A stretch of 64,000 nucleotides of DNA from an uncultured SAR116 cluster alpha proteobacterium (lineage in GTDB: Bacteria > Pseudomonadota > Alphaproteobacteria > Puniceispirillales > Marisalimonadaceae): the NCBI GenBank assembly GCA_902528415.1, contig CABZSR010000002.1, positions 1 to 64,000 of the forward strand, given 5' to 3'. Each line of letters starts with the position of its first letter. Positions within the stretch are counted from its first letter, which is position 1. Positions 1 through 64,000 of this stretch are shown in pieces. Under the pieces are notes generated by a model. It was not told the DNA's origin. It searched no databases and worked only from the letters and a program-made list of their open reading frames with translations. A program made the position numbers and the translations under genes.

Positions 1-849
1 ATCAAATTACTCTCAAAAATGGATACTGAAATCATTTTGTTTACCCGTAAAACAAGTTTGGGAAATTCGTTACAGGAATATAAATCTAACCAAAATATAA
101 AAGTTGTTCACTGGAATTTTACTAATTACCAACTTATAGACGAAAATATATTGAATTCAGATTGTATAATTAACCTGTGTGGAATTTTACATGAGAATAA
201 ACAAGGAGATTTTTTTAGAGTTCATTCTGACTTTCCAGCTCTTTTAGGTGAACTTTCAACCAAAAATAAAATAAATAAACTTATTCATGTTTCAGCATTA
301 GGTGTATCTGAGTTTTCTAACAGTGTTTATTCTAGAAGTAAGGCGATTGGAGAACGAAAGTTAATAGAAAAATTTCCAAAAGCTAAAATACTGAGGCCGT
401 CATTATTATTTGGGAAAGGTGATAATTTTTTTGGACAATTTTCACAAATGGCTTCTATATCACCCTTTTTACCTTTAATTTCTAGAACTACAAAATTTCA
501 ACCTGTTTTTGTAGATGATGTTGCAAAGGCAATAATTAATTTATTAAAAAGTACAAAATATAAAGAATCTATTTTCGAGATTGGAGGAGAATTTATCTAT
601 AGTTTTGAAGAACTTCTAAAAATTTTATTAGAAATTAAAAATATTAAGAGAATTTTAATTCCCCTTAATCCTAAATTGATGATGATACCTGCATACTTTT
701 TACAACAACTACCAAAGCCACCTTTCACGGTTGATCAAATGAAACTTTTAAAAAAAGATAATGTATTAGATAATTATTTGCCAGGTTTAAAAGAGTTAGG
801 AATTAAGCCAACTGATATGAAAAAAGAATTAGTTAATATTTATCGATAA
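1..849 (+). CDS. NAD(P)-dependent epimerase, NDUFA9-like (5' partial)
   Basis: This is an atypical short-chain dehydrogenase/epimerase of the complex I NDUFA9 type, a family linked to NAD(P)H binding and membrane or quinone-associated functions. The frame is open from base 1, and the first visible residues (IKLLSKMDTEIILFTRK) match the strand-helix-strand just after the GxxGxxG nucleotide loop. The loop itself therefore lies upstream and the gene is cut by the window edge; the ATG at 19 is probably not the true start. The catalytic-type YxxxK is visible (Y104, K108 counted from that ATG), as is the usual VSALG strand. It converges on uppP with a 5-bp gap. Family assignment is fairly sure; the exact substrate is unknown. 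Confidence 0.85.
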   Translation: MKLLSKMDTEIILFTRKTSLGNSLQEYKSNQNIKVVHWNFTNYQLIDENILNSDCIINLCGILHENKQGDFFRVHSDFPALLGELSTKNKINKLIHVSALGVSEFSNSVYSRSKAIGERKLIEKFPKAKILRPSLLFGKGDNFFGQFSQMASISPFLPLISRTTKFQPVFVDDVAKAIINLLKSTKYKESIFEIGGEFIYSFEELLKILLEIKNIKRILIPLNPKLMMIPAYFLQQLPKPPFTVDQMKLLKKDNVLDNYLPGLKELGIKPTDMKKELVNIYR

Positions 850-854
850 ATTAA

Positions 855-1646
855 TTAATAATAAGCATATATCAAAATCACAACACCAAGAACTATTCTA
901 TAAAAAACAAAAATTTTCAAAGAGGCTGTGTTTATCCATTTCATAAATAGTTTTATTGTTATGAAGGCCGAACAAAAGCTTAAAATAATTCCTATAACCA
1001 TGTCATTATCATAGAAAAAACCCTCTTTATAAAATAGTGAAAAACTTTCTAATGTAGTTGCGGCAAGTATTACAGGAATTGATAATAGTAAAGAATACTT
1101 AGAAGCATCATATCGGCTAAAGCCCATAAACAGACCTGCAGTAATAATAATGCCAGATCTACTAGTACCAGGAATTAGAGCTAAAATTTGAAATAATCCT
1201 ATGATAAAAGCATCTTTTAAATTTAAGCTTTTGATAAATTTTCTGATCTTAAGGTTTGTATCAGCTATCCCCAGTAAAATTCCAAAACCTAAGGTTGACA
1301 ATCCTATAATTTCTAAATTACGAATTATATTGAAATCATACAAATGTATTAAAAACCCAACAAGAACGATTGGTATGGTGCTAATAATCAAGTTTTTAAA
1401 AGTTATAAACCCTTCATCACTTTTTTTTAGCAAAAAAGTATCAAGAGCTATTTTAGAAATATCTTTTTTTAAATAAAATATTACTGCTAATAGAGATCCA
1501 AAATGCAAAGAGACATCAAAACTTCTCTTAGATAATATGGATACAAATATTTCTGGAATAATTATTAGATGAGCACTTGAAGAAATTGGAAGGAACTCAG
1601 TAATACCCTGAACCATTGATAATATAATAATTATTTCTAAGGCCAT
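855..1646 (-). CDS. uppP: Undecaprenyl-diphosphatase UppP (BacA)
   Basis: An integral membrane phosphatase that recycles undecaprenyl pyrophosphate to the monophosphate carrier used for peptidoglycan and polysaccharide export. Both family signatures are present: QGITEFLPISSSAH at residues 13-26 (catalytic Glu17) and PGTSRSG at 159-165. A conserved His is near residue 49, and hydrophobic helices run through the whole protein. Its 263 aa are normal for the family. It is transcribed opposite to both neighbours. Identification is secure. Confidence 0.96.
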   Translation of the reverse strand: MALEIIIILSMVQGITEFLPISSSAHLIIIPEIFVSILSKRSFDVSLHFGSLLAVIFYLKKDISKIALDTFLLKKSDEGFITFKNLIISTIPIVLVGFLIHLYDFNIIRNLEIIGLSTLGFGILLGIADTNLKIRKFIKSLNLKDAFIIGLFQILALIPGTSRSGIIITAGLFMGFSRYDASKYSLLLSIPVILAATTLESFSLFYKEGFFYDNDMVIGIILSFCSAFITIKLFMKWINTASLKIFVFYRIVLGVVILIYAYY

Positions 1647-1757
1647 TTAGTACTCTTTAGTTTGTATAAATATTATTAGACTTATATAATCATATTATCT
1701 AATAAAAAATTAACTTAATTCTGATATAAATATTTTAACTTTTAGCTTATGAAGTAA

Positions 1758-2879
1758 TTGATGATTTGGAATAGAAAAAAACCATATTTAGCAGAAATCA
1801 CTTTTAGTAAGTTATTATCAGGTAAATATTCTAACAAAGAAATTATGCATTATGAGATTTCTTTAGGAGATAGTGAATTATACTACGAACCAGGTGATAG
1901 TTTAGCAGTAATTCCAACAAATGATAATAATCTTGTTTTAGCCATTATAGATAGACTAAATGTGAGTCCTTCAATAATTCCAGATGGCCAAAATTTTTCT
2001 TTATTTGAACTTCTTAAATCACATTATGAGATATTAACCCCAACAAATAGATTAATATATTTTATAAATGAAAATATTAAAAATGATGATCTTAACATGG
2101 CTGTAAAAAGTGATGATAAAAACTTTTTAAATGAATTTAAATATGGGAAGGATGTTTTAGACTTTATAAATTTAGATAAAAAATTGAAAATAGATTTAAA
2201 TATATTTTTAACTTTGTTGAAACAGCTACAGCACCGGGCTTATTCAATTACATCAAGCTATAATGCATACCCAAAAAAAATTCATCTTACTGTATCCACT
2301 CAAAGATGGAAAAATAATTTAAGAGATTACCATGGTGTGTGTTCAACTTTTTTAGCTGATAAATGTTTTAAGGGCTCTAAAATAAAAGTTTTCTTGATAC
2401 CTAATAGAATTTTTAAATTACCCAAAGATCAAGAAAAAGCTGTAATTATGATTGGACCAGGTACAGGTCTCGCTCCTTTTATATCTTTTCTTCAAGAAAG
2501 AAAATTTTTAAGAAGTTCAGGAAAAAATTGGCTTTTCTTTGGTGCGCAAACAAGAAAAAACGATTTTATTTATGAAAAGGAAATTTTAAATTTCAAAAAA
2601 AATAATGTTTTGCAAAAATTAGATTTGGCATTTTCTAGGGACCAATTAAAAAAAATCTACGTACAAGATAAAATGTATGAATCAAGAGCAGAACTTTTTC
2701 AATGGCTTGAAGATGGTGCTATTTTATATGTTTGTGGAGATGCACTGAAAATGGCTAAAGACGTGGATAGTATGTTGAGAGTAATTATAGAAGAGCAACT
2801 TGGTTGTAACGAAATTAAAAGTTTGGAATATATTAAAAACTTAAAAAAAGAAAAAAGATATTTATTGGATGTATATTAA
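1758..2879 (+). CDS. FAD/NADPH-binding reductase, CysJ C-terminal-like
   Basis: This diflavin-reductase-type ferredoxin-NADP reductase module resembles the C-terminal part of sulfite reductase flavoprotein CysJ. Visible are the FAD motif RAYSITSS (160-167), the second FAD motif GVCS (193-196), the NADPH motif GPGTGLAPF (233-241), FGAQTR, YVCGDA, and a terminal RYLLDVY that matches the CysJ C-terminus. At 373 aa it has no N-terminal flavodoxin (FMN) domain, so a separate electron-transfer partner would be needed. No sulfite reductase hemoprotein is nearby. Two ATGs (1758, 1761) are possible starts. The fold is sure; the electron acceptor is not. Confidence 0.85.
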   Translation: MMIWNRKKPYLAEITFSKLLSGKYSNKEIMHYEISLGDSELYYEPGDSLAVIPTNDNNLVLAIIDRLNVSPSIIPDGQNFSLFELLKSHYEILTPTNRLIYFINENIKNDDLNMAVKSDDKNFLNEFKYGKDVLDFINLDKKLKIDLNIFLTLLKQLQHRAYSITSSYNAYPKKIHLTVSTQRWKNNLRDYHGVCSTFLADKCFKGSKIKVFLIPNRIFKLPKDQEKAVIMIGPGTGLAPFISFLQERKFLRSSGKNWLFFGAQTRKNDFIYEKEILNFKKNNVLQKLDLAFSRDQLKKIYVQDKMYESRAELFQWLEDGAILYVCGDALKMAKDVDSMLRVIIEEQLGCNEIKSLEYIKNLKKEKRYLLDVY

Positions 2880-2919
2880 AAAAGTTAATTTAATTTTCTA
2901 ACCATTAAAGGACACAGTA

Positions 2920-3813
2920 ATGAAATGGGATAGATTAAGATTATTCAACATTGTCGCTCAAACACGAAATATCACTGAAGCGTCATACATATTACATATA
3001 AGTCAATCTGCATTAAGTCGACAAATGAAGGCGCTTGAAAATGAATTAGGAGTAAAACTTTTTTTAAGAAACTCTGACGGTATTTCATTAACCAAGGCGG
3101 GAATGAGATTGTCGTCTTCTGTTCAAGTTTTAGCTTCTGATATAAGTAAAACACATAACCAGTTGCTCGAAGATATGGATGTTCCCTCTGGAAGGTTAAA
3201 TGTTTCCGCAACAAATGCTTTTGGAGCTTTATGGGTTGCACCGAGAATGTCTAAATTTAAATCGCTTTATCCTGATATAAGCATAGCACTTAGTTTAAGA
3301 GACTTTGAGCCAAGAGTTACAAATTTTAATTCAGATATAGAAGTAAGGATGACACCTTCAGTATCACAAGATGATGTTCAAATTAAGTTGGCAGATTGTA
3401 AATATAAGATATTTGCATCAAATGAATATATTTCAAAAAATGGATGTCCTAAAACCAGTAGTGATTTAGATAATCATAAAATTATTTCTTATGGCGAAGA
3501 TGCTCAACCACCATTAGATAGGCATAGGTTAAATTGGTTGTTAACAATTGGTAAAGAAAATAAAAGGCCTAGAAAACCAATTTTAGAAGTTTCAAGTATT
3601 TATGGAATTGCGAAAGCTACTGAGGTTGGTATGGGAATAGCCTCATTACCTGATTGGATGGAATTTGAAATGATAGAGCTTACTGAAGTTTTATCACAAT
3701 TAGATGGTCCTAAAATGTCAATATCATTATGCTTCAATTATGAGTTAAGGAACGACTCTAGAATAAAAGCTTTCAAAGATTTTATGACAAAAGAAGCAGA
3801 AACAATTAATTAA
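2920..3813 (+). CDS. LysR-family transcriptional regulator
   Basis: An N-terminal winged helix-turn-helix (about residues 5-62, with SQSALSRQMKALE as recognition region) is followed by a periplasmic-binding-protein-like effector domain, the standard LysR layout at 297 aa. AAAGGA lies 7 nt before the start ATG. It sits between the CysJ-like reductase (same strand, 40 bp upstream) and gltB, so either could be a target, but LysR regulators usually act on a divergent neighbour and none is present here. The effector is unknown. Confidence 0.93.
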   Translation: MKWDRLRLFNIVAQTRNITEASYILHISQSALSRQMKALENELGVKLFLRNSDGISLTKAGMRLSSSVQVLASDISKTHNQLLEDMDVPSGRLNVSATNAFGALWVAPRMSKFKSLYPDISIALSLRDFEPRVTNFNSDIEVRMTPSVSQDDVQIKLADCKYKIFASNEYISKNGCPKTSSDLDNHKIISYGEDAQPPLDRHRLNWLLTIGKENKRPRKPILEVSSIYGIAKATEVGMGIASLPDWMEFEMIELTEVLSQLDGPKMSISLCFNYELRNDSRIKAFKDFMTKEAETIN

Positions 3814-3976
3814 TTTGTAAATCATTTTTGAAATGCAATTTATGCATATCTGACATATAATGAATCATTTTACAATTGTAGTTATATTAATTATGTTCCA
3901 CTTCCCTTAAGGTGTAACCTAAATAATAAAAATACTCTATAACCTACATTAGCCAGTTAATATTAAGGATTAATGG

Positions 3977-6900
3977 ATGAAGAACAACAAAATTAACAAA
4001 ATGGGTTTTCCAAAGGAACATGGTTTATATGATCCTCAAAACGAACATGAGAATTGCGGTTTTGGGTTTATTGCGAATATAAAAAATGAACCAAAACATG
4101 AAATAGTTCATCAAGCCTTAGAAATTGTTCATAACCTTGATCATAGAGGTGCAATAGGAGCAGATCCCTTAGCTGGAGATGGTGCGGGAATATTAATACA
4201 AATACCTGATGAGTTTTTTAGAAAAATTTTAATTAATTCTAATATAAATTTACCTAAAGTTGGAAGTTATGGTGTGGGAATGGTGTTTTTACCATCTCAA
4301 AAAAAGAGAGCAGAACAAGCAGTTCAAGCAGTTGAAAAGGCAATTAAAAACGAAAATCAAGAACTAATTTGTTGGAGAGATGTTCCTATAGATGATAGTG
4401 TGTTAGGTAAAACTGTTAAAGATAACGCACCGATTATAAAACAATTTTTTATCAAAAAAGACTTGGCTACATTAACTGAGCAGGAGTTTCAGAGAAAACT
4501 TTATGTTATCAGAAAACAGTGTCTTTTTTTACTCCAAAATGAAAAAGACGACTGGGACGACTTTTATGTTGTTTCGCTTTCTTCAAGGACAATTATATTT
4601 AAAGGGATGGTTTTAGCCCCAAACTTGTCTAAATTTTATATTGACTTTCAAAACAAGAATTTTAAGACAGCTATTGCTCTGTTTCATCAAAGATTTTCTA
4701 CAAACACTTTTCCATCATGGAGACTTGCCCAACCATTTAGGTATTTATGTCACAATGGAGAAATAAACACTGTTAAAGGAAATACTAACTGGATGAATTC
4801 GAGAAGGTACAGTATGTCATCAGAAGTATTAAAAGATGATTTACAGAAATTATGGCCAATTATTGAAAAATCTCCTTCAGACTCAGCCACATTCGATAAT
4901 GCTTTAGAATTACTTGTAATGTCTGGTTATTCATTACCGCATGCTATGATGCTTATGATACCAGAGGCTTGGAAAGATAATTCATTAATGGATCCTAAAC
5001 GTAAGTCATTCTATGAATATTATTCAGCTTTAATAGAACCATGGGACGGTCCAGCAGCTATGGCATTTACTGACGGAATGCAAATAGCTGCTACTTTAGA
5101 TCGAAACGGACTTAGACCTGCAAGATATATTGTTACAAATGACGATTTGGTAATTATGTCCTCCGAAGTTGGAGTGCTTCGAGATATACCAGAAAATAAA
5201 ATAATAAAAAAATGGCGATTACAGCCAGGTAAAATGCTCCTTGTAGATTTACAAGAACACAGAATAATATCTGATGAGGAACTTAAAGATAATCTAGTCA
5301 ATATTTTTCCTTATGATAGCTGGGTTAAAGCATCTAAAATAAAAATGGAATCTTTGGACATTAAAACTAACAAAGAATTTCCTGACGAAGGTGCTTTATT
5401 AGACTCACAACAAGCCTTTGGCTATAATAAAGAAGATTTAAAATTTTTTCTTGAACCTATGATTTTAGAAGGACAAGATCCCATAGGTTCAATGGGACGG
5501 GATATTCCTTTAGCAGCTTTATCTGATAAGAACCGTTTATTATATGATTACTTTTTTCAAAATTTTGCTCAAGTAACAAACCCTCCAATTGATCCTATAC
5601 GTGAAGAATTAGTTATGTCACTAATGAATTTTATTGGTCCAAGACCTAACTTACTTGATCCTAAATCAGGCGCAAATCAAAAATTAATTGAAGTTAATCA
5701 TCCTATTTTAAGTAACGAAGATATCGAAAAAATAAGAAAAATTCAAAACTTTTCATCAGGAGATCTAAAATCCTTTACTCTCAGTATTTGTTATAACAAA
5801 AAAATTAATAAACATTTCAAAATTGCAGATTTTATTGAAGAGATTTGCGAAATGGCTGAAAATTTAATTAACAACAATTTATGTAACATTATCATTTTGT
5901 CAGATAAAGATCTTGATAAAAATAATGTCGCCATACCTGCATTATTAGCTACGAGCGCCCTACACCACCATTTGATCAAAAAAGGTTTAAGAACAAAAGT
6001 TGGTTTGGTTGTTGAAACTGGAGAAGCTAGGAGAGTACACGATTTATGTCTTCTAGCGGGTTATGGGGCTGAAGCTATCAATCCATATTTAGCTTTTTAC
6101 ACATTATCCAATATTATAAAGAGTAATAGTCAAAATATTTCTGAAAGCGAGGCTTATACCAAATACATTAAGGCAGTTACTAAAGGAATGCTTAAAGTAA
6201 TGTCTAAAATGGGTATATCAACTTATCAATCTTACTCAGGGGCTCAAATTTTTGATGCTGTTGGTCTTTCTTCCAAATTAATTGATAAATATTTTTGTGG
6301 GACTTCATCTAAAGTTGAGGGCATTGACTTAGATGAAATTCAAAAGGAAACAGAAAATAGACATGAATTGGCATTTGGCAACTCACCTATACTGCGTAAT
6401 GATTTGGATGTTGGCGGAGACTTAAGTTATAGAATTAGGGGTGAAGAACATGTTTGGACACCAGAAACAATAGGAATGCTTCAACATTCAGTTAGAAGTG
6501 CCAACTTTAACACTTTTAAAAAATACTCAAAAAAAATTAATGATCATTCTATAAAGTTAAAGAATTTAAGGGGCCTTTTAAAATTTAATTCTAAGACCAA
6601 TCCAATAAACCTGGATGAAGTCGAACCAACCTCAGAAATTGTCAAAAGGTTTGCTACTGGAGCGATGTCTTTAGGTTCCATCTCTACTGAAGCACATACC
6701 ACTCTTGCAATTGCTATGAATCGTCTTGGTGGAAGATCTAACACAGGAGAAGGAGGAGAAGAAACTTCCAGGTTTAAGCCCATGCCGAATGGTGACTCAA
6801 TGAATTCTAGAATTAAGCAGGTTGCATCAGGTAGATTTGGAGTTACAACTGAATATCTTTCGAATGCCACTGACATCCAAATTAAAATGGCCCAGGGAGC

Positions 6901-8611
6901 CAAGCCAGGAGAAGGTGGCCAGCTTCCAGGTGGTAAAGTTGACGAATTTATTGCTAAGATTAGGCATTCAACTCCTGGTGTTGGTTTAATATCTCCTCCA
7001 CCTCATCACGATATATATTCTATAGAAGATTTAGCGCAACTTATTCATGATTTAAAAAATGTTAACCCAAAAGCTAGAGTGTCTGTTAAACTTGTGTCTG
7101 AAATTGGGGTTGGGACTGTCGCTGCGGGAGTAAGTAAGGCATATGCAGATCATGTTACAATTTCAGGAAATGACGGAGGTACTGGAGCAAGTCCAATTAC
7201 TTCATTATTAAATGCTGGGGGACCTTGGGAGACAGGCTTAGCAGAAACACATCAAACACTGGTAATGAACGGTTTAAGAGAAAGAATAGCTGTGCAGGTT
7301 GATGGTGGATTACGAACAGGTAGAGATGTAGTAATAGGAGCAATGTTAGGTGCTGACGAGTTTGGTTTTGCTACTGCAGCATTAATCTCAGAAGGATGTA
7401 TAATGATGAGAAAATGTCATTTAAACACCTGTCCAGTCGGCGTTGCAACTCAAGATCCCAAATTAAGGAAAAACTTTACAGGTCAACCTGATCATGTTGT
7501 TAATTTTTTTGTTTTTATAGCTAACGAAGTTAGAGAAATAATGGCACAACTAGGTATTAAAAACTTTAATGATTTGATTGGTAGAAGGGATTTGCTTGAT
7601 TTTCATCGTGCAGAAGAACATTGGAAAGCACATGGACTTGATTTAGCGCGACTAATTGTTCCTTTGACAAAAGAAAATAACCAGAGTTTCTTCAATTCAC
7701 AAAAACAAGACCATAGATTAGAACTCGCACTTGATAATTTGTTGATTTCAAAATCACATGATGCCATATTAAACAAAAATAAGGTTAACTTTAAATCAAA
7801 AATTGTCAACACAAACAGAACAGTTGGTGGAATGCTGTCAGGTGTAATTGCCAAAAAATATGGCCATAACGGCTTACCTAATGATACAATAAAAATAAAT
7901 TTTTCTGGTAATGCTGGGCAAAGCTTTGGTGCTTGGCTAGCTAGAGGTGTTTCCTTTAATCTGGAAGGAGATGCTAACGATTATGTTGGTAAAGGTTTAT
8001 CGGGAGGAAGGATATCAATTCATCCACAAGAAAATAGTTCAATTATTGCTCAAGACAATATTATCGCAGGAAATACACTCTTGTATGGAGCTATTTCTGG
8101 AGAATGTTACTTGAGTGGTATTGTAGGTGAACGTTTTGCCGTAAGAAATTCAGGAGCGACGACTGTTGTTGAAGGTTGTGGTGATCACGGCTGTGAATAT
8201 ATGACAGGTGGTGTAGTTATTGTTTTAGGAAAAACAGGTAGAAATTTTGCAGCAGGAATGTCTGGTGGTATTGCATACATTCTTGATGAGGATAACACTT
8301 TTGAAGCCAATTGTAATAAGTCCATGGTTGAATTAGAAAAAGTTTCTAGTTTTGAAGGTTCTGAACATAATTCTGTAGAAAACATAAATAGTGATTTGTT
8401 AGACTTCGATGAAGCCCGATTAAAATTAATAATACAAAAGCATTTTAAGTTCACTAAAAGTAAAAAAGCTAAAATTATTTTAGATAACTGGAATAAATAT
8501 ATTAGTCTTTTTCATAAAATTACTCCCTTTGATTTTAAAAGAGCATTAATTGAAAGAAAAGAAAAATTAAATACAAAAAATAATACACCCAATAGAATTG
8601 CTGGAGAATAA
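3977..8611 (+). CDS. gltB: Glutamate synthase large subunit
   Basis: Large subunit of NADPH-dependent glutamate synthase, which transfers the amide nitrogen of glutamine to 2-oxoglutarate. The 1544 aa show the expected order: a short propeptide, then catalytic Cys27 (CGFGFIAN) of the class II amidotransferase domain (to about 430), a central domain, the FMN domain (about 830-1200) with the 3Fe-4S cysteines in CHLNTCPVG, and the C-terminal glycine-rich beta-helix. AAGGAT precedes the chosen ATG by about 7 nt. A weak promoter-like pair TTTACA(17)TATGTT lies at 3869-3897 and overlaps the palindrome TACAATTGTA. It forms an operon with gltD. Confidence 0.97.
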
Positions 8612-8612
8612 A

Positions 8613-10055
8613 ATGGGAAAAACAACAGGATTTATGGAACTAGATCGTGTGGAAAGAGATTACGAACCTGTTGAAGATAGGGTCAAACATTTTAAAGAGT
8701 TTTTAATACCATTAGATCCAAAAGAAGTTTCTAAACAAGGTGCAAGATGTATGGATTGCGGAATACCATATTGCCATCAAGGATGTCCGGTTAACAATTT
8801 GATACCTGACTGGAATGATATGGTCTATAATAATAGGTGGAAGGAAGCTTTAGATTTACTACATTCAACTAACAATTTTCCTGAATTTACCGGAAGGATT
8901 TGTCCTGCACCTTGTGAAGCCTCATGTACATTAAATATTACAGATAACCCAGTAGCTATTAAAACAATCGAATGCTCTGTTGTAGATAGGGGATGGGAAG
9001 AAGGCTGGATAAAGCCTCAAATACCCTCAAAAAAATCAAATAAAAAAGTTGCAATTATTGGCTCTGGACCATCAGGGTTAGCCTGTGCTCAGCAATTAGC
9101 TAGAGCAGGACACTCTGTGGTGGTCTTTGAGAAAAATGAAAGAATAGGGGGATTGCTTAGAATAGGCATACCCGACTTTAAAATGGAAAAAACTCTAATT
9201 GATAGAAGAATGTCACAAATGGAACTTGAAGGTGTTGAGTTTAGAGTTAATAGTCATGTAGGTAATAATGTTAGGATAGAAGAGTTAAATGATGAATTTG
9301 AGGCTATTGCGTTTTGTGGTGGTTCTGAACACCCTAGAGATCTTCCCGTTGAAGGAAGAGAATTAAAAGGTGTTTACTTTGCAATGGAATTCCTTTCACA
9401 GCAAAATGATCGAGTTTCAGGTAAAACTATAAAATCTGATATTGAAATTTCCGCAAAAGGTAAAAACGTACTGGTTATAGGTGGAGGTGATACAGGTTCT
9501 GACTGTGTCGGAACATCCAACAGACAAGGAGCTAAATCTGTCACACAACTTGAACTGCTTGATCAACCACCTGAAAAAGAGGATAAAGCATTAACTTGGC
9601 CTAATTGGCCAATGAAAATGAGGACCTCAACTTCTCATCAAGAAGGTTGTGAGAGAAACTGGTCAGTTTTAACAAAGTCATTTGAAGGTGATAATGGTAA
9701 AGTATCAAAGCTTAATTGTGTAAATGTTGAGTGGAAAAAAGGTGATGATGATAGAATGAAGATGACAGAAATAATAGGTTCTGAATTCTCTTTTAAAGCT
9801 GATCTTGTTTTACTTGCAATGGGGTTTGTACACCCTATACATGAAGGTTTAATTAAACAATTAGGAGTTAAATTAACACCAGTTGGAAACTTAGAAGCCG
9901 ATGATGATAAATATCAAACATCAGTTAATAAGTTTTTTGCAGCAGGCGACTCAAGACGTGGTCAGTCCTTAGTTGTATGGGCGATTAAAGAAGGCAGACA
10001 ATGTGCAAAATCAATTGATGAATATCTGATGGGTAAGTCTGATTTACCAAAATAG
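8613..10055 (+). CDS. gltD: Glutamate synthase small subunit
   Basis: Beta subunit carrying NADPH oxidation and electron delivery to GltB. I place the start at 8613 (MGKTTGF), because GGAG sits 6 nt upstream inside the last codons of gltB; a longer reading from 8598 has no such site. Two iron-sulfur cysteine groups are present (C46, C49, C54, C58 and C97, C101, C105), followed by an FAD Rossmann motif GSGPSGLA near 150 and an NADPH motif GGGDTGSDC near 287. The 480 aa are typical. The start overlaps the gltB stop region, which indicates coupled translation. Confidence 0.96.
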
Positions 10056-10167
10056 TTTGTATTAGTTCTTTTGGAAGTCTTCCTTGTTAAATTATTAATA
10101 TGGTTTAAATGTTTATTTAAGTGTATTAAGAATGAGTTTAATGAGTTAATTTAAATGAATAAAATAC

Positions 10168-10836
10168 ATGTATACTCTTCATCATTATTATCTTTGTCCA
10201 TCTTCTAGGTTTGTTAGGTTAATTTTAGAAGAGTACAAGTTGAAATATACTGTACAACTTGAAAATTATTGGAAACCACAAAAAGATTTTTTAAAAATTA
10301 ATCCTGCAGGTCATTTGCCTATTCTTGTTAATCAAGAAAATTATCCAATAATAGGATCAAATGCTTGCTTGGAATATTTTAAGGATTTAAATTTGAAACC
10401 CGATTTAGTAGGTGAAAATTATAAAGATAAGGCAGAAATATACCGACTATATTATTGGTTTGAAACTTTATTCAAAAAAGAAGTTTTAGATCCAATTATT
10501 TATGAAAAAGTGTTTTCAAGGGTTGTTGATAATATAACTCCAAACAGTTCAAATATTCGGGCAGCAATACAAAACTTAGGATTTCACATCAATTATTTTG
10601 ATTATTTATTAAAAAACCAGGATTATCTTGTAACTAATGATTTAACTTATTTAGATTTTTTAGCCTCAGCAAATTTGTCTATATTAGATTATCTTGGATT
10701 ACTCAGTTTTGAAGATAATAATAATATTAAAGATTGGTATTTTAAACTTAAATCTAGACCTTCATTTAAAACGTTATTAAAAGATCAAATAGTTGGATTA
10801 AATCCAGATGAAAAATATAAATTCCTAGATATATAA
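10168..10836 (+). CDS. Glutathione S-transferase family protein
   Basis: Thioredoxin-like N-terminal domain (residues 1-75) with a glutathione-site pattern NPAGHLPILV and the SNACLEYF helix start, then an all-helical C-terminal domain. The 222 aa fit cytosolic GSTs. The N-terminal LCPSSRFVRLILEE has Ser at the usual catalytic region, as in bacterial beta/theta-like forms. It stands alone, 112 bp after gltD, with no obvious ribosome-binding site. Role is unknown; detoxification or a dehalogenase/isomerase-like reaction are possible. Confidence 0.88.
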   Translation: MYTLHHYYLCPSSRFVRLILEEYKLKYTVQLENYWKPQKDFLKINPAGHLPILVNQENYPIIGSNACLEYFKDLNLKPDLVGENYKDKAEIYRLYYWFETLFKKEVLDPIIYEKVFSRVVDNITPNSSNIRAAIQNLGFHINYFDYLLKNQDYLVTNDLTYLDFLASANLSILDYLGLLSFEDNNNIKDWYFKLKSRPSFKTLLKDQIVGLNPDEKYKFLDI

Positions 10837-10842
10837 TTAATG

Positions 10843-11583
10843 TTATATTCTCATTTTCTCTATTATATCAATAATTATTTTTAACTGATTGGCTTCTGAT
10901 AGCCTGTGGCTAGCTTCCTTATCTAATAGTAGTTTAACATTTTGAGTCCCAACAATATTTTTCATAATGTCTATACTAAGAGTATAAGGCACATCAGTAT
11001 CTGCCATTCCATGATATAAATATACAGGACCGTCAAAGTGTAAATCTTCTGATAGCACTAGGTTTTTAAAGCTATCTTTTATAAATTTATAGGAAAAAAT
11101 ATTTCGTGAGCCATCATTGTTATTTATAGTAATTTTTCTATCCCGTATTAAACTTTTTTTCTGATCATTGTTCATTTTATCCCAAATTAAAAGTTTGGGG
11201 AAATCTGGTGCAGGTGCTAAACCGATTAATCCAAATATATTTTTTTTTAGATTTTTAGCTAACATTAACATCACCCAACCTCCCATTGAAGAACCTATAA
11301 GAATTTGTTTTCCCTTTGTGAGCTTTTTAATTAGAAACTCAGCATCCATATACCAATCAGAAAAACATTTTTTATCTATTTTTCCAGATGACTCACCGTG
11401 ACCAGAATAGTCAAATCTCAAAAAGCTATGGTCATTATCTTTTGCCCAATTTTCTATGTAGAGTGCTTTATTACCTTTCATATCAGATTTAAAACCACTA
11501 AGAAATACTATTCCCGTCTTTTTTCCTATGAATTGATTGTATGCTATTGTATTACCATGAGGAGTATCAATAAAGTTTGTCAT
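10843..11583 (-). CDS. Alpha/beta hydrolase (ABHD10-like)
   Basis: Serine hydrolase fold with a full triad in order: nucleophile Ser99 in GSSMG, Asp in HGMADTDVPY near residue 190, and His in ASHRLSE near 224. The FDYSGHGESSG strand-loop is also typical. The length (246 aa) and motif set resemble the palmitoyl-protein thioesterase ABHD10-like group found in alphaproteobacteria. It is convergent with the GST (6-bp gap) and divergent from the glycosyltransferase. Substrate is unknown; thioester or ester hydrolysis is inferred from the family. Confidence 0.87.
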   Translation of the reverse strand: MTNFIDTPHGNTIAYNQFIGKKTGIVFLSGFKSDMKGNKALYIENWAKDNDHSFLRFDYSGHGESSGKIDKKCFSDWYMDAEFLIKKLTKGKQILIGSSMGGWVMLMLAKNLKKNIFGLIGLAPAPDFPKLLIWDKMNNDQKKSLIRDRKITINNNDGSRNIFSYKFIKDSFKNLVLSEDLHFDGPVYLYHGMADTDVPYTLSIDIMKNIVGTQNVKLLLDKEASHRLSEANQLKIIIDIIEKMRI

Positions 11584-11614
11584 TAAATGTCCATTCGGTT
11601 CAAGGTCAACTAAA

Positions 11615-12766
11615 ATGAATAAAAAAAAATATACTATAGTTCAAATTTTACCAGCATTAAATACCGGTGGACTGGAAAGAGGTGTTGTTGAAATTTCTAA
11701 AGCATTAATTGACAATAATTTTAGATCTATTGTTGTATCCTCTGGTGGACATATGGTACCTCAATTGAAAAGAAATGGTACTATTCATTATGAACTTGAT
11801 GTAAAAACAAAAAACCCTTTTAAATGGCCCAAGATTCGTAGTCAATTAAAAGTGATATTAGAAAATGAAAAGGTAGATTTGATACATCTTTGTTCAAGAG
11901 CCCCTGCCTGGATTGCGTTTCCACTTGGATCTATATTAAAAGTTCCCATTTTAACTTCCGTTCATATGAGATTTAGAAAGTCTAATTTCCTAAAAAAATA
12001 TTATAATAGTGTTTTAACAAAGGGAAATTTAATTATAGCAATTTCAAAACATATCGAAGATAGTATTAAAAAATCTTTTCCCAAAGTAAGTAATAAAATT
12101 AAAATTATTCATAGAGGAGTTGACTTAGATCTTTTTAATCCTGCTAATATTAAACCTGCTAGAATAATTGCCCAATCCAAGCTCTTAAACTTAAAAGATA
12201 ATTTGCCAGTTATAATTATGGCAGCTCGACCTGCTATGTGGAAAGGTTATCTTTCACTCATAAAAGCCTTATCTAAAGTAGATCAAAATTATCAATGTGT
12301 ATTAATTGGTGCAGGCGATGGTAGTAGACAATTTCAAGATATATTAATAAAGCAGATTATTAAACTTAATCTAGAAACTAAAGTCAAATTAGTTAAATCT
12401 TCTAGGGATATTCAAGCCTCATTAATATTAGGTGATATTATTATTATGCCCTCAGTTACTCCTGAGCCCTTTGGAAGAATTATTTTGGAAGCGCAAGCTT
12501 TAGGTAAAATACCAATAGCTTTTGATCACGGAGGAGCATCAGAAACGATAATAAATGGAAAAAATGGTTTCTTAGCTGAACCTCTAAGTATACAAAGTTT
12601 GTCAGAAAAAATATCATTAGCTCTTTCTTTAAAAACAATTAAAAGAGAAAAAATGGGTGATTATTCAAAAAAATTCGTGTCTAAAAATTTTAGTCATGAT
12701 AGAATGTGCAAATTAACTTTATCATTATATAAACAATGTATTGCAGAATATAAGATGAATAGTTAG
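11615..12766 (+). CDS. Glycosyltransferase family 4
   Basis: A GT-B fold glycosyltransferase. The N-terminal domain begins with LPALNTGGLERGVVEI, a common sugar-acceptor loop. The C-terminal domain carries the GT4 donor-binding signature EPFGRIILEAQALG followed by HGGASE. At 383 aa it is complete. It is probably cytoplasmic or membrane-associated and adds a sugar to lipopolysaccharide or another envelope glycan; no other glycan genes flank it, so the product is undetermined. It converges on thrS. Confidence 0.9.
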   Translation: MNKKKYTIVQILPALNTGGLERGVVEISKALIDNNFRSIVVSSGGHMVPQLKRNGTIHYELDVKTKNPFKWPKIRSQLKVILENEKVDLIHLCSRAPAWIAFPLGSILKVPILTSVHMRFRKSNFLKKYYNSVLTKGNLIIAISKHIEDSIKKSFPKVSNKIKIIHRGVDLDLFNPANIKPARIIAQSKLLNLKDNLPVIIMAARPAMWKGYLSLIKALSKVDQNYQCVLIGAGDGSRQFQDILIKQIIKLNLETKVKLVKSSRDIQASLILGDIIIMPSVTPEPFGRIILEAQALGKIPIAFDHGGASETIINGKNGFLAEPLSIQSLSEKISLALSLKTIKREKMGDYSKKFVSKNFSHDRMCKLTLSLYKQCIAEYKMNS

Positions 12767-12820
12767 TTATAAAACTAAAACTATAACTATAACTTGATTG
12801 ATTATGATCTATCACTTGTT

Positions 12821-14752
12821 TTAAACAGGCGGATTTGCTTCATCTCTAATTACAGCTATAGCATCCTTCATTCTTATATTTTCATTACCCTGAGAACCAA
12901 GGCGGCGAATAGACACGCTATTGTCTGAGCTTTCATGTTTACCCAATACAAAAATAATAGGCACTTTTTTGTTGGAATGCTCCCGTACTTTATAACCGAT
13001 TTTCTCATTGCGTATATCCAGTTCAGCTCGAATACCTACTTTTATTAGTTCATCTCTCACTTTATAGGCATAGCATTCAGTTTCCCCAGTGATGGTGGCC
13101 ACAACAACTTGTACTGGGGCAAGCCAGAGTGGAAATTTGCCAGCATAATGTTCAATCAAAACGCCGATAAAACGTTCTACAGATCCAAGAATAGCTCGGT
13201 GGATCATGTGGGGTGTATGGCGTTGACCATCCTCACCAATGTAGCTCATCTCGAGACGGGTTGGCATATTCATATCAACTTGAATGGTGCCACATTGCCA
13301 CTCACGACCAATTGCATCAGTGAGAATAAAATCAAGCTTTGGTGCATAAAACGCCCCATCTCCAGCATTAAGCAACCATTTCATATTGATGCGTTCCAGT
13401 ACTTTTTGCAATGCTTCCTCAGCACGATCCCAGTCTTCATCCGATCCAATTCGCTCTTCTGGGCGCGTTGAGAAATTGATAACGATGTTTTCGGCAATGC
13501 CAAGATCGGTATAAACCTCTTTGATGAGATCGCACATCGCAATGACTTCATCCTCAAGTTGCTCATCAGAACAGAAAATATGTGCATCATCTTGCGTAAA
13601 AGCTTGAACGCGCATGAGGCCATGGCGCGCTCCGGAGGCTTCCTGCCGGAATACGCGTCCGAATTCTGCCATGCGGATAGGAAGGTCGCGATAGGATTTA
13701 ACGCCGTAATTATAAAGCTGGGCATTACCAGGGCAACTCATCGGTTTCAAAGCATGAGGGTTTTTGTCTTTTTGAACTTGGCTGTCGTCATTGATAATGA
13801 ACATGTTTTCACGGTATTTGTCCCAGTGACCCGAGGCTTGCCAGAAACGGGAATCTAGCATTTGCGGAGTGTTTACCTCGATGTAATTATGGTTGCGGAC
13901 CTTACGACGCATATAGGCAAGAAGCTCTGTATAGATAGTCCAGCCTTTATGGTGCCAGAACGCCTGGCCCGGTGCTTCATCCTGAAAATGAAATAGTTCC
14001 ATTTCTTTACCCAATTTTCGATGGTCGCGCTTTTCTGCTTCTTCTAGCTGGTGCAAATGCGCATCGAGCTCTTCCTGAGTACGCCAGGCCGTTCCATAAA
14101 TGCGGCTAAGCGTAGGCTTGCTGGAATCGCCGCGCCAGTAAGCACCGGCAACTTTCATCAGTTTGAAGGCCTTGCCAATATGGTTAGTGCTAGGCATATG
14201 TGGCCCACGGCATAAATCAAGCCATTTGCCTTGCTTATAAATTGTAATCGTTTCGTTTTTTGGAAAATCTTTAATGAGTTCGACCTTGAAGTATTCACCT
14301 TTGTTTTTGAAAAAATTAATAGCCTCTGTGCGGCTCCAGATTTCTCGGGTGAAGGGCTGGTTTTTTTCAATGATCTGACGCATTTTCTTTTCGATTTTAG
14401 GAAGGTCTTCAGCTGAAAAAGGCTTTTCAGTGTAGAAATCATAATAAAAACCGTTTTCGATAGCCGGGCCGATTGTGACTTGTGTTCCTGGGAATAGTTC
14501 TTGTACCGCTTCGGCCATCACGTGCGCTGCATCGTGTCGGATAAGTTCCAAAGCCCGATCATCATCGCGTGTAATGATATTCATCGTGCAATTTTGTTCT
14601 ATAGGAAAAGATAGATCATGAAGCTGGTTATCCAGATCAACTGCAATTGCGGCTCTGGCCAAGGATTTTGCAATGCTTTGTGCAACCTCCAGACTTGTTG
14701 TTCTTTGAGGGAATTCAAGTTTATTTTCATCGGGTAGTGTAATTGTAATCAT
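12821..14752 (-). CDS. thrS: Threonyl-tRNA synthetase
   Basis: Charges tRNA-Thr. Domain order is TGS (1-62), the editing domain with its HxxxH pattern (near residue 73), the class II catalytic core, and the anticodon-binding domain from about 540. The catalytic-site zinc ligands are visible as Cys in PMSCPGN, His in DDAHIF and His in MIHRAILGS. Its 643 aa match bacterial ThrS. The gene is compositionally odd: three 60-base lines I counted inside it gave 52-63% G+C and two gave 40%, against about 22% in a line of the adjacent glycosyltransferase. thrS often lies next to infC in bacteria, but here it is divergent. I infer replacement by a foreign copy. Confidence 0.97.
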   Translation of the reverse strand: MITITLPDENKLEFPQRTTSLEVAQSIAKSLARAAIAVDLDNQLHDLSFPIEQNCTMNIITRDDDRALELIRHDAAHVMAEAVQELFPGTQVTIGPAIENGFYYDFYTEKPFSAEDLPKIEKKMRQIIEKNQPFTREIWSRTEAINFFKNKGEYFKVELIKDFPKNETITIYKQGKWLDLCRGPHMPSTNHIGKAFKLMKVAGAYWRGDSSKPTLSRIYGTAWRTQEELDAHLHQLEEAEKRDHRKLGKEMELFHFQDEAPGQAFWHHKGWTIYTELLAYMRRKVRNHNYIEVNTPQMLDSRFWQASGHWDKYRENMFIINDDSQVQKDKNPHALKPMSCPGNAQLYNYGVKSYRDLPIRMAEFGRVFRQEASGARHGLMRVQAFTQDDAHIFCSDEQLEDEVIAMCDLIKEVYTDLGIAENIVINFSTRPEERIGSDEDWDRAEEALQKVLERINMKWLLNAGDGAFYAPKLDFILTDAIGREWQCGTIQVDMNMPTRLEMSYIGEDGQRHTPHMIHRAILGSVERFIGVLIEHYAGKFPLWLAPVQVVVATITGETECYAYKVRDELIKVGIRAELDIRNEKIGYKVREHSNKKVPIIFVLGKHESSDNSVSIRRLGSQGNENIRMKDAIAVIRDEANPPV

Positions 14753-15304
14753 ATTAAAAGCTCTCTTTTTTTTCTTTTGGGAAGCTATGAATTTTTAAAT
14801 TGTTCATATGGTTGTCGCTTTCAATGATTTCTGATGATTAAGAGTTTTGTGAAATTGGCCAGCATCAAGCCTTGTGAATGAACATCAATGGCATTTGTTA
14901 AGATTATGTCGAATTGTAATTGGATTCTCATAAGTTTTTCCCTGCTTGTTCTAATAAATATATTAATTGAAAAGATGAGTAACATTATAACACTTTGTGT
15001 TTAGGTCAACTAAAAAACAGTATTCAGCATGTGTTGAAATTACATTGGATAAAGCTGAAAATCGCGTGTAGTAGCAAAATGAGCTGTAGGTAATAGTTAC
15101 AATTTGATTCCTTGTGAATGTATATTTTATAGTGCAAAATTTGAAGTAAATAATAGCAAGAAAATAAAAGTGTAGTAGTTAAGTAATTAGTTAAAAAAAT
15201 AAAGAATTGTTGCTTTGTTAACTATTTTTTTTCAAATTTATTAACAAATTTATAAAAAATGTTGTAATAGTATCTGCAAATTAAACAATAAAGGAGATTT
15301 TCAT
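14753..15304. other. 552-bp intergenic region between divergent thrS and infC
   Basis: I see no gene here. The half next to thrS is somewhat richer in G+C, while the half next to infC is very A+T-rich with A and T tracts. An 11-bp word CCTTGTGAATG occurs at 14870 and 15110, probably by chance. It should hold the divergent promoters of thrS and of the infC-rpmI-rplT operon, plus any leader regulating IF3 or ThrS, but I cannot point to a convincing leader structure. Confidence 0.5.
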
Positions 15305-15838
15305 ATAGTTGGATTAAATAACACACCACCAAGTCAGGATGGTCCTAGAATTAATGAGTTAATCAGAGCTGAAAATGTGCGTTGTATTGGAGCGAAAGGA
15401 GAGCAGTTGGGGGTAATACCAATATTTGAGGCTTTGAAGTTGGCAGACAATTTAAATTTGGATCTTGTTGAAATTCAACCAAATGTTGAGCCGCCAGTTT
15501 GTAAAATTCTTGATTATGGTAAATTCAAATATGAAGCTCAAAAAAGAAAAAATGAAGCAAGGAAAAAACAAAAGATTATTGAAGTTAAAGAAATAAAATT
15601 AAGACCAAATATTGATAATAATGATTTTATAGTTAAAATGAAACAGGTAAAAAAATTTATAAACAATGGAGACAAAGTAAAAATTACCTTAAGATTTAGA
15701 GGACGTGAAATGGCTCATCAAACCCTAGGAGCTACGGTTTTAGATAGGGTAAAAGAAGATACAGATGAATTGTGCAAAGTTGAAACAATACCTAAGTTAG
15801 AAGGTAGACAAATGGTGATGATTTTGGCTCCAAAATAA
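15305..15838 (+). CDS. infC: Translation initiation factor IF-3 (AUA start)
   Basis: IF-3 prevents premature subunit joining and rejects non-standard start codons. The conserved N-terminus ([17 protein letters not shown]) lies upstream of the first GTG (15377) and is open back to 15305. There ATA follows AGGAG (15292-15296) by 8 nt, and no ATG, GTG or TTG occurs in frame between. Starting there gives 177 aa, normal for IF-3, with both domains complete. An AUU/AUA/AUC start is the established basis of IF3 autoregulation. It heads the infC-rpmI-rplT-pheST cluster. Confidence 0.93.
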
Positions 15839-15943
15839 TGTTCAATTAAATTAATTTAATAAAGTTCAACTTTATGTTGCTAACTTAGTTTAGCTTATGT
15901 ATAAGCTTCGATAATATTATAATATGATTATTAAGAGATAACG

Positions 15944-16141
15944 ATGCCTAAATTAAAAACTAAAAGTGGAGCAAAAAAAAGATTTAGTATTACTGCGTTA
16001 GGTAAGGTCAAAGGTAGTCCAGCTTTTTTAAGCCATAATTTACGCAAAAGATCACAAAAAATGAAAAGGCAAGCTCGTGGTACTATGATACTAAACGACA
16101 GTGACGCTAAAATAGTTAAACAATTTATACCATACGCCTAA
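15944..16141 (+). CDS. rpmI: 50S ribosomal protein L35
   Basis: A 65-aa basic protein beginning [14 protein letters not shown], the invariant L35 N-terminus, with the [12 protein letters not shown] core and a KQFIPYA end. It binds 23S rRNA in the large subunit. It lies 105 bp after infC and 12 bp before rplT, the standard order, and is presumably co-transcribed and feedback-regulated with them. Confidence 0.97.
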
Positions 16142-16153
16142 AGGAGTTCATTA

Positions 16154-16510
16154 ATGGCTAGAGTTAAAAGAGGTGTCACAACTCATGCGAGACACCAGAA
16201 AGTTATTAAAGCTGCTAAAGGATATTATGGTGCAAGAAAAAACCTTTTCACTGTGGCCACCCAAGCTGTAGAAAAGGCAAGCCAATATGCCTATAGAGAT
16301 CGTAGAAATAAAAAACGTAGTTTTAGAGGTCTTTGGATACAAAGAATTAACGCTGGTTCACGTTTATATGGTCTAAACTATTCAAGATTTATGAATGGGC
16401 TTAAATTAGCAGGTATTGAAATCGATAGAAAAATTTTGTCAGACTTAGCAATTTACGAACCTTCAGCTTTTGAAGAACTTGTGTTAAAAGCAAAATCCGC
16501 ATCAACTTAA
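16154..16510 (+). CDS. rplT: 50S ribosomal protein L20
   Basis: A 118-aa basic protein starting [16 protein letters not shown] with the long basic N-terminal helix region and the typical [22 protein letters not shown] segment. L20 is needed for early 50S assembly and in many bacteria represses its own operon. AAGGAG is 9 nt before the start codon. It forms the conserved rpmI-rplT pair. Confidence 0.97.
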
Positions 16511-16576
16511 TCTTTCATATATTTAATAAATCACTAAGATTATCGCAATTTCATTAAATTAGGATTTAAATTAGGT

Positions 16577-17692
16577 ATGATTTCTGAATTAAAAGAAAAA
16601 CTTTTAAAATTGTTAGATGAAATTACCAATTCAATATCGGAAGCCAAAAATATTAATGATGTTGAAGAAATTAGGGTAAATTGTCTGGGTAAAAAAGGTA
16701 CAATAACATCTTATTTAAAAAATCTAAGACAATACAATGAAGTTTCAAAAAGAGAGATTGGGGCTTTGGTTAATGAAATTAAAAACAAAATTAATCATTT
16801 GATAATTGATAAGAAATCTTTTTTTAAAACTCAAATTCTGAATGAAAAACTCTTAACAGAAAAAATTGATATTACTTTAACACCTCATGAAAATGAAACA
16901 GGTACTTTGCACCCATTATCGAGAACAATAGATGAGTTGTGTGCAATATTTGCTGACATGGGTTTTTCAATTGTAGACGGACCAGATATTGAAACAGACT
17001 ATTATAATTTTACTGCATTAAACATTCCATATGAGCATCCTGCTAGACAAGAGCACGATACTTTTTATTTTCAACCAGATCAAGATGGTAATAGAAAAGT
17101 TTTAAGAACTCACACCAGTCCAGTACAAATTAGAACAATGGAAAAACTCAATTTAGAAAATTTTGAAGAAATCAGATATATTATACCTGGAAGAACTTAT
17201 AGATCAGACCATGATGCTACTCACTCACCTATGTTTCATCAATGTGAGGGTCTAGTTCTTGGTAAAAATATTAATATGGGACACCTAAAGGGTTGTTTAA
17301 TTGATTTTTGTAGAACTTTTTTTAATAAAGAAGATCTTCCAGTTCGTTTCAGACCAAGTTACTTTCCATTTACTGAACCTTCTGCAGAAGTTGATATAGG
17401 TTGTAAAAAAGATATAGATGGAAGTTTATCAATAGGTAGTGGAGAAGACTGGCTAGAAATTTTAGGATCAGGAATGGTTCATCCTCGTGTTCTTGAAGGT
17501 GTTGGTATAGACCCTTCAATATATCAGGGATTTGCTTTTGGAATGGGCTTAGAAAGGTTGACGATGTTAAAATATGGTATTCCTGATTTAAGACCATTTT
17601 ATGATAGTGATCTGAGATGGCTGAAACATTACGGTTTTATTCCTGTAGATAACCCTAGTTTACACTCTGGTCTAAATGGTGTTTTTTCATGA
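16577..17692 (+). CDS. pheS: Phenylalanyl-tRNA synthetase alpha subunit
   Basis: Catalytic alpha subunit of the alpha2-beta2 PheRS. An N-terminal coiled-coil tRNA-binding arm (about 1-85) is followed by the class II aminoacylation core. Visible class II signatures are motif 2 around RTHTSPVQIRTM, FRPSYFPFTEPSAEVDI and, near the end, GFAFGMGLERLTMLKYGI (motif 3). Its 371 aa are normal. Its stop codon overlaps the pheT start (ATGA), so the two subunits are translationally coupled. Confidence 0.97.
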   Translation: MISELKEKLLKLLDEITNSISEAKNINDVEEIRVNCLGKKGTITSYLKNLRQYNEVSKREIGALVNEIKNKINHLIIDKKSFFKTQILNEKLLTEKIDITLTPHENETGTLHPLSRTIDELCAIFADMGFSIVDGPDIETDYYNFTALNIPYEHPARQEHDTFYFQPDQDGNRKVLRTHTSPVQIRTMEKLNLENFEEIRYIIPGRTYRSDHDATHSPMFHQCEGLVLGKNINMGHLKGCLIDFCRTFFNKEDLPVRFRPSYFPFTEPSAEVDIGCKKDIDGSLSIGSGEDWLEILGSGMVHPRVLEGVGIDPSIYQGFAFGMGLERLTMLKYGIPDLRPFYDSDLRWLKHYGFIPVDNPSLHSGLNGVFS

Positions 17693-20091
17693 AATTTACA
17701 TGGCATTGGCTCCTTGACCATCTTCAAACAGACAAGAATTTAAATGAAATAGTAGATGCTTTACCTAAATTGGGCTTGGAAGTTGCCTCAGTAGTCAATC
17801 TTGCTGAAGAACTTAAGGAATTTATTTCTGTCAAAGTTCTAGAGGTAAAAAAACATCCAAATGCAGATACTCTTAACTTATGTAAAGTATCTGACGGGAA
17901 TAATACATTCAACGTAGTTTGTGGAGCGCTTAATGTAAAAGCTGGAATGATTGGCGTTTTTGCTAATGTTGACACGTATGTTCCGGGTATAAATTTGATA
18001 TTAAAAAAAGCTAAAATTAGGGGAGAGACCTCCGAGGGAATGTTATGTTCAGAAAAAGAATTAACGTTATCTGATAATCATGAAGGTATCATAGAGCTTC
18101 CAAGGGATTCAAAAATTGGCTTGCCTGTTAGAGATGTTATGGATTTAACTGATCCAGTAATTGAGATAGAGATTACTCCTAACAGAGGGGATTGCTTAGG
18201 TGTAAGAGGAATTGCTAGGGATTTAGCCGCAGCAGGGATGGGTGTTTTAAAAGATTTAGAAATAATAGAGATTGAAGGTGATTTTGAAAGTTTAATTGAT
18301 TGGAAAATAGATTTAAGTGAAGACAAAAAAAATCTTTGTCCCAAAATATTTGGTAGATCTTTTCAAAACCTAGTTAATGTAGATTCACCATCTTGGTTAA
18401 AGAAACGGTTATTAGCTGTAGATCAAAGACCTATTTCATCTTTAGTTGATATAACTAATTATATAATGATTGATATAGGTAGACCTTTACATGCCTATGA
18501 TGCAGAGAAAATTGTTGGAAATACACTTACAATTAAAGAAGCAAAACAAGGCGAAAAATTTTTTGCACTCAACGGAAATGAGTATGAATTAGATCAAGGA
18601 ATGTTGGTTATATCTGACAGCCAAGGTATTGATGACTTAGCTGGTATTATGGGTGGAGAAAGGACTGGTGTAACCAATAATACTACTAAAATGTTTTTGG
18701 AAGCAGCAATTTTCGACCCTATTTCAATTGCAAATACAGGTAGGAAGTTGAATATAAATTCTGATGCCAGGTATAGGTTTGAAAGGGGTCTAGATTATGA
18801 CTCACCAGGTTTAGTTATGCACTATGCTGCGTCAATGGTTAATAGAATATGTGGAGGTACTAATAGTAAAATAGTTAAATTTGAGTCAATCAAAGAAAGT
18901 AAACCAATTATATTTAATCCTGATAATACTTATAAATTAACCGGTGTCGAAATTGAAAATCAAGTAGCTAAATCAATATTAGAAAAATTAGGATTTTTAA
19001 TAACTATTAATAGAGATATTTGGAGCATAATTCCTCCGTCATGGAGACCAGACATTGATGGTGTTTCAGATATTGTTGAAGAAATTATAAGAATTAATGG
19101 TTATGATTACATACCGTCTATAAAATTACCAAGAAAGAATTATATTGCAAAACCTGCAATGACTATAAAACATAGACAAACGTCTATTGCTTCTAAAATA
19201 TTGGCAAATAGAGGTTATAGTGAGGTCATAACCTTTTCCTTTTTAAACGAGTTGATGGCAAAACAATTTAACGGTGGTTTTAAGGAGCTTGTTTTAGTTA
19301 ATCCAATTTCTTCTGAATTATCTCATATGAGACCTTCAGTTATTCCAACATTATTAGTCGCTGCGAAAAGAAATTTAAATGTTGGTGTAGATACTTTATC
19401 TTTCTTTGAGGTTGGCCCAATTTTTAAAGGTGATAAACCAGATGATCAGATAAGTACCATATCAGGCTTAAGGTTAGGTAGTAAAGTCAAAAGGGATTGG
19501 AAAAATTCTTCAAAGGACTTTGATTTTTATGATGTAAAATTGGACGTTTTAAAAACTCTAGAAGCTATTGGTGCCAATATAAATAGTTTACAGACTTATG
19601 AAAACACATCAGGTTACTTCCATCCTGGACGAAGTGCTGTTTTAAAAATAGGACAAAAACTTATAGCTAATGTAGGAGAAATACATCCGGAGATTTCAGA
19701 TTTCTATGGCTTCGAAAAGTCAATCTTAGCTTTTGAAATATTTTATGAAAATATACCAATGCCTAGAAAAGTCAAAGTATCAAGACCTATGTTGAAAATA
19801 TCACCCTTACAGTCTGTTACCAGAGAGTTTGCATTTGTAATAGATGAAACAACACCCGCGGAAAAATTAGTTCAAATAGCAAAATCGACTAATAAGGATT
19901 TGATTAGAGAAGTTTTAATTTTTGACGTTTATAAAGGTAAAAATATTCCAAACGGTAAAAAATCAATTGCAATTAAAATAATTATTCAACCAAATCTAGA
20001 AACCTTAACAGACGACGATCTAGAAAAAATTAGTTCGGATCTGATTAACGTAATTGATACAAAATTATCAGGATCTCTAAGATCTCAATAA
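17689..20091 (+). CDS. pheT: Phenylalanyl-tRNA synthetase beta subunit
   Basis: Large beta subunit, 800 aa, with the expected order: an EMAP/OB-fold tRNA-binding domain (about 40-150, KVLEVKKHPNADTLNLCKV), B3/B4 editing domain (about 210-385), B5, a catalytic-like core without active function, and a C-terminal anticodon-binding FDX-ACB domain (about 705-800, SPLQSVTREFAFVI). It overlaps pheS by 4 nt and is the last gene of the infC-to-pheT cluster, followed by a convergent tRNA-Thr. Confidence 0.97.
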   Translation: MKFTWHWLLDHLQTDKNLNEIVDALPKLGLEVASVVNLAEELKEFISVKVLEVKKHPNADTLNLCKVSDGNNTFNVVCGALNVKAGMIGVFANVDTYVPGINLILKKAKIRGETSEGMLCSEKELTLSDNHEGIIELPRDSKIGLPVRDVMDLTDPVIEIEITPNRGDCLGVRGIARDLAAAGMGVLKDLEIIEIEGDFESLIDWKIDLSEDKKNLCPKIFGRSFQNLVNVDSPSWLKKRLLAVDQRPISSLVDITNYIMIDIGRPLHAYDAEKIVGNTLTIKEAKQGEKFFALNGNEYELDQGMLVISDSQGIDDLAGIMGGERTGVTNNTTKMFLEAAIFDPISIANTGRKLNINSDARYRFERGLDYDSPGLVMHYAASMVNRICGGTNSKIVKFESIKESKPIIFNPDNTYKLTGVEIENQVAKSILEKLGFLITINRDIWSIIPPSWRPDIDGVSDIVEEIIRINGYDYIPSIKLPRKNYIAKPAMTIKHRQTSIASKILANRGYSEVITFSFLNELMAKQFNGGFKELVLVNPISSELSHMRPSVIPTLLVAAKRNLNVGVDTLSFFEVGPIFKGDKPDDQISTISGLRLGSKVKRDWKNSSKDFDFYDVKLDVLKTLEAIGANINSLQTYENTSGYFHPGRSAVLKIGQKLIANVGEIHPEISDFYGFEKSILAFEIFYENIPMPRKVKVSRPMLKISPLQSVTREFAFVIDETTPAEKLVQIAKSTNKDLIREVLIFDVYKGKNIPNGKKSIAIKIIIQPNLETLTDDDLEKISSDLINVIDTKLSGSLRSQ

Positions 20092-20118
20092 TTTAAAAGT
20101 CATAAATTTAAGTTAAAA

Positions 20119-20194
20119 TGGTGCCGTCAACTGGATTTGAACCAGTGACCTCGTCATTACCAATGACGCGCTCTACCGCTGGAGCTATGACGGC
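20119..20194 (-). tRNA. tRNA-Thr (anticodon GGU)
   Basis: On the minus strand a full cloverleaf can be drawn: acceptor GCCGTCA/TGACGGC, D arm GCTC..GAGC, anticodon stem CGTCA/TGACG around loop TTGGTAA (anticodon GGT) and T arm ACTGG-TTCAAAT-CCAGT. The 73-nt body at 20122-20194 is followed by an encoded CCA (20119-20121). It lies just downstream of pheT and faces it. Confidence 0.96.
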
Positions 20195-20306
20195 ACTTAT
20201 TAAATAACAACTTAATTATGTTTTCATTAATGACAAGTATTTTTATTATTATATAATATTATTATTCCTTATTTCAGATAATTAAAATAGATGTGCGATA
20301 TTACAT

Positions 20307-20465
20307 ATGATAAAAAAAAATATTAAAAATGATGAACTGTCTTCATCTTTAAAAAAAAATTTAAAATTGAGAAAAAAACAAATTTTAGATAGAGATAAAA
20401 AAAAAATTATTGGTAAAAGAACAAAAAAAATTGGTATTTCAGGGTTAGATTTAAATGTCAAATAG
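20307..20465 (+). CDS. Small basic protein upstream of murA (52 aa)
   Basis: A 52-codon frame rich in lysine that ends 14 bp before the murA start. The central LKKNLKLRKKQ resembles the arginine-rich LxxNLxRRKxQ motif of short uncharacterised proteins I associate with the region upstream of murA in other alphaproteobacteria. Against it, the stretch is very A-rich, no good ribosome-binding site is seen, and lysine codons arise easily in such DNA. The opposite-strand frame over the same bases looks like a shadow. Function unknown. Confidence 0.45.
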   Translation: MIKKNIKNDELSSSLKKNLKLRKKQILDRDKKKIIGKRTKKIGISGLDLNVK

Positions 20466-20479
20466 TAATAATTCTTAAA

Positions 20480-21757
20480 ATGTTCAACTCTGGTCAAAAT
20501 AATAATGAGAGAATTTTTATAACTGGCGGCGAGAAACTCTATGGGAAAGTTAATATAAGTGGCGCTAAAAATGCAGCGTTACCACTAATGGCTTTATCAC
20601 TAATTATTAATGAAGACTTTAAATTATTAAACGTTCCAGATCTTGCAGATACAAGGTTGATGGTAAAATTATTGAACGATTTAGGCATAAAATCAATTTG
20701 GAAAAATGGACATGTTAATTTTAATGGTATAGCCCAAAAAAATGAAGCTTCATACGAACTTGTAAGACAAATGAGAGCTTCAATTCTTATTTTAGGCCCT
20801 TTACTTGCTTCACAGGGTTCTGCAAAAGTTCCACTTCCTGGTGGATGTGCTATTGGGAGTAGACCTATTGATTTACACGTTATGGTTATGGAAGCATTAG
20901 GCGCTAATATAAAATTTGACTCAGGTTTTATAGTTGGTTCTGTGCCTTCAGAAGGTTTAAGGGGTGGTGAAATAAATTTTCCAAAAATTTCAGTGGGAGC
21001 AACAGAAAGCGCGATTATGACTGCAGTCCTAGCAAAAGGACAAACAATAATTTCTAATGCAGCTCAAGAACCTGAAATTATAGATATTGTAACTTGCCTT
21101 AATAAAGCAGGTGCAAATATTGTGGGTGAGGGAAGTAATACAATCATTATTAATGGAGTAGAGGAGTTGAAAAAGCTTCAACATGAGGTGGTAGCAGATA
21201 GGATAGAAGCTGGATCTTTTGCAATAGCTGCTAGTATAACAATGGGTGATATTGAAATAAAAAATATAATACCAAAATATTTAGAAAGTTTTTTAAAAGC
21301 TCTAGAAAATACAGGTAGTAAAGTTGAAATTTATAAAAATTCAATAAATATTTGTACTTCTAAAAGACCATTACCCTATAATATTTTTACAGAAGAACAC
21401 CCGGGTTTTCCTACTGATCTTCAAGCACAATACATGACACTAATGTCAATAGCAGACGGCGAGTGTGATATAAGGGAAAACATATTTGAAAATAGATTTA
21501 TGCATGTACCTGAACTAATCAGGATGGGAGCGAGAATATCCGTTAAAAATCAAACAGCAACTGTTACAGGTGTTAATCACTTAAAAGCATCCAAGGTAAT
21601 GGCTTCAGATTTAAGGGCTTCTATGTGTTTGATTTTAGGTGGTCTAGCAGCATTGGGCACAAGTGAAATAGACGGTATATATCATTTAGATAGAGGGTAC
21701 GAAAATTTAGAAGGCAAACTGTCTGATCTTGGTGCAAATATTCGAAGGTCAAGATAA
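20480..21757 (+). CDS. murA: UDP-N-acetylglucosamine 1-carboxyvinyltransferase
   Basis: First committed enzyme of peptidoglycan synthesis; transfers enolpyruvyl from PEP to UDP-GlcNAc. Two-domain EPSP-synthase-like fold, 425 aa. Substrate-site KN (K30, N31) and catalytic Cys123 in PGGCAIGSRP are present; Cys rather than Asp predicts normal fosfomycin sensitivity. The first nine residues extend beyond the usual MDRIFI-type start, but no closer start codon exists. It opens the conserved murA-DUF2948-his-infA block. Confidence 0.96.
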   Translation: MFNSGQNNNERIFITGGEKLYGKVNISGAKNAALPLMALSLIINEDFKLLNVPDLADTRLMVKLLNDLGIKSIWKNGHVNFNGIAQKNEASYELVRQMRASILILGPLLASQGSAKVPLPGGCAIGSRPIDLHVMVMEALGANIKFDSGFIVGSVPSEGLRGGEINFPKISVGATESAIMTAVLAKGQTIISNAAQEPEIIDIVTCLNKAGANIVGEGSNTIIINGVEELKKLQHEVVADRIEAGSFAIAASITMGDIEIKNIIPKYLESFLKALENTGSKVEIYKNSINICTSKRPLPYNIFTEEHPGFPTDLQAQYMTLMSIADGECDIRENIFENRFMHVPELIRMGARISVKNQTATVTGVNHLKASKVMASDLRASMCLILGGLAALGTSEIDGIYHLDRGYENLEGKLSDLGANIRRSR

Positions 21758-21779
21758 ATTGTAAAAATATAGGTATGTT

Positions 21780-22214
21780 TTGACTATTGATAAAAAAATT
21801 AAATTACTAGCTTCTACAGAATATGATTTGGATATAATTTCACATTTGTGTCAGGATGCGATATTATCAAAAGAAGAAATTTTTTTTGACAAAGAAAAAA
21901 AATTATTTGTAGCAACTCTATCTAGGTATTGTTGGGAAAAAGAAGGCGCTAAATTTAACCAGGACAATAAAGTTAATTATAGAGTAGTTTGTGGATTACA
22001 GATAAAAAATGTTATTGCTATAAATTACAAAAACTATAAAAACAAATGGTCGTTTCTTAATCTTTTGGCTATAACACATAAAGAAAATAAGATTATCTTA
22101 CATTTTTCTAAATCTATTGAAATTATATTAAAATGTAAAAAAATAAGTATATTAATTGAAGATATAGATATCCCTTGGCCAACAAAGCTCAAACCTAATC
22201 ATAATGTCAAATAG
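21780..22214 (+). CDS. DUF2948 family protein
   Basis: A 144-aa cytoplasmic protein matching the alphaproteobacterial DUF2948 pattern: an N-terminal LASTEYDLDIISHLCQDAI helix, a FVATLSRYCWE strand and a C-terminal IEDIDIPWPTKLKP. The start is TTG (21780); the only nearby ATG runs into a stop. Its place between murA and the his genes is the same as in many alphaproteobacteria, which supports the call. No biochemical function is known for the family. Confidence 0.85.
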   Translation: MTIDKKIKLLASTEYDLDIISHLCQDAILSKEEIFFDKEKKLFVATLSRYCWEKEGAKFNQDNKVNYRVVCGLQIKNVIAINYKNYKNKWSFLNLLAITHKENKIILHFSKSIEIILKCKKISILIEDIDIPWPTKLKPNHNVK

Positions 22215-22223
22215 GTAATAGAC

Positions 22224-22883
22224 ATGAAACAAAATGGTAAATTTACTATAGCTTTACCGAAAGGAAGAATCTTAGATGCAGTTTTACCTATTTTGTCAAA
22301 AATTGGTATAGAACCAGAAAAAACTTTTTTTGATAATAAAGATCGTAAATTAAGATTTAACACTAATATCAGCAATATTGATATTATTAGAGTTAGATCA
22401 TTTGATGTAGTAACTTTTTTAGCTTACGGTGCTGCTCAAATGGCATTTGTGGGAAGTGATGTTCTAACTGAATTTAATCACACAGAAGTATATTCACCAT
22501 TTGATCTAAATATTGGACAATGCAGAATGGTAGTTGCATCTCAAAAAGAAACTGTTGAAAATGAAGATCCTAGAACTTGGAGTCATGTAAGAGTTGCTAC
22601 TAAATATCCAAATATTACACAGAATTATTTTGAAGCAAGAGGTGTTCACGCAGAATGTATAAAATTGAATGGCGCAATGGAATTAGCTCCATCAATGGGT
22701 TTATGTAAAAGAATAGTCGATTTGGTAGAAACAGGATCAACTTTAACAGCCAATGGTTTAGTTGAAGTTGAAGAAATTTGTGAGGTATCCACGAGATTGG
22801 CGGTTAATAGAAGTTATTTAAAAACTAATTCACAAATAATACAGCCATGGATAAATAAAGTTGGAGAGTTAATACATGGCTGA
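22224..22883 (+). CDS. hisG: ATP phosphoribosyltransferase, short form
   Basis: Catalyses the first step of histidine synthesis, joining ATP and PRPP. The LPKGRILDAVLPIL start, FVGSDVLTE and the PRPP-loop segment VDLVETGSTLTANGL are clear. At 219 aa it is the short form without the C-terminal regulatory domain; short HisG normally works with a HisZ subunit, and no hisZ is in this window. It overlaps hisD by 8 nt. Confidence 0.95.
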   Translation: MKQNGKFTIALPKGRILDAVLPILSKIGIEPEKTFFDNKDRKLRFNTNISNIDIIRVRSFDVVTFLAYGAAQMAFVGSDVLTEFNHTEVYSPFDLNIGQCRMVVASQKETVENEDPRTWSHVRVATKYPNITQNYFEARGVHAECIKLNGAMELAPSMGLCKRIVDLVETGSTLTANGLVEVEEICEVSTRLAVNRSYLKTNSQIIQPWINKVGELIHG

Positions 22884-24183
22884 AACTGAAACTAAAATTA
22901 TAAATATTAAAGATAGAAACTTTAAAAATAAATTAAATGGGCTCATTAGAATTGATCAGAAAAATCAGTCAAATCTCTATAATATTGTTTTTAATATAAT
23001 ACAGAAAATTCAAAAATTAGGTGACAGTGCATTAATTGAGTTTGTTAACAAATTTGATAGTAAGAAGATAAATAAAATCGAAGAGTTATTCATACCAAAA
23101 GATGTATTAAAAAATGCCTATTACAGTTTAAAGAAAGAACAAAAGCAAGCACTAAACATTGCCGCTAAAAGAATTAAGAAATTTCATACACACCAAATAC
23201 CAATAGATCTTAAATACAAGGATAATATTGAAGTTAAGTTGGGACTTAAACATTCTCCAATAGTTTCAGCAGGCTTTTATGTTCCTGGTGGCAAAGCCAT
23301 TTATCCATCTTCAGTATTGATGAATGCAATTCCAGCAAATGTGGCTGGAGTCGAAAGAAGAGTTGTAGTAAGTCCAGTTTCAGATTTACATAAATCATCA
23401 ATTGTTCTAGCTGCTGCTCATGTGGCTGATGTAACTGAATTTATATGTATGGGTGGCGCTCATGCTATAGCAGCGCTTGCATATGGAACAGAAACAGTTA
23501 CTAACGTTAATAAAATTGTTGGACCTGGTAATGCCTACGTTGCAGAAGCCAAAAGACAAGTGTTTGGCAAAGTTGGTATCGATTCAATTGCAGGACCCTC
23601 TGAAGTTTTGATAGTTTGTGACAAGTCTGCTAATCCAAATCATGTTGCTATTGACCTTTTATCTCAGGCAGAACATGACGAATTAGCCCAGGCTATTCTT
23701 ATAACTGATAATAAAGAACTTGCGCTAGAGGTGGAGTCTTCTATTAAAAAATTTCTTATAAAACTTCCAAGAACAAAAATTGCAAGCTCGTCATGGAATA
23801 ATTTTGGTGCAATTATTCTTGTAGAAGATATGAACGAAGCGATTAAATTAGTTAACTTAATTGCCCCAGAACATTTACAATTAATTTTTAAAAATGCTGA
23901 GAGTTTAGTCAATAAAGTTAAAAATGCTGGAGCTATTTTTATAGGTCCCTTTACTCCTGAGGCTGTAGGAGATTATATTGCAGGTCCTAATCATGTTCTT
24001 CCAACAAGCGGAACTGCAAAATTTTCAAGTGGCTTGGGAGTGTTAGATTTCTACAAAAGAACAACAATTGTAAACTTTAATAAGAAAAATCTTAATGAGT
24101 TAGGTGAACATATAGTTACTTTAGCTAAAGCAGAAGGCCTTGATGCTCATGCTATGTCTGTATCATTAAGATTAAATAAATGA
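22876..24183 (+). CDS. hisD: Histidinol dehydrogenase
   Basis: Last two steps of histidine synthesis (histidinol to histidine, using two NAD+). Typical 435-aa protein with GFYVPGGKAIYPSSVLMN near residue 130, the GPGNAYVAEAKRQVFG loop and the zinc/catalytic segments QAEHDE and APEHL. The start codon lies inside the end of hisG, so the pair is coupled. No ribosome-binding anomaly. Confidence 0.97.
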   Translation: MAETETKIINIKDRNFKNKLNGLIRIDQKNQSNLYNIVFNIIQKIQKLGDSALIEFVNKFDSKKINKIEELFIPKDVLKNAYYSLKKEQKQALNIAAKRIKKFHTHQIPIDLKYKDNIEVKLGLKHSPIVSAGFYVPGGKAIYPSSVLMNAIPANVAGVERRVVVSPVSDLHKSSIVLAAAHVADVTEFICMGGAHAIAALAYGTETVTNVNKIVGPGNAYVAEAKRQVFGKVGIDSIAGPSEVLIVCDKSANPNHVAIDLLSQAEHDELAQAILITDNKELALEVESSIKKFLIKLPRTKIASSSWNNFGAIILVEDMNEAIKLVNLIAPEHLQLIFKNAESLVNKVKNAGAIFIGPFTPEAVGDYIAGPNHVLPTSGTAKFSSGLGVLDFYKRTTIVNFNKKNLNELGEHIVTLAKAEGLDAHAMSVSLRLNK

Positions 24184-24256
24184 TTTACTTTCATAAAAAT
24201 CTTGACTAATCAACTATAATAGTGAGATTAAGCTTAAAAATACTAAAAGAGGTTAA

Positions 24257-24475
24257 ATGGCTAAAGAAGGTGTAATTGAATTTTCTGGTATTGTTGAAGA
24301 ACTTTTACCTAACGCAATGTTTAGGGTGAAACTTGATAATGAACACGAAGTTCTTGCTCATACAAGCGGTAAAATGAGAAAAAATCGTATTAGGGTTTTG
24401 CTAGGTGATAGAGTTAACGTAGAAATGACCCCTTATGATTTGACAAAAGGTAGAATTACTTTTCGCTTTAAATAA
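24257..24475 (+). CDS. infA: Translation initiation factor IF-1
   Basis: A 72-aa S1/OB-fold protein, [17 protein letters not shown] at the start and KGRITFRFK at the end, identical in layout to bacterial IF-1. It binds the A site of the 30S subunit during initiation. AGAGG is 6 nt before the ATG. A TATAAT at 24215-24220 may be the -10 of its promoter, though the TTGACT in front of it is only 7 bp away. Confidence 0.97.
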
Positions 24476-24499
24476 TTTTTATTCGTTAAAGTTTGTTTT

Positions 24500-25099
24500 A
24501 TGAACAAAATTAAACTAAACAAACAATTTATACTTGCTTCAGGTTCTAAAAGACGACTTGAACTATTGTATCAAATAAGCATAAAGCCTGATTTGGTTTT
24601 AACTCCAGACATAAACGAAACTAATTATTCTCAAGAATTACCTCTAAATTATGTAAAAAGAATGTCTGTAGAAAAAAATAAAGTTTTTCAGACTAAATAT
24701 TCTCAATCTATTATTCTGACAGCAGACACTGTAGTTTCATTAGGAAGAAGAATATTACCTAAAACTATAAATTTAAAAATGGCTAAAGAATGTCTACAAT
24801 TGCTTTCAGGAAGAAGACATAAAGTTTTAACTAGTTTTGCTTTATACTCACCAGATTTTCCTCTTAAAGTAAAAACAATCAAATCTACTGTAAAGTTTAA
24901 AAGACTTCATCCTGACGAGTTAGACTATTATCTTAAATCAAAGGAATGGGAAGGCAAAGCTGGAGGTTATGCAATACAAGGAATTGCAGCTGCTTATATA
25001 AATTTTTTGTCAGGATCCTACAGTAATGTTGTAGGCTTACCTTTGGCAGAACTATACAGATCTCTTTTATCTATTGGATATAATTTTAATAATGATTGA
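24500..25099 (+). CDS. maf: Maf-family nucleotide pyrophosphatase
   Basis: Hydrolyses non-canonical or modified nucleoside triphosphates to the monophosphate. The signature LASGSKRR (residues 12-19), TADTVVS near 75 and the KAGGYAIQGIAA segment near 153 are all present, in 199 aa. It follows infA by 24 bp and overlaps the next gene, the order seen in many alphaproteobacteria. Confidence 0.94.
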   Translation: MNKIKLNKQFILASGSKRRLELLYQISIKPDLVLTPDINETNYSQELPLNYVKRMSVEKNKVFQTKYSQSIILTADTVVSLGRRILPKTINLKMAKECLQLLSGRRHKVLTSFALYSPDFPLKVKTIKSTVKFKRLHPDELDYYLKSKEWEGKAGGYAIQGIAAAYINFLSGSYSNVVGLPLAELYRSLLSIGYNFNND

Positions 25100-26114
25100 T
25101 AAAATTAATGATCATTTTATTTTAGTAGACAAATGTGCAGGCCAAACAAGAATTATTGAAATTTTAAATCATAAAATTATTAAAATGATTTTTTGGTTTG
25201 ATAAATATCCACCATTAATTGGCAGCGTTCATAGTGCTATAATTATTAAAAAATTAAATGGTGGCGTGGTACGAGCAAAAATAGAAGACAAAACTATTTT
25301 ATCAGTTAGAGGTATCTCAAAATCTTTAAATGTAAATAATAAGATAAGAGTAATCATTACAAGCGAAAAATTTGAAGATAAGCCTATCCAAGCTAGAATG
25401 TTACCTGCGGACTCAAAAAATTATGAAGTTTTAGATGTTGTCCAAAGGATAATTAATTTTTTTTTTTCAAAAAATATCCCTGTTATTGAGGATATGTACG
25501 CTAATTATTGGGATAATTTAGATCTGGATAGTCAATTTATTGCTGCTTTACAATCAAAAATAGAATTGAGCGACGGTGGACTTATTTGGATTGAAAAAAC
25601 TAGAGCAGCAACACTTATTGACATAGATACACATAAATTATTACTTAAATCTGAGGAAGAAATACTAGAATTTTGTAAAAGAGCATTTGTTAGATGTGCA
25701 AAAGAAATTAAACTTAGAAATATTGGAGGAATGATTATAATAGATTTCCCAAGAATGTCTTACAATAGAAAAAAACATCTTCATCAAAATATTACAGAAA
25801 TAGGAAAACAATATTTTTTCGATGCTAATTTTCTTGGCTTTTCAAGGTTGGTTTTATATGAAATGTATATTCCTAGAAATTTTGGTTCATTGGAAAGTTT
25901 TTATGTTGATAGAAATTCATATAACTTTCAAAATCATATAAGATCATTGTGGAGAAAATCTAAAGAACTAAAGTCAAAAAATAATGTACAATTTTTGTGT
26001 GGAACAACTTTGTTCAAAAATTTAAAAAATAGAAAGGTACCACCTTTTATAAATATTGTTGAAAGATTAGATTTTCCCGATGATCATGGTGAGTTGATGG
26101 ATGTAAATAGATGA
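25092..26114 (+). CDS. Ribonuclease E/G-like protein (short)
   Basis: A 340-aa protein related to the RNase E/G catalytic core. The N-terminal part carries an S1-like stretch (about 42-75); the DNase-I-like part keeps two metal-site aspartates, D177 in LIDIDT and D218 in IIIDFPRM, corresponding to D303 and D346 of E. coli RNase E. The residue matching N305 is Asp here, and no CPxC zinc-link motif is seen. I start it at 25092 (ATGATTGA overlap with the maf stop) rather than the longer 25074. Alphaproteobacteria often carry this reduced paralogue between maf and yacG. Activity is plausible but unproven. Confidence 0.85.
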   Translation: MIDKINDHFILVDKCAGQTRIIEILNHKIIKMIFWFDKYPPLIGSVHSAIIIKKLNGGVVRAKIEDKTILSVRGISKSLNVNNKIRVIITSEKFEDKPIQARMLPADSKNYEVLDVVQRIINFFFSKNIPVIEDMYANYWDNLDLDSQFIAALQSKIELSDGGLIWIEKTRAATLIDIDTHKLLLKSEEEILEFCKRAFVRCAKEIKLRNIGGMIIIDFPRMSYNRKKHLHQNITEIGKQYFFDANFLGFSRLVLYEMYIPRNFGSLESFYVDRNSYNFQNHIRSLWRKSKELKSKNNVQFLCGTTLFKNLKNRKVPPFINIVERLDFPDDHGELMDVNR

Positions 26115-26287
26115 CTGTATCAAAATCTAAAAAAGCAAAATGTCTTACATGTAATAAAGAGTTTGATATAACTTTAAAAACAACGCCCTTCTGTTCTAAG
26201 CGTTGTAGTTACGTAGATTTAAATAATTGGCTAGGAGAAAAATATACCATTGAAGCTAATGAAAATGATTACGATAAAGATATTTGA
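26111..26287 (+). CDS. yacG: DNA gyrase inhibitor YacG (zinc protein)
   Basis: A 58-aa protein with the complete YacG pattern: zinc ligands in CLTC (C11, C14) and in FCSKRCSYVDL (C28, C32), then NNWLGEKY. YacG binds zinc and inhibits gyrase in E. coli. Its ATG overlaps the stop of the RNase E/G-like gene (ATGA), and it closes the maf-RNase-yacG unit just before tRNA-Phe. Confidence 0.93.
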   Translation: MTVSKSKKAKCLTCNKEFDITLKTTPFCSKRCSYVDLNNWLGEKYTIEANENDYDKDI

Positions 26288-26305
26288 TTTTTTGTAGTTG
26301 ATAGC

Positions 26306-26334
26306 TAGACATAATCTGATGTAAGCGTTATAGA
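26306..26334 (+). promoter_or_regulatory. Candidate sigma-70 promoter of tRNA-Phe
   Basis: TAGACA (26306-26311), a 17-bp spacer, then TATAGA (26329-26334), ending 13 nt before the tRNA 5' end. Spacing and position fit a tRNA promoter; assignment is by eye. Confidence 0.45.
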
Positions 26335-26347
26335 TTACTTATTTAAA

Positions 26348-26423
26348 GCCCGGGTAGCTCAGTAGGTAGAGCAGAGGACTGAAAATCCTCGTGTCGGTGG
26401 TTCGAATCCGCCCCCGGGCACCA
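26348..26423 (+). tRNA. tRNA-Phe (anticodon GAA)
   Basis: Complete cloverleaf: acceptor GCCCGGG/CCCGGGC, D arm GCTC..GAGC, anticodon stem GAGGA/TCCTC around loop CTGAAAA (anticodon GAA), T arm with GGTTCGAATCC and encoded CCA. It follows yacG, as in other alphaproteobacteria. Its 3' half is duplicated at 30980-31036, which marks it as an integration target. Confidence 0.97.
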
Positions 26424-26888
26424 CGTTTTTCTACATCAGACTTCAATAAACTGTTAATCACACCCTTAAGTTAATACACTATTATCTCAATTTATAGCTG
26501 ATTTGTCAAATAATTGTGACTGTGGTGTGACCGAGTTAAAATATTGTTTAAGTTGTTGTTAAGTAAATTCAATAACTTAAAAAAAAAGTTAAATAAATTC
26601 TAAATCGGGCCTTTTCTGTCGACTCTTGAACTAATATGTTATTTATATTTGGTGAATGCACATCGCTGCCATACGAGCGTAATCAGTATGCAACAACTTC
26701 AATTTACATCATAGAAGTTAAAACTCATCTTGAAAAATCGATGTCTATTTTTTAATATAATTGTATTTTAAATTTAAACATCAATTCAAGAGATAGCTAT
26801 CAAGGGAATGAAAATATTATATACTTTTTAAATTCAAAAGACTGATTAAATATACTGCCAATTCCCAAAATAAAAATTAATTTCGATT
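26424..26888. other. 465-bp noncoding left end of tRNA-Phe island
   Basis: No gene is visible. The stretch runs from the tRNA 3' end to the end of the DUF1501 gene. It contains TGTGACTGTGGTGTGAC at 26515-26531, a word with a counterpart at the other end of the island, several A/T tracts and a somewhat G+C-richer patch at 26605-26700. TACATCAGA at 26432-26440 is the inverse of TCTGATGTA at 26315-26323 in front of the tRNA. Confidence 0.5.
26515..26531 (+). repeat. Left copy of TGTGAC-N4-GTGTGAC motif
   Basis: TGTGAC TGTG GTGTGAC, 91 nt inside the tRNA-Phe 3' end. The right copy at 30910-30926 has the same orientation and spacing. Further downstream both copies share an imperfect TTGTTAAGT-containing tail. 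Confidence 0.5.
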
Positions 26889-28055
26889 TTAAGAAATGAG
26901 AGATCTAAGTCGTTTATCAGAAAAAGTTTGCCATTCATTATTTTTCTGATTTAGCCAGGAAGAACAAATATGCTCATAAACTGATCTATAGTCCATCGTA
27001 TAGACAAGGTCACCATCCTCGAGTTTATCAAGACTAGGATAATCTCCATAAAGTCCGGCATTAACCTTCCCTCCCATCACAAACTGAACTGACGCAGCTC
27101 CATGATCCGTTCCCTGAGCACCATTTTCAGCAACACGCCTGCCAAATTCTGAATAGGTCATTACCAGAACATCATCCCACCGCCCCATATTTATCAAATT
27201 TTTTCGAAATGATGCTAGTCCTTTCGTCAGTTCAGATAACAACTGTGGATGTTGCCATTTTTGTCCTTCATGTGTGTCAAACGAGCCATGCTGTACGTGC
27301 ATAACTGGAATAGCTGTTTCAGAACCAATAACGCGCAGGACATCAGTCAATTGTGCTGAAAAGTTTCCATAAGGCATTCTAGTAGGTAATTTTGAAGCTG
27401 GAAAATAGGATAATTTTTTACTGATTTGTTGGGAGGCAAATGAGAGATCTGCCTTATTTTTAATAATTTTTTTCATTAATGCATTCATTGATGTTTGACT
27501 ATTTGACGCATTGTGACCGTAAAGCTGATTCAAACGCGCCATACTGATATAAACACCTGAACCACGAGCAAAAAGACCAAGAGATCCCTCTAGACTTGCG
27601 CCATGAGCTACAACCTGATCGTTAGAATAGCGTTTCTCAAGTGAATTAGTTAGCCATCCAGCAGTTTTAGAGTTTTGACCATCTCCTCCAGTTTCCCAGA
27701 TTGCAATTGACTTAAAATGAGATCGATTTTGCCCTGGATAACCTACACCCTGAATTATGGCTAAATCCTGATTAATTGACTTATCAAGTAAAGACATAGT
27801 ATCTGCTAAGCCTACTCGTCCAACAAGAGGGCTATTACCAACGTCAATAATTTTATTTTTTTTAAGGTGTAAATTTGGACGAAGTTTTTGATAATTATCA
27901 GTTTCATAAGGCACTAAAGTATTAATACCATCATTCGCACCTTTAAGTTCCACTAAAATCAGATATTTATTTGGTATGCCTGATGCCCAACTGAGTGAGG
28001 GATTCATAGCTATCATTGCCATCCATGATAAGAAGTTACGTTTTGAGATATCCAT
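26889..28055 (-). CDS. DUF1501 family secreted protein
   Basis: DUF1501 proteins belong to the alkaline-phosphatase/sulfatase superfamily, are usually exported and almost always pair with a DUF1800 gene; their biochemical role is not established. This 388-aa copy has an N-terminal signal-like segment (KRNFLSWMAMIAMNP, only one Arg of a twin-Arg motif), LVELKGANDGINTLVPY, SFDTHEGQ, YSEFGRR and GTDHGAA, all family hallmarks including the TDHG metal-site motif. I start at the second ATG because GAGGA, lying over the DUF1800 stop, is 7 nt upstream of it. It is co-transcribed and coupled with the DUF1800 gene and lies on the tRNA-Phe island. Confidence 0.9.
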   Translation of the reverse strand: MDISKRNFLSWMAMIAMNPSLSWASGIPNKYLILVELKGANDGINTLVPYETDNYQKLRPNLHLKKNKIIDVGNSPLVGRVGLADTMSLLDKSINQDLAIIQGVGYPGQNRSHFKSIAIWETGGDGQNSKTAGWLTNSLEKRYSNDQVVAHGASLEGSLGLFARGSGVYISMARLNQLYGHNASNSQTSMNALMKKIIKNKADLSFASQQISKKLSYFPASKLPTRMPYGNFSAQLTDVLRVIGSETAIPVMHVQHGSFDTHEGQKWQHPQLLSELTKGLASFRKNLINMGRWDDVLVMTYSEFGRRVAENGAQGTDHGAASVQFVMGGKVNAGLYGDYPSLDKLEDGDLVYTMDYRSVYEHICSSWLNQKNNEWQTFSDKRLRSLIS

Positions 28056-28064
28056 CATTTATCC

Positions 28065-30749
28065 TCATTTAATATTCACGTAAGGACTCATTATTACTTC
28101 TCGCAAATCAGTAAGTCGTGGCCCCTCATAATGGCTCAACATCCAACTTTCTAGGGGCTCTGAAGCAAGTGTTAGGTAAGTTTCAAGTTTTTCATGCCAT
28201 TCGTCAACTAATAAGGCCTTACCTGAAGCAATAATATATTTTTTATCTTCTAGCATTTTATTTGACATCATTGATTGCAAATCAGTTATTATTTTAGTTT
28301 GATCTAAGTTTGTAAAATGCCTTTCAAATAATCCATAGGTAATGTTTGGCTTCCAACGCTTCATTTTAGCAAACTTCTCAAACTCATTCATTCTTTCTAT
28401 CCAAATCTTTTTTGAATTAGGTTCACGATGTGCAAGTGTATTTGCAACTAATCTTCTGATTTTAGGCATCGTAGATATTATTGATTTGACGAGTTCTTTA
28501 TCAACATTTTTAAGTCTTTGATATTGTCTTAACGCCCAGTCTTCAGATTTATTGAATGAAACAATACTATGCCGCAGACCTAATTTATCTTTCCACGCTT
28601 CAAATGGCCAGCTAACAAAACAACTTGGCTTACAGCGGTCCTCATCAAACGACAGGTGAAAATGGTTACTATTTTTAGTATCTAACACCACCTTAAATCC
28701 AAAATAATCCCAATAGCGATCTTTGAATGATAATCCATCAAACATAAGGTCAATGGATTGCCACCCACCTTTACTAGGCGGGCTAAGCCAAAGAAGAACA
28801 AGTTCTTTTGTTTCAAATTCACTTTTCTGCTTAATTTTTTCTTGTTCTTGGACAAACTGCTTTATAATTTTTTTCCAATGCAGAGTTAGTTCACCCATAC
28901 AGTATAGTCTATCAGGGTGTCTCTCTGCTCCTCCACTATCACTGCGACATCCAGGATTTTGTATTCCCATAGAGCCCGGAAGTGTTATCCCTTGCCATTC
29001 CACGGCGCCAATAAATAGATTCCTATCACCGCCATTGCCTGCAGCATCGGCTGTAAAACGAATAGTTATCTCCTCCACCTCATTAACTTCATTGGGCACC
29101 TCTAGAGAAATTGTTTCCCAGACCCACTGACTTTCATCTTTATATCTCCCTAGTCGTTCTGTATCCCGCGCTGAATTAAGGTAATTAATTTTTGAAAACC
29201 ACTCACCTCCAGAATGCTTTATGGACAAGCGATATGGAGGAGCCCCTTGATAGGCTTCACCAGCTAATTTAAGTTTTATTTTTTTTTGCGCTCTTTTATT
29301 CAACATTCTATTGTTAACAATATTTTTCATACTATTTTCAGCCATGAATTCTTTATTTAAAGTTCGAAAAAGGAGTTTTTGGAATTGTTCCCTTTCTATA
29401 AGCTTGGCAGCATCTATCCAATAATCACCATAGCCCCATCCGCTAACATCTGGTGGATCAAACAGTCTCTGCCCCATATCAGCAAGGCTTGCATCAAGCA
29501 CTGAGACTGGTATTTCATTATTTTGGGAAACTCTAACCATACCTACCAATAATTCGGATGGCGCTTTCACAGATGTTCCTCGGTATTTATCATCCCAGAA
29601 ATAAGAAGAATTCAGAATAACTGTAAGTAATTCAGAAATTTCATAATTGGTTTTTCTAAATGCATCACTCCAGTATAAAAGGGTATGTTTAGGGATAGGC
29701 TCTAATGAAATAAACTCAGTCCAAAGCTTGTTAACAACAAATTCCGATGCTTTAGGATGTTTTAAGATTAGCTCAATAAGCTGTTCTCCATCAAATCTTT
29801 TTTGAACACCAAATATTTTTTTCTTATCAAAATCACGTGCCCATGCTTTTTCTAAAAAACTAATTTTACCAAACTCTGATACGTGCCAGCCAGCAAGGGC
29901 TCTTGCTGCTTCTTTTATATCTTTTTCAGAATAATTTCCTTCTCCAAGAGTGAATAGTTCAAAAAGTTCACGGGCCAAATTTTCGTTTGGTGATACTCGT
30001 TTGTTTCTATTGTTATCCAAATAGATCAATATGGCAGGATCTTTTATCATGGAATGAAGAAGCTCACGATAATTTCCAAAGGCATATTTTCTAATAGATT
30101 TGTGGTGCATCCATTGTGCATGAGACTTTTCATCTAATCCACTAAACGCAGCTACAAAAGTATTTTCCCAGAATAATACCAGACGTTCAGCTAGTGGACT
30201 ATTTGTGGCTAGCATCTGTTTGATCCACCATTGTCGAAGTTCGGCTATCTCCTGTTTTCGAGCACTTTTAAATGCGTTACGCTTGTTTGATGGCCAATCA
30301 TTGTGTCCCCAATATCGTGGTTCAAGTTTTGTCCATTTTGGATAATCATTCACAGGATTAGTATCAAGTTCTGCAATTAAATTTGTAATTAGAATTGATC
30401 TATTTTTCCCAATCCATTTGGAAACGTCAGAAGGAGAGGGTTCAAAGCCAATTTTTCTGAGAATGTAAGATACTTCGGAAGCTGACATAGGTTTATTCAA
30501 TACCTGAGGCATAGAACTTGTTGCCATCCATTCAGCAGCTGTAAGAGTTGAAAAAGCACTTTTAGGAAGCAATGAGACTGAATTAGTTTTACTATTATCT
30601 TTGTAATTATTTTTGAAATTATTTCCTGAATTTCCTGGCGTATTTTCGAAATTAGTCTTTTTATTTTTAAAAGTGGTAGCATTATTGCAAGCACTCATAA
30701 GCAATCCGAATGCTAAAACGATAATAATCATTTTAAATATAAATTTCAT
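28065..30749 (-). CDS. DUF1800 lipoprotein with CBM60-like insert
   Basis: An 894-aa protein with a lipoprotein-type signal peptide (cleavage before Cys21 in LLMSAC), a low-complexity Asn/Lys linker (22-60) and a DUF1800 domain (about 88-465) with the hallmark NENLARELFELFTLG and AARALAGW. Residues about 490-590 look like a calcium-dependent xylan-binding (CBM60) module: ITIRFTADAAGNGGDRNLF carries the DRNL core. A further 300 residues are not recognised. Ordinary DUF1800 proteins are about 450-600 aa, so the C-terminal half is an addition. The gene precedes and couples to DUF1501. An envelope-anchored, glycan-binding partner of DUF1501 is my inference. Confidence 0.87.
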   Translation of the reverse strand: MKFIFKMIIIVLAFGLLMSACNNATTFKNKKTNFENTPGNSGNNFKNNYKDNSKTNSVSLLPKSAFSTLTAAEWMATSSMPQVLNKPMSASEVSYILRKIGFEPSPSDVSKWIGKNRSILITNLIAELDTNPVNDYPKWTKLEPRYWGHNDWPSNKRNAFKSARKQEIAELRQWWIKQMLATNSPLAERLVLFWENTFVAAFSGLDEKSHAQWMHHKSIRKYAFGNYRELLHSMIKDPAILIYLDNNRNKRVSPNENLARELFELFTLGEGNYSEKDIKEAARALAGWHVSEFGKISFLEKAWARDFDKKKIFGVQKRFDGEQLIELILKHPKASEFVVNKLWTEFISLEPIPKHTLLYWSDAFRKTNYEISELLTVILNSSYFWDDKYRGTSVKAPSELLVGMVRVSQNNEIPVSVLDASLADMGQRLFDPPDVSGWGYGDYWIDAAKLIEREQFQKLLFRTLNKEFMAENSMKNIVNNRMLNKRAQKKIKLKLAGEAYQGAPPYRLSIKHSGGEWFSKINYLNSARDTERLGRYKDESQWVWETISLEVPNEVNEVEEITIRFTADAAGNGGDRNLFIGAVEWQGITLPGSMGIQNPGCRSDSGGAERHPDRLYCMGELTLHWKKIIKQFVQEQEKIKQKSEFETKELVLLWLSPPSKGGWQSIDLMFDGLSFKDRYWDYFGFKVVLDTKNSNHFHLSFDEDRCKPSCFVSWPFEAWKDKLGLRHSIVSFNKSEDWALRQYQRLKNVDKELVKSIISTMPKIRRLVANTLAHREPNSKKIWIERMNEFEKFAKMKRWKPNITYGLFERHFTNLDQTKIITDLQSMMSNKMLEDKKYIIASGKALLVDEWHEKLETYLTLASEPLESWMLSHYEGPRLTDLREVIMSPYVNIK

Positions 30750-30903
30750 ATTATTAAGTTAACTATTAAAAACTCGTATGTGAAGGTAATTATTAATTTA
30801 AATAAAAGGAAGAAACATTGATTTTGATATAGATTCTATTTTTATATTTCTTACTTAAGCTTGCTAAAGTCTATTTCTTTTCCTAGATGTCGCCATTTTA
30901 CAT

Positions 30904-30920
30904 CCTCCGTGTGACGGAGG
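30904..30920. repeat. Perfect 7-bp inverted repeat with GTG loop
   Basis: CCTCCGT (30904-30910), GTG, ACGGAGG (30914-30920). A tight G+C-rich hairpin in A/T-rich noncoding DNA, overlapping the right TGTGAC motif. There is no T-tract on either side, so it is not a usual terminator; it could be a recombinase- or regulator-binding site. Confidence 0.45.
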
Positions 30921-30926
30921 TGTGAC
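30910..30926 (+). repeat. Right copy of TGTGAC-N4-GTGTGAC motif
   Basis: TGTGAC GGAG GTGTGAC, ending 53 nt before the tRNA-Phe fragment; matches the left copy (26515-26531) in orientation and internal spacing. Confidence 0.5.
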
Positions 30927-30979
30927 GATGGTAATATAGTTTTTGTTAAGTCTTTGATATGCCTACGTAGATTTGTACA

Positions 30980-31036
30980 AGAGCAGAGGACTGAAAATCC
31001 TCGTGTTTAGGTGGTTCGAATCCGCCCCCGGGCACC
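30980..31036 (+). repeat. tRNA-Phe 3'-half duplication (putative attR)
   Basis: 27 bases identical to the D-arm/anticodon part of tRNA-Phe (from AGAGCAGAGG to TCGTGT), then TTA in place of C in the variable loop, then 27 bases identical to the T arm and acceptor end up to GGGCACC. The 5' part before 30980 no longer pairs with the acceptor strand, so it cannot give a functional tRNA. It matches 26368-26422. Confidence 0.85.
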
Positions 31037-31285
31037 CCGCACCCAAAATTAATTATCAGTATATGTCGAATTAACCACATTGATTAACATCTAAAAAACA
31101 TAAATTCATACTTTAATTCAAAGAAACTGTTATAGGTTGCGAAAAACTAACGATTGTTTATACAATTATTTAATTAAATCATAACTCATAAAACACTCAT
31201 TTCTATTTATAGAAATTTCTTGATAATTGACCAAATCATAGTGTTTATTTACGATTATACTACTAACAATTAAATAGGAATATTG

Positions 31286-31693
31286 ATGAAACATAAATTA
31301 AAACATTTTATTGCAACTCATACATTTCACTCTACGAAATCAAAAAAGGATTTTTTTTCTCTAGTAAAACATAGAAAAACTAATTCAGATTGGTTTGGAA
31401 ATGAAACTACAGAAATGAAAGAAAATTTTTTTAAGTTGTTAAAAAGTAGAAATTTACTTGATGATTATAATATTACTGAGAAAAATAGTGATGATTATGC
31501 ACTCCTTTTACAATTATTCATAGGTCGTGGTGAATTCTTTTTTTGTCATTGGTATGCAATTGACGAACAAACTATTAATGATAGGCTTAGTGTGACTAGT
31601 GGAGAAAAATTTTTCATTACTATGGCAACACAAGTAGATGGTCCTAAAATATATGTAGATAAACTGACAAAATATATGAAAAAGCTACAGTAA
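31286..31693 (+). CDS. Unknown small protein (135 aa)
   Basis: Not recognised. The frame starts at ATG 31286 with AGGAA about 6 nt upstream; a TTG at 31283 is less likely. The protein alternates short strands and helices (KHFIATHTFHS; FFFCHWYAIDEQTINDRL; KFFITMATQVDG), which suggests a small ferredoxin-like alpha/beta fold of the kind seen in DUF4242- or monooxygenase-like proteins. That is a guess from pattern only. It has no signal peptide and no membrane segment. It lies just beyond the tRNA fragment and before a decayed DUF1501 gene, so it may be accessory DNA. Confidence 0.6.
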   Translation: MKHKLKHFIATHTFHSTKSKKDFFSLVKHRKTNSDWFGNETTEMKENFFKLLKSRNLLDDYNITEKNSDDYALLLQLFIGRGEFFFCHWYAIDEQTINDRLSVTSGEKFFITMATQVDGPKIYVDKLTKYMKKLQ

Positions 31694-31710
31694 TTTATAA
31701 TTGATAATTT

Positions 31711-32046
31711 GTGTTTGAAATTTTTGGTTTTGATACTCAAGCTGCACAAGTTGGAGCTGATGGAGAATATGGACAAAAGTTAAAAATTTTGGATGACATT
31801 TTTAAAGTTTTAAAAAAACAACTTGGTAAAACTTTTGATGACATCTCAATACTTACTCTCACTGAATTTGGAAGAACAATCGTGAAAAACATTGGCTATG
31901 GAACTGCAGTTTTACTGGGTGGAGGTTTGTTAAAAAAAAATCATGTTTTTACTGATTGGCCTTGTATTAAGAAAAAAGAATTATTCGAAGGAAGTGACTT
32001 AAATTCTACTTTAGATGCTAGATCAGTTTATTGTTCTGCAATGTAA
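31711..32046 (+). pseudogene. DUF1501 C-terminal remnant
   Basis: 111 codons matching only the last third of a DUF1501 protein: FGFDTQAAQVG, LTLTEFGRT, TDWPCIKKKELFEGSDL, STLDARSVY. The N-terminal two thirds are absent and the family's GTDHG metal-site motif has been lost by a short deletion (GYGTAVLLGGG). The only start is a GTG without a ribosome-binding site. The wording is closer to the standard alphaproteobacterial DUF1501 (FDTHAAQ, DWPGL, LYEGRDL, TTDLRAV) than to the intact gene at 26889, so it is the relic of a different DUF1501 gene. Confidence 0.75.
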
Positions 32047-32158
32047 ACATACTTTAATATTGATTTCAAACTGATGAATAAACATGTATTTCCTGACAAA
32101 ACTCTTATTAATTTAAGCAATAAAATATTCAAATCATAAATATTGTTAAATGTATTAA

Positions 32159-32217
32159 TTGACTCTTTAATTGTATTGTCAATGCAATTTGATTAACATT
32201 AATATGTTAATCAAATT
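32159..32217 (+). promoter_or_regulatory. Candidate promoter with overlapping palindromic operators
   Basis: TTGACT (32159-32164) and TGCAAT (32183-32188) are spaced 18 bp and could form a promoter. Two inverted repeats overlap it: ATTGTATTG-T-CAATGCAAT (32170-32188, one mismatch) and a perfect 14-bp-arm repeat AATTTGATTAACAT-TAAT-ATGTTAATCAAATT in total (32186-32217). There is no T-tract, which speaks for a protein-binding operator rather than a terminator. It lies 38 bp before the start of the following operon. The TTGTCAAT-like core recalls GntR/FadR-type sites, but no such regulator is in the window. Confidence 0.5.
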
Positions 32218-32254
32218 ATTAACGAAATCATTTGAAATATATTTTGGGGGTAAA

Positions 32255-33250
32255 ATGGTTGAAAAAACTCAAATAAATAATAGTAACAAAAAAAAGGTTT
32301 TAATGGTTCAGGGTCTGCATGAAGAGGGCCAAAAGTTATTTCTTGCAAGAGATGATATTGAACCTATTACTATCATGTCTTCGAATGAAGATGAAATAAT
32401 AGAAGCCGCAAAGGATGTTCATGGCATTACTGTAAGAACTGCAAATATTTCTAGAAAAATAATTGAAAATGCTAAAAATTTACTAATAGTTTCTAGGCAT
32501 GGTGTTGGATATGATTCTATTGATATTGATGCTTTGAATGATAGCGGTATCCCTCTAGCTATAGCTGCCCACTCAAATATGATATCAGTTGCCGAACATG
32601 CAATGTTTATGTTGTTAGCTCTTTCCAAAAATGTATTTTATTATGATAAATTCGCAAGAAAAGCTGATTGGACAACAAGATGGGATATAAGGGCTTGGGA
32701 TGTTGCTGAAAAAAAACTACTTGTCGTGGGTTTTGGAAGAATAGGATCTAGGTTAGTAAAACGTGCGCTTGCTTTTGACATGAAAGTTTATGTATATGAC
32801 CCTTATGTTAATACTGAAGTAATTAATAAGTCAGGAGCTATTTACTTAGAAAATTATTTTGACATGTTGTCAGAAATGGACGCTGTATCGTTACATTGTC
32901 CAAAAAATAAGGAAACTACTGATATGTTCTCTGACAAAGAATTTAATATCATGAAAGATAGCTCATATCTCATCAACTGTGCAAGGGGAGGTATAGTGAA
33001 CGAAAAAGCCTTATATGATGCATTAACTTCCAATAAAATTCGCGGTGCTGGATTAGATGTATATGATGACGAACCCTCAACATCTTCAAACCCACTTTTT
33101 GGCTTAGATAATATTTTACTTTCTCCTCATATAGCTGGAGTTACTCAAGAAGCAACTATAAGAATGTCAAAACAATCAGCTCAAAATGTGTTAGATGTAT
33201 TTGACGATAAAGTAAATTCTGAAGTTATTATAAATAAGAATGTTTTGTAG
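32255..33250 (+). CDS. D-isomer 2-hydroxyacid dehydrogenase (SerA-like)
   Basis: NAD-dependent dehydrogenase of D-2-hydroxyacids, 331 aa from the ATG at 32255, which follows GGGGG closely; an upstream extension to 32171 runs through the operator region and is unlikely. The Rossmann motif VVGFGRIGSRLVKRA, catalytic Arg in NCARGGIVNE, Glu near DDEPS and His in SPHIAGVT are visible. It has no C-terminal ACT domain, so it is not a regulated biosynthetic phosphoglycerate dehydrogenase. It heads an operon with an aldolase and a quinone-reductase-like gene, pointing to catabolism of a hydroxyacid. Confidence 0.9.
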   Translation: MVEKTQINNSNKKKVLMVQGLHEEGQKLFLARDDIEPITIMSSNEDEIIEAAKDVHGITVRTANISRKIIENAKNLLIVSRHGVGYDSIDIDALNDSGIPLAIAAHSNMISVAEHAMFMLLALSKNVFYYDKFARKADWTTRWDIRAWDVAEKKLLVVGFGRIGSRLVKRALAFDMKVYVYDPYVNTEVINKSGAIYLENYFDMLSEMDAVSLHCPKNKETTDMFSDKEFNIMKDSSYLINCARGGIVNEKALYDALTSNKIRGAGLDVYDDEPSTSSNPLFGLDNILLSPHIAGVTQEATIRMSKQSAQNVLDVFDDKVNSEVIINKNVL

Positions 33251-33261
33251 GAGATAACTAA

Positions 33262-34020
33262 ATGGAACAACAAACTTTAAGAAACTGCTGGTTAAAAGGA
33301 AAAGGTGCCATTAACGCGTGGTGTTCAATTCCCAGTGCTGTTACAGCTGAAATGATGTCAATGAGTGATTTTGACTCAATCACAATTGATATGCAACATG
33401 GACTAGTTGATTATCAAATGGCTCTTAATATGCTCCAAGTTATTTCAGGCTCAGGCAAAACTCCCATGGTAAGAGTCCCTTGGAATGAACCAGGAATTAT
33501 CATGAAGGCTCTTGATGCAGGTGCATTAGGTATTATTTGTCCAATGATAAATACTCCTGATGATGCCATTAGCTTTGTTGGAGCTACTAGATACGCCCCT
33601 GTTGGTCACAGGAGTTCAGGCCCTACAAGGGCATTAATGGTTCATGGTCCATCATATCATGACGAGGCGAATGAAAAAATTATTTCATTTGCGATGATAG
33701 AGACCGTTGAGGCTCTTGAAAATGTTGAAAAAATTGCAGCTACTGACGGCCTGACAGGTATCTATATTGGTCCATCTGATTTAAGTATTTCTATGGGATT
33801 TAAACCAGGTCTTGATAGAGTTGAACCAGAAATGATTGATGCTATTAAAAAAATTGAAAATGCATGTAAAAATAATAATATTAAAGTTGGAATTCATTGT
33901 CTTTCACCCTCTTACCTTAAAGATAAATTATCCAATGGCTATGATTTAGGGACTTTAGCCAGTGATGTTAGAATTTATGCTGAAGGAATTAGTAATAAAA
34001 TGAAAGAAGCAAGATCGTAG
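33262..34020 (+). CDS. HpcH/HpaI family aldolase
   Basis: Class II (metal-dependent) pyruvate-type aldolase, 252 aa. The metal and substrate segments TIDMQHGLVDYQ, MVRVPWNEP, AGALGIICPMINT, MIET and GPSDLS are in order. Family members split 2-oxo-4-hydroxy acids (for example 4-hydroxy-2-oxoheptanedioate or 2-keto-3-deoxy acids) to pyruvate or oxaloacetate plus an aldehyde. It is 11 bp after the hydroxyacid dehydrogenase and so probably acts in the same route. The actual substrate cannot be read from sequence. Confidence 0.92.
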   Translation: MEQQTLRNCWLKGKGAINAWCSIPSAVTAEMMSMSDFDSITIDMQHGLVDYQMALNMLQVISGSGKTPMVRVPWNEPGIIMKALDAGALGIICPMINTPDDAISFVGATRYAPVGHRSSGPTRALMVHGPSYHDEANEKIISFAMIETVEALENVEKIAATDGLTGIYIGPSDLSISMGFKPGLDRVEPEMIDAIKKIENACKNNNIKVGIHCLSPSYLKDKLSNGYDLGTLASDVRIYAEGISNKMKEARS

Positions 34021-34047
34021 ACTTCTTCATAAATGAAAGGAATGATA

Positions 34048-35019
34048 ATGAAAGCAGTTAAAGTAGCTGATACTGGTGTTCAAATTCTTGACGTAGATAT
34101 ACCAAAACCAAATAACAGCGAGGTCCTCGTTAAAGTTTACGCATGTGGACTTAACAGAGCAGATTTAGTTGTAGCTGATGGAGGAGCTCACGGTGCTGCT
34201 GGAGGCCCTGGAACTATAGTAGGTATGGAATTTTCAGGTGAAGTTGTTGAATGTGGTAATAATGTAAAAAATGTATCAATTGGCGACAGAGTTATGTGTT
34301 CAGGAACATCAACCTGGGCCGAATACGCTATTGCTGACTATGGCCGTGTTATTAAGATACCAGACAATAATATGGATTATTTAACAGCAAGCACATTACC
34401 TGTGGCTCTTGCAACAATGCATAATGCAATTGTTACAATTGGAGAGTTTGTAAAGGGACAAACAATTCTGATCCAAGGTGCAAGTTCAGGTGTTGGTCTT
34501 ATGGGACTTCAAATAGCTAAACAATTAGGTGCAAAAATAATTATTGGGACTTCTACAAAACCTAAAAAATTCGATAAATTAAAGTCACTTGGAGCCGATG
34601 TTGTAGTAAACTCAAAAGATCCTGGTTGGGTTGATCAGGTATTAGCTACAACTAACAAGGAAGGTGTAGATCTTATTATAGATCAATTATCTGGCTATAC
34701 AGTTAATCAAAATATGCAAGCTACAAAAATAAAAGGTAAAATCGTTAATGTTGGAAGATTAGCAGGTGGAATAATAGATTTTAATTGTGATCTCCATGCA
34801 TTAAGAAGAATAAATTATCAAGGGGTAACTTTTAGAACTAGATCTGTAGAAGAAATAAGAAGTGTCTATTCAGATATGTGGAACGCTCTTGGAAATGCAG
34901 TGATAGCCGGTCAATTATCCCTTCCAATTGAAAAAGTCTATGATTTTAATGATGTAGCACAAGCATTATCTTCAATGAGAGATAATCAACACTTTGGAAA
35001 ATTAATTTTAAAATTATAA
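34048..35019 (+). CDS. NADPH:quinone reductase-like MDR oxidoreductase
   Basis: Medium-chain dehydrogenase/reductase of the zinc-free quinone-oxidoreductase type, 323 aa. The GroES-like N-terminal domain carries YACGLNRADLV and the nucleotide domain GASSGVGLMGLQIAKQLG near residue 145. The start is placed at 34048 (MKAVKV) because AAAGGA (34036-34041) is 6 nt before it; two earlier ATGs in frame lack this spacing. It reduces an activated carbonyl, quinone or enone with NADPH. Third gene of the operon. Confidence 0.9.
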   Translation: MKAVKVADTGVQILDVDIPKPNNSEVLVKVYACGLNRADLVVADGGAHGAAGGPGTIVGMEFSGEVVECGNNVKNVSIGDRVMCSGTSTWAEYAIADYGRVIKIPDNNMDYLTASTLPVALATMHNAIVTIGEFVKGQTILIQGASSGVGLMGLQIAKQLGAKIIIGTSTKPKKFDKLKSLGADVVVNSKDPGWVDQVLATTNKEGVDLIIDQLSGYTVNQNMQATKIKGKIVNVGRLAGGIIDFNCDLHALRRINYQGVTFRTRSVEEIRSVYSDMWNALGNAVIAGQLSLPIEKVYDFNDVAQALSSMRDNQHFGKLILKL

Positions 35020-35032
35020 AGCTTATATTCAT

Positions 35033-35776
35033 TTGAATTTTGATCTCATAACAATAATAGCTATCTTTACAGCGTTTGCTTTAGGTGGAATATTAAAAGG
35101 CGCAACTGGAGCAGGGGCTCCAATTATTACAATTCCTGTGATAGCAGCTTTTTATGATGTAAGAATCGCAGTAATTATCATGGTCATTCCTAATTTATTA
35201 ACAAATATCGGTCAACTTTATCAATTTAGAAAAACTATCCTTCCTCCTTTTTTTACTGTTTCTTTTGCATTAGGTGGAGGAATAGGAGCTTTTCTTGGTA
35301 CAATTTTATTAGTTAGTTTGCCAATTAAAATCTTAACCCTAGCTGTAGCAGTCATAGTAATAATATATATTTTACTCAAAATTGCAGTACCATCTTGGAA
35401 ATTAGTCTATGCAAAAGCAAAAAAATTTGTATTTATTATGGGAGTAGGGGGCGGTATACTTCAAGGTTCAGCAGGCCTGTCAGCACCAATATCAATTACC
35501 TTTTTAAACTCTATGAAATTAGAACGAAATCAGTTTATACCAACAATCTCAGTATATTTTGGCGTAATGTCTATATTTCAAATGCCTACTTTGTACTACT
35601 ATGATTTTTTAAATATAGAGATTATTATTGTAAGTATTATGTCTACCATCGTACTTATGTGCTTTATGCCACTTGGTTCATGGATAGCTAAAAGTATTTC
35701 CAAAGAAACTTTTGATAAAGTTACCTTAATTCTTTTGGGATTTATTGCGTTAAGAATAATTTATCTAAATTTGTGA
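35033..35776 (+). CDS. TauE/SafE family membrane transporter
   Basis: A 247-aa integral membrane protein with about eight hydrophobic helices and the family's repeated glycine-rich loops (GGILKGATGAGAPIITIP near 18-35 and GGGILQGSAGLSAPISI in the second half). TauE/SafE proteins move sulfite, sulfonates or small organic acid anions. The start is TTG. As the last gene of the operon it likely exports or imports the substrate or an end product of the hydroxyacid route. Confidence 0.88.
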   Translation: MNFDLITIIAIFTAFALGGILKGATGAGAPIITIPVIAAFYDVRIAVIIMVIPNLLTNIGQLYQFRKTILPPFFTVSFALGGGIGAFLGTILLVSLPIKILTLAVAVIVIIYILLKIAVPSWKLVYAKAKKFVFIMGVGGGILQGSAGLSAPISITFLNSMKLERNQFIPTISVYFGVMSIFQMPTLYYYDFLNIEIIIVSIMSTIVLMCFMPLGSWIAKSISKETFDKVTLILLGFIALRIIYLNL

Positions 35777-35779
35777 TAT

Positions 35780-36490
35780 TTATTTATATCTATTACCGCA
35801 TACCAACCTTCCATTCTGAGTAACACAACTATATTGAAGATCCCAATCTCTTTTTTTTGCTTTTAAGTTTTGAATTTTGTTTATGCATCCTTGTAAAAAT
35901 TTATTTGTGTATTGACTGGCATCAGTTGCATCATCAATTTCTAAAAGATTTTCTTTTTTGGATATTTTTGCATAAGAATAAGGTGGAATGTTTAAGTTCT
36001 TCTTGTCTTTAAATATAAGTTTTAATTTATTATTAAAGTTAAGAATTTCTAATTTATTTTGTTTTGATATTATAATTTCGTCCTTAAAATTATTTATTTT
36101 ATAATCAGAGAAAATGACATTATATTTATTTTGAGAGTTATTAGGAACTGATAAAAGGATATTCCCTTTTTTAAAGCTTAAATTTATTTCATATTGATTT
36201 GCTGCCAATTGAATATTTTCTATTTTTAATGAAGAGTTATCAGACAAACAAACTTTTGTTTTGTCAGTTAAAAATAAGATTGCAGGGTTTTTCTTTGTAC
36301 GTAAATAGTCTCCACTTTTAATTTTTGAAGATTTATTGAGTGTATATCTTTTACCGTAGATATCAAGAACATGGACTGTATTCTTGATAACAATAACTTT
36401 AATGTCTGAATAACTTAAGGAAGAAGATAATGAAAAGAATATAAGTGAAAAGCCAATTATATTTAGAAGTTTTTTTATTGCATAAATCAT
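35780..36490 (-). CDS. FecR-domain exported protein
   Basis: A 236-aa protein with an N-terminal signal peptide (hydrophobic 10-28, ending around SLSYS) and a FecR-type beta-sandwich (about 30-130): YLRTKKNPAILFLTDKTKVCLSDNSSLKIENI followed later by FKKGNILLSV. Cysteines near the C-terminus (GCINK, YSCVTQNGRLVCG) may form disulfides. FecR domains bind peptidoglycan-like or signalling partners; no sigma factor or TonB receptor is near, so it is not a classical FecR regulator. It is convergent with the TauE gene (3-bp gap) and follows the BMP operon. Confidence 0.78.
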   Translation of the reverse strand: MIYAIKKLLNIIGFSLIFFSLSSSLSYSDIKVIVIKNTVHVLDIYGKRYTLNKSSKIKSGDYLRTKKNPAILFLTDKTKVCLSDNSSLKIENIQLAANQYEINLSFKKGNILLSVPNNSQNKYNVIFSDYKINNFKDEIIISKQNKLEILNFNNKLKLIFKDKKNLNIPPYSYAKISKKENLLEIDDATDASQYTNKFLQGCINKIQNLKAKKRDWDLQYSCVTQNGRLVCGNRYK

Positions 36491-36501
36491 AATTTAAATA
36501 A

Positions 36502-36528
36502 TGTAGCCATTATAATACTATGGCTACA
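36502..36528 (-). terminator. Hairpin between BMP-protein and FecR genes
   Basis: TGTAGCCAT (36502-36510), a 9-nt loop, ATGGCTACA (36520-36528): a perfect 9-bp stem after the stop of the BMP-binding-protein gene. On the minus strand the tail is TTATTTAAAT, a weak T-tract, so termination of the importer operon is plausible, not certain. Confidence 0.45.
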
Positions 36529-36548
36529 CTATTTTTTAAATTTTTATA

Positions 36549-37658
36549 TTATCCTGGGACTTTTCCATTAACACCTTTGAGGTAATAATTCATACGGAAT
36601 AAGGCACCATCATCAAGACTTTTACCTGCAGGAATTATTTCTTTACCCGTGTTATCCACTAAAGGACCTGCAAATATATTAATCTTACCACTTTTGAGTC
36701 CATCTAGAGCTTCTTGTGCTTTTTTAGCAACGCTATCTGGCATATTTTGGAATTTAGAAATAAGTAACATTTCTGCTTTTAGTCCACCCCAATCATTGCC
36801 AGCCCAGTGGTTAGGACCATCACCAGTATTCCATTTACCGCTTTTTAACTCTTCAATTTTTCTAATGTAATATGGACCCCAATTGTTTATAGAAGCAAAT
36901 AATTGAGCTTTTGGTGCGAATGCAGACATATCAGTGGATTGACCAAATCCAAGTACACCTTTTTTCTCAGCTATTTGAAGCATGGCAGGTGAGTCTGTGT
37001 GTTGTGCAAGAATATCTGCACCTTCAGCAATATGTACCTTAGCGGCATCTGCTTCTTTTACTGGATCATACCATGTATTTGCCCATATAACTGAAATTGA
37101 TGCATCCTTATTTACAGATCTTAAACCTTGAGCAAATGAGTTAATACCCATAATTACTTCAGCTATTGGATATGCAGCAATATATCCAATTTTATTTGTT
37201 TTTGTCATTAATCCTGCTACTACACCTTGGATATATCGACCTTCATAAAATCGTATATTACCTGTAGCAACATTTTTAGATCTTTTATAGCCAGTAATAT
37301 GTTCAAATTTTACATTAGGAAATTCTTTAGCAACTTTTAAAGTTGGTTCCATGTAACCAAATGAGGTAGTGAATATAATTTCATTACCTTGTTTAGCAAG
37401 TTCTCTTATCACTCTGGTTGCGTCGGGACCTTCAGGGACATTTTCAACAACTGAAATTTTGACATCATTGCCAAATCGTTTTTCAACCATTTGTTTACCT
37501 AATTCATGAGCATAAGTCCAACCATGATCTCCAGGTGTTGTTAAATAAACAAAACCTACTTTTGTTGGGGTTCCAGCAAAAGCACTATTAAATATAAAAA
37601 ATAAAACTGATGCACCTAATGCAAACAGTGAAAAAATACGCATACAAAATTTTAACAT
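36549..37658 (-). CDS. BMP-family substrate-binding protein
   Basis: Periplasmic binding protein of the basic membrane protein (BMP/PnrA) family, which delivers purine nucleosides to Nup/Yuf-type ABC importers. The 369 aa start with a signal peptide (to about SAFAG, residue 29), then KVGFVYLTTPGDHGWTYAHE and GEGADILAQHTDSPA-type segments typical of the family. AGGAG lies 7 nt before the ATG. It is the last of the four minus-strand importer genes. Nucleoside specificity is inferred from the family. Confidence 0.9.
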   Translation of the reverse strand: MLKFCMRIFSLFALGASVLFFIFNSAFAGTPTKVGFVYLTTPGDHGWTYAHELGKQMVEKRFGNDVKISVVENVPEGPDATRVIRELAKQGNEIIFTTSFGYMEPTLKVAKEFPNVKFEHITGYKRSKNVATGNIRFYEGRYIQGVVAGLMTKTNKIGYIAAYPIAEVIMGINSFAQGLRSVNKDASISVIWANTWYDPVKEADAAKVHIAEGADILAQHTDSPAMLQIAEKKGVLGFGQSTDMSAFAPKAQLFASINNWGPYYIRKIEELKSGKWNTGDGPNHWAGNDWGGLKAEMLLISKFQNMPDSVAKKAQEALDGLKSGKINIFAGPLVDNTGKEIIPAGKSLDDGALFRMNYYLKGVNGKVPG

Positions 37659-37767
37659 TTCACACTCCTAATTTGATATTAAAATCTTAAAAGTGAATCT
37701 TTAAAATAACAATAAAAAAAAATGAATTTTTATATTAAAATATAAAAATGTAAATATTTATGACTTT

Positions 37768-38679
37768 TTATTGAGTATCAAAAAAAGGTTTCCCAAGAGA
37801 TGCAGGAACTACGCTATTACTTTTCGAAATTCTCCCAGATATCATTGTTAGAGCAACAATGGTCGCTAAATAGGGCATCATAGAAAGTATTTGAGATGGA
37901 ATGGGCCAACCCCTTGCCTGACCTACTAATTGAGCGATTGTTATTCCCCCAAAAATTAATGCGCCGACAATTATTCTCCATGGTATCCAGGAAGCAAATA
38001 CAACTAAAGCTAAGGCTATCCAACCTCTACCTGCAGTCATTCCCTCTGACCAATGGGGTGTCAATACCAGTGGAATGTAGGCTCCTCCAATTCCCGCACA
38101 CATACCCCCAAAACAAGTGGCGTACCAACGAATTTTTTTTACTGGATAGCCAACTGAATGAGCACTTTGATGGTCATCACCAACGGCACGTAAAACAATC
38201 CCTGATTTAGAATATTTTAGAAAATAAGTAATGAAAATAATTATAGCTACCGACAAGTACGCAATAAAATCTTGTTTGAATAAAATCTCTCCAACAAATG
38301 GTATATCTGACAATAAAAAAATTTCTATCTTGGGTAAAGATGGAACTGTTTTCCCGACTAAAGGAGCTCCAGCCAAACCTGTCAAACCAGTTGCAAAAAT
38401 AGTTAATCCAAGCCCCGTTGCAACCTGATTAGTCATGAAGTTAATGGTAAAAATTGAAAATATAGAGGCCATTAAAACACCACATAACCCTCCTGCAATT
38501 ATTCCAAAATAAGGATTTCCCAACCATAAAACAGCTCCTAAAGCACCTACAGCACCACTTAACATCATACCTTCAACACCAAGGTTCAGAACCCCACTTT
38601 TTTCTGTAATTAATTCACCAGTAGCTGCTAACAAGAGAGGTATAGAAGTCGCTATTATTGTTAACATTAACGCATCCAT
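37768..38679 (-). CDS. BMP-type ABC transporter permease (second)
   Basis: Integral membrane permease of the branched-chain/sugar/nucleoside permease family (BPD_transp_2), 303 aa with about eight to ten hydrophobic helices. The N-terminal ATGELITEKSGVLNLGVEGMM loop is the hallmark of the nucleoside-type permease pair. It starts immediately after the stop of the first permease, so both are coupled. Confidence 0.91.
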   Translation of the reverse strand: MDALMLTIIATSIPLLLAATGELITEKSGVLNLGVEGMMLSGAVGALGAVLWLGNPYFGIIAGGLCGVLMASIFSIFTINFMTNQVATGLGLTIFATGLTGLAGAPLVGKTVPSLPKIEIFLLSDIPFVGEILFKQDFIAYLSVAIIIFITYFLKYSKSGIVLRAVGDDHQSAHSVGYPVKKIRWYATCFGGMCAGIGGAYIPLVLTPHWSEGMTAGRGWIALALVVFASWIPWRIIVGALIFGGITIAQLVGQARGWPIPSQILSMMPYLATIVALTMISGRISKSNSVVPASLGKPFFDTQ

Positions 38680-39756
38680 TTAAGTGACCTTTGACCATTT
38701 AATCTTATATTTTTGAAGTGTCTCCCCTGTTAATAAAAAAAACAATAGTATTCCTTCAAACAAACCAGTAACCACTTTGGGTATTCCCATAGACATTTGT
38801 GCGTTATCTGCACCTAGCTTAACGGTTGCTATAATAATACCCGCAAATAGAATTCCAATTGGATTTAACCGGCCAAGGAATGCTACAATAATTGCAGTAA
38901 ATCCGTACCCAAAAGAAACTTCAGGTTGCAATTGGCCAATATTTGCAGAAACTTCAATTACTCCTGCCACACCTGCTAAGCCTCCGGATAATAACAAAAC
39001 AGTAATTGTAATTGTGTTTTGTTTAAAACCAGCAAATTTTGCTGCTTTGGGAGCAGATCCCAAGACATTTATTTTAAAACCGCTCAATGTTTTATTTACA
39101 AAAAGCCATGAAATTGGAATTAATAATAATATTAGTAATATGCCATAATGAAGTTGTCCCAAATAACCTATCCCGGGAAAAGGAATCTTGTTGATTATAG
39201 CTCCATCAGGGTACGGCTTTGATAATGGGAACCCAAAACTCATAGGGTCACGTAATGGACCTCGAACTATAAAATCTATAAACAACATTGCTACATAAAC
39301 AAGCATTAGACTAACTAATATTTCGTTTACGTTTAATTTCGTTTTTAGAATTGCAGGAATAAATGCCCACAAGGCACCCCCTATAAAACCAATAACTATC
39401 ATAATAAATATAAAGAATTTTGTTTCTACACTTGGGAATAACAATGCAAAAGAGCCTGCAAGTAGTGTTCCCATTATGAATTGACCTTCAGCACCAATAT
39501 TCCATACATTAGCTCTGAAGCACAACATCAAACCGGTTCCAACAATAACCAAGGGACATGCCTTAACAAAAATATCACTTATCCTGTCAATTCTTGAAAA
39601 AGGTGAAAGAAATACTTGATATAAAGTTTCTAAAGGGTTGTACCCAAGAAATGTAAAAATTAATAAACCAAAAAAAATTGTTAAAAAAATTGATAAAATT
39701 GGAGCAATAATTGTCCAGTTTTTGGAAACTTTATCTCTTGGTGTAAAAGTGATCAT
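38680..39756 (-). CDS. BMP-type ABC transporter permease (first)
   Basis: Permease partner, 358 aa, with NVWNIGAEGQFIMG in the conserved loop, the counterpart of the NLGVEGMM loop in the second permease. About eight to ten hydrophobic helices. Its start overlaps the stop of the ATPase gene by one base (TAATG). Together with the ATPase, second permease and binding protein it makes a complete importer. Confidence 0.91.
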   Translation of the reverse strand: MITFTPRDKVSKNWTIIAPILSIFLTIFFGLLIFTFLGYNPLETLYQVFLSPFSRIDRISDIFVKACPLVIVGTGLMLCFRANVWNIGAEGQFIMGTLLAGSFALLFPSVETKFFIFIMIVIGFIGGALWAFIPAILKTKLNVNEILVSLMLVYVAMLFIDFIVRGPLRDPMSFGFPLSKPYPDGAIINKIPFPGIGYLGQLHYGILLILLLIPISWLFVNKTLSGFKINVLGSAPKAAKFAGFKQNTITITVLLLSGGLAGVAGVIEVSANIGQLQPEVSFGYGFTAIIVAFLGRLNPIGILFAGIIIATVKLGADNAQMSMGIPKVVTGLFEGILLFFLLTGETLQKYKIKWSKVT

Positions 39757-41315
39757 TATGTTGTTTCCAATTTATCAGATGTTTTTAATTTTCCACCCAT
39801 CAACAATCCAACATCTTCAGCAGTAATTTGAGCTACTGGCAAAATCTTACTTAACGCCCCATCATTTATGACACAAATTTTATCAGATAATTCAAAAATT
39901 TCTTCTAAATCTTGGCTTATAAGAATTACAGCTTTTCCACTATTGGATAAGTTTAATAATTTTTGTCTTATTGACGTCGCAGCACCTATGTCAACCCCCC
40001 AAGTAGGTTGTGAAAAGATTGCAACTTTAGGATCATTAGCTAATGATCGTCCTAAGATAAATTTCTGTAAATTACCTCCCGACAATTGATTTGCTAAAGG
40101 ATTTGCTTCGGGACATCGAACATCATTATCCTTTATTATATTCTCACTCTCAATCTTACTATTTTGAGGATTATTTAATAAATTTGAAATTATATTGTCA
40201 GCTTTAGGATATTTAAAAAAATATGTGAGAAAAGTATTTTCGGCAATTGTAAAATTTGGAACAGTAGCATGAAGTGTTCTTTCTTCAGGAATAGTTTCTA
40301 TCCCTAATCGCCTTCTTTCTGTAATATTTTTAAATCCTATAGGTTGAGTTTCCAACAAAATATGATTTTCTTTTTCACATTGTGTTTCACCGCTTAATAT
40401 TTCCATTAACTCTACTTGACCATTACCTGCAATACCTGCAACACCTAATATTTCACCATAGTTCACTTTTAGATTTATATTTTTTAGAGATACTCCAAAA
40501 TCTGTTTCTTTTGCTTTGTTCAAACCTTTTAATTCCAAAGCAGTGTTTTTAGTAACGTTCATAAGTTTTGTTTTTTTTAAATCAGTAATTTCTTTTCCAA
40601 CCATGGTTTCAGCAAGAAATTTAGTATTTGTTTTTTTTGCATCAATTGTAGCTATTGATTTACCAGATTTTAAGATAGTCACTTGATCTGCCAATTCTAC
40701 GATTTCTTCTAATTTATGGCTAATATACAAAATAGAACAACCTGAAGATGCTAAACGTTTTAAAATTTTAAATAGATTTGAAATTTCTTGTGGTGTTAAA
40801 ACAGATGTCGGTTCATCCATAATTAATAATTTTGGGTTTTGCATTAAACATCTTATTATTTCAACTCTTTGTTGTTCTCCGACTGATAGTTCACTTACCC
40901 TTTTCAATGGATCAACAAAAAGCTCCCATTCTTCAGAAAGTTTAAAAATTTCTAAAATTAAATCTTTGAATTTAATTTTTTTGTCTAGTGCTATCAAAAT
41001 ATTTTCAGCAACTGTAAGTGCTGGAAATAAGGAAAAATGTTGAAATACCATTCCAATACCATTTTTTCTAGCAGAATTGGGTGAGGATATAGAAACTTCA
41101 CTATTATTAATTTCTATGGTTCCTGTATCTGGTTTTAAAACACCGTAAAAAATTTTCACGAGTGTTGATTTACCTGCACCATTTTCACCTAAGAGAGCGT
41201 GAATTTCTCCCTTAGCTATAGATATATCAATATCTTTATTTGCACTGAAGTTACCAAAAGATTTATTTATTTTGGACGCTTTTAAAAGAATTTCTGGCTC
41301 TTTTTTTATTGCCAT
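39756..41315 (-). CDS. BMP-type ABC transporter ATPase (double domain)
   Basis: A 519-aa fusion of two ABC ATPase domains, as in sugar and nucleoside importers of the MglA/YufO type. The first domain has Walker A GENGAGKST, signature LSVGEQQR and Walker B LLIMDEPTS. The second domain is degenerate at Walker A (GIAGNGQVEL) but keeps LSGGNLQK, which is normal for the family. It is the promoter-proximal gene of the operon, starting after a 62-bp gap from the small TRAP-linked gene. Confidence 0.95.
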   Translation of the reverse strand: MAIKKEPEILLKASKINKSFGNFSANKDIDISIAKGEIHALLGENGAGKSTLVKIFYGVLKPDTGTIEINNSEVSISSPNSARKNGIGMVFQHFSLFPALTVAENILIALDKKIKFKDLILEIFKLSEEWELFVDPLKRVSELSVGEQQRVEIIRCLMQNPKLLIMDEPTSVLTPQEISNLFKILKRLASSGCSILYISHKLEEIVELADQVTILKSGKSIATIDAKKTNTKFLAETMVGKEITDLKKTKLMNVTKNTALELKGLNKAKETDFGVSLKNINLKVNYGEILGVAGIAGNGQVELMEILSGETQCEKENHILLETQPIGFKNITERRRLGIETIPEERTLHATVPNFTIAENTFLTYFFKYPKADNIISNLLNNPQNSKIESENIIKDNDVRCPEANPLANQLSGGNLQKFILGRSLANDPKVAIFSQPTWGVDIGAATSIRQKLLNLSNSGKAVILISQDLEEIFELSDKICVINDGALSKILPVAQITAEDVGLLMGGKLKTSDKLETT

Positions 41316-41377
41316 AACATACCTATTAAATATTAACTCTAAAAATTAATATGACCATAACAATATATTTATAGTAT

Positions 41378-41563
41378 TCAATTTTTTTGTTTAGAAGTCT
41401 TTAATATTAAAAATATCAGAATTGCGATTGATACAAAAATTATAGAGATGAATAAATTGAAATTGCTAACATGCATTTTATTGAAACCACAAGAAAATAT
41501 AATTATAGTGGTCACAACAATCATTATCCAATGAATTGGTTTACCTAAAAATATCTTATTCAC
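41378..41563 (-). CDS. Small two-helix membrane protein after TRAP permease
   Basis: A 61-aa protein, unrecognised by family, with two hydrophobic helices (about 12-26 and 36-54) and a lysine-rich end. Its GTG start overlaps the TAG stop of the TRAP permease by one base, so it is likely to be translated by reinitiation. A membrane subunit or assembly factor of the TAXI-TRAP importer is my inference. Length makes it easy to overlook. Confidence 0.65.
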   Translation of the reverse strand: MNKIFLGKPIHWIMIVVTTIIIFSCGFNKMHVSNFNLFISIIFVSIAILIFLILKTSKQKN

Positions 41564-43575
41564 TATGTTTCCTTTAAACTAAAATTTAGTTTACCTTGTA
41601 AAAAGTATATAATTAATAAAATTAAAATCCCAAAAAAGTTATAATAAAAACCTTCTAAACCATAAATAGTCATCAATGGTGGGATTAGTAAAGTTACCGA
41701 ACCAACTAACACTAAAGTTCTTTTGTATAAGTTTAATTTACCATTAAACCATCCTTCGAGACCAAGTGTCATTAACCAATAAGCTAGCAAAACAGCAACA
41801 AGACTATATAAACTCCAAATCATGGGACCTTCCATCAAAAGAGACGGATTATAAACAAAGGCAAAAGGGACAATATATTTTGCAATACCTACTTTGCTTG
41901 ATTCAACAGCTGTAGACATTGGTGGAGACTTTGCAATAGCTGCACCTGCAAATGAGGCCAAAGCCACTGGAGGAGTTATCGTCGAAACAACTCCAAAATA
42001 AAATGCAAACATATGAGCGGCTATTGGTAAAATACCAGATTCAATTAATGAGGGAACAATCAATGCAGCCACAGTAATATAAACAGCAGTAGTCGTCATT
42101 CCCATTCCTAAAATAATTGCTGAAATGGCGGTAAGACAGAGCAAAATAAATAATACACCACCAGATAAATCTATAACGGATTGTGTGAATTTTAGTCCTA
42201 GGCCAGAAACAAATACGGAACCAATAATTATTCCAGCACATGCGCAGGCAATAGTAACAGGGACTGTAGATTTTATACCGCTTTCAAACGCGCCAAGTAT
42301 ATCAACTACAGACATTCTAGTATTTTTTTTCAAAAAACTTAAGGCAATTACAGAAACTATACTCCAAAAGCCAGCAGTCATAGCAGTTTTTCCATAAATC
42401 AAAAGACCCACTAGCACAGCCAGTGAAAGCAACATATGACCGCCACCTTTCAATACTTCAATAACGTTAGGTAGCATTGATTTATCAATTTTTTCTATTC
42501 CATGTTTTTCAGCTTCGATGTGAACCATAAAATAAATTGTAGTAAAGTATAAAAATGCAGGAATAATAGCTGCAAGTATTACATATGAATAAGGTGCTTC
42601 TAAAAATTCAGCCATTATAAATGCAGCAGCACCCATTATCGGAGGAGTTATCTGCCCTCCAGAAGATGCACATGCCTCAACCGCAGCAGCAAATTTTGCT
42701 CTATAACCGTAATTTTTCATGAGGGGTATAGTAAAAGATCCTGTTGTTACAACATTTGCAACAGCTGAACCATATACAGTTCCAGTCATTCCAGATGCCA
42801 CAACTGCTGCTTTTGCAGGACCTCCTGTTCTATGTCCTGTTAAAGCAACAGCTAAATCAACAAAAAATCTTCCAACCCCAGACCTAATCAAAATACCTCC
42901 AAATATAATAAATAGAACAATATAAGTGGATGCAACATAAAGAGGTATTCCATAAATTCCATCTGAGGTCATAAATAAGGTGTCTATATATTTAGCAAGT
43001 CTTGTAGGTGGTCCATAAAAAAAACCAAAAAACTTGTGAGCGTATAATGCGTGTAGCATAAAAAAACCAGCAACAAAAACCATTGCCCAACCTACTGCAC
43101 GTCTTGTTGCGTCTAAAACAATAAAAATAAGAATTGATCCGACTATAATGTCGCCAATATACTTGTCACCATATCGCATCATAAAATTTTCGACGTCCCA
43201 TGTTGTCCATAATTGAATAAATATTATTGAAAGTATTATTATTAAATCGTATGCAAAACCAAAAATTCTGAAATAATTACCTTGTTTGTCATTTTTAATG
43301 AGCAGCGGATCTTTTATGTTTTGTCTAAATAAGGGATATATAAAAACTGCTAAAACCATCATCGCAGAGAGATGTATAGATCTAAATGAACGTCCCTCTG
43401 GTGTTCCATAGACAGCAACAAATAGATGGTAGAAGGCTAAACCAACAGAAAGCCAGGAACAAACTACAATAATCCAATAATAAATTGATTTATCTTTGTT
43501 CCATTCGAGCAACTCGTCAAAAAAACTAATTTCTTTGACTTCGTTATATTCTAATTTTTTAGTATTTTCTGACAT
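41563..43575 (-). CDS. TRAP transporter permease, 4TM/12TM fusion
   Basis: A 670-aa membrane protein joining the small (DctQ-like) and large (DctM-like) TRAP subunits, the form that pairs with TAXI binding proteins. Family segments include FGGILIRSGVGRFFVDLAVALTG, GSAVANVVTTGSFTIPLMK and PPIMGAAAFIMAEFL. Import is driven by an ion gradient, with C4-dicarboxylates or related acids as usual substrates. The start lies 9 nt after a terminator's T-tract and lacks a visible ribosome-binding site. It is encoded downstream of the TAXI gene. Confidence 0.93.
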   Translation of the reverse strand: MSENTKKLEYNEVKEISFFDELLEWNKDKSIYYWIIVVCSWLSVGLAFYHLFVAVYGTPEGRSFRSIHLSAMMVLAVFIYPLFRQNIKDPLLIKNDKQGNYFRIFGFAYDLIIILSIIFIQLWTTWDVENFMMRYGDKYIGDIIVGSILIFIVLDATRRAVGWAMVFVAGFFMLHALYAHKFFGFFYGPPTRLAKYIDTLFMTSDGIYGIPLYVASTYIVLFIIFGGILIRSGVGRFFVDLAVALTGHRTGGPAKAAVVASGMTGTVYGSAVANVVTTGSFTIPLMKNYGYRAKFAAAVEACASSGGQITPPIMGAAAFIMAEFLEAPYSYVILAAIIPAFLYFTTIYFMVHIEAEKHGIEKIDKSMLPNVIEVLKGGGHMLLSLAVLVGLLIYGKTAMTAGFWSIVSVIALSFLKKNTRMSVVDILGAFESGIKSTVPVTIACACAGIIIGSVFVSGLGLKFTQSVIDLSGGVLFILLCLTAISAIILGMGMTTTAVYITVAALIVPSLIESGILPIAAHMFAFYFGVVSTITPPVALASFAGAAIAKSPPMSTAVESSKVGIAKYIVPFAFVYNPSLLMEGPMIWSLYSLVAVLLAYWLMTLGLEGWFNGKLNLYKRTLVLVGSVTLLIPPLMTIYGLEGFYYNFFGILILLIIYFLQGKLNFSLKET

Positions 43576-43583
43576 TTGTATTT

Positions 43584-43619
43584 AAAAAAACAAGAAAGGC
43601 ACATGTTTGTGCCTTTCTT
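43584..43619 (-). terminator. Intercistronic terminator, TAXI to TRAP permease
   Basis: Perfect 12-bp stem AAGAAAGGCACA / TGTGCCTTTCTT (43592-43603 and 43608-43619) with a 4-nt loop. Read on the minus strand it is followed by TTTTTTT (complement of 43584-43590). It sits between the TAXI gene stop and the permease start, so only part of the transcripts would read on into the permease. Confidence 0.8.
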
Positions 43620-43627
43620 ATTTAAAT

Positions 43628-44584
43628 TTACATTACGCCTTGTTCTTTGTAATATTTTGCAGCTCCAGGATGAATGGGAACTGCTGCTCCATTAACAGCG
43701 TCTTTAAGTATAACTTTCTTCCAAACACCTTTAACTTTTACAAATTCAGCGTGATTATCCCAGAAGGCCTTAGTCATTTTGTAAACAAGGTCATCTGATA
43801 AATCTTTGTGAACAATCATAGAAGTAACAATTCCTAAAGTTGGAATATCTTTATCTAGAGATTTATATGCACTTGCTGGGATTTTACCATAGATGTATCC
43901 AGGATTGTTTTTAACAATTCTGTCAATTCTATCTTTAGGTAAGCCAATAAATCTTATACCTGGACTATTTTCAAGCTCAATAAAGCTTGCTTGAGGAACT
44001 GAAGTGGCTGCCATAAAAACATCAGCTTGTCCATCTTTCATCAATGCGACTGATTCTTTATAACTAACCATATGAACTACACCACCATTCTTTTTTATAG
44101 TACTAAAATCATAGCCATAATCTTTTATAATAGACTCACAAAATGCTGTTCCAGTCCATTTTGGTTTGCCAGGACTAATATTTGCTGATTTCATATCTTC
44201 AAAACTTTTAATCTTTGAATCAGCTCTAACTGCAACCTGAAATGCTGCAGGATAGAGTGTCGCAAAATATCTGACGTTTTTATGTGCTTTTTTGAATTTA
44301 CCTTTTCCTGTGTATCCATTAGCAACAGTATGCGCATAGGTCCATCCAATTTCAGCATCACCACCATCAACTGACATAACATTGGAAATACCACCACCAG
44401 AGGTATTAGAAGTTGAAACACCTTTTATGCTAGTTTCCATTACTTGCATTACTTTGGCGCCGAGTGGATACCAAGATCCTCCAGATGGTCCTGATACCAT
44501 TCTAAGAAATTGGTCTGCATTAGCTATTGATGAAGTAACTAAAAGCGATGACGCAATTAGAATTGCTCCTGAAATACGTTTCAT
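43628..44584 (-). CDS. TAXI-family TRAP solute-binding protein
   Basis: Periplasmic solute receptor of the TAXI type (318 aa). Signal peptide about residues 1-23 (ending SIANADQ), then LRMVSGPSGGSWYPLGAKV, the family's N-terminal ligand loop, and DGQADVFMAATSVPQ. I start at 44584 (MKRISGA) because GGAGG is 5 nt upstream; the longer frame begins inside that site. Followed by a terminator hairpin, then the fused permease and the small membrane protein. Confidence 0.93.
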   Translation of the reverse strand: MKRISGAILIASSLLVTSSIANADQFLRMVSGPSGGSWYPLGAKVMQVMETSIKGVSTSNTSGGGISNVMSVDGGDAEIGWTYAHTVANGYTGKGKFKKAHKNVRYFATLYPAAFQVAVRADSKIKSFEDMKSANISPGKPKWTGTAFCESIIKDYGYDFSTIKKNGGVVHMVSYKESVALMKDGQADVFMAATSVPQASFIELENSPGIRFIGLPKDRIDRIVKNNPGYIYGKIPASAYKSLDKDIPTLGIVTSMIVHKDLSDDLVYKMTKAFWDNHAEFVKVKGVWKKVILKDAVNGAAVPIHPGAAKYYKEQGVM

Positions 44585-44712
44585 AAAATCCTCCAAATTT
44601 AATTGATAATATTAAATATCATTACGAATTATAAAAAAGGTCAAGTGATTGTTGTATTTTTTTTAATAAATCTTATTCTCTATAAATTGAATTAAATCAA
44701 GTGAGGTTTTAT

Positions 44713-45651
44713 ATGAAAGTTGAACAAGTTAAAATCACTGAGGTTGGACCTAGAGACGGCTTTCAATCTGAAAAAACTATATTAAAGACTGAAGATAAGA
44801 TTGATGTAATAAACAATCTAATAGATGCAGGTTTTCAAAGAATTGAAGTTTCGTCTTTTGTCTCCCCAAAAGCAATTCCACAATTAGCTGACGCGGCAAT
44901 AATTTTAGAAAATGTAAAAAGAAACCCCAAAACCACTTTAGCAGCATTAGTGCCTAATGCAAAAGGAGCATTGAGGGCTGTTGATGCAAAACTTGATGAA
45001 ATTGTTGTTTTTCTTTCCGCTTCAGAAAGCCATAATAAGAAGAATGTAAATAGAAGTGTACAAGATTCTTTGACTGGATTCAAAGAAATTGCAGACATTG
45101 CAGGTGAAAATAATATACCAGTTCAAGGTGACATAGCAACAGCCTTTGGCTGTCCATTTGAGGGTAATGTTACAGCTAAAAAACTAGCTGAAATTTCTAA
45201 TGAGTATAAATTAATGGGTTTTAAAGGTGTTACTTTAGGAGACACAACTGGAATGGCAACACCTCCAGTTGTGACAGACGCTATCAACGCAATAAGGGAT
45301 AAAGTTCCGGATCTAGAAATTACCCTTCACTTTCATAACACTAGAGGTGTTGGTCTTGCTAATGTTATGACTGGATTGAATGAGGGAATAACTGACTACG
45401 AAAGTTGCTTTGGTGGGATGGGAGGATGTCCTTTTGCTCCAAATGCAACGGGTAACATTTGCTCTGAAGATCTTATTTATTTACTTCATGAAATGGGAAT
45501 AGAAACCGGGATTGATTTAGATCAAATGATTTCAATTGCAAAAAAAGTAGAAAAACTAGTTGGTCATAAATTACCTGGTCAGGTTATGAGAGCAGGACAC
45601 AGGTTATTGTCTTACTCTATGGACGAAGTACCTACTGCTGTTGGAGCATAA
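44713..45651 (+). CDS. HMG-CoA lyase-like protein
   Basis: TIM-barrel carbon-carbon lyase of the HMGL family, 312 aa. ITEVGPRDGFQSE near the N-terminus gives the catalytic Arg/Asp, GDTTGMATPP follows, and the signature loop GGMGGCPFAPNATGN holds the catalytic Cys. It should split a 3-hydroxy-3-alkylglutaryl-type CoA (HMG-CoA to acetoacetate and acetyl-CoA, or citramalyl-CoA to pyruvate and acetyl-CoA). GAGG lies 6 nt before 44713; the ORF can be read from a GTG at 44701. Heads the catabolic operon. Confidence 0.9.
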   Translation: MKVEQVKITEVGPRDGFQSEKTILKTEDKIDVINNLIDAGFQRIEVSSFVSPKAIPQLADAAIILENVKRNPKTTLAALVPNAKGALRAVDAKLDEIVVFLSASESHNKKNVNRSVQDSLTGFKEIADIAGENNIPVQGDIATAFGCPFEGNVTAKKLAEISNEYKLMGFKGVTLGDTTGMATPPVVTDAINAIRDKVPDLEITLHFHNTRGVGLANVMTGLNEGITDYESCFGGMGGCPFAPNATGNICSEDLIYLLHEMGIETGIDLDQMISIAKKVEKLVGHKLPGQVMRAGHRLLSYSMDEVPTAVGA

Positions 45652-46806
45652 ATGACTTCAGAAAATTTTAATGGTGCACTTTCTGGTGTAAAAGTTATTG
45701 ATCTGACAAGAGTACTGTCCGGCCCTTTTTGCACAATGCTTTTAGCTGATATGGGTGCAGAAGTAATTAAGATAGAACCACCTAAAGGAGATAATGTAAG
45801 AAATCAGGGTGACATGGTTGACGGCTATAGTTCTTACTTTGCTCAGTTTAATAGAAATAAAAAATCCATAATTTTAGATTTATATAAAGAAAGCGATAAA
45901 GAGTTATTAAAATCTTTGCTTAGTGATGCAGACGTTGTAGTAGAAAATTTTAAGGCTGGAGTTTTTAATAAAATGGGTTTTGATTATAAAACTTTAAAAT
46001 CAATTAATCCAAAGCTTATTAGTGCTTCTGTAAATGGTTTTGGAAGTAAAGGAGAAATGAGCGACAGACCAGCATTTGACTTCATAGCTCAGGCATTAAG
46101 CGGATTTATGTCATTAAATGGTACTGAAGAAAGTGGTCCAATGCGAGCAGCTATGCCTATATCAGATTTAGTGGCTGGTCTATATTGTTCTTTCGGAATT
46201 GTGAGCGCTTTATATTCAAGAGTTCAATCAGGAAAAGGGCAACAAGTTGAGTCTTGTCTTACATCAGGTTTAATATCAATGATGGCGTATTTATCATCTG
46301 AGAGCTTTGTTACTGGTAAAGCCCCAAAAAAATCTGGTAATAATCATCCTATTCTAGCACCTTATGGGATCTTTCAAACATCTGATGGTGAGGTAGCTGT
46401 AGCTCCAGCAAGTGACAAGTTTTGTGATATATTTCTTGAAAGTACTGATTTAACAAATTTGTTAGAAGATGATTTATATAAAAATAATGCAAATAGAATG
46501 AAAAATAGAGACAGTCTAAATAAAATTGTAAATGAAAAAATGGTCTTGAAATCGTCAGATTACTGGATAAAAAAACTAAATGACGCAGGTTGTCCTGCAG
46601 CTAAAATTGTTTCACTACCAGAGGCTCTTAATAGTCAATTAATAAAAGACACTGATATGGTTATAAGCTCAAACGGCCCCGAAGATAGACAAATAAAAAT
46701 GACAGGTTTCCCAGTTAAATTATCTGAAACACCATCACAACTTTATAGGCCCCCACCTTTACTAGGTGAACATACAGAAGAAGTACTAAAAACAATAAAA
46801 AAATAA
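45652..46806 (+). CDS. Class III CoA-transferase (CaiB/BaiF family)
   Basis: Moves CoA between carboxylic acids. The 384 aa begin VKVIDLTRVLSGPFCTMLLADMG-like and end with RPPPLLGEHTEEVL, both family hallmarks; catalytic Asp is expected in PAFDFIAQ near residue 142. It directly abuts the lyase stop codon. Together with the lyase it would activate a dicarboxylic or branched acid as its CoA ester and then cleave it. Family members include succinyl-CoA:glutarate/HMG and itaconate/citramalate transferases; the acceptor here is not determined. Confidence 0.93.
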   Translation: MTSENFNGALSGVKVIDLTRVLSGPFCTMLLADMGAEVIKIEPPKGDNVRNQGDMVDGYSSYFAQFNRNKKSIILDLYKESDKELLKSLLSDADVVVENFKAGVFNKMGFDYKTLKSINPKLISASVNGFGSKGEMSDRPAFDFIAQALSGFMSLNGTEESGPMRAAMPISDLVAGLYCSFGIVSALYSRVQSGKGQQVESCLTSGLISMMAYLSSESFVTGKAPKKSGNNHPILAPYGIFQTSDGEVAVAPASDKFCDIFLESTDLTNLLEDDLYKNNANRMKNRDSLNKIVNEKMVLKSSDYWIKKLNDAGCPAAKIVSLPEALNSQLIKDTDMVISSNGPEDRQIKMTGFPVKLSETPSQLYRPPPLLGEHTEEVLKTIKK

Positions 46807-46823
46807 TTTGGAGAGAAATTATA

Positions 46824-47615
46824 ATGGATTTAAAGACAATAAATTTTAAAATTGAAAATGAAATAGCATTTATTGAATTAAATAGACCAAAACAATATAA
46901 TTCTCTAAATCAAGCCATGGCTGAGGACTTATTTCAAGTCTCATTAGAATGTGATGATAATCCAAACATTAGATCTGTTTTGATGAGTGGAGCTGGAGAA
47001 GATGCCTTTTGTGCGGGTGGTGACGTAAATTCTTTTCATAAATATGGCCATAAGACCGCTAGTCATCTAAAGGAAGTTACAACAATCCTTCATGGAGCTA
47101 TTTCAAGACTTTCAAGAATGAATGCTCCTCTTGTTGTAGCGGTAAATGGTGTAGCTGCTGGCGCTGGATTTTCTTTTGTTGGATTTGCAGATATTGCAAT
47201 TGCGTCAACAAATGCAACATTTGTTTCAGCTTATTCAAAAATAGGATTAACACCAGACGGATCCTCAACATACTTTTTGCCAAGAATTATTGGTACAAGA
47301 AGATATACGGAGCTTGTATTAACAAATAGAGTTTTAAGTGCAAAAGAAGCACTTGATTGGGGGTTGATAAATAAAGTCGTTGACTTTAAAGATCTAAAAG
47401 ATGAGGCACATAATTTAGCAAAAAAACTAGCTGCGGGACCATCTCTGGCATTTGGTAAGTTAAAAAATTTAGTCCACAACAGTTTTTTAGATTCTCTTGA
47501 AGGACAAATGGAGTATGAGTCAAGAATGATTGCTGAATCTGCAAAAACAAAAGATGGTATTAATGGGATTGATGCGTTCGTAAATAAAAAAACAGTCACA
47601 TTCAAAGGTGAGTAA
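46824..47615 (+). CDS. Crotonase-fold enoyl-CoA hydratase/isomerase
   Basis: Crotonase superfamily, 263 aa. The oxyanion-hole segments GAGEDAFCAGGD and NGVAAGAGFSFVGFADIAIA are clear. In the catalytic region, KIGLTPDGSSTYFLPR has Asp after Pro where hydratases have a Glu-containing PGAGGTQ-type loop; this resembles the PaaG-like isomerase subgroup, so isomerisation is as likely as hydration. It belongs to the operon between the CoA-transferase and an isopropylmalate-dehydrogenase-like gene. Confidence 0.92.
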   Translation: MDLKTINFKIENEIAFIELNRPKQYNSLNQAMAEDLFQVSLECDDNPNIRSVLMSGAGEDAFCAGGDVNSFHKYGHKTASHLKEVTTILHGAISRLSRMNAPLVVAVNGVAAGAGFSFVGFADIAIASTNATFVSAYSKIGLTPDGSSTYFLPRIIGTRRYTELVLTNRVLSAKEALDWGLINKVVDFKDLKDEAHNLAKKLAAGPSLAFGKLKNLVHNSFLDSLEGQMEYESRMIAESAKTKDGINGIDAFVNKKTVTFKGE

Positions 47616-47627
47616 GAGAGTCCTTTT

Positions 47628-48716
47628 ATGTCGATTAATATTTTAGCTTTTGACGGTGATGGTATTGGCCCTGAGATAATGAAATCGACACTGAATATCG
47701 TTGAGCATTTGAATGAGAAATTAAAATTAAAAATAGATATATCTAAAGAGCCTATAGGTTTTAAATCACTAGAACAAAAAGGGACGACTTTTACAGACGA
47801 CGCAATAACAAAAGCAAAAAAAGCAGATGCAATTATTTTGGGACCTGTTGACCACAATGCTTATCCATCCAAAATGCAGGGTGGTATTAACCCATCTGGA
47901 ACACTTCGAATAGAATTAGATTTGTATGCAAATATTAGACCTGCAAAAAATTATAAAAATGTTAAGTCTTTTTCTAAAGAAATGGATTTAATTATTTTAA
48001 GAGAAAACACTGAAGGTTTTTATGCTGATCGAAATATGTTTGAAGGGAGTGGTGAATTTAGTCCGTCTCCTGGAATAGGATTAGCTTTTAGGAAAATAAC
48101 TAAAGCTGCTTCGATTAGAATAGCAGAAACCGCTTTCGAAATAGCTAGATTAAAGAATAATCAAATTAAAAAACCAGTTGTTCACGCAATTCATAAAGCA
48201 AACGTAATGAAATTAACGGATGGTATCTTTCTAGATGCATGCAGGCAAGTGTCTAAAAAACACAAAGATATTATTTATAAAGAAATGCTGGTAGATGCTT
48301 GTGCTGCGCACATTATAAGAGATCCAAGTCAATTTGATATTATTGTAACTACCAATATGTTTGGTGATATTTTATCTGATTTAGCAACTGAATTTTCAGG
48401 TTCCTTAGGTTTGGCAGGATCGCTAAATGCCGGTGAAAATCATGCAATGGCTCAAGCTCAACACGGCTCTGCTCCAGATATTGCTGGTCAAAATACGGCA
48501 AACCCAATTTCTCTAATTTTGTCTACAAGTATGTTACTTAATTGGCTTGGAAAAAGAAGAAAGATAAAGGATTTGATTTTGGCATCGAGTTTAATTGATA
48601 AATCTGTTACAAATCTATTCGAAAATAAAAATAATTTAACTAAAGATCTTGGTGGAACGGCTTCAACAGAAAAAATAACCGAAAATCTAATTCATATTTT
48701 AAATCATTTAATTTAA
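47628..48716 (+). CDS. Isocitrate/isopropylmalate dehydrogenase-family protein
   Basis: NAD(P)-dependent oxidative decarboxylase of a 2-hydroxyacid with a neighbouring carboxylate (isopropylmalate, isocitrate, homoisocitrate, tartrate types). FDGDGIGPEI, LRENTEGFYADR, HKANVMKLTDGIF and TTNMFGDILSDLATEFSGSLG are present, as is AQHGSAPDIAGQNTANP; 362 aa. It sits in a catabolic operon with no leuACD, so leucine synthesis is unlikely; a degradative 2-hydroxy-tricarboxylate step is inferred. Confidence 0.92.
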   Translation: MSINILAFDGDGIGPEIMKSTLNIVEHLNEKLKLKIDISKEPIGFKSLEQKGTTFTDDAITKAKKADAIILGPVDHNAYPSKMQGGINPSGTLRIELDLYANIRPAKNYKNVKSFSKEMDLIILRENTEGFYADRNMFEGSGEFSPSPGIGLAFRKITKAASIRIAETAFEIARLKNNQIKKPVVHAIHKANVMKLTDGIFLDACRQVSKKHKDIIYKEMLVDACAAHIIRDPSQFDIIVTTNMFGDILSDLATEFSGSLGLAGSLNAGENHAMAQAQHGSAPDIAGQNTANPISLILSTSMLLNWLGKRRKIKDLILASSLIDKSVTNLFENKNNLTKDLGGTASTEKITENLIHILNHLI

Positions 48717-48722
48717 TAAATC

Positions 48723-49823
48723 ATGACTGATCAAATATCTATACCTACAGTTTTTATGCGAGGGGGAACATCCAAAGGATTACTTTTCGACAAAAAAGAT
48801 TTGCCTTCGGAAGAAAAAAAATTAAGTAAATATTTACTAGCTGCAATGGGTTCACCTGATATGCGTCAGATAGATGGGATGGGCGGAGCTACTTCAGTAA
48901 CTAGTAAAGTTTGTATAATTTCAAAAAGTGAGGTTGAAAATATTGATATAGATTATTTTTTTGCTCAAGTTTTAGTTGATGAAGCTAGAGTAGATTATGG
49001 CCCAACTTGTGGTAATATGCTCTCGGCCGTTGGCCCCTTTGCTATTGAAAAGGGTATGATAGATGCAAAAGAGATTAAAACTGACATAGTTATAAGATCA
49101 GTCAATACTGGTTCAATCATAGAAGCAACTATTCAAACTCCCAATAAGAAAGTCAAATATTCTGGTGACTATAAAATTGCAGGAGTTCCTGGTGAAGGAT
49201 CACCAATATTATTAAAGTTCAAAAACCTAGTTGGGGGTATTACTGGTAAACTTTTACCAACGGATCATCCAACCACAATTATAAATGGTATTGAGGTTAC
49301 ATGTTTAGATGTTTCAATGCCAATGGTTATGGCAAATGCAAAAGATTTTGGGATTGTTGGAAATGAAACTAGTAATGATTTAAATGAAAACAAAACTTTA
49401 TTAAAAAAAATAGAAGAAATCCGACTTATCGCTGCCTTAAAAATGGGTATGGGAGACGTAAGTGGGAAAGTTATTCCTAAGTTTGCTCTTTTATCAAAAC
49501 CACTAAATGGTGGAACTATTACTTCAAGGTATTTTACTCCAAAAACCTGCCATGAGACACACGCTGCAACTGGTTCTAATTGTATTGCATCAGCATGTTT
49601 AATTTCCAGTACGGTTGCATCTAAAATTACAAATATTGAAGCAACTGGTAACGATAAAATAACGATAGAACATCCCTTAGGTCTGATAGATTGTTTAGTT
49701 GAAACTTCAACTACAGTAAATAGTTTTGATAAAAATTTTATCAAATCTTGTGGTGTGTATCGTACCTCAAGAAAAATAATGGATGGTAATGTCTATATTC
49801 CAGAAAATATAGATGATGTTTAA
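48723..49823 (+). CDS. PrpF-family isomerase/tautomerase
   Basis: Member of the PrpF family (diaminopimelate-epimerase fold), which moves double bonds in methylaconitate, 4-oxalomesaconate or related tricarboxylates. The start MRGGTSKGLLF, GGATSVTSKV, CGNMLSAVGPFAIEKG with a likely catalytic Cys, and ATGSNCIASA with the second are in order; 366 aa. It overlaps the next gene by 11 nt. It fits an acid-isomerising step between the dehydrogenase and the transporter-like gene. Confidence 0.9.
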   Translation: MTDQISIPTVFMRGGTSKGLLFDKKDLPSEEKKLSKYLLAAMGSPDMRQIDGMGGATSVTSKVCIISKSEVENIDIDYFFAQVLVDEARVDYGPTCGNMLSAVGPFAIEKGMIDAKEIKTDIVIRSVNTGSIIEATIQTPNKKVKYSGDYKIAGVPGEGSPILLKFKNLVGGITGKLLPTDHPTTIINGIEVTCLDVSMPMVMANAKDFGIVGNETSNDLNENKTLLKKIEEIRLIAALKMGMGDVSGKVIPKFALLSKPLNGGTITSRYFTPKTCHETHAATGSNCIASACLISSTVASKITNIEATGNDKITIEHPLGLIDCLVETSTTVNSFDKNFIKSCGVYRTSRKIMDGNVYIPENIDDV

Positions 49824-50886
49824 ATTTACTAACTTATACTTTAAAAACTTTTTTGACTGGTGGCCTCAAAAGTGGGCGTATATTTTCAGTTTATTATTAG
49901 CTGTAATTAGTAGTTTGATTGCCTATTATTTAGGTTTGCCTCTACCTTGGATGTTAGGACCATTGATAGGCTGTGGCTTTTTTGCAGCTATTGGTAAATC
50001 GGTCAAAATTGGAAAAAAGCCTAGACCTATTTCTAGGGCACTTTTAGGCTGTACTATTGGGGCTAATTTTGGGCCAGAGATTTTAAACAGATTTACTGAA
50101 ATCGGAGTCTCGTTATTATTTATACCTGGTTTTGTTTTAATTATGGGTCTCACAACTTTTTTATATTTATCAAAAATTATGAAAATGGATCGATCAACGT
50201 CAATTTATGGTTCAATTCCGGGTGGATTAAATGAAATGGTTATTTTAGGTCAAGAAATTGGAGCTGATCCAAGGACGCTTGTTTTAATTCATGCAACAAG
50301 AATAGTTGTCGTTGTGTTTTTGGCTTCTTTGGTAATATTATTTGTTCCAAATTTAGGTGTTAAAGATTTACCTGAACCAGATTTATTTTATAATTGGAAA
50401 CAAACCCCAATTGTTATTCTAGTCTCGCTAATCGGATGGTTTTTAGCAGTCAAACTAAAAATACCTGGACCAACAATTATAGGTCCAATGATTTTATCAG
50501 CAGCTGCCCATATTTTTCAGATTGTAGATGCAATGCCAATGTATATTATAGTAATTTCTGTTCAAATTTTGCTTGGTTCAGCACTTGGATGTTTATTTAA
50601 AAATATTACCCTTAAAGAAATGTCTGGTCCAATATTAGCTGGGTTAGTGACGACTTTAATTGCAATAATACCTTTAATCATAATTTATTATTTTTTAAGT
50701 AATATTGGTTATGATACTCTATCAATTTTGTTAGCTTTTTCTCCAGGTGGTCAATCTGAGATGAATATTTTAGCATTGTCTGTTGGTGCAGATATGTCTT
50801 TCATAAGCCCTCACCATATGTTCAGAGTGTTTCTTGTGATTATTTTTGCAGGAATTTTACATAAAATCATAAAAAGATTTCTTTAA
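49813..50886 (+). CDS. AbrB-family membrane protein (first copy)
   Basis: A 357-aa integral membrane protein of the AbrB (PF05145) family, once annotated as ammonia monooxygenase but more probably a transporter. It has a two-fold repeat: LGLPLPWMLGPLIG near 36-49 with GSIPGGLNEMVILGQ near 135, and a second half with KIPGPTIIGPMILSAAAH and SPGGQSEMNILAL. It overlaps prpF-like by 11 nt and converges on the GFA gene. Transport of the operon's acid substrate is inferred from context. Confidence 0.88.
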   Translation: MMFKFTNLYFKNFFDWWPQKWAYIFSLLLAVISSLIAYYLGLPLPWMLGPLIGCGFFAAIGKSVKIGKKPRPISRALLGCTIGANFGPEILNRFTEIGVSLLFIPGFVLIMGLTTFLYLSKIMKMDRSTSIYGSIPGGLNEMVILGQEIGADPRTLVLIHATRIVVVVFLASLVILFVPNLGVKDLPEPDLFYNWKQTPIVILVSLIGWFLAVKLKIPGPTIIGPMILSAAAHIFQIVDAMPMYIIVISVQILLGSALGCLFKNITLKEMSGPILAGLVTTLIAIIPLIIIYYFLSNIGYDTLSILLAFSPGGQSEMNILALSVGADMSFISPHHMFRVFLVIIFAGILHKIIKRFL

Positions 50887-50895
50887 ATCCTTTTA

Positions 50896-51288
50896 CTAAG
50901 ACTTATTTTTTGAACTAATTAAGCTCATGCCTTTATTATCAACAAAAGGTGCATTATTTATCCAAGACATTTCAAACCCTTCAATACAACCAATATTATA
51001 TCCATACTGATTAGGATCAGATCGTCTTTTGTGATGGGTATTTATAACACATATCTTACAAAAATAATGTTCAGCTACTTTGGTGTTCCACTTATAAGAG
51101 GTTAAAAATTCTCTACCTTCAGTGATAGTTAATTCGTCTATTAAAGCTGTTCCCATAGCAAAGCCTTTTCTAGAACAAATAGAACAGTTGCACCTACGTA
51201 AATTTTTTATGTTTGTGCTCACTTCAAATCTAACTGAACTACAATGACATTTCCCTCTAAGGGGTAAAGATAAATTGTAAATTTTCAT
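50896..51288 (-). CDS. GFA/CENP-V zinc-domain protein
   Basis: A 130-aa protein of the glutathione-dependent formaldehyde-activating (GFA) fold. Cys ligands are visible in GKCHCSS, RCNCSICSRKG and CKIC. The name is historic; most members have unknown functions. It is convergent with the AbrB gene (10-bp gap) and shares its strand with the following DapA-like gene. Confidence 0.88.
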   Translation of the reverse strand: MKIYNLSLPLRGKCHCSSVRFEVSTNIKNLRRCNCSICSRKGFAMGTALIDELTITEGREFLTSYKWNTKVAEHYFCKICVINTHHKRRSDPNQYGYNIGCIEGFEMSWINNAPFVDNKGMSLISSKNKS

Positions 51289-51305
51289 ATCAACTCTTAT
51301 ATTTG

Positions 51306-52217
51306 TTAAAAAATGAACCCATAATCACTTTTTAATTTATTGGCCAATTCCTTTGTCTTATGTTCGGATATAGGTATGAATGGTGGTCTTAAATTATTCC
51401 ACATAGTATTTTTAGTTTGTAATGCCAATAAAGATTTTTGTGCTGGTATTGGAGCATAATCCTGAAATAACAGCCTAACTGATTTAACTTTCTTTTGGAG
51501 TTCTTTTGCTTCTTCCCATTCTCCGGCATGACAAAGATCTATAACCTTAGATATATCTTTACTATTCAAGTTGGCAGTTGCTGATATACACCCTGGTGCA
51601 CCTAGTTTGATTGCCTCAATAACGGGAAGTTCTGCTCCTGGATAAACTACTAGCCCATTTATTTTCAGAAGTGCTTCTGTATTCTCCCAAACACCTGAAC
51701 TATCTTTTATACCTATTATAAAGTTTGGGTATGAAGATTTTAGTTTTTGAACCAGATCAATTGATAAACCTACCCCACTTACCTGAGGTATATGATACAA
51801 ATATATTTTAAGTCTTTGGTCATTTACACCATCAATTAATTTTTCAAAATATTCATACAGTCCATCATCGCTCATACCCTTGAAATAAAATGGCGGTAAA
51901 GTCATTGCACCAAGGCAGCCTAAGTCAATAGCATGTTTAGTAATTTCAATTGTATCAGGTAAATTACATAAACCAGTCCCAGGAATTAATGTTTTGGGGT
52001 TAATACCAGATTTAACTAAACCTTCAATTGCTTCCATCCTTTCTTTATTTCCAACTGATAATGCTTCTCCAGTCGTTCCAAAAGGGGCAAGACCAGAACA
52101 TCCATTTTCCATTAGATTTTGTGCTAGGTCATTATACATTATTTGATCAACTTTAAGTTCATTATTAAAAGGTGTTAAAATTGGTGCAATTAGTCCTTTA
52201 ATCAATTTTGTCTCCAT
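51306..52217 (-). CDS. DapA-family lyase/dehydratase
   Basis: Class I aldolase of the dihydrodipicolinate synthase/N-acetylneuraminate lyase family, 303 aa. The Schiff-base Lys in FIIGIKDSSGVW, Tyr in YLYHIPQVSG and the substrate loop APFGTTGEALS (residues 42-52) are present. In this catabolic setting it more likely handles a 2-oxo acid (for example a hydroxyproline, sugar-acid or 2-keto-3-deoxy compound) than lysine synthesis. It lies in front of a second AbrB protein gene on the same strand and downstream of it. Confidence 0.9.
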   Translation of the reverse strand: METKLIKGLIAPILTPFNNELKVDQIMYNDLAQNLMENGCSGLAPFGTTGEALSVGNKERMEAIEGLVKSGINPKTLIPGTGLCNLPDTIEITKHAIDLGCLGAMTLPPFYFKGMSDDGLYEYFEKLIDGVNDQRLKIYLYHIPQVSGVGLSIDLVQKLKSSYPNFIIGIKDSSGVWENTEALLKINGLVVYPGAELPVIEAIKLGAPGCISATANLNSKDISKVIDLCHAGEWEEAKELQKKVKSVRLLFQDYAPIPAQKSLLALQTKNTMWNNLRPPFIPISEHKTKELANKLKSDYGFIF

Positions 52218-52266
52218 GAATCCAACTAAATTTCTACATTACTTTAAATTTTGAAAGAAATAAATT

Positions 52267-53322
52267 TCAATTTGAATTCTGTATTAATAATTTCAGTTTA
52301 GGATAAATATATTTTTGGGCTATAGATAAGATTATGAGTACAATTAATAATCTAAAAAAATGATGAGTGACAACAAATGCTGGTTTAATATCTAATGATG
52401 AAGCTACTAAACCCATTTCTTGAATTCCACCAGGAGCAAAGGCTAATATTATTGCTTCGGGTTTCGCATCTGTAAAAAAAGATATAAACACTATAAACGG
52501 TATCATACAAACTATGAGAGACACGACTATTCCAAATGCAAGCCCAACATAGTTTCTAGCGATTTTCCAATTTAGTCCATGCATGTTACTTCCAAAAAAG
52601 CTGCCAACCATAAGTTGTGCTAGAATGAAAATAACAATAGGAGCATCTAAATCAATAATATCAGTCATATGAAGAACGGCACTTAGGATTAACGGTCCAA
52701 ATAGTCTTTTTCCTGGCAGTTTTATAATTGTTCCAAAGAATATACCACTGGGGATTAATATGAGAATTATAAAACAATCAACTATACTTCCATAAAAAGA
52801 TGGCCACATTGGTTGTCTTTCAAATGATTCTGGAAATACTAACAATATTAAAGCAGGGATGGTAAATACAGTTATAAAAATTCTTATTATATGTATTAGT
52901 CCTACCTTCTTTGAGTTTGCACCACATTCTTCAGCTCCTAACGCCATTTCTAACAGACCACCTGGAGAAGAAATAAAAAAAGCCTCTACCCTTGGTACTT
53001 TTAAAATTTTGTAAAGGAACATGTAAGTAATAATAAATGCAATTGGTACATATAAAAATAAGAACATTATAGAAATTAACCAATCATTTAATTCATGAAA
53101 AATTGAAGATGAAAATGACTGACCTAACCAAATACCTATAATGCCTACAAAAGGATCTCTAAGTTTTTGTGGAACATTTACTTCGTTTCCACAAAGTGTA
53201 AAAATTGCTATTGAAAAAGCAGGTCCTAAAACCCAAGGCAATGGGAATAGTAATAAATTAAAAGTAACGCCTCCTAAAATACCAATAGAAATTGTTATTA
53301 AAATAATTTGAATTTTACTCAT
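52267..53322 (-). CDS. AbrB-family membrane protein (second copy)
   Basis: 351-aa paralogue of the gene at 49813, with the same repeated pattern: LLFPLPWVLGPAFS near 26-39, SPGGLLEMALGAE in the first half, and KLPGKRLFGPLILSAVLHM and APGGIQEMGLVAS in the second. Several hydrophobic helices. Its partner genes differ (DapA-like aldolase downstream), so it may serve a different substrate or direction of transport. Confidence 0.88.
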   Translation of the reverse strand: MSKIQIILITISIGILGGVTFNLLLFPLPWVLGPAFSIAIFTLCGNEVNVPQKLRDPFVGIIGIWLGQSFSSSIFHELNDWLISIMFLFLYVPIAFIITYMFLYKILKVPRVEAFFISSPGGLLEMALGAEECGANSKKVGLIHIIRIFITVFTIPALILLVFPESFERQPMWPSFYGSIVDCFIILILIPSGIFFGTIIKLPGKRLFGPLILSAVLHMTDIIDLDAPIVIFILAQLMVGSFFGSNMHGLNWKIARNYVGLAFGIVVSLIVCMIPFIVFISFFTDAKPEAIILAFAPGGIQEMGLVASSLDIKPAFVVTHHFFRLLIVLIILSIAQKYIYPKLKLLIQNSN

Positions 53323-53450
53323 AAAACATCTATCTCAAAAAAAATATTTTTAGAAAATATTGGTATGTATTTTATTTTACTTAATATATTAAATAAATTA
53401 TATCTAAATCTCAGTATATGAATAAATGCTAACGGGGGAGTAAATTGTTG

Positions 53451-54569
53451 GTGAAAAGTAAAAATTCAGAGATTCGTATAAAAGTAAGCTATGCGATTGA
53501 GCTTATAACAGAAATATTTCAAGCCAAGTCATGTAGCGACTATGAGGCTAAAACGATTGCTGAGAGGTTAAGTGGATCAAATCTAAAGGGTCATGACAGT
53601 CATGGTATCGCAAGAGTTCCTAGATATGTCGAATGGATAGAAAAAGGTTGGGTTTTTCCAAATTTAAAACCTGAACTTGTTGTTGATGCTGGAGCGATGG
53701 CGTGTTTAGATGCTAAACAAGGTTTTGGTCAAGTAGCTGGTGAATACGCTGTAGACGAGGGTATTTCTCGAGCTCATGAGCATGGAATTTCTGTAGTAGG
53801 TTTAAGAAACTCAGGTCATCTTGGTCGCATTGGCGATTGGGCAGAAAGAGCAGCCGATGCAGGATTAGTCTCTTTTCATTTTGTAAATGTTAGGGGAAGT
53901 TTGCTTGTTGCTCCCTTTGGAGGAACTGATAGAAGGGGTAGTACCTCACCTTTAGCTATTGGGGTGCCTAACACCGAAAACAATCACATAATTTTAGATA
54001 TGGCTACCTCTACGGTGGCAGAAGGAAAAGTAATGGTGGCGCAAAAAGGCGGTAAAAAATTACCTCATGGTGCTCTAATAGATCAAGAAGGTAATCTGAC
54101 GATTAATCCAGAAGTAATGTATGGCAAAATATCAGATAATGAAGTTCCTAATCCAAATAATGGTACTGGAGCAATAACAGCATTTGGACTACACAAAGGT
54201 TCAGGCATTAATTTTATGATGGAAATTTTGGGAGGAGCTTTAACAGGCTCAGGTGTTAATGGTGGAATTCATAAGGATAAACAAAATGTACAAAATGGAA
54301 TGCTGTCAATTTACATATCTGTCGAAAAGATGGTTGATTTAGATTATTTTACAAAAGAAGTTAAATCTTATGCAGATTTTGTAAGGGCATCTCCACCTGC
54401 AAACCAAAATGAAAAAGTTATGATACCAGGTGACAAGGAAATACTAATTAATGAGGATAGAATGAAAAATGGCTTACCGGTGGCTCCTTTAGTTTGGGAA
54501 AATATCAGGCAAACTGCTACAAAATTAAATGTTCCGAACCTGCAGAGATTTGAAGAAGCTATAAATTAA
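53451..54569 (+). CDS. Ldh-family (malate/L-sulfolactate type) dehydrogenase
   Basis: NAD(P)-dependent oxidoreductase of the malate/lactate dehydrogenase-2 family (YiaK/ComC/MdH type). HDSHGIARVPRYVEWI and RNSGHLGRIGDWAERA are the family signatures, the latter with catalytic His. The start is unclear: TTG 53445, TTG 53448 and GTG 53451 all follow GGGGGAG; I use GTG, spacing 10 nt, while TTG 53448 has spacing 7. The enzyme oxidises a small 2-hydroxyacid or ureidoglycolate-like compound. Convergent with upp (2-bp gap). Confidence 0.9.
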   Translation: MKSKNSEIRIKVSYAIELITEIFQAKSCSDYEAKTIAERLSGSNLKGHDSHGIARVPRYVEWIEKGWVFPNLKPELVVDAGAMACLDAKQGFGQVAGEYAVDEGISRAHEHGISVVGLRNSGHLGRIGDWAERAADAGLVSFHFVNVRGSLLVAPFGGTDRRGSTSPLAIGVPNTENNHIILDMATSTVAEGKVMVAQKGGKKLPHGALIDQEGNLTINPEVMYGKISDNEVPNPNNGTGAITAFGLHKGSGINFMMEILGGALTGSGVNGGIHKDKQNVQNGMLSIYISVEKMVDLDYFTKEVKSYADFVRASPPANQNEKVMIPGDKEILINEDRMKNGLPVAPLVWENIRQTATKLNVPNLQRFEEAIN

Positions 54570-54571
54570 TA

Positions 54572-55195
54572 TTATGTATCAAAAATTCTATCTCCAGCAT
54601 CTCCAAGACCTGGGACTATAAACCCTTTTTCATTGAGATGATCGTCTTTTTGAGCGCATATTATAGTTACATCTGAAAATTTTTCTTTAACATTTTTGAT
54701 ACCTTCTTCAGATGCAAGTAAGCAAACTAATGTTATGTCAGACGCATTATTTTGTTTTAGGGTTTCTAGCGAAGATATTGCGCTTCCCCCCGTTGCCAGC
54801 ATTGGATCACAAAGAAAACATTGCCTATTTTGAAGGTTTGTAGGAAGTTTTATTAAATAATTTACTGGGCTAAGCGTCTTTTCATCCCTATACATACCTA
54901 TATGTCCAATTGATACATCTTTGAAAATGTCGGTAATACCCTCAGAAATTATCAAACCCGCTCTAAGAATTGATATAACACACGGTTTTGGATCTTGATT
55001 TTCGACACCTAAGAAACTTTCAAGTGGAGTATCTATCTTTTTTCTTTTAACCTTAAGATCTTTAAATATTTCAAAACACATTAATGAAGAGATTTTTTTG
55101 GCAGTATATCTAAATTCAAAACTATCTGTCTCTTGAGAACGTAGGTTTGTCATAAGTACATTTATTAACGGGTGATTTAACACTTTAACTGTCAT
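54572..55195 (-). CDS. upp: Uracil phosphoribosyltransferase
   Basis: Salvages uracil with PRPP to UMP. The PRPP loop CDPMLATGGSAIS and the uracil-binding end FIVPGLGDAGDRIFDT are diagnostic; 207 aa is normal. It is the last gene of a minus-strand unit beginning at the ABC binding protein and follows the racemase gene with 4 bp between, which ties uracil salvage to uptake by that unit. Confidence 0.96.
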   Translation of the reverse strand: MTVKVLNHPLINVLMTNLRSQETDSFEFRYTAKKISSLMCFEIFKDLKVKRKKIDTPLESFLGVENQDPKPCVISILRAGLIISEGITDIFKDVSIGHIGMYRDEKTLSPVNYLIKLPTNLQNRQCFLCDPMLATGGSAISSLETLKQNNASDITLVCLLASEEGIKNVKEKFSDVTIICAQKDDHLNEKGFIVPGLGDAGDRIFDT

Positions 55196-55199
55196 AATT

Positions 55200-55937
55200 T
55201 TATCTTTGTGGTCTAAATTTACTCAAAAAACCTGTATATTGCTTTTCTCTTGGCAAAGCATAAGAACCAATTTTACTTGTTTTAATTTGAAGATTAATCA
55301 AACCTTCAATTAACACAACTGCTGAAGAAACTCCTTCTATTACTGGCAGACCGTGATTTAGCTCAAGGTCTTTTGCTAAGTTAGACATTCCTGCACATCC
55401 AAGAATAATAGCTTCAGAATTATCTTCTAAAATAGTTTTTTCTATGCCCTTATTTAGTTTATCAAGATTATCATTAGAGATTTCTTCTAGATCTAATACA
55501 GGTACTTCAATAGCTGATATACTAACGCATTTTTCAAACAATCCATATTTTTTTAGATTATGCTTTAAGGGATTTATCGATCTTGATAATGTGGTTATAA
55601 CTGAGAAGTTTCCAGATACAATACTAGCCACATGATAAGCTGCTTCTCCAATTCCAATTACGGGTTTGTCGGTAATTGATCTTACTGCATCTAGACCTGT
55701 GTCGTCAAAACACGCAATTATATAACCATCAGCATTTATATTATTATTGATTTCTTCGATTAATCCAGGAATACAAAAAGCTTCGTCATAATAACCTTCA
55801 ATGCTCTCAGGACCAATATTTGGTTCAACTGAAATAATTTCAGTATCTACATTTGCAAAGTTCTTTGCAGTTAAATCTATCTTATGCGTCATTGCTTTAG
55901 TAGTGTTAGGATTAATTATACAAATTTTTTTTTTCAA
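55200..55937 (-). CDS. Asp/Glu/hydantoin racemase family protein
   Basis: Cofactor-free racemase fold, 245 aa. INPNTTKAM at the N-terminus and two catalytic cysteines in IIACFDDTGLDA and ILGCAGMSNLAKDL are seen; the spacing and motifs match hydantoin/allantoin racemases best. Cytoplasmic. It lies between the ABC permease genes and upp, with xanthine dehydrogenase nearby, so a role in racemising hydantoin or allantoin-like intermediates is plausible; Asp or Glu racemisation is not excluded. Confidence 0.85.
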   Translation of the reverse strand: MKKKICIINPNTTKAMTHKIDLTAKNFANVDTEIISVEPNIGPESIEGYYDEAFCIPGLIEEINNNINADGYIIACFDDTGLDAVRSITDKPVIGIGEAAYHVASIVSGNFSVITTLSRSINPLKHNLKKYGLFEKCVSISAIEVPVLDLEEISNDNLDKLNKGIEKTILEDNSEAIILGCAGMSNLAKDLELNHGLPVIEGVSSAVVLIEGLINLQIKTSKIGSYALPREKQYTGFLSKFRPQR

Positions 55938-55942
55938 AATAA

Positions 55943-56812
55943 TTATCCTTTATTTCTTTTAAGCCAAATGTAACATACTATTGAAATACCAATTACACTA
56001 AATGAGACAAAGGTAGTTACAGTACCTAATGCATATATAACAGGAGTTGTGACTGTTGTAGTCAAACCTTTCAACTCTAATGGAAGTGTATTTCCAGCTC
56101 CCATAACTTGAGATGATCTTGCTAACTCATCATATGACAATGTAAATCCAAACAAAGCAATTCCAATTATGCTAGGAGCAATTAGCGGAAAAACAATTTC
56201 TTTAAAAGTTTTCCAAGGGCTTGCTCCAAGGTCTCTAGCTGCTTCTTCGTAAGATTTGTCAAATCTGTTAAAAACCGCAAACATAATTAATAATCCAAAA
56301 GGAAGCGTCCATGTCAATTGTGCTCCTAATCCACTTGTAAACATTCCTAAAGAAGTTTGAAAAAATTCATTAATATAATTTATATCAAAAGTGGATCCAA
56401 GCCATTTAGTGAAATCATCAAGTAACCTAAATTGAAGAGCAACCCCAAGTGACAATACTATCGATGGTACAATTAAGCTTGCTACTGTTGCAAAGAAAAG
56501 CATATCGGAGCCCCAAAATTTTTTTCTAAATGCAAGACCTGCACTTACAGATAAAAGAACTGTTAAGACCATAACTATTAAACCCAAGATTATAGATCGT
56601 TTAAAAGCTGATCCAATATCTACAACAGAACCGCCTCGCCATAATTCCTCGAACCAATATATTGAAACGCCATTAAGAGGGAAAGTTAACCCTCCATCAG
56701 GCCCCTGAAAACTTAAAAGAACAATCGTAAATGTTGGGCCATATAGAAATAATACAAATAAACAAAAAAAGAAAACGCATATATAATAAGTTTTATTTTT
56801 TTTATTTAACAT
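55943..56812 (-). CDS. ABC transporter permease (PotC-like)
   Basis: Inner-membrane permease of the spermidine/putrescine-type ABC class, 289 aa, about six helices. The EAA loop is visible as EEAARDLGASPWKTFKEIVFPL. It starts 1 bp after the stop of the other permease. Confidence 0.91.
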   Translation of the reverse strand: MLNKKNKTYYICVFFFCLFVLFLYGPTFTIVLLSFQGPDGGLTFPLNGVSIYWFEELWRGGSVVDIGSAFKRSIILGLIVMVLTVLLSVSAGLAFRKKFWGSDMLFFATVASLIVPSIVLSLGVALQFRLLDDFTKWLGSTFDINYINEFFQTSLGMFTSGLGAQLTWTLPFGLLIMFAVFNRFDKSYEEAARDLGASPWKTFKEIVFPLIAPSIIGIALFGFTLSYDELARSSQVMGAGNTLPLELKGLTTTVTTPVIYALGTVTTFVSFSVIGISIVCYIWLKRNKG

Positions 56813-56813
56813 T

Positions 56814-57710
56814 TTAAAGCTCTTTTCGAATATCTATCATTTTAGTCATTATCCATATAATCAAAAGAGTTAATGCCAATAGTATCACAGCATTTGCAGC
56901 AGCAGCGGGTAATTGAAGATAACTCATTTCAACGTAGATAATTTTACCAATTGATGGAATTTGTTGCCCACCCATAATCCCGATGGTAATAAAATCGCCC
57001 ATAACGACAGTAATGACAAAAATAGATCCAATTACAATTCCGGGTTTGCATAATGGTATAATGACATTCCACAATATTTGAAGTCCATTCGCTCCATTAT
57101 CATAAGCAGCTTCAATGATTGATTTATCAATTCTCATCATAGAATTAAAAATCGGAACTATCATAAACAGTGTGTATAAATGCACAAAAGCTAAAACAAT
57201 AGAAAAGCCGGAATACAAAAGCCATTCTTGGGGTGTATCAGTTAGACCTATATAAAGTAAAAAATCATTTACAAGACCATTCCTTCCTAGAAGAGGTATC
57301 CATGATATCATTCTAATGACATTTGAAGTCCAAAATGGAATTGTACAAAGCAAAAATAATACAATCTGCCAAGTAATTGAATTTACGTAAAAAGCAAGGA
57401 AATAAGCTACAAAAAATCCAATGATTAATGTAAAAAACCAAGTTATAAAACAAAAAATAAAAGTTGATAAATACGTTTTAAAAGTAACACACATATCTTT
57501 TTCATAGTTAAAGCAATCTTTAAAAATATATATGTAATTTTCAAGAATAAAATCAGGTATTATTGAGTATTCATTATAATCCCAAAAACTGATAATGAGC
57601 GTTAATACTAATGGAATAAAGAAAAAAAATATAAATACGAAACTATATGGTATTGATAATAAACCGACTGACGGCTTAATCTTCCAGAATTTAATCATAT
57701 TTATATTCAA
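56814..57710 (-). CDS. ABC transporter permease (PotB-like)
   Basis: First permease, 298 aa, about six helices, EAA loop IIEAAYDNGANGLQILWNVI. It is separated from the binding-protein gene by a 53-bp gap that holds a hairpin terminator, so permease expression is likely lower than that of the binding protein. Confidence 0.91.
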   Translation of the reverse strand: MNINMIKFWKIKPSVGLLSIPYSFVFIFFFFIPLVLTLIISFWDYNEYSIIPDFILENYIYIFKDCFNYEKDMCVTFKTYLSTFIFCFITWFFTLIIGFFVAYFLAFYVNSITWQIVLFLLCTIPFWTSNVIRMISWIPLLGRNGLVNDFLLYIGLTDTPQEWLLYSGFSIVLAFVHLYTLFMIVPIFNSMMRIDKSIIEAAYDNGANGLQILWNVIIPLCKPGIVIGSIFVITVVMGDFITIGIMGGQQIPSIGKIIYVEMSYLQLPAAAANAVILLALTLLIIWIMTKMIDIRKEL

Positions 57711-57720
57711 TTAAAATTTT

Positions 57721-57751
57721 AAAAGAATAGGGTAACATTAGTTACCCTATT
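57721..57751 (-). terminator. Intercistronic hairpin, binding protein to permease
   Basis: Perfect 11-bp stem AATAGGGTAAC / GTTACCCTATT (57726-57736 and 57741-57751) with a 4-nt loop after the binding-protein stop. The minus-strand tail starts CTTTT, a short T-tract. Weaker than the TAXI terminator but in the same position relative to its operon. Confidence 0.65.
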
Positions 57752-57763
57752 TTGAAATATTTT

Positions 57764-59035
57764 TTAGGACGCAATCATTTCATTCCACTTTCTAACCATG
57801 TATTTGTTCTCATCCATGGTAGCATTCCAGCATGCGACTCCGCCCATTCTTGCCTCATATGATCCACCATCTCTGATTTCTCCTTTAGAAGCTAATTTTT
57901 TGCCTTCTGGACTCATAATATCAGCAGTAGCAGGTTTACCCATCATCCAATAATCCCACTCATAAGCCTCCATGTACTTCTTTGCTGTTGGAATAACAGC
58001 TGAATAGTAACCTTGACGATTTAAATAAGCACCTACCCAACCAGATAAATACCAATTTATAAATTCGTAGCAAATATCAGCTTGTCTTCCTTTAGTAGTA
58101 GATGGTAAACCAAAACCTGCTGCCCAAGCTCTATAACCTTCTTTAAGCGGCTGATAGACACATGGAATACCCTTAGTTCTGACTGCAGTAATCGCTGGTG
58201 ACCACATTGACTGTATTACAACTTCACCAGATGCCATTAGATTTACACTTTCGTTAAAATCACTCCAGAAGGCTCTAAACTGACCCGCTTTCTTAGCTTC
58301 TGTAAAAATTTTCATTGTTAAATCAATTTCTTCTTTGGTCATGTTACCTTTATCTGGATATTTGTACTCACCCATAGCTTCCACAACCATAGCAGCGTCC
58401 ATTATACCAATTGATGGTATATTTAAAATTGAAGCTTTTCCTTTGAATTCTGGATTTAACAATTCCGCCCAAGTACTAATTGGTCTTTTAATAAGATCAG
58501 GTCTTATACCTAAAGTATCAGCGTTGTAAACAGTAGGAATCAATGTTACGTATTGCGTTGGCTCAGAGGCAAATTCTTTAGATTGTGAACCCTTAAGATA
58601 CATCACTTTTTTAGGTGCTGTTCCTTGATCTCCTATTTTCTTTCCTGCAACCTCTCCTTTAGTAAATGCAGAAGTTACATTATCCCATTCTTTTATTCTT
58701 TTGGTATCCATACCTAATAAGTTTCCAGATGGTACCAACTTAGGCATACTAAAATACTCAGAGTCAACAATATCAAAACTGTTTGGTTGCGTGAAAATCG
58801 TTTTTACAACTTCGTCAGTTGTCTTAACAATGAATTTGACTTTAATTCCAGTGTCATCAAATAATTTTTTTTGGACTGCATCACCCATGTTCACAGCTGT
58901 TCCAAGGTATCTGATTACTGGAGCATCTGCGGCATGTATTGCTGGAAAACCTTTTAGCAATCCCGCCCCTGCAACTGCACCTATCGCTGCAGTTGAAGTT
59001 TTAAGCATATTACGCCTAGTTAAACTTTTTTTCAT
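57764..59035 (-). CDS. ABC solute-binding protein (PotD-like, Tat signal)
   Basis: Periplasmic extracellular solute-binding protein (family 1, spermidine/putrescine-like), about 423 aa. The signal has a Tat-type LTRRNMLK at residues 5-12 followed by AAIGAVAGAGLL and AIHAAD, so export in folded form is likely. I start at 59035 because GGAGG is 5 nt upstream. The ligand is not clear: the PotD-like name covers polyamines and many other compounds. The gene leads the minus-strand unit ending at upp. Confidence 0.9.
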   Translation of the reverse strand: MKKSLTRRNMLKTSTAAIGAVAGAGLLKGFPAIHAADAPVIRYLGTAVNMGDAVQKKLFDDTGIKVKFIVKTTDEVVKTIFTQPNSFDIVDSEYFSMPKLVPSGNLLGMDTKRIKEWDNVTSAFTKGEVAGKKIGDQGTAPKKVMYLKGSQSKEFASEPTQYVTLIPTVYNADTLGIRPDLIKRPISTWAELLNPEFKGKASILNIPSIGIMDAAMVVEAMGEYKYPDKGNMTKEEIDLTMKIFTEAKKAGQFRAFWSDFNESVNLMASGEVVIQSMWSPAITAVRTKGIPCVYQPLKEGYRAWAAGFGLPSTTKGRQADICYEFINWYLSGWVGAYLNRQGYYSAVIPTAKKYMEAYEWDYWMMGKPATADIMSPEGKKLASKGEIRDGGSYEARMGGVACWNATMDENKYMVRKWNEMIAS

Positions 59036-59205
59036 ATTAACCTCCAAAATGTTAATGTTAAAGTTGTAAAATTAATTTAATTATAATAAATATCTTATGA
59101 TGTGGAAATATATGCTGCATACTTTTTAAGCAATGCATCATTTTTTTTTAAAATTGATTAAAGTCTAGACAATTTTAATCTATAAACTTACGCGAAAGTA
59201 TAAAT

Positions 59206-60204
59206 TTGGTAAATAAATTGAATAATCCGGAAAATCTAGAATTTGCGATTCTAACAAAAAAATACGGTGAAACCATTGCTGTTGATAGTATAAATCTTAA
59301 AATACCAGCAGGAACATATTGTTGTTTTCTGGGTCCTTCAGGTTGTGGTAAAACCTCAACTCTAAGAATGATAGCTGGACACGAAGAAATTTCAGGAGGT
59401 GACATTCTTTTAGGTTCAAATATCATAAATGATTTGCCCCCAGCAAAACGTGGAACCGCAATGATGTTTCAAAATTATGCTCTTTTTCCTCATTTATCAT
59501 GTCTAGATAATGTTGCGTTTGCTTTAAAGATGCGTGGCATAAAAAAAAACATAAGATATGAGAAATCTCTAGAAATGTTAAAATTAGTTCAAATGGAAGA
59601 TTACTCTGATCGATATCCTAACCAGCTTTCAGGTGGTCAACAACAACGAGTAGCACTAGCGAGAGCCTTGATTACAAATCCTTCTATATTGCTTTTAGAT
59701 GAACCTTTATCAGCTTTAGACCCTTTCTTAAGAATAAAAATGAGAAGTGAATTAAAAACATTACAAAAAAAGCTTGGTATATCATTCATTCATGTAACTC
59801 ATTCACAAGATGAAGCAATGGCTTTAGCTGACATGATTGTTGTAATGAATAATGGAAAAATTGAACAAGTTGGTGATCCTTATGAAGTTTTTAATAAGCC
59901 CAAAAATGAGTTTATTGCAAATTTTGTTGGAGGACACAACGTAATTTCAAAAAATAACAAATCTTATTCAATCAGAATGGACCACATACGAATAATCAAT
60001 AATATAAAATCAAAAAATTCATATCCAATGACTGTGAGTGAAATTGAATATCAAGGTCAAATTGTCAAAGTTACAGGTTTAACTAAAGATTTTGGACGAT
60101 TAAGTGTATCCATAGGTGATGAGAATTTTTTAAAAAATAAATTTGATATTGACGATGAAATTTTTTTAAGTTGGGACAAAACAAAAGAAAATTCATTGGT
60201 TTAA
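59206..60204 (+). CDS. ABC transporter ATPase (PotA-like)
   Basis: 332 aa; Walker A GPSGCGKT (residues 43-50), Q-loop MMFQNYALFPH, signature LSGGQQQR, Walker B LLLDEPLSALDP and a His-switch THSQDEAMALAD are intact. A C-terminal TOBE-like domain follows (about 250-332). The start is TTG (59206) with no ATG available in frame near it. It is divergent from its binding protein and permeases across a 170-bp gap that must hold the control region for both strands. Confidence 0.92.
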   Translation: MVNKLNNPENLEFAILTKKYGETIAVDSINLKIPAGTYCCFLGPSGCGKTSTLRMIAGHEEISGGDILLGSNIINDLPPAKRGTAMMFQNYALFPHLSCLDNVAFALKMRGIKKNIRYEKSLEMLKLVQMEDYSDRYPNQLSGGQQQRVALARALITNPSILLLDEPLSALDPFLRIKMRSELKTLQKKLGISFIHVTHSQDEAMALADMIVVMNNGKIEQVGDPYEVFNKPKNEFIANFVGGHNVISKNNKSYSIRMDHIRIINNIKSKNSYPMTVSEIEYQGQIVKVTGLTKDFGRLSVSIGDENFLKNKFDIDDEIFLSWDKTKENSLV

Positions 60205-60219
60205 TATTATTTATCTTTA

Positions 60220-60249
60220 TTGATTTTTTTAAAAATTAGAAGTTATAAT
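60220..60249 (+). promoter_or_regulatory. Candidate promoter of xdhAB
   Basis: TTGATT (60220-60225), 18-bp spacer, TATAAT (60244-60249), 34 nt before the xdhA start. It would let xdhAB be transcribed apart from the ATPase gene. Confidence 0.45.
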
Positions 60250-60283
60250 CTTAAAATAATTAATTCATTTGAGGTAATGGTCT

Positions 60284-61684
60284 TTGACAGATTCAAAAAA
60301 TATTCTCTATATAAATAATAAAAAAGTAGAGGTTACAAATGTCTATCACGATATTACTCTATTAGATTGGTTGAGAAATTATCATAAAATAACTGGAACA
60401 AAAGAAGGTTGTGCTGAAGGCGATTGTGGGGCATGTTCAGTTATAATAAATAAAAAAAATAAAGAGGATTCAAAACCCATAAACTCGTGCTTAGTAAGAT
60501 TAGGCCAAGTAATAGGTTTTAACATTACAACCATAGAAGGTTTAGGTTGTGATAAAAATCCTCATCCATTGCAAATGGCTTTTTCAAATGAGTATGCTTC
60601 TCAATGTGGATATTGTACGCCAGGATTTATTATATCAGGTGTTAGTTTAATAAATTCTGGTAAAGTAGTTAATAATGATACTATAAATGATGCAATTTCA
60701 GGAAATTTATGTAGATGCACTGGTTACTCTCCAATAATAAAGGCAATTAAATCTGTATCAGATAGAAAAACAAAATTAAAAAAAGTTGAAATTATTAATA
60801 AAGAAAAAAAAGTTCGTTTCGGAAACATTACTTATTTAAAGCCAAATAATTTAAAGGAGCTCAAAGATTATTTAGAAGTAAAGAGTTTTCAATTTATTGC
60901 AGGTGGTACAGATTTAAATCTTCAAAGACCTATCATAAACGAAAAAGAAAATAATATTATATGTTTAAGTTCCATTAAAGAGTTGAACTTTATCAAAAAA
61001 TTTAAGGAAAAAATGGTTCTTGGAGGAGCGGTCACAATTGAAAATTTTCTTGATTCAGTTCGATCAAAAATGCCTGAATTAATAGAGATTCTTCAAAGGT
61101 TTGGATCACCACAAATTAGAAATCAAGGAACAATTGGAGGAAATTTATGCACGTCAAGTCCAATTGGAGATTTAGCCCCATTATTAATGGTTTTAAATTC
61201 TGATATAAATGTGTTTGGAAAAAATGGTATTAAAAAAACAAACATAAAAAACTTTTTTAAGGGTTACCGAAAAAATATTTTGAAAAAGGATGAGATAATT
61301 TTATCTATTGAAATACCTTATCCAAACCAAAAAAATAAAATTTTTTCCTGGAAGCTTTCTAAACGATATGATCAGGATATATCAACTATTTCTCTTGCCA
61401 TAAATATACAAACTCAAAAGAATATAATAAAAGAAATACAAATGGCTGCAGGAGGCGTGGCAGCAACACCAAAGAGTCTTGACAAATTATGTAAATCAAT
61501 GCTTGAAAAAAAATTAGATGATGCAATAGATTTTGCAACTGAAAATTTAGATAAATTTATCCAACCAATCTCAGATTTAAGGGGTTCAAGTCATTATAGA
61601 TTAGAGGCAATGAAGGGGCTGTTTAGAAGACTACAAATTTGTTTAAGGCAAGATAAAGAAAGTTTATCAATAATGGAAGTTTAA
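60284..61684 (+). CDS. xdhA: Xanthine dehydrogenase small subunit
   Basis: Iron-sulfur/FAD subunit of bacterial XdhAB, 466 aa. First [2Fe-2S] ligands C43, C48, C51, C69; second C108, C111, C143, C145. The FAD domain follows from about 190 with FIAGGTDLNLQ and RNQGTIGGNLCTSSPIGD. Electrons pass from the molybdenum centre through both clusters to FAD and NAD+. Start is TTG, with GAGG 9 nt upstream; the alternative ATG upstream is out of frame. Two bp before xdhB. Confidence 0.93.
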   Translation: MTDSKNILYINNKKVEVTNVYHDITLLDWLRNYHKITGTKEGCAEGDCGACSVIINKKNKEDSKPINSCLVRLGQVIGFNITTIEGLGCDKNPHPLQMAFSNEYASQCGYCTPGFIISGVSLINSGKVVNNDTINDAISGNLCRCTGYSPIIKAIKSVSDRKTKLKKVEIINKEKKVRFGNITYLKPNNLKELKDYLEVKSFQFIAGGTDLNLQRPIINEKENNIICLSSIKELNFIKKFKEKMVLGGAVTIENFLDSVRSKMPELIEILQRFGSPQIRNQGTIGGNLCTSSPIGDLAPLLMVLNSDINVFGKNGIKKTNIKNFFKGYRKNILKKDEIILSIEIPYPNQKNKIFSWKLSKRYDQDISTISLAINIQTQKNIIKEIQMAAGGVAATPKSLDKLCKSMLEKKLDDAIDFATENLDKFIQPISDLRGSSHYRLEAMKGLFRRLQICLRQDKESLSIMEV

Positions 61685-61686
61685 GA

Positions 61687-63978
61687 ATGAATAATTTAAA
61701 TAAAATTCCAATTCACGATTCTTCTTTAAGGCATTCCACTGGTCAGGCTATTTATATAGACGATATGCCTGAGCAAGAAAATTTATTGCATGGGACTCCC
61801 GTTCTATCAAAAGTTGCATGTGGAAAAATAAAAAAAATTAATTCTGATAAACTAAAAGATCTACCATTTTTTACAAAAATAATAACAGCAAAAGACATCC
61901 CTGGCGAAAATGAGATTGGTCCTATCAAAAATGGTGAGCCTATTCTAGCAGACGATTTTTTTTCATATTTAGGCCAACCAGTCGCGATTGTTTTGGCAAA
62001 AACACATCAAGAAGCCATTTATGCGAGCAGTTTAGTTGAAATTGAACTGGAGTTTACAACTAAACCTATTCTTAATTTAGATGACGCTTATGAACAAAAA
62101 TCTTTTTTAGAAGATCCAATGATTTTAGAAAAAGGCAACATAAAAAAAGATATGTCTAAATCAAATTATACGTTATCTGGTAATTTTGAAATTGGTGGAC
62201 AAGATCACTTTTATTTAGAAACACATGTTGCCATAACTTTTCCTGGAGAGAATGACGAATACGTTGTCTGGTCAAGTACTCAGCATCCTACTGAGGTTCA
62301 ACACGGTGTTGGAAAGGTGTTAAATATTCCATCAGCTAAAATTGATAGTAAAGTTAGAAGGTTAGGAGGTGGATTCGGCGGAAAAGAGAGCCAAGCAACT
62401 ATTTTTGCAGCAATGTCTGCTTTGGGAGCCTATTTAACACAAAAACCTGTAAAGATACGTCTTAACAGACATATTGATATGACAGCTTCAGGAAAAAGAC
62501 ATGACTTTAAAATATATTACACCGTAGGATTTACAGTTACTGGCAAGGTTCTGGCTTTGGATATAAAACTTTTAAGTAATGGTGGTAATGTTTTAGACCT
62601 TTCGGGCCCTGTAATGACAAGAGCTTTAACTCATCTTGATAATTGTTACTTTATAAAATCACTAAAAGCTATTGGGTATGTGTGTAAAACCAATACAGTT
62701 TCAAATACAGCCTTTAGAGGTTTTGGCGGTCCACAAGGAATGTTGACTATCGAAAATATACTTTATTCAGTTAGTCAATATTTACAAAAGCCAATAGATG
62801 AAATTCGTAAAATCAATTATTATTCAAGATTAAATGGTTTTAAAACACCATATGGTCAAATTGTAAAAAACTTGAGGATTGATAGGATTTTAGATGAGGT
62901 CTATAAGTTAAGTGATTATAAAAACAGACTTAGGCATATTAATAAGTTTAATTTAAATCAAAAAAATAATAATTTACCCTTCAGAAAGGGTATAGCCTTA
63001 ATGCCTGCAAAATTTGGTATTTCATTTAATAAACCATCATTAAATCAAGGAGGAGCGTTAGTCCATGTATACTCTGATGGATCAATTAGATTAAATCACG
63101 GTGGGACTGAGATGGGCCAAGGGTTATTCATTAAAGTTGCCCAAGTAGTTGCTGAATGTTTTAAGGTTCCTCTTGAACAAATTCACATTACTTCAACAAA
63201 TACTGCAGAAGTACCAAACACCTCAGCTACAGCAGCTTCTTCTGGTTCAGATTTAAATGGAATGGCTGCATGGAACGCATCAAATGTTATAAAAAAAAGA
63301 ATGATCGACCATGCTGCAAAATTATTTAAAAAAAATAAAAAAGATATTGTTCTTGGTGAAGGTAGAATTATTTGTGGTAACAGAAGTTTGTCTTTTTCTG
63401 AGTTAGCCTTTTCCTGTTGGGAAAATCGAATTTCTTTATCTTCTACAGGTTACTATAAAACTCCCAAAATTTCATGGGATCAAGGTAAGTTGAGGGGTCA
63501 TCCTTATTTTTATTTTACATGGGGAGCTGCAATTTCTGAGGCCTTATTAGATATAAATACCGGAGAGAGTAGAATACTAAGAGCTGATATTGTTCAAGAT
63601 TGTGGAAATTCTCTTAATGAAAATATTGATATCGGTCAAATTGAAGGAGGTTTTATTCAAGGTTTGGGGTGGTTGACATGTGAAGAATTATGTTTTTCCA
63701 AAGAAGGAAAATTACTTACAACTGGGCCGTCTACATATAAATTACCTGGGAGTAGAGATATTCCTCAAATCTTCAATGTTAAATTACTAGAAAAAGCAGA
63801 TAATGAAGAAAAAACCATCTTTAGATCAAAAGCTGTGGGTGAGCCACCTTTACTACTTGCAATTTCTCATTTTCTGGCGCTGAAAGAAGCAATCAGGGCT
63901 TCTTCAACAAATTCAAGACCTGAGCTTCTTAATTCTCCAGCTACTCCATCTGAAATTTTGAAAGTCTTAAAAGTTTAG
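61687..63978 (+). CDS. xdhB: Xanthine dehydrogenase molybdenum subunit
   Basis: Molybdopterin subunit, 763 aa. Purine-site residues match xanthine dehydrogenases: E234 in GGFGGKE (E802 bovine), R312 in TRALTHLDN (R880), F346 in FRGFGG (F914), and catalytic Glu near 718 in VGEPP (E1261). Arg at the R880 position favours xanthine/hypoxanthine over aldehyde substrates. The typical GGTEMGQG and the cofactor-binding segments are complete. An xdhC assembly gene, if present, lies beyond the window edge. Confidence 0.95.
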   Translation: MNNLNKIPIHDSSLRHSTGQAIYIDDMPEQENLLHGTPVLSKVACGKIKKINSDKLKDLPFFTKIITAKDIPGENEIGPIKNGEPILADDFFSYLGQPVAIVLAKTHQEAIYASSLVEIELEFTTKPILNLDDAYEQKSFLEDPMILEKGNIKKDMSKSNYTLSGNFEIGGQDHFYLETHVAITFPGENDEYVVWSSTQHPTEVQHGVGKVLNIPSAKIDSKVRRLGGGFGGKESQATIFAAMSALGAYLTQKPVKIRLNRHIDMTASGKRHDFKIYYTVGFTVTGKVLALDIKLLSNGGNVLDLSGPVMTRALTHLDNCYFIKSLKAIGYVCKTNTVSNTAFRGFGGPQGMLTIENILYSVSQYLQKPIDEIRKINYYSRLNGFKTPYGQIVKNLRIDRILDEVYKLSDYKNRLRHINKFNLNQKNNNLPFRKGIALMPAKFGISFNKPSLNQGGALVHVYSDGSIRLNHGGTEMGQGLFIKVAQVVAECFKVPLEQIHITSTNTAEVPNTSATAASSGSDLNGMAAWNASNVIKKRMIDHAAKLFKKNKKDIVLGEGRIICGNRSLSFSELAFSCWENRISLSSTGYYKTPKISWDQGKLRGHPYFYFTWGAAISEALLDINTGESRILRADIVQDCGNSLNENIDIGQIEGGFIQGLGWLTCEELCFSKEGKLLTTGPSTYKLPGSRDIPQIFNVKLLEKADNEEKTIFRSKAVGEPPLLLAISHFLALKEAIRASSTNSRPELLNSPATPSEILKVLKV

Positions 63979-64000
63979 TTATCAACAACATCTTCTCTAA

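Follow-up and report, generated by a model that had tools for sequence, protein, structure and literature searches.

A tRNA-Phe island in a SAR116 cluster alphaproteobacterium carries a DUF1501-DUF1800 operon between ends related to int-alpA-primase elements

How genomic islands at tRNA genes move when they have no recombinase of their own is often unclear. An island of this kind lies at tRNA-Phe in the stretch of DNA analysed here (64 kb, referred to as the window), which stems from the draft genome of an uncultured SAR116 cluster alphaproteobacterium. It raises the question from which element the island derives and whether it could still be mobilised. In the present case, the parent can be named from an integrase relic of 29 codons and from ends that are shared with other elements. 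The features of the locus are as follows.

26348..26423, plus strand: tRNA-Phe(gaa), integration site, attL side (ARAGORN)
26424..26545, plus strand: left end of the element, with candidate arm repeats (left-end alignments)
26546..26755, plus strand: rest of the left shell (alignment; homologous DNA lies immediately upstream of alpA in the relatives G035 and G029)
26889..28058, minus strand: DUF1501 gene, 389 aa (Pfam PF07394, E 9e-32)
28065..30749, minus strand: DUF1800 gene, 894 aa, hydrophobic N-terminus, partner of the DUF1501 gene (Pfam PF08811, E 4e-87)
30810..30896, minus strand: relic of a tyrosine integrase gene, codons 1-29, with two in-frame stops (tblastn, DNA alignment)
30897..30979, plus strand: right end of the element, with GTGTGAC at 30909 and 30920 (right-end alignments)
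30980..31036, plus strand: displaced tRNA-Phe 3' half (tRNA positions 21-75), attR side (sequence match within the own genome)
31283..31693, plus strand: resident orphan gene beside the empty site, outside the element (96-98% in G001, G016 and G022)
31711..32046, plus strand: decayed C-terminal piece of a resident DUF1501 gene, outside the element (Pfam and alignment)

The tRNA-Phe 76-mer is identical in 26 of 37 genomes of the genus, that of the window counted; these are draft genomes with a completeness of mostly 50-90%. A copy of the 3' part of the tRNA, 57 bases long, 95% identical and in the same orientation, is located 4.6 kb beyond tRNA-Phe. It is the second-best tRNA-Phe match in its own genome (E 5e-19; 58 contigs, 73% complete). 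As stated in the preliminary description, which was made from the letters of the window and their open reading frames, this copy reads TTA where tRNA-Phe has C, and the DUF1501/DUF1800 pair is encoded between the two. The segment is thus bounded by a direct repeat of the tRNA 3' part, which is one mark of a tRNA island. The second mark, an empty site in relatives, is found in three close relatives (G001, G016 and G022), where an intact tRNA-Phe is followed by the sequence right of 31036, exactly as the preliminary description had predicted for integration at this tRNA. When the flanks of the island in the window are joined, they align continuously with these three genomes, the tRNA being identical and homology being evident beyond it. 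The island segment is an insertion at tRNA-Phe. The two outcomes that had been named as speaking against an insertion were not encountered, as some relatives are without the segment and the distal copy comprises the 3' half only. That this copy is a chance match or a second tRNA-Phe decaying in place has practically no probability, given its restriction to positions 21-75, its E value and the empty sites; the latter rule out the decaying second tRNA.

The G+C content of the island (0.33-0.39) is raised, as noted before, in comparison to the sequence within ~1.5 kb on either side (0.27-0.30). However, core genes at 32.5-35 kb reach similar values (up to 0.35-0.38), so that G+C is weak as evidence for the island. 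Right of the tRNA fragment, the orphan gene at 31283-31693 yielded no match in a Pfam search. The DUF1501 piece at 31711-32046, also right of the tRNA fragment and absent from the preliminary description, is of another type than the DUF1501 gene of the island. Its Pfam match (E 7e-5) lies under the curated cut-off, and G016 and G013 have a resident DUF1800-DUF1501 pair whose intact DUF1501 gene it matches at 81% identity. The genome of the window therefore retains traces of an earlier pair in addition to the incoming one.

With respect to mobility, the preliminary description had listed no recombinase and no visible mobility gene. This holds in so far as an intact integrase gene is absent from the element, but the 5' relic of an integrase gene at 30896-30810 had been overlooked, and the ends of the element persist as well. 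The reading that there is no integrase at all is ruled out by these 29 codons. On the minus strand from 30896, the relic reads MATSRKRNRL, stop, QA, stop, VRN, with the relic extending to codon 29; with residues 1-40 of the G033 integrase as query, it is detected by tblastn with an E value of 1.5e-11 (2-kb search space). The full-length integrase on contig C37 of the own genome starts (V/M)ASFRKRNNLWQAQVRNRKIG, and the integrase on contig C30 of G033 has an 11-residue extension followed by MASFRKRNGLWQVQVRNRKIG. The DNA of the right end demonstrates the same kinship, with 91% identity over 116 bp to the right end at the G033 integrase and 82% over 121 bp to that at the C37 integrase. Integrase remnants are also found at other tRNA-Phe elements: codons 1-30 or 31 in G023, G011 and G014, codons 1-14 plus 282-318 in G012, and about 6-7 codons in G036 and G063. 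In G044, a full integrase abuts a tRNA-Phe fragment. A profile search of 34 stretches recovered the G012 remnant and no full integrase other than those of G044 and G032, the latter being of another type.

The left end harbors the repeats TTGTGAC at 26514 and GGTGTGAC at 26524. In the 64-kb window, the plus strand has two copies of GGTGTGAC, at 26524 and 30919 and hence one per element end, and the minus strand has none. Both repeats are candidate arm-type sites of a recombinase or excisionase. In two relatives, DNA of the window's left-end type can be followed into the genes of a larger element. It reaches a 69-aa AlpA-like gene in G029 (Pfam AlpA, E 9e-6), followed by a primase gene that is cut at 491 aa by the contig end. 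In G035, it reaches an alpA match (90% identical; the frame matches only from residue 8, with no ordinary start listed) and then a 755-aa primase. alpA and a primase are encoded at the same tRNA in G033 and G020 as well, and the G033 primase homologue (754 aa) contains Prim-Pol, PriCT_2, D5_N and DUF5906 (Pfam). Integrase, alpA and primase were not found on one contig inside the genus; the G033 integrase is on a contig separate from its alpA and primase genes, and the contigs of G029, G035 and G020 end before an integrase. In G044, which belongs to another family of the order, tRNA-Phe, an AlpA-like gene and a DUF5906 primase are located on one contig, and the full integrase with its tRNA-Phe fragment lies 34 kb from alpA and primase on the same contig. 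No remnant of alpA or primase is recognisable in the window. Since both ends are retained without such a remnant, the shell consists of the ends, and the interior is the DUF operon.

Taken together, the island is very probably a site-specific tRNA-Phe element, namely the shell of a satellite-like int-alpA-primase element with a DUF1501-DUF1800 operon as its present interior. This fits the earlier suggestion of an element reduced to DUF1501/DUF1800 cargo and adds an int-alpA-primase element as its likely source. Pieced together from the relatives, the parent would comprise, from left to right, left arm sites, alpA, a DUF5906-type primase-polymerase, cargo, a tyrosine integrase gene that is read from the right end towards the interior, the right arm sites and the tRNA-Phe 3' half. 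The element would have entered site-specifically at the tRNA-Phe 3' half, with the crossover presumably in the anticodon arm, and the arm repeats may serve as binding sites of the integrase and AlpA. In the window copy, the DUF1501-DUF1800 operon would replace everything between the stretch that precedes alpA and integrase codon 29. Points against this reading are the distribution of integrase, alpA and primase over separate contigs inside the genus, the lack of an alpA or primase remnant in the window, and the left and right ends at this tRNA that do not resemble those of the window.

The present state of the copy could be that of a fossil. In this case, a complete element that carried DUF1501-DUF1800 integrated once; as the cargo alone was of use, alpA, primase and integrase then disappeared from the integrated copy, which is now immobile, integrases elsewhere being irrelevant to it. 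The probability of this course of events appears to be just under even. Genomic islands commonly retain their cargo after mobility genes have been lost, and the same would apply here. A relic with two stops and the TTA replacement in the tRNA fragment are expected of decay in place, and the varying breakpoints of the relics (29, 30, 14 plus 282-318, about 6-7 codons) are expected of independent losses. The comparison with other elements at the same tRNA provides evidence on the opposite side.

This comparison covered 21 genomes (20 relatives and the window) for which both tRNA-Phe and a phosphoglycerate-dehydrogenase-like gene (PGDH) are in hand. G011, where the stretch is without the tRNA, was excluded; in G026, the PGDH-like gene is inverted. 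The interval from tRNA-Phe to PGDH ranges from 0.24 kb (G017) to 11.4 kb (G014), with differing gene content. When relatives whose contigs end before PGDH are taken in, the cargo at this tRNA includes TPR-methyltransferases, TPR proteins with a cytidylyltransferase, thiamine genes, a four-gene ATP-grasp/Alpha-E/transglutaminase/proteasome-like set, a sugar transporter, an ArsP permease, and others. Some of the cassettes are divided by extra tRNA-Phe halves, many of which begin near position 21. Variable cassettes are thus found at one fixed site across strains, which is a mark of an additive flexible genomic island. In a PADLOC search of 10 proteins, which included the DUF1800 protein of the window (its DUF1501 protein being outside the set), DUF1800 remained without a match; the labels assigned (TPR, PrimPol, C3a198, mad2 and MTase_II) fall on other cargo, in regions with TPR or methyltransferase domains.

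For the left ends, the 120 bp that follow tRNA-Phe or a fragment of it were compared with those of the window in 28 cases. Twelve of these are 0.67-0.87 identical, three are at 0.58-0.59 and 13 at 0.30-0.51, with shuffled sequences at 0.33 +/- 0.09 (maximum 0.45). Further inward, only G035 (0.79, 0.76), G023 (0.66) and G009 (0.59) exceed 0.46 among the twelve matching left ends. The right 120 bp are 0.68-0.89 identical in seven of ten other elements, and those of G023a, G026 and G007 correspond to background. Window-type left and right ends enclose different cargo in the relatives. Identities of 0.67-0.89 between the ends of many elements whose integrase is gone speak against a single integration followed by loss in place.

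The element with the ATP-grasp gene set allows this to be followed across lineages. Its integrase-deletion junction is in the same place, the end of the last gene, in G023, G011, G014 and G006, and counted from the tRNA the element is in second position in G023 and in first position in G006 and G014. The four genes of the element show 39/373 (G023-G006), 35/375 (G023-G014) and 45/376 (G006-G014) fourfold differences, versus 121/328, 84/328 and 114/331 for maf, rne, pgdh and hpcH in the same pairs. This corresponds to a fourfold divergence of 0.09-0.12 for the element and of 0.26-0.37 for the flanking core genes (Fisher p ~1e-8 or less), the core comparison consisting of only these four genes, all beside the site, and single genes being closer to each other (G023-G014: hpcH 0.16 vs ATP-grasp gene 0.12). 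An integrase-less unit that is common to three lineages below core divergence has therefore been exchanged between them. It follows that such shells can spread, a statement that concerns the ATP-grasp element and not the window copy. The cargo of G006 matches at 95-97%, but its right end is 0.69-0.72 identical to the others and stems from another integrase allele; hence, ends recombine or are exchanged as well, and this speaks against the unit having simply been transferred as a whole.

The combination of a different right end with the same cargo in G006 would be in line with homologous recombination, in which tRNA-Phe halves and shared ends are mere homology for cassette exchange, as in additive islands, and a recombinase is not needed today. 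Arrays of several fragments at one tRNA point in the same direction. This explanation is nevertheless improbable, as it leaves the first insertions, the integrase relics and the bounding by tRNA halves unexplained, and the shared ends are merely ~100 bp long. The common integrase-deletion junction of the ATP-grasp element in G023, G014 and G006, below core divergence, is at the same time a second argument against the immobile fossil. It rather favors a mobilisable shell, that is, a copy that arrived without an integrase and that can still be excised and inserted when a relative sharing its ends provides integrase and AlpA in trans. We consider this a serious possibility, if slightly short of an even chance. 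Such shells would be moved by the two proteins when a relative in the same cell encodes them. Full-length integrases accompanied by related arm repeats are found in G033, G003, G014 and G013, as well as on C37 of the own genome (with Arg replaced by Gly). In the excerpts of the report on the satellite PICMI115, excision was lost upon deletion of int and restored by int in trans (PMC10803314). Movement in trans is therefore precedented, the precedent coming from another system.

The own genome was searched for a possible helper and contains 11 phage-integrase-family matches and AlpA matches that are both on C13. The C37 integrase is close to the relic (84% to the G033 integrase), but it sits at a fragment that is 57/57 identical to positions 21-77 of tRNA-Met(cat). 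Furthermore, it reads HDLGHEA where the other full-length relatives (5/5: G033, G003, G014, G013 and G044) read HDLRHEA. We take the arginine of this motif to be the catalytic HxxR arginine of the integrase. By its sequence, the glycine in C37 would remove this residue, an assembly error being possible. As the obvious helper, the C37 integrase was rejected on both grounds, which also weigh against a mobilisable shell. The same applies to the lack of a recognisable integrase of the tRNA-Phe type in the own genome, which is 73% complete. An excised or phage-borne form of the island was not found either: the viral contigs searched for the integrase gave one relative only (25% identical), and the right-end/tRNA pattern had 0 exact matches in the viral contigs searched, which is a further point against the shell being mobilisable. 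A second copy of the window cargo was not found in 40 genus genomes (best match 34%), and the island's own movement can therefore not be dated. On balance, mobilisation of the window island in trans is plausible. With an integrase-less sister element common to several lineages below core divergence and a named parent, movement in trans becomes directly testable.

The cargo itself belongs to two protein families that were assigned well above the curated Pfam cut-offs (DUF1501, 111.2 vs 27 bits; DUF1800, 293.5 vs 26.1 bits). A twin-arginine motif is present in 10 of 11 aligned DUF1501 proteins, the DUF1501 protein of the window having KR. The structure models of the DUF1501 and DUF1800 proteins have a mean pLDDT of 51.6 and 43.8, respectively. 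The low-confidence DUF1501 model gave weak fold matches to sulfatases/LtaS/YejM of the alkaline-phosphatase superfamily; searches against profiles of solved structures gave weak sulfatase matches for DUF1501 (E 0.2 or worse) and no match for DUF1800. An envelope role of the exported pair is a guess; the pair might provide the host with a trait of the cell envelope for which the island is retained.

The closest pair was found in Puniceispirillum AH-135-F23 (order Puniceispirillales), with the same gene order and 69% (DUF1800) and 79% (DUF1501) identity. It adjoins tRNA-Gly, and a decayed tRNA-Gly 3' fragment, weak if taken alone (29 bases, 83%, E 0.006), is found ~4.6 kb off. A second pair of the own genome (385/722 aa) is located on C13, with tRNA-Ser(gct) on one side and, on the other, genes for a DUF5906 protein, a RepB-type primase and AlpA, the only repeat match being one of 15 bases (E 0.075) ~20 kb distant. 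On C28 of G013, the neighbours of a related pair are a PrimPol, an AAA protein and an AlpA-like gene that scores 21.2 bits against a cut-off of 21; on C15 of G036, a related pair adjoins an integrase at tRNA-Arg, where the tRNA-Arg repeat is in opposite orientation. Elsewhere in the order, a pair of G037 lies between tRNA-Phe and the first of its fragments. Overall, 26 of the 40 genus genomes encode DUF1800, at 30 places altogether. Twenty of these are in the tRNA-Phe locus and three are the tRNA-Ser (own C13), tRNA-Arg (G036 C15) and alpA (G013 C28) cases; at four (G017, G007, G001 and G034 C57) the fetched stretch is without a tRNA, and three (G026, G033 C39 and G035 C33) are left out of the placement tally. 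The DUF1501/DUF1800 pair recurs as tRNA-island cargo, for example at tRNA-Gly in AH-135-F23 and at tRNA-Ser in the own genome. Among 50,697 phage records, one matches DUF1800 (28% identity over 30% of the query), and of 72,556 plasmid records 52 match, none covering 80%. Among the papers retrieved by full-text search for DUF1800 or DUF1501, no title or opening abstract links the pair to tRNA islands or satellites; one of them, on Pseudomonas phages, contains DUF1501 once (PMC5418858).

What is unusual here is the occurrence of shared ends around exchangeable cargo together with the recurrence of DUF1501-DUF1800, by which an operon of no known role is tied to tRNA-borne, satellite-like cargo. 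Tentatively, and with somewhat less than even confidence, we propose that SAR116-type bacteria carry cargo-only satellite shells. These would consist of ~100-bp ends of int-alpA-primase elements around any operon, be inserted at tRNA genes and be mobilised in trans between species, as a counterpart of CALINs and MITEs. DUF1501-DUF1800 would be a recurrent cargo of such shells, with divergent alleles swapped at the same locus.

Several known systems can be compared with the island. The tycheposons of Hackl et al. 2023, which are also named in PMC10872708 and PMC10803314, are reportedly marine, tRNA-targeted and cargo-bearing elements with a tyrosine recombinase. By this description, the island would resemble them in its marine setting, its tRNA target and its cargo, and would differ in that the window copy is without a recombinase. 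DUF1501-DUF1800 operons have been linked to chitin synthase and reported as horizontally transferred, with a twin-arginine signal in DUF1501, in the available text of PMC5122149; the same two genes are found here, but as tRNA-island cargo and with no chitin synthase seen in or beside the island.

PICMIs of the Vibrionaceae are defined, in the excerpts of PMC10803314, by an integrase, alpA and a primase (DUF3987 or DUF5906), with fis. Like these, relatives of the window element in G033, G035, G029, G020 and G044 have alpA and a primase, and G033 and G044 also have an integrase besides alpA and a DUF5906 primase, on two contigs in G033 and at the two ends of a 34-kb stretch of one contig in G044. 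In contrast to PICMIs as excerpted, the window-type elements are located at tRNA-Phe and not beside fis, their host is an alphaproteobacterium, the window copy has none of int, alpA and primase intact, and no helper phage is known. CALIN arrays and MITEs, as far as the accessible part of PMC11389934 describes them, are work-alikes that consist of ends or cargo only and obtain their recombinase from elsewhere; they differ in recombinase class and sites, and the window island is not a member of either. In the portions available, cassette islands with repeats of tRNA ends are already known (PMC10872708) and additive islands are defined (PMC6060240), and the variable cassettes at one site are a property that the tRNA-Phe locus shares with these additive flexible and tRNA-anchored islands. 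Unlike in the islands of these portions, many of the cassettes here share ends of ~100 bp, one of which is an integrase relic, and a definite parent element is therefore indicated.

The right end of the G006 element, a relative's element with ATP-grasp cargo (L037 6287-6440), carries an integrase allele unlike that of elements with the same cargo. This mismatch suggests that elements have swapped ends with one another. The integrase genes, their relics and a DUF1501 gene remnant are listed here.

Integrase and DUF1501 features (L, individual DNA stretches with local coordinates)
L197 6317 and 16615; L199 3558; L200 7955; L206 7942: relics of integrase C-termini, starting at codon 282-284
L052 2255-3406: second-type integrase of G032 (DUF6538 and PF00589), adjoining tRNA-Phe
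L218 6662-7795: second-type integrase of G036, adjoining tRNA-Arg
Window 31711-32046: remnant of a resident DUF1501 gene, additional to the one in the island
L146 746-1702: tRNA-Met integrase on contig C37 of the window's own genome

The two second-type integrases are 52% identical. The element end in G032 is unlike that of the window, and G032-like ends are found to the right of displaced tRNA 3' halves (fragments) in G026 and G006. In four genomes, the C-terminal relics are preceded by a common sequence of roughly 60-150 bp, which is a dispersed repeat.

The DUF1501 remnant in the window has lost its DUF1800 partner, and one DUF1501/DUF1800 pair may have been replaced by another in this genome. 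A DUF1800-DUF1501 pair is also among the contents of the tRNA-Phe array in the one-contig genome G037 (L044-L046), in which four further fragments are spread across 43 kb.

The tRNA-Met integrase contains HDLGHEA, compared with HDLRHEA in five relatives. Its neighbors are a TPR-sulfotransferase-like gene and two CysD/CysNC-like genes (names assigned by eye). On the same stretch, 6.4 kb from this integrase, an isolated right-end flank is found with the tRNA-Phe anticodon arm (positions 21-43; L146 7087-7125), as if a tRNA-Phe element had formerly used a secondary site, or been broken, there.
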